Positions 1 through 7,574 of a stretch of 7,574 nt of DNA are shown here, piece by piece. Where the stretch lies: the NCBI GenBank assembly GCA_046759145.1, contig JBHIBR010000082.1, positions 1 to 7,574 of the forward strand. Direction: 5' to 3'. Both the position numbers and the translations under genes were made by a program. The number at the start of each line of letters is the position of its first letter. Position 1 is the first letter of the stretch. The DNA is from JBHIBR01 sp046759145 [NCBI: Nitrospinota bacterium] (GTDB taxonomy: Bacteria > UBA8248). The notes beneath the pieces were generated by a model. That model ran no database searches. It saw only the letters and a program-made list of their open reading frames with translations, and had not been told where the DNA came from.

Positions 1-264
1 TATCTCAAGGACGTCCTCGACCACCTCCAGCGCATCGAGACCAACCTCCAGATGTGCCGGGACCTCCTCACCTTCTCTCTCTACCTCCTCTTCCGCAAGA
101 AGCACTGGTTCTGGGGGGGGTCCCCTCTCCCTTCCCTCCCCGGTCCCCTCGTCCTCTGGCCCAGAGGCCATATGCCGCGAAGAGGGCGGCGGAGAAGAGG
201 TAGCCCCCCGCGATGGAGGGGGCGACCCCGAGGCCGAAGCGGTGACCCACGCCGCCGGGAGTGA
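1..264 (+). pseudogene. 3' end of a CorA-like Mg2+ channel gene, apparently missing its membrane core
   Basis: The reading frame enters from outside the window at base 1 and stays open to a stop at 262-264. Only about 1-117 looks coding: its third codon positions are almost all G or C, and it reads YLKDVLDHLQRIETNLQMCR, then DLL. That resembles the long cytoplasmic helix of CorA channels just before transmembrane segment 1 (pattern Y.RDVYDH...ETIE..RDLL). It is followed at once by SLYLLFRKKHWFW, which resembles the last few residues of CorA (typical ending YF+KKKWL). The roughly 60-70 residues that normally lie between, including TM1, the GMN selectivity motif and most of TM2, are absent. After position 117 the frame becomes Arg/Gly/Pro-rich and is the shadow of the convergent permease gene, so the true stop seems lost. 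Likely an internally deleted, non-functional gene or an assembly junction. The match is to short motifs only, so the family call is tentative. Confidence 0.4.
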
Positions 265-1666
265 TCTCGTAGGCGTGGATGACACCGACGAAGGACAGGA
301 CCGCGCCGGCCAGCGCCCAGAGGGCAGCCTTCCCGAAGTCGCGCTCGATCAGGAAGACCGAGATGGAGGAGAGGATCATCGAGCTGAAGAGGAAGCCCCG
401 CTCGAGAAGGATCAGGCCCCGGATGGGGATCCGGTGGAGGAACGCCCCCTCGCCGAGAGAGTGGAGGTCCGTCCCCGCCGCCCCGAGGGCGCTCTGGATG
501 AGGAGGAGCCCCCAGGCCGCCAGCGCGGGGAAGAGCCCCACCGCCACGGCCGGGGCGTGGCGGTGGGGAGTGGCCTGGAAGGCCTGGGCCACGATGACCA
601 CGCCGATCCAGAGGAGGATGGCGATCCCCGCCTCGAGGGGGACGAGCCGCAAGACGGCCCCCACCGTGCCCGTGAAACAGAGAAAGGCGAGGAAGAACCC
701 GTTCAGGGTGGAGTAGCCCGCCCTCGCCCCCAGGGCCTTCCACCCCGGGTGGCCGATGTAGATGGTGGTGGGAAAGCAGGAGCCGAAGCACGCCGCGATC
801 AGCGAGCCCGCCCCGTTGGCCGCGAGCGCAGCCCGGGCGGGATAGCGGTCCCCGGCGGCCTCAGCACTCTCCACGTTCTGGAGGGAGCCGACGACGTTGA
901 AGAGGCCCATGGGCACGGTGACGGCCATGTAGCCCAGCAGGTGCTCCGGCCGGAGGGCGGATAGTAGCTCCCCCACCGCAGGCCGCGGCGGAGCCCACCT
1001 GAGCGAGAGCGCAAGCCCTCCCTCCATCAGGCCGAGCGCCCAGGCCAGGGCCGTCCCCACTGCCACTGCCGCCATCCCCCCGGGGAGGCCGAGGGGGAAG
1101 CGGGCGCGGCTGAAGTACTGGAGGAGGATGATGGCGAGGGGGGCCATGGCCACAAGCGGCATCTCAAAGATGCGGAACAGGAAGTCCATGGCGATGAAGC
1201 TCACCGCGATCCCCGCCAGGGCCGAGAGGAGGGCGGCCCGGGGCGTGACCCGGCGCAGCCGGTCCGCCACGAACGCCCCGCCGAGCTCGATGAGGCCGCT
1301 CACGAGACAGGCCACCAGGCCCACCCGCCAGGCGAGCTCCGGGTCCCCTGTCTTCCGGTAGATGGGGGCCATGATGAAGAGCACGAAGGCGAAGAGGCTC
1401 ACAGTGTTGATGCCGTAGGGCAGAGCGGTCACATCCGAGCGGCCCTCCCGCAGGGCAAGGCGCCGCGCCTGCCAGGCGTAGAAGAGGTTGCCGAAGAGGA
1501 TGCTCAGGGCCGCGCCGGGGAGGATGCGTCCGAAGAGGAGCTCATCGGGAAGCCCCACGAGGCCCCGACCCAGCGAGACGATGAGGATGAGCTGGACGAG
1601 GTTGTCCACCATGAGGCCGAAGAAGCCATCCAGGTCGCGTCGCGTGAACCAGGGGTAGGAGCTCAC
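68..1666 (-). CDS. NCS2-family (AzgA-like) nucleobase/xanthine-uracil type permease
   Basis: A 532-residue inner-membrane protein with about 12-14 hydrophobic stretches, probably a proton-coupled importer of a purine, pyrimidine or similar ring compound. The start is GTG at 1666, supported by GAGGAG at 1675-1680, 8 nt upstream. Family marks include DNLVQ near residue 21, ALPYGINT (81-88), FNVVGSLQNVESAEAAGD (256-273, the place of the conserved acidic TM8 segment) and GSCFPTTIYIGHPGW (295-309, equivalent to the GTSTVTTYIES segment of AzgA permeases), followed by ARAGYST. The match to AzgA is partial: acidic E266/E269 sit where substrate contacts are expected, but the flanking motif differs, so the substrate cannot be named. 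The last ~30 residues, after LWARG (501-505), are charged and low-complexity. Codons 516-532 lie antisense to the CorA-like tail and span a run of eight C, so the natural C-terminus may be shorter. The gene is divergent from the aldo/keto reductase. Confidence 0.85.
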   Translation of the reverse strand: MSSYPWFTRRDLDGFFGLMVDNLVQLILIVSLGRGLVGLPDELLFGRILPGAALSILFGNLFYAWQARRLALREGRSDVTALPYGINTVSLFAFVLFIMAPIYRKTGDPELAWRVGLVACLVSGLIELGGAFVADRLRRVTPRAALLSALAGIAVSFIAMDFLFRIFEMPLVAMAPLAIILLQYFSRARFPLGLPGGMAAVAVGTALAWALGLMEGGLALSLRWAPPRPAVGELLSALRPEHLLGYMAVTVPMGLFNVVGSLQNVESAEAAGDRYPARAALAANGAGSLIAACFGSCFPTTIYIGHPGWKALGARAGYSTLNGFFLAFLCFTGTVGAVLRLVPLEAGIAILLWIGVVIVAQAFQATPHRHAPAVAVGLFPALAAWGLLLIQSALGAAGTDLHSLGEGAFLHRIPIRGLILLERGFLFSSMILSSISVFLIERDFGKAALWALAGAVLSFVGVIHAYEITPGGVGHRFGLGVAPSIAGGYLFSAALFAAYGLWARGRGDRGGKGEGTPPRTSASCGRGGRERR

Positions 1667-1674
1667 CCGGGGCG

Positions 1675-1680
1675 CTCCTC
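1675..1680 (-). promoter_or_regulatory. Ribosome binding site of the NCS2-type permease
   Basis: GAGGAG on the minus strand, 8 nt before the GTG at 1666. It is the reason for choosing the GTG as start, since no ATG is available near the N-terminus. Confidence 0.75.
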
Positions 1681-1822
1681 AAGGGGCGGTTGCCGCGCCG
1701 GCGGAGGGGGAGACGACTCGAGAAACGGGCGCGCGCCCTCGGCGGCGGGAGGGGGCCGATTCCCCTGGCTCCCCGCGGGGGGAGGGGATAGCATGGAGCG
1801 AGGAATTCCGCTCAGCTTCTCC

Positions 1823-1838
1823 AGGGGCTTTTGCCCCT
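1823..1838 (+). promoter_or_regulatory. Perfect leader hairpin upstream of the aldo/keto reductase
   Basis: AGGGGC, TTTT, GCCCCT forms a perfect 6-bp stem with a 4-nt loop. It ends 8 nt before the GAGG ribosome binding site (1847-1850) and 18 nt before the ATG at 1857. There is no T-tract after it on either strand, so it does not look like an intrinsic terminator. It may be an mRNA-stability or translation-control hairpin, or an operator in the divergent region. The function is inference. Confidence 0.4.
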
Positions 1839-1856
1839 TCGTTCGCGAGGTTTCCC

Positions 1857-2978
1857 ATGGCTTACCCCGGCTACGCCACATCGGAAGGGACGGAAGCCTA
1901 CCGCAAGCGCTTCCTGGACCGCCTCGCTCCCGAGCACTACCGGAAGGTCCACGGCCTGTGGATGAGCTCCATCGGGGTCGGCACCTACCTGGGCGACCAC
2001 GATGCACCCACCGACGCCCGTTACGCAGAATCTGTGGCCCTCGCCGTGCGCTCGGGCTGCAACGTCATCGACAGCGCCATCAACTACCGCTTCCAGCGGA
2101 GCGAGCGTTCGGTGGCGGCGGCTCTTCGGGCCCTCTTTGAGGCCGGCGAGGCCCGGCGGGAAGAGGTCGTCGTGGCGACCAAGGGGGGCTTCATCCCCTT
2201 CGACGGCGCTCCCCCCCGGGATGCCTACGAGCTCCGAAGCTACATGGAGACCCAGTTCTTCCGGCCCGGCACCATCCGCCGGGAGGAAGTGGCGGCGGGC
2301 TGCCATTGCATGACGCCCGCCTACCTGGCCAACCAGCTCGAGCGCAGCCTGCGGAACCTGGACCTCGAGTGCGTGGACATCTACTACGTCCACAACCCCG
2401 AGACCCAGCTCCAGGAGGTCCGTCGCGAAGAGTTCCTCTCCCGCCTCACCGAGGCCTTCGCCTTCCTGGAGGAGTGCGTCGCCCGGGGGGTGATCCGCAT
2501 GTACGGCACGGCCACCTGGGAGGGCTACCGCCGCCCCTCGAACGCGCGCGACTACCTCTCCCTCGCCGAGGTGGTCGGCTGCGCCCGGAAGGCCGGCGGC
2601 GAGGAGCACCACTTCAAGGTCGTCCAGCTCCCCCTCAACCTGGCCATGCCCGAGGCCTTCGCCTTCCAGAACCAGTCGGTGGACGGGGAGAAGGTGAGCT
2701 TCCTGGAGGCGGCGGCCAGCTTCCGGGTGGCTGCCATGGCCAGCGGCTCCATCCTCCAAGGACAGGTGGCCCGCAACCTGCCCGCCATCGTGGGAGAGGT
2801 CTTCCCCGGCCTCGAGACCGATGCCCAAAGGGCCATCCAGTTCGTGCGGAGCACCCCGGGGCTGGGTGTGGCCCTGGTGGGGATGAAAGAAACCGCCCAC
2901 GTGGTGGAGAACCTCTGGCTCGCGACGAAGCCCCCGGCCGATAGGGACCAGTACTTGAAGCTCTTCCGCAGGGCGTGA
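1857..2978 (+). CDS. Aldo/keto reductase, uncharacterised subfamily with insertion before the catalytic His
   Basis: A 373-residue cytosolic NAD(P)H-dependent oxidoreductase predicted to reduce an aldehyde or ketone; the substrate is unknown. The TIM-barrel begins around SSIGVGTYLG (37-46). The full catalytic tetrad is visible: D72 and Y77 in NVIDSAINYRFQRSE, K109 in VVATKGG, and H179 in YYVHNPE. Cofactor-binding marks near the C-terminus are STPGLGVALVGMKETAHVVENL-like (about residues 332-352). Lys to His is 70 residues here against about 33 in classical AKR1 enzymes, so roughly 35-40 extra residues (about 111-155, with CHCM at 149-152) sit in that loop. HNPE and the YGTATWEGYR stretch (216-225) recall, from memory, a recurrent uncharacterised bacterial subfamily. 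Start ATG 1857 has GAGG at 1847-1850 with 6-nt spacing. The gene ends 17 bp from the convergent operon and is divergent from the permease; neither neighbour reveals its role. Confidence 0.92.
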   Translation: MAYPGYATSEGTEAYRKRFLDRLAPEHYRKVHGLWMSSIGVGTYLGDHDAPTDARYAESVALAVRSGCNVIDSAINYRFQRSERSVAAALRALFEAGEARREEVVVATKGGFIPFDGAPPRDAYELRSYMETQFFRPGTIRREEVAAGCHCMTPAYLANQLERSLRNLDLECVDIYYVHNPETQLQEVRREEFLSRLTEAFAFLEECVARGVIRMYGTATWEGYRRPSNARDYLSLAEVVGCARKAGGEEHHFKVVQLPLNLAMPEAFAFQNQSVDGEKVSFLEAAASFRVAAMASGSILQGQVARNLPAIVGEVFPGLETDAQRAIQFVRSTPGLGVALVGMKETAHVVENLWLATKPPADRDQYLKLFRRA

Positions 2979-2992
2979 GGGGGACTCCCCTC
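2977..2992. terminator. Possible bidirectional terminator hairpin between convergent genes
   Basis: GAGGGG, GACT, CCCCTC gives a 6-bp GC stem with a 4-nt loop. It overlaps the last two bases of the reductase stop codon (2976-2978) and lies 3 nt beyond the end of the convergent DUF2064 stop (2996-2998). It is placed to stop both transcripts. No T-tract follows on either strand, so it would be a weak or factor-assisted terminator, or merely a 3'-end stabilising hairpin. Confidence 0.4.
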
Positions 2993-2995
2993 CCA

Positions 2996-3775
2996 CTACC
3001 CGCCCCGTAGGCTCCACGGCAAGCCTCGCCCCACTCCGGCGGCCATCAGGGAGACCGTGCGGGGCAGAGCCTCTCGCCACTCGGCCCGGCGGAGGAGGCG
3101 CGAAAGGAGAAGGAGGTCCTCCCACCGGTCAAGGTCGAATCCGGGGGCAACCTCCCCGAGCCGGATGCCCGCCGCGCGGGCGCGCCGCACGCTCTCTCGG
3201 TACACGCCCGGGTGGCTCCAACGCTGCCCCTCGAAGAGGGCTGGGACAGGCCTCCTGGCGCCCACGAGGTAGTAGCCCCCATCGTGGCTCGGGCCGAGCA
3301 CGGCCTCCTTCCCTCCCTCCTCCAGCGCTCGGAGGGCCTCCTCCACCACCTGCGGACGGAGGCTCGGGCAGTCGCTCCCGACGAGGACGGCGACGCCTGC
3401 TCCGCGGCGAAAGGCCCCCTCCAGCGCCCGCTCCATCCGTTGCCCCAGGTCCATTCCCTCTTGCGGGATGAGGTCGAAGGCGCGCGGGAGATGGGGAAGG
3501 AGGCGTCCGGCCGGGGCGGCGGGGTCGTAGGCCGCAAGGCGCACCTCCGCGCGGACCCGGAGGAGGAGGAAGGCGAGGTCTTGCAGAAGGGCGGCGTAGA
3601 GGCGCGCTGCGGCGGCGGGGTCGAGGGGCGGAATAAGGCGGGTCTTCACCCGCCCCGGCTCGGGCGCCCGGCCAAAAAAGATGAGGGCGCGGCGAGGGCG
3701 GCCGCTCCACCGGGCGCGCAGCCGGGGAAAGCCCGCGCCCCTTCGCCTCAGCCCTTCGGCCGCACGATGCGCCAC
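2996..3775 (-). CDS. DUF2064 / TIGR04282 CofC-like transferase (rSAM/selenodomain-associated transferase 1)
   Basis: A 259-residue soluble protein of the glycosyltransferase-A / nucleotidyltransferase fold. Family motifs are clear: FFGRAPEPGRVKTRL (33-47, the nucleotide-binding N-terminus), GSDCPSL (133-139, the metal-binding acidic motif), GPSHDGGYYLVG (161-172) and DLDRWEDL (214-221, place of the usual D.DT.EDL). The family is known as TIGR04282, named for co-occurrence with radical-SAM/selenodomain proteins; its exact reaction is not settled. Here it is last in an operon with a PhnCDE-type ABC importer whose binding protein resembles putative selenate binders, which supports a selenium or oxyanion link. 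The start is uncertain. GTG 3775 gives about 27 extra basic residues before RRALIFF and overlaps a possible upstream ORF by 28 nt. No ATG, GTG or TTG lies nearer the domain, so translation may be coupled or start at a rare codon. Confidence 0.88.
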   Translation of the reverse strand: MAHRAAEGLRRRGAGFPRLRARWSGRPRRALIFFGRAPEPGRVKTRLIPPLDPAAAARLYAALLQDLAFLLLRVRAEVRLAAYDPAAPAGRLLPHLPRAFDLIPQEGMDLGQRMERALEGAFRRGAGVAVLVGSDCPSLRPQVVEEALRALEEGGKEAVLGPSHDGGYYLVGARRPVPALFEGQRWSHPGVYRESVRRARAAGIRLGEVAPGFDLDRWEDLLLLSRLLRRAEWREALPRTVSLMAAGVGRGLPWSLRGG

Positions 3776-3876
3776 TCGTCCTCGAACTCCATCCCCGACT
3801 CGCGGAACAGGGCGGTGAAGGAGGCGGCCGAAGCCGCACGGCGGCTACCATAGCGGAAGCCATCCCGACGCCGCAA
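3748..3876 (-). CDS. Possible small ORF or gene remnant between permease and DUF2064 gene
   Basis: A frame ending at TGA (3748-3750) gives a balanced, protein-like tail: GFRYGSRRAASAASFTALFR, then ESGMEFEDEWRIVRPKG. From about 3855 onward nearly all third codon positions are G or C, and this patch lies in no other recognisable gene except the overlap with the DUF2064 start. The only in-frame start after the upstream permease stop is TTG at 3876 (42 residues), and it lacks a convincing ribosome binding site. I recognise no family. It could be a small operon protein, the eroded C-terminus of a lost gene, or, through a frameshift, part of a longer N-terminus. The frame stays open upstream to 4113, but there it is only the shadow of the permease gene. 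Its stop lies 28 nt inside the downstream GTG start, compatible with translational coupling. Confidence 0.35.
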   Translation of the reverse strand: MRRRDGFRYGSRRAASAASFTALFRESGMEFEDEWRIVRPKG

Positions 3877-3914
3877 GAGGGCGCCGCGTGGACGCGGGTC
3901 GGCCCTGCCGGTCC

Positions 3915-4790
3915 TTAGCCCTCTCTTGCCAGGACCCTGCGCCGCAGCCGGGCGCTCAGCCCGTCCACCGCCGTCACCAGGAGGAAGATGACGATGAGGA
4001 GCGTGAGGAGGCGGTTTTCGAGGAAGAGCTGTATGGCCACATGGAGCTCCTGCCCCAGGCCCCCCGCCCCCACAAATCCCAGGATGGTGGCCGCCCGGAT
4101 GTTCACCTCCCACCGGTAGAGCGTGTAGGAGAGGAGCTGGGGGAGGGCCTGGGGGAGCACCCCGTAGAAGAGCACCGCCACCCGCCCCACCCCGGAAGCG
4201 CGCAGGGCCTCGATGGCCCCCCGGGGAACCTCCTCCAGGGCCTCGGCGTAGAGCTTGCCGAGCACCCCCCCGGTGTGGACACCCAGGGCGAGGGTACCGG
4301 GGAAGGGTCCGAGGCCTGCGGCCAGGATGAAGAGGATGGCCCAGAGCAGCTCGGGCACCGCGCGGAAAAGAGCGAGGAGGAGGCGCGCTCCGAGGAAGAG
4401 CCCTCCTCGAATCAGCCTCCCTGCCGGGATGCCCCTCTCCACCTCTTCCAGCGCCCCGGCGGTGAGCGTCCGTGCCCCCGCAAAGGCGAGGGGGAGAGCC
4501 AGCGCTACAGCCAGGAAGGTTCCGAAGAGGCTGATGGCGAGGGTCTCGAGCACCCCCCAGGCCACGCGGCTTAAGAAAGGGACGCCGAGGGCGGGTGGCC
4601 AGAGGCGCGAAAAATACTCCCAGAGCTGGCGAAGGACCTCTCCTCCCAGGAGTCCGGGGAGATCCGCCGCCACCCCCCGGTAGCTCCAGGCGAAGAGAGA
4701 GAGCGCCGCCAGGGCCAGGAGGAGGTTGGAGAGCGACACCCCCCCCCTTCGCCCCAGGACCTCCCCTCTCGCCACGGCTCGCAGCGTCAC
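3915..4790 (-). CDS. phnE: PhnE-type ABC transporter permease (second subunit)
   Basis: A 291-residue inner-membrane subunit of an oxyanion/phosphonate-type ABC importer, with about six hydrophobic segments (first at roughly 20-37, last at 261-279). The cytoplasmic coupling (EAA) loop is clear: EALRASGVGRVAVLFYGVLP at 194-213, followed by LYRWEVNIRAATILGFVGAG (224-243) and GLGQEL, all typical of PhnE-like permeases. It is a paralogue of the upstream permease: both share LYRWE..IR...LGFVGAGG.GQ.L and the VPEL.WA segment, so the two probably form a heterodimeric channel. Start GTG 4790 is preceded by a GGGGGGAG ribosome binding site with 7-nt spacing and lies 19 nt after the upstream permease stop. 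The symbol is at family level only; the transported anion may be selenate or another oxyanion rather than phosphonate. Confidence 0.9.
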   Translation of the reverse strand: MTLRAVARGEVLGRRGGVSLSNLLLALAALSLFAWSYRGVAADLPGLLGGEVLRQLWEYFSRLWPPALGVPFLSRVAWGVLETLAISLFGTFLAVALALPLAFAGARTLTAGALEEVERGIPAGRLIRGGLFLGARLLLALFRAVPELLWAILFILAAGLGPFPGTLALGVHTGGVLGKLYAEALEEVPRGAIEALRASGVGRVAVLFYGVLPQALPQLLSYTLYRWEVNIRAATILGFVGAGGLGQELHVAIQLFLENRLLTLLIVIFLLVTAVDGLSARLRRRVLAREG

Positions 4791-4809
4791 TCGCTTTCTC
4801 CCCCCGACC

Positions 4810-5673
4810 TCACCGCAGCCGCTTGCGCAGCCACGCGCTCAGGGCGTCGGCAACACATACCAGAACCAGGAGGGCCAGGAGGAGGGTGGCCACCTCTCCG
4901 TATCGGAACATCCGCATCGAGAGCTCGAGCTGCTGGCCGATTCCCCCGGCTCCCACGAACCCCAGGACAGCTGAGGAGCGGATGGCGCACTCCCACCGGT
5001 AGAGGCCGTAGGCGATGAGGTTGGGGAGACTCTGAGGAAGCACTCCGTAGGCGAAAATGGAAATGCGCCCCGCCCCCCCGGCCGCCAGGGCCTCAAGTGG
5101 ATCCTCATCCACCGCCTCGTAAGTCTCTGAGAATACTTTTCCCAATATCCCGCTGTAGCCCACGGCAATCGCGAGCACGCCCGCGAAGGGGCCCAGGCCC
5201 ACCGCCCGCACGAACACCAGCGCCCAGACGAGCTCGGGCACAGTGCGGAAGGCGTTCAGCAAAAGGCGGGCGAGGCCATAGGGGAAAAAGCGCAAGGCAC
5301 GCCAAAGCGCTCCCCCCCTGGCCGCCCCGAAGAGGGGCCCGCGGATAGTCAGGATGCTCGAGGCGGGGAGGGAGAGGGGGAAGGCCAGAGCCAGAGCCAG
5401 GAGGGTCCCCATGAGGGCGATCTGGACTGTCTCGACGGAGGCCCGAAGGGTGAGCGCTAGGAACTCCGGCGACAGAGCAGGGGGGAAGAGCCCGGCGAGG
5501 AAGTCGGCCATGTGGCGGCGCGACTCTTCCGAGAGGAGAATTCCCGGGCGGACCTCCGCCAATCGGTAGCTCGCCCCCAGGGCCAGGGCGAGGGCCGCCA
5601 GGAGGAAGAGGTTCCCCCTCCGGTGGAGAAGGCCTCCCCTAGCGGGAAGCGCGGGGGAGGAACTTTCGGCCAT
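4810..5673 (-). CDS. phnE: PhnE-type ABC transporter permease (first subunit)
   Basis: A 287-residue inner-membrane permease paired with the downstream paralogue. A hydrophobic N-terminal helix at about 21-36 follows a short basic cytoplasmic tail. Then come a periplasmic segment with FPPALSPEFL (63-72), membrane helices at about 75-103, 133-160 and 163-180, the coupling loop EALAAGGAGRISIFAYGVLP (194-213), and LYRWECAIRSSAVLGFVGAG (224-243) with GIGQQLEL. These match the binding-protein-dependent permease family of phosphonate-type importers. ATG 5673 lies 35 nt inside the 3' end of the ATPase gene, an overlap expected for translational coupling; a GGAAGG sequence stands about 11 nt upstream. 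The TGA stop is at 4810-4812. The symbol denotes the family, not proven phosphonate transport. Confidence 0.9.
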   Translation of the reverse strand: MAESSSPALPARGGLLHRRGNLFLLAALALALGASYRLAEVRPGILLSEESRRHMADFLAGLFPPALSPEFLALTLRASVETVQIALMGTLLALALAFPLSLPASSILTIRGPLFGAARGGALWRALRFFPYGLARLLLNAFRTVPELVWALVFVRAVGLGPFAGVLAIAVGYSGILGKVFSETYEAVDEDPLEALAAGGAGRISIFAYGVLPQSLPNLIAYGLYRWECAIRSSAVLGFVGAGGIGQQLELSMRMFRYGEVATLLLALLVLVCVADALSAWLRKRLR

Positions 5674-6463
5674 CGGAGGGCTCGCCTTCCGCGCCTTCCC
5701 GCCCGGACGGGACGGAGGCGCCGCGATAGAGCTCTACCAGGAGGCCCTCCGTCACCCGGCCGGCCTCGAGGTCGAAGAGCACGGCCCCCTCCCGCATCCC
5801 AACTACCCGGGGAAAATGGGAGAGGGCCAGGCGGACGCTGTGAAGGCTCGCCAGCAGGGTCGCCCCCTGCTCGGTGCTCACGCGGCACAGGAGAGAGACG
5901 ATCTCTTCGGCCAGAGGCGGGTCCATCCAGGAGACAGGCTCATCGGCCAGGATGTGCGCGGGCGACTGGACCAGGACGCGGGCGATGGCCACCCGCTGCT
6001 GCTGGCCTCCACTCAGGCGCTCGGTGCGCTCCCAGAGCTTCTCGGGGATGCCCACACGCTCGAGGGCCCCCAGGGCCAGCTCCACCTCCCGGGGCGAGAG
6101 AAGGGAGAAGAGGGATTTCGCGAGGGGCCACTGGCCCAGGCGGCCCGCGAGCACGTTATGGACCACCCGGAGGCGGGGGACGAGGTTCTGCTGTTGGTGG
6201 ACCGTGCCCACCCGCCGCCGCAGCTCCCGGAGCGCCCGACCGGAGAGGGCGCCCAAATCCTTTCCTTCTAGCCGCAGGCGGCCGGATGTGGGACGGAGGG
6301 TGCCGTTGAGGAGGCGGAGGAGGGTGGATTTCCCCGCGCCGCTCGGGCCAACGATCGCCACCTGCTCCCCCTGCTCCACGCGCAGGCTGAAGCGGTCCAC
6401 GGCGGCGATGGTGCCCCCGCCCTCCGCCCGGAAGACTTTTGTAAGCCCTTCGAGCTCGAACAT
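5639..6463 (-). CDS. phnC: PhnC-type ABC transporter ATP-binding protein
   Basis: A 274-residue cytoplasmic ATPase powering the importer. Motifs appear in order: Walker A GPSGAGKST (39-47), Q-loop Q90 in HQQQNLVPRLRVVHNVLAGR (89-108, the NLVPRL...NVLAGR run typical of PhnC), signature LSGGQQQR (150-157), Walker B HILADEP (170-176) with catalytic E175, and H-loop His208 in LLASLHS. The D-loop reads SWMDP (178-182) where PhnC proteins usually have SLDP after one or two small residues. This is unusual but keeps the Asp. The ~25 residues after 250 are Gly/Ser/Arg-rich, and the last part overlaps the permease start by 35 nt. ATG 6463 has GGAGAGAG 5 nt upstream, 16 nt after the binding-protein stop. 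Phosphonate specificity is not implied; the binding protein decides the substrate. Confidence 0.93.
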   Translation of the reverse strand: MFELEGLTKVFRAEGGGTIAAVDRFSLRVEQGEQVAIVGPSGAGKSTLLRLLNGTLRPTSGRLRLEGKDLGALSGRALRELRRRVGTVHQQQNLVPRLRVVHNVLAGRLGQWPLAKSLFSLLSPREVELALGALERVGIPEKLWERTERLSGGQQQRVAIARVLVQSPAHILADEPVSWMDPPLAEEIVSLLCRVSTEQGATLLASLHSVRLALSHFPRVVGMREGAVLFDLEAGRVTEGLLVELYRGASVPSGREGAEGEPSDGRKFLPRASR

Positions 6464-6479
6464 GCAGTCTCTCTCCAGG

Positions 6480-7328
6480 CTACTTCAGCAAGCCCGCCGC
6501 CCGGGCGGCCGCCTCGATGCCCTTGAAATCATCCTCGACCGCCAGGATGTAACCCGAAGCCCGCTGGAGGGCGAGCAGGCGCCGATGCTCGGGATTCTTG
6601 GGGTCCAGTTTCAGGAAGGCCCGCACGAGCTTCGAGACGATCTCCCGGTCCAGGTCTCCCCGCACGGTCCAGTTGTAGTCCACATAGGGAGGGGTGGTCC
6701 AAAAGACCCGCACCTTGCGCACGTCCACCTTTCGGTCCCGCACCAGCTTCTCCCACACCGCTTCGTTCAGCGCCCCCGCGTCCACCCTGCCCGCCTCGAC
6801 CCACTTGACGGTGGCGTCGTGGGCGCCGCTGTAGGAAAAGCGCCGGAAATCCCGCTCGGGGACGACGCCGCTTTTGAGGAGGAAGTGGCGCGGCATGAGG
6901 TGGCCCGAGGTGCTGCCCACGCTGCCGAACGCGAAGGTCTTCCCCTTGAGGTCGCGGAGGGAGCGGATGCCGCTCCCGACCCGGGCCACGAACTTGGAGT
7001 GGAAGGCCGCGTCCTCTTTCCGCATGACGATGGCGAAGGCGTCTCCCGTGCGACGGCGCGCCTGGACGTGGGTGAAGCCCCCAAACCAAACCATCTCCAG
7101 CTTGCGCGCCGCCAGGGCCGCGACGGTGGCGGCATAGTCCACGACCGGGATGAACTTGACCGGAATCCCCACCTCCCGCGAGAGGTACCGCACCAGGGGC
7201 TCGTACTTGCGCAGGAGCTCCGAGGGGGCCTCGTCGGGGATGGCCGAGACCCGGAGGACGGCGGGCGAGCCCGCCCAGGCGGATCCGGCGAGGAGGAGCA
7301 CTATCGCAGCGATGGCGCCACGAAGCAT
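6480..7328 (-). CDS. PhnD-family periplasmic binding protein, resembling putative selenate ABC transporter binders
   Basis: A 282-residue exported protein that captures the substrate for the downstream ABC importer. A signal peptide covers residues 1-19 (MLRG, hydrophobic core AIAAIVLLLAG, AWA cleavage site before GSPAV). There is no lipobox Cys, so a soluble periplasmic protein is expected. The mature part shows VSAIPDEAPSELLRKYEPL (27-45), DYAATVAALAARKLEMVWFG (64-83), GSVGSTSG (135-142, the anion-binding STSG segment), YSGAHDATVKWVEAGRVDAG (166-185) and TTPPYVDYNWTVRGDLD (211-227). These strings resemble, from memory, the clade annotated as putative selenate ABC transporter substrate-binding protein (TIGR04553) more than E. 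coli-type PhnD. Substrate identity is therefore inference. ATG 7328 follows a purine-rich GGGAGGGAAGGG ribosome site. It is first in the operon, about 50 nt downstream of a good promoter. Confidence 0.92.
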   Translation of the reverse strand: MLRGAIAAIVLLLAGSAWAGSPAVLRVSAIPDEAPSELLRKYEPLVRYLSREVGIPVKFIPVVDYAATVAALAARKLEMVWFGGFTHVQARRRTGDAFAIVMRKEDAAFHSKFVARVGSGIRSLRDLKGKTFAFGSVGSTSGHLMPRHFLLKSGVVPERDFRRFSYSGAHDATVKWVEAGRVDAGALNEAVWEKLVRDRKVDVRKVRVFWTTPPYVDYNWTVRGDLDREIVSKLVRAFLKLDPKNPEHRRLLALQRASGYILAVEDDFKGIEAAARAAGLLK

Positions 7329-7331
7329 CGA

Positions 7332-7369
7332 TCCCTTCCCTCCCGTGCGGTCCTTCGGGTCGAAGGGAG
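7332..7369 (-). promoter_or_regulatory. Operon 5' leader: hairpin and alternative anti-Shine-Dalgarno pairing
   Basis: On the minus strand CCTTCG (7366-7361), ACC, CGAAGG (7357-7352) forms a perfect 6-bp hairpin. The same 5' arm, TCCCTTC (7368-7362), is also a perfect 7-nt complement of GAAGGGA (7338-7332) inside the ribosome binding site of the binding-protein gene. The two pairings exclude each other. This could couple translation to something that moves the balance, but a pyrimidine run facing a purine-rich ribosome site can occur by chance. No known riboswitch class is recognised, and the leader is only about 50 nt. Confidence 0.35.
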
Positions 7370-7384
7370 TACTGCGCTGTTCCT

Positions 7385-7414
7385 ATTAGAATTTCCAATG
7401 CGCGATATTGTCAA
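7385..7414 (-). promoter_or_regulatory. Sigma70-type promoter of the ABC transporter operon
   Basis: Minus strand TTGACA (7414-7409, 6/6 consensus), an 18-bp spacer, then TCTAAT (7390-7385, 5/6 of TATAAT). The stretch is markedly AT-rich against the GC-rich surroundings. Predicted transcription start is near 7378, giving a leader of about 50 nt to the ATG at 7328. Confidence 0.75.
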
Positions 7415-7458
7415 TCCCGATTTGATTCGCTCTCCCCTCCCTGCCCACAGCGGATTGC

Positions 7459-7477
7459 CAGCGAGAGATTCTCGCTG
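7459..7477. promoter_or_regulatory. Perfect 8-bp inverted repeat between divergent promoters, candidate operator
   Basis: CAGCGAGA, GAT, TCTCGCTG is a perfect 8-bp inverted repeat with a 3-bp centre. It sits 45 bp upstream of the operon -35 box and 5 bp upstream of the plus-strand -35 box. The half-site core GCGAGAG recurs at 7487-7493 in the spacer of the plus-strand promoter. A dimeric regulator site is likely. No T-tract follows it (next bases CGGCTTGACG), so a terminator is less likely, though a transcript ending here from a distant gene cannot be excluded. Confidence 0.5.
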
Positions 7478-7481
7478 CGGC

Positions 7482-7511
7482 TTGACGCGAGAGGACTGAC
7501 TTCCGTATGAT
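7482..7511 (+). promoter_or_regulatory. Divergent plus-strand sigma70-type promoter
   Basis: TTGACG (7482-7487, 5/6), an 18-bp spacer, then TATGAT (7506-7511, 5/6) reading away from the operon. Transcription would start near 7518 and leave the window. With the operon promoter it forms a back-to-back pair, the usual layout of a regulator or functionally linked gene beside the operon it serves. Confidence 0.6.
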
Positions 7512-7546
7512 GCCGCGCTGGATGCCCTTCCGCCCCCGGACGCAAC

Positions 7547-7574
7547 ATGGCCGATCGTCAGCCACGCCTGTGCC
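7547..7574 (+). CDS. Possible start of a divergent gene, truncated by the window end
   Basis: ATG 7547 opens a frame reading MADRQPRLC to the window edge, about 30 nt after the predicted plus-strand transcription start. The ribosome site is poor (GGA at 7538-7540, 6 nt upstream). Another open frame in a different phase has ATGs at 7507, 7510 and 7522, so the start is undecided. Too short to assign a family; reported mainly because a promoter points at it. Confidence 0.22.

Follow-up and report, generated by a model that had tools for sequence, protein, structure and literature searches.

A four-gene ABC importer with a TIGR04553 binding protein, probably for a selenium oxyanion, beside a TIGR04282 transferase gene

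Operon structure

The window, i.e. the whole stretch of 7,574 nucleotides that was analysed, carries on its minus strand four genes of a PhnCDE-like ABC importer followed by a transferase gene. All the genes that a preliminary description had named at this locus were recovered, and their profile scores are far beyond chance. The features are as follows:

6480..7328, minus strand: substrate-binding protein (SBP) of the TIGR04553 family, 282 amino acids (348.6 bits, cut-off 250)
6675..7136, minus strand: ligand-pocket codon stretch of the SBP (Y65, W81, F109, S139-T140-S141, H170, D217 and Y218, aligned to 7s6g)
5639..6463, minus strand: PhnC-like ABC ATPase, 274 amino acids (PF00005; best profile TIGR02315 at 235.1 bits, below its cut-off of 266.1)
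4810..5673, minus strand: PhnE-like permease 1, 287 amino acids (TIGR01097, 240.5 bits, above the cut-off of 216.7)
3915..4790, minus strand: PhnE-like permease 2, 291 amino acids (TIGR01097, 245.8 bits, above the cut-off of 216.7)
2996..3775, minus strand: TIGR04282 transferase (DUF2064; PF09837; 168.8 bits, above the cut-off of 134)

The transporter genes are tightly packed, with gaps of 16, -35 and 19 bp, whereas 139 bp separate the last of them from the transferase gene on the same strand. No terminator-like site was listed in this gap by a pattern scan whose overall site count is no higher than in shuffles. The single transcription unit proposed earlier is thus well supported for the four transporter genes and only possible for the transferase as a fifth. 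Upstream of the SBP gene only 246 bases are left before the window ends.

The substrate-binding protein

The SBP had been likened to the putative selenate ABC clade on three strings beginning at residues 27, 166 and 211, and profile scoring bears this out, since it passes TIGR04553 as a full-length member and falls short of the PhnD profile TIGR03431 (165.2 bits, cut-off 261.1). The score gap for TIGR04553 is clean: in Pseudomonadota, 24 genomes lie at 327-423 bits and the next at 171. The N-terminus is hydrophobic and, by eye, resembles a signal peptide, which is therefore putative. The predicted structure has a mean pLDDT of 92.2, and its nearest solved folds by Foldseek are 7s6g, 5lq8 and 5lq5. 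As to likeness to phosphite and phosphonate binders, the PhnD profile is failed; these nearest solved proteins bind phosphite and phosphate and themselves pass TIGR04553. The pocket residues Y65, W81, F109, S139-T140-S141, H170, D217 and Y218 correspond to positions 44, 60, 88, 124-126, 156, 203 and 204 in the numbering of the 7s6g paper. Position 203 is N instead of D in 9 of 42 clade proteins, which weakens any argument from the acceptor residue D203.

In two phylogenetic trees, both with a long-branch warning, the window SBP groups with TIGR04553 proteins to the exclusion of PtxB and an SBP linked to a phosphonate dehydrogenase. The second tree splits 47 rows from 6 with support of 97/96 and places the window SBP with L001 and L002 at 92/92; the corresponding supports in the first tree are 86/81 and 81/86. 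Neither tree contains L037, a duplicate of L010, or the additional SBP copy in G287; L045 and L046 were omitted from the second tree as long branches.

Selenium genes in TIGR04553-positive genomes

Among Pseudomonadota, selD is present in 22 of 24 TIGR04553-positive genomes versus 62 of 275 negative ones. It occurs in 35 of the 86 genomes with only another PhnD-type SBP (E <= 1e-15, below the TIGR04553 cut-off) and in 27 of the 189 with neither; Fisher tests on these counts ignore relatedness, and the genomes came with no completeness values. Altogether, 35 of 39 positive genomes possess selD, and the other four also have no selA or mnmH. Three of these four (G005, G006 and G279) fall in a single SBP subclade, where the neighbouring genes are of respiratory type. 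The neighbours in L005 and L006, considered as candidate selenium-binding proteins, matched beta-propeller/cupredoxin, cytochrome c, redoxin and SCO1 families instead, and L006:2494-3333 gave no family match.

At least one of selD, mnmH, senA and senB lies within 10 kb of the SBP gene in 12 of the 39 positive genomes. One gene order reads SenA-SelD-SBP-C-E-E-EgtD, with SenB. G010 and G013 have SBP-C-E-E-mnmH with a divergent selD (at 236 bp in G010), a Sphaerotilus plasmid carries mnmH-ATPase-permease-SBP-selD, and formate dehydrogenase and selA genes adjoin the SBP in two Paracoccus plasmids. Both of the nearest relatives of the window, G001 and G002, contain selD, with selA full-length in the former and a fragment in the latter; no selenium gene was seen in the flanks, several of them short, of the closest relatives. 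The phylum of G001 was represented by 5 genomes, of which 2 are positive and already in the set. In that of G014, 2 of 198 genomes are positive, G014 itself and G405, which has selD, a sample with no statistical power. G495 has selD and a best SBP score of 209.2, below the cut-off. The selenium link proposed in the preliminary description is supported for the SBP clade, through co-occurrence with selD and the nearby selD, mnmH, senA and senB genes, joined by selA on the two Paracoccus plasmids.

The TIGR04282 transferase

The last gene had been identified as a TIGR04282 member, as its score confirms, although the family match starts at residue 31, leaving the start codon uncertain. The older name of this family is rSAM/selenodomain-associated transferase 1; its current NCBI name is arsenosugar biosynthesis glycosyltransferase. 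In Pseudomonadota, selD is found in 19 of 136 TIGR04282-positive versus 65 of 163 negative genomes (odds ratio 0.24), and TIGR04282 itself in 5 of 24 TIGR04553-positive versus 131 of 275 negative genomes. Among the SBP/TIGR04282 pairs whose positions could be compared on a shared contig, a single one lay less than 20 kb apart, at 17.4 kb, and no relative of the window transferase occurs in the SBP-flanking loci of the 39 positive genomes, several of these loci being short. With the family renamed, anti-associated with selD and not found beside the SBPs of the 39 relatives, its role as a second selenium-linked family is not upheld; of the two independent families proposed, the SBP clade stands. 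The window gene is regarded as one that lies next to the transporter with no relation to it. In the TIGR04282 gene of G001, an apparent in-frame TGA was considered as a selenocysteine codon; family-like sequence around it continues in another frame, so an assembly frameshift is likelier.

Phosphorus genes and the ligands of PhnD1

As had been noted before, no C-P lyase gene is in view: PhnJ has no match among the seven window proteins, in a view that closes just upstream of the SBP gene. No PtxD relative was detected in the window at E <= 1e-5, and 47 loci plus the window yielded no close one, with a single match at 31%. phnJ was found in 7 of the 39 TIGR04553-positive genomes; in five of these (G010, G012, G013, G015 and G206) it lies a long way from the SBP gene or on a different contig, G009 and G011 not having been placed. 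In one phosphite-type operon, which includes a phosphonate dehydrogenase, the SBP scores 221.2 bits against TIGR04553, under the cut-off of 250, and two further phosphonate-dehydrogenase operons, inspected out of 703 plasmid records that the enzyme matched, have SBPs under another name.

The closest solved protein, PhnD1 of picocyanobacteria, binds phosphite with micromolar to sub-micromolar affinity, about 6- to 52-fold tighter than phosphate in the table and at least tenfold in the text (PMC10284923). Thermal shifts were obtained only with phosphorus-source cocktails in a screen that also held sulfur sources; phosphate co-purified with the protein and was found in the crystal (contacts named in section 7), and sulfate in the crystal was dismissed by the authors (PMC10284923). 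Every ligand measured for a member of the clade is a phosphorus oxyanion, which counts against a selenium reading.

Cargo of the importer

From the sequence comparisons, the four transporter genes probably code for an ABC system that imports a selenium oxyanion, with selenite the likeliest form; we infer both the selenium cargo and its selenite rather than selenate form. Selenite is a shape analogue of phosphite, and selenate of sulfate. Its phosphite-like shape favours selenite as the cargo of the window importer, and possibly of PhnD1 as well. A three-oxygen oxyanion would sit between the two lobes of the SBP, bound by Y65, H170, D217 and the S139-T140-S141 loop and capped by Y218, and the permeases and ATPase would carry it into the cytoplasm. 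The imported selenium oxyanion would be reduced to selenide, which SelD would convert into selenophosphate, in the lineage of the window probably for selenocysteine. Of the earlier proposal of selenium oxyanion uptake and conversion rather than phosphonate use, the selenium link of the SBP clade is retained and the conversion role of the transferase is not.

It is unlikely that the operon imports phosphite, phosphate or phosphonate and that selenium genes lie near its relatives merely by coincidence. Such a cargo would suit the nearest solved folds, which belong to a protein with identical contact residues, high phosphite affinity and phosphate in its crystal, and because PhnD1 is in the same clade the TIGR04553 score cannot separate cargoes. 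It fits poorly with the sub-threshold or differently named SBPs of the dehydrogenase operons, the lack of close PtxD relatives in the 47 loci and the window, the scarcity of PhnJ and its distance from the SBP where placed, and a clade-selD link exceeding that of other PhnD-type SBPs. Import of selenate, as the NCBI family name states, appears quite improbable. The selenium association of the clade would serve it equally and the curated name speaks for it, but PhnD1, with equal contact residues, responded only to phosphorus cocktails although sulfur sources were screened, and the sulfate in its crystal, which selenate resembles, was dismissed; the "selenate" in the name is doubtful. Least credible, and very improbable, is the original proposal that importer and transferase form one selenium uptake-and-conversion unit: adjacency on one strand, a gap with no listed terminator-like site and the older family name are outweighed by the arsenosugar name, the rarity of selD with TIGR04282 and of TIGR04282 with TIGR04553, the single distant pair on one contig, and the absence of the transferase's relatives around the 39 SBPs.

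The close resemblance of the SBP to PhnD1 implies that the real cargo of PhnD1 may also be selenium. Tentatively, and with more doubt than conviction, the whole TIGR04553 clade, including PhnD1, might be regarded as dedicated high-affinity selenite importers, the phosphite binding of PhnD1 being selenite mimicry. PhnD1 occurs in all 97 picocyanobacterial genomes of one survey, phosphorus starvation does not induce it in the studies cited there, and in strains without phosphite genes it does not permit growth on phosphite (PMC10284923); clade-wide selenite import, if true, would explain all three. Passages in the literature report a SelD homologue in picocyanobacteria and selenouridine synthesis in their phylum (PMC1273633, PMC5322559, PMC1794560). 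The selenite reading bears on the function of PhnD1, and the clade offers a concrete candidate, with easily expressed SBPs, two of them with their structures solved, and genes in selenouridine, selenocysteine and selenoneine loci.

Comparison with known systems

PhnD1 from marine Synechococcus and Prochlorococcus (7s6g, 5lq5, 5lq8) shares 43% and 36-37% identity with the window SBP by Foldseek and has equal ligand-contact residues; its measured ligands are phosphorus oxyanions. It passes TIGR04553 at 337.3 and 301.6 bits, from partial chains, and falls inside the clade in the trees, but in another subclade than the window SBP, which has G at residue 123 where PhnD1 has S or N. PtxB (5o2j) and the PtxB-like L041-L044 have in common with the window SBP the fold, the S-T-S loop, H156 and the capping Y204. 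These five rows possess Y60, P63 and Y88, whereas all 42 clade rows, and the window SBP, possess W60, G63 and F88; at position 203 four have Q and one N, versus D or N in the clade, outside which they fall with support of 97/96, subject to the long-branch warning. E. coli-type PhnD (TIGR03431) shares the superfamily and the kind of operon, at 21% identity to the window SBP by Foldseek.

The arsenosugar glycosyltransferase family, with 3cgx as a solved relative, includes the last window gene, whose relation to the transporter is one of position only; no other arsenosugar-pathway name appeared among the seven window proteins scanned, and a literature search on these glycosyltransferases found no papers. 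Finally, in named TIGR04553 records the SBP gene likewise stands with genes for an ATPase and a permease, but with one longer permease gene instead of two separate ones, and the window differs from them also in its downstream TIGR04282 gene.

Gene organization and family assignments

Seven clear genes are found in the window:
68-1666, minus strand, membrane protein
1857-2978, plus strand, aldo/keto reductase
2996-3775, minus strand, TIGR04282 transferase (168.8 bits, cut-off 134)
3915-4790, minus strand, permease
4810-5673, minus strand, permease
5639-6463, minus strand, ABC ATPase
6480-7328, minus strand, substrate-binding protein (SBP), TIGR04553 family (348.6 bits, cut-off 250)

Neither a tRNA nor an Rfam match at gathering score is present in the window. 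The 532-residue protein of 68-1666 looks by eye like a multi-spanning permease and has no above-threshold hit in Pfam, NCBIfam or PHROGs. Both family assignments of the preliminary description are correct, and the SBP, which passes the TIGR04553 cut-off, fails that of the PhnD model TIGR03431 (165.2 against 261.1 bits). The four transporter genes are a tight operon, as their gaps are only 16, -35 and 19 bp. Given the 139-bp gap ahead of it, the transferase is only possibly read together with them, so the single transcription unit described earlier holds for the transporter genes and is uncertain for the transferase.

Co-occurrence with selenium genes

Co-occurrence was surveyed in 299 Pseudomonadota genomes, the phylum of G010, a genome already known to be positive and the centre of the sample. 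TIGR04553 is over its cut-off in 24 of them, with a clear score gap (327-423 bits versus 171), and selD in 84. SelD is encoded in 22 of the 24 TIGR04553-positive genomes versus 62 of the 275 negative ones (Fisher p 1.4e-11, relatedness ignored), and in 21 of 23 when G010 is excluded (p 4.4e-11, relatedness ignored). As a specificity control, genomes whose PhnD-type SBPs (E <= 1e-15) all lie below the TIGR04553 cut-off possess selD in 35 of 86 cases, and the remainder in 27 of 189. Sixteen genomes recovered with the window SBP, each over the cut-off, and 23 further ones from the Pseudomonadota survey give 39 positive genomes, in which selD (35), mnmH (27), selA (22), TIGR04282 (13) and the C-P lyase gene phnJ (7) are over cut-off. 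The window's close relatives G001-G004, G007 and G014 all possess selD.

TIGR04282 was regarded in the preliminary description as a second selenium-linked family, a view that no longer stands. 'rSAM/selenodomain-associated' is an older name of the family, which NCBI now describes as 'arsenosugar biosynthesis glycosyltransferase'. Of the 299 genomes, 136 carry a member over cut-off, and selD is found in 19 of these versus 65 of the 163 negative ones (odds ratio 0.24, p 6.6e-7, relatedness and genome completeness ignored), a strong anti-association contrary to the older name. TIGR04282 is also rarer with TIGR04553 (5 of 24 positive versus 131 of 275 negative genomes; p 0.017, relatedness ignored). 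Among 28 genomes with the SBP placed by coordinates, the smallest distance between SBP and TIGR04282 gene on a shared contig, up to a limit of 20 kb, is 17.4 kb (G102). No relative of the window's transferase is found near the SBP in 39 genome loci, several of them short, and 8 plasmid loci other than the window itself; a separate search of 16 of the genome loci agrees. The five-gene order is so far confined to the window, and the transferase is probably an unrelated neighbour of the importer. The TIGR04282 gene of a Tectomicrobia relative (L077, about 4436-5008) shows an apparent in-frame TGA, most likely an assembly frameshift.

Selenium genes adjacent to the binding protein

A uniform locus search placed selD, mnmH, senA or senB within 10 kb of the SBP in 12 of the 39 positive genomes, a count lowered by several loci ending at contig ends; selA was found within this distance in none of the 39, several loci again being cut. 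Locus L073 (7450-15069) contains the importer inside a selenoneine locus, in the order SenA-SelD-SBP-ATPase-permease-permease-EgtD on one strand followed by SenB on the opposite strand, and this embedding suggests a dedicated selenium supply for selenoneine. Its SenA scores 379.4, under the cut-off of 420, and that of L015 scores 485.6, above it. In L057 the SBP adjoins SenB and a fused oxidoreductase-SelD, and L058 and L059 share this layout, judged by similarity. In both G010 and G013 the permeases are followed by mnmH, and a divergent selD flanks the SBP on its opposite side.

Nine of 17 matched plasmid records were examined, of which one, from Aeromonas, is unannotated in the stretch; selenium genes lie within 8 kb of the SBP in three of the eight annotated records, whose gene table is incomplete. 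Sphaerotilus sulfidivorans has the operon mnmH-ATPase-permease-SBP-selD, and the SBPs of Paracoccus marcusii and P. liaowanqingii adjoin a divergent stretch of formate dehydrogenase and selA genes, with selB also present in the latter species.

Relationship to PhnD1 and candidate cargo

The closest solved proteins to the window SBP, by sequence and predicted fold (pLDDT 92.2), are the picocyanobacterial phosphite/phosphate-binding proteins PhnD1, from marine Synechococcus (7s6g) and Prochlorococcus (5lq5 and 5lq8). Even partial PhnD1 chains pass the TIGR04553 cut-off (7s6g, 337.3 bits; 5lq5, 301.6 bits). They cluster with selenium-linked members such as G086, G190, G154 and G287 in a first tree (support 99/99) and in a second, where Paracoccus joins too (100/99), both trees carrying long-branch warnings, one of them on the subclade that holds PhnD1's selenium-linked group.

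The phosphate contacts reported for 7s6g, Y44, S124, T125, S126, H156, D203 and Y204 (PMC10284923), are all retained in the window SBP, while S123, which holds a water in PhnD1 (PMC10284923), is replaced by G. In an alignment of 42 rows (the window, 39 loci and two PDB chains), Y44, S124-T125-S126 and H156 never vary, 41 rows keep Y204, and at position 203 there is D in 33 rows and N in 9. In G159 (L040/L056), which lacks selD, the capping Y204 is replaced by T; in its sister G287 two copies of the SBP lie next to selD. W60, G63 and F88 are also invariant in the clade, whereas these positions read Y, P and Y in L045 and five PtxB-like rows, and W, A and V in the distant L046. The SBP of a phosphite-type operon with phosphonate dehydrogenase on a Burkholderia vietnamiensis plasmid (L086, 6920-11034) has Y60, unlike the clade, but G63, F88 and D203 as in the clade, and scores 221.2 against the cut-off of 250. 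From these pocket differences and this sub-threshold score, the clade including PhnD1 can apparently be told from phosphite-operon proteins, on the basis of one intermediate example.

PhnD1 prefers phosphite to phosphate, with dissociation constants of 0.67-4.3 and 7.4-88 micromolar respectively for the Synechococcus protein, and in a broad ligand screen it responded to phosphorus sources only (PMC10284923). The main texts of that study and of the phosphite-recognition paper (PMC5700983) report no selenium ligand. Phosphite and selenite share a shape with three oxygen atoms and a small group on the fourth side. Selenate is instead similar to sulfate, an anion that the pocket apparently rejects. 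Selenite would thus be the first choice of cargo and selenate the second. Several observations point away from selenium. Phosphate co-purified with PhnD1 (PMC10284923). Four of the 39 positive genomes lack selD, selA and mnmH. Three of them, G005, G006 and G279, fall into a single SBP subclade whose neighbours are SCO1, cupredoxin and cytochrome genes, and for these reasons it may carry a different cargo. At L005, L006 and L075, TIGR04553 loci of a subclade in genomes without selD, the adjoining genes are of beta-propeller/cupredoxin, cytochrome c, redoxin and SCO1 types. The window's own close relatives co-occur with selD yet show no selenium gene adjacent in the visible SBP flanks, several of which are short.

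The authors of the PhnD1 study report the gene in 97 of 97 genomes, uninduced by phosphorus starvation, with strains without phosphite genes failing to grow on phosphite, and they propose phosphate uptake (PMC10284923). PMC1273633 reports that Prochlorococcus and Synechococcus have a SelD homologue extended at the N-terminus by an oxidoreductase-like part, and co-occurrence of ybbB with selD 'including cyanobacteria'. NCBIfam has a 'fusion_not_SelD' model (TIGR04369), so the picocyanobacterial fusion is only a putative SelD. That model, and three Prochlorococcus genomes listed with selD but no known selenium trait in a 2016 survey (PMC5029168), count against selenium use in picocyanobacteria.

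No literature on TIGR04553, on PhnD with selenite and phosphite, or on periplasmic binding proteins for selenite import was found in a search that most subscription journals lie outside, which makes this negative result a weak one. The phrase 'putative selenate ABC transporter' occurs in produced-water treatment literature, selenoneine, SenB and a transporter are mentioned together in other literature, the 2016 survey points to an ABC ATPase gene in the vicinity of orphan selD genes (PMC5029168), a 2015 survey proposes YedE (PMC5322559), and a Haloarcula marismortui phosphate-transporter subunit was suggested in 2008 to probably also move selenate (PMC2276186). The locus itself is ordinary, a further member of a family whose existing name already marks it as a putative selenium importer. 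Its interest lies in the reinterpretation that it allows, namely a putative selenite importer clade that embraces the crystallised PhnD1.
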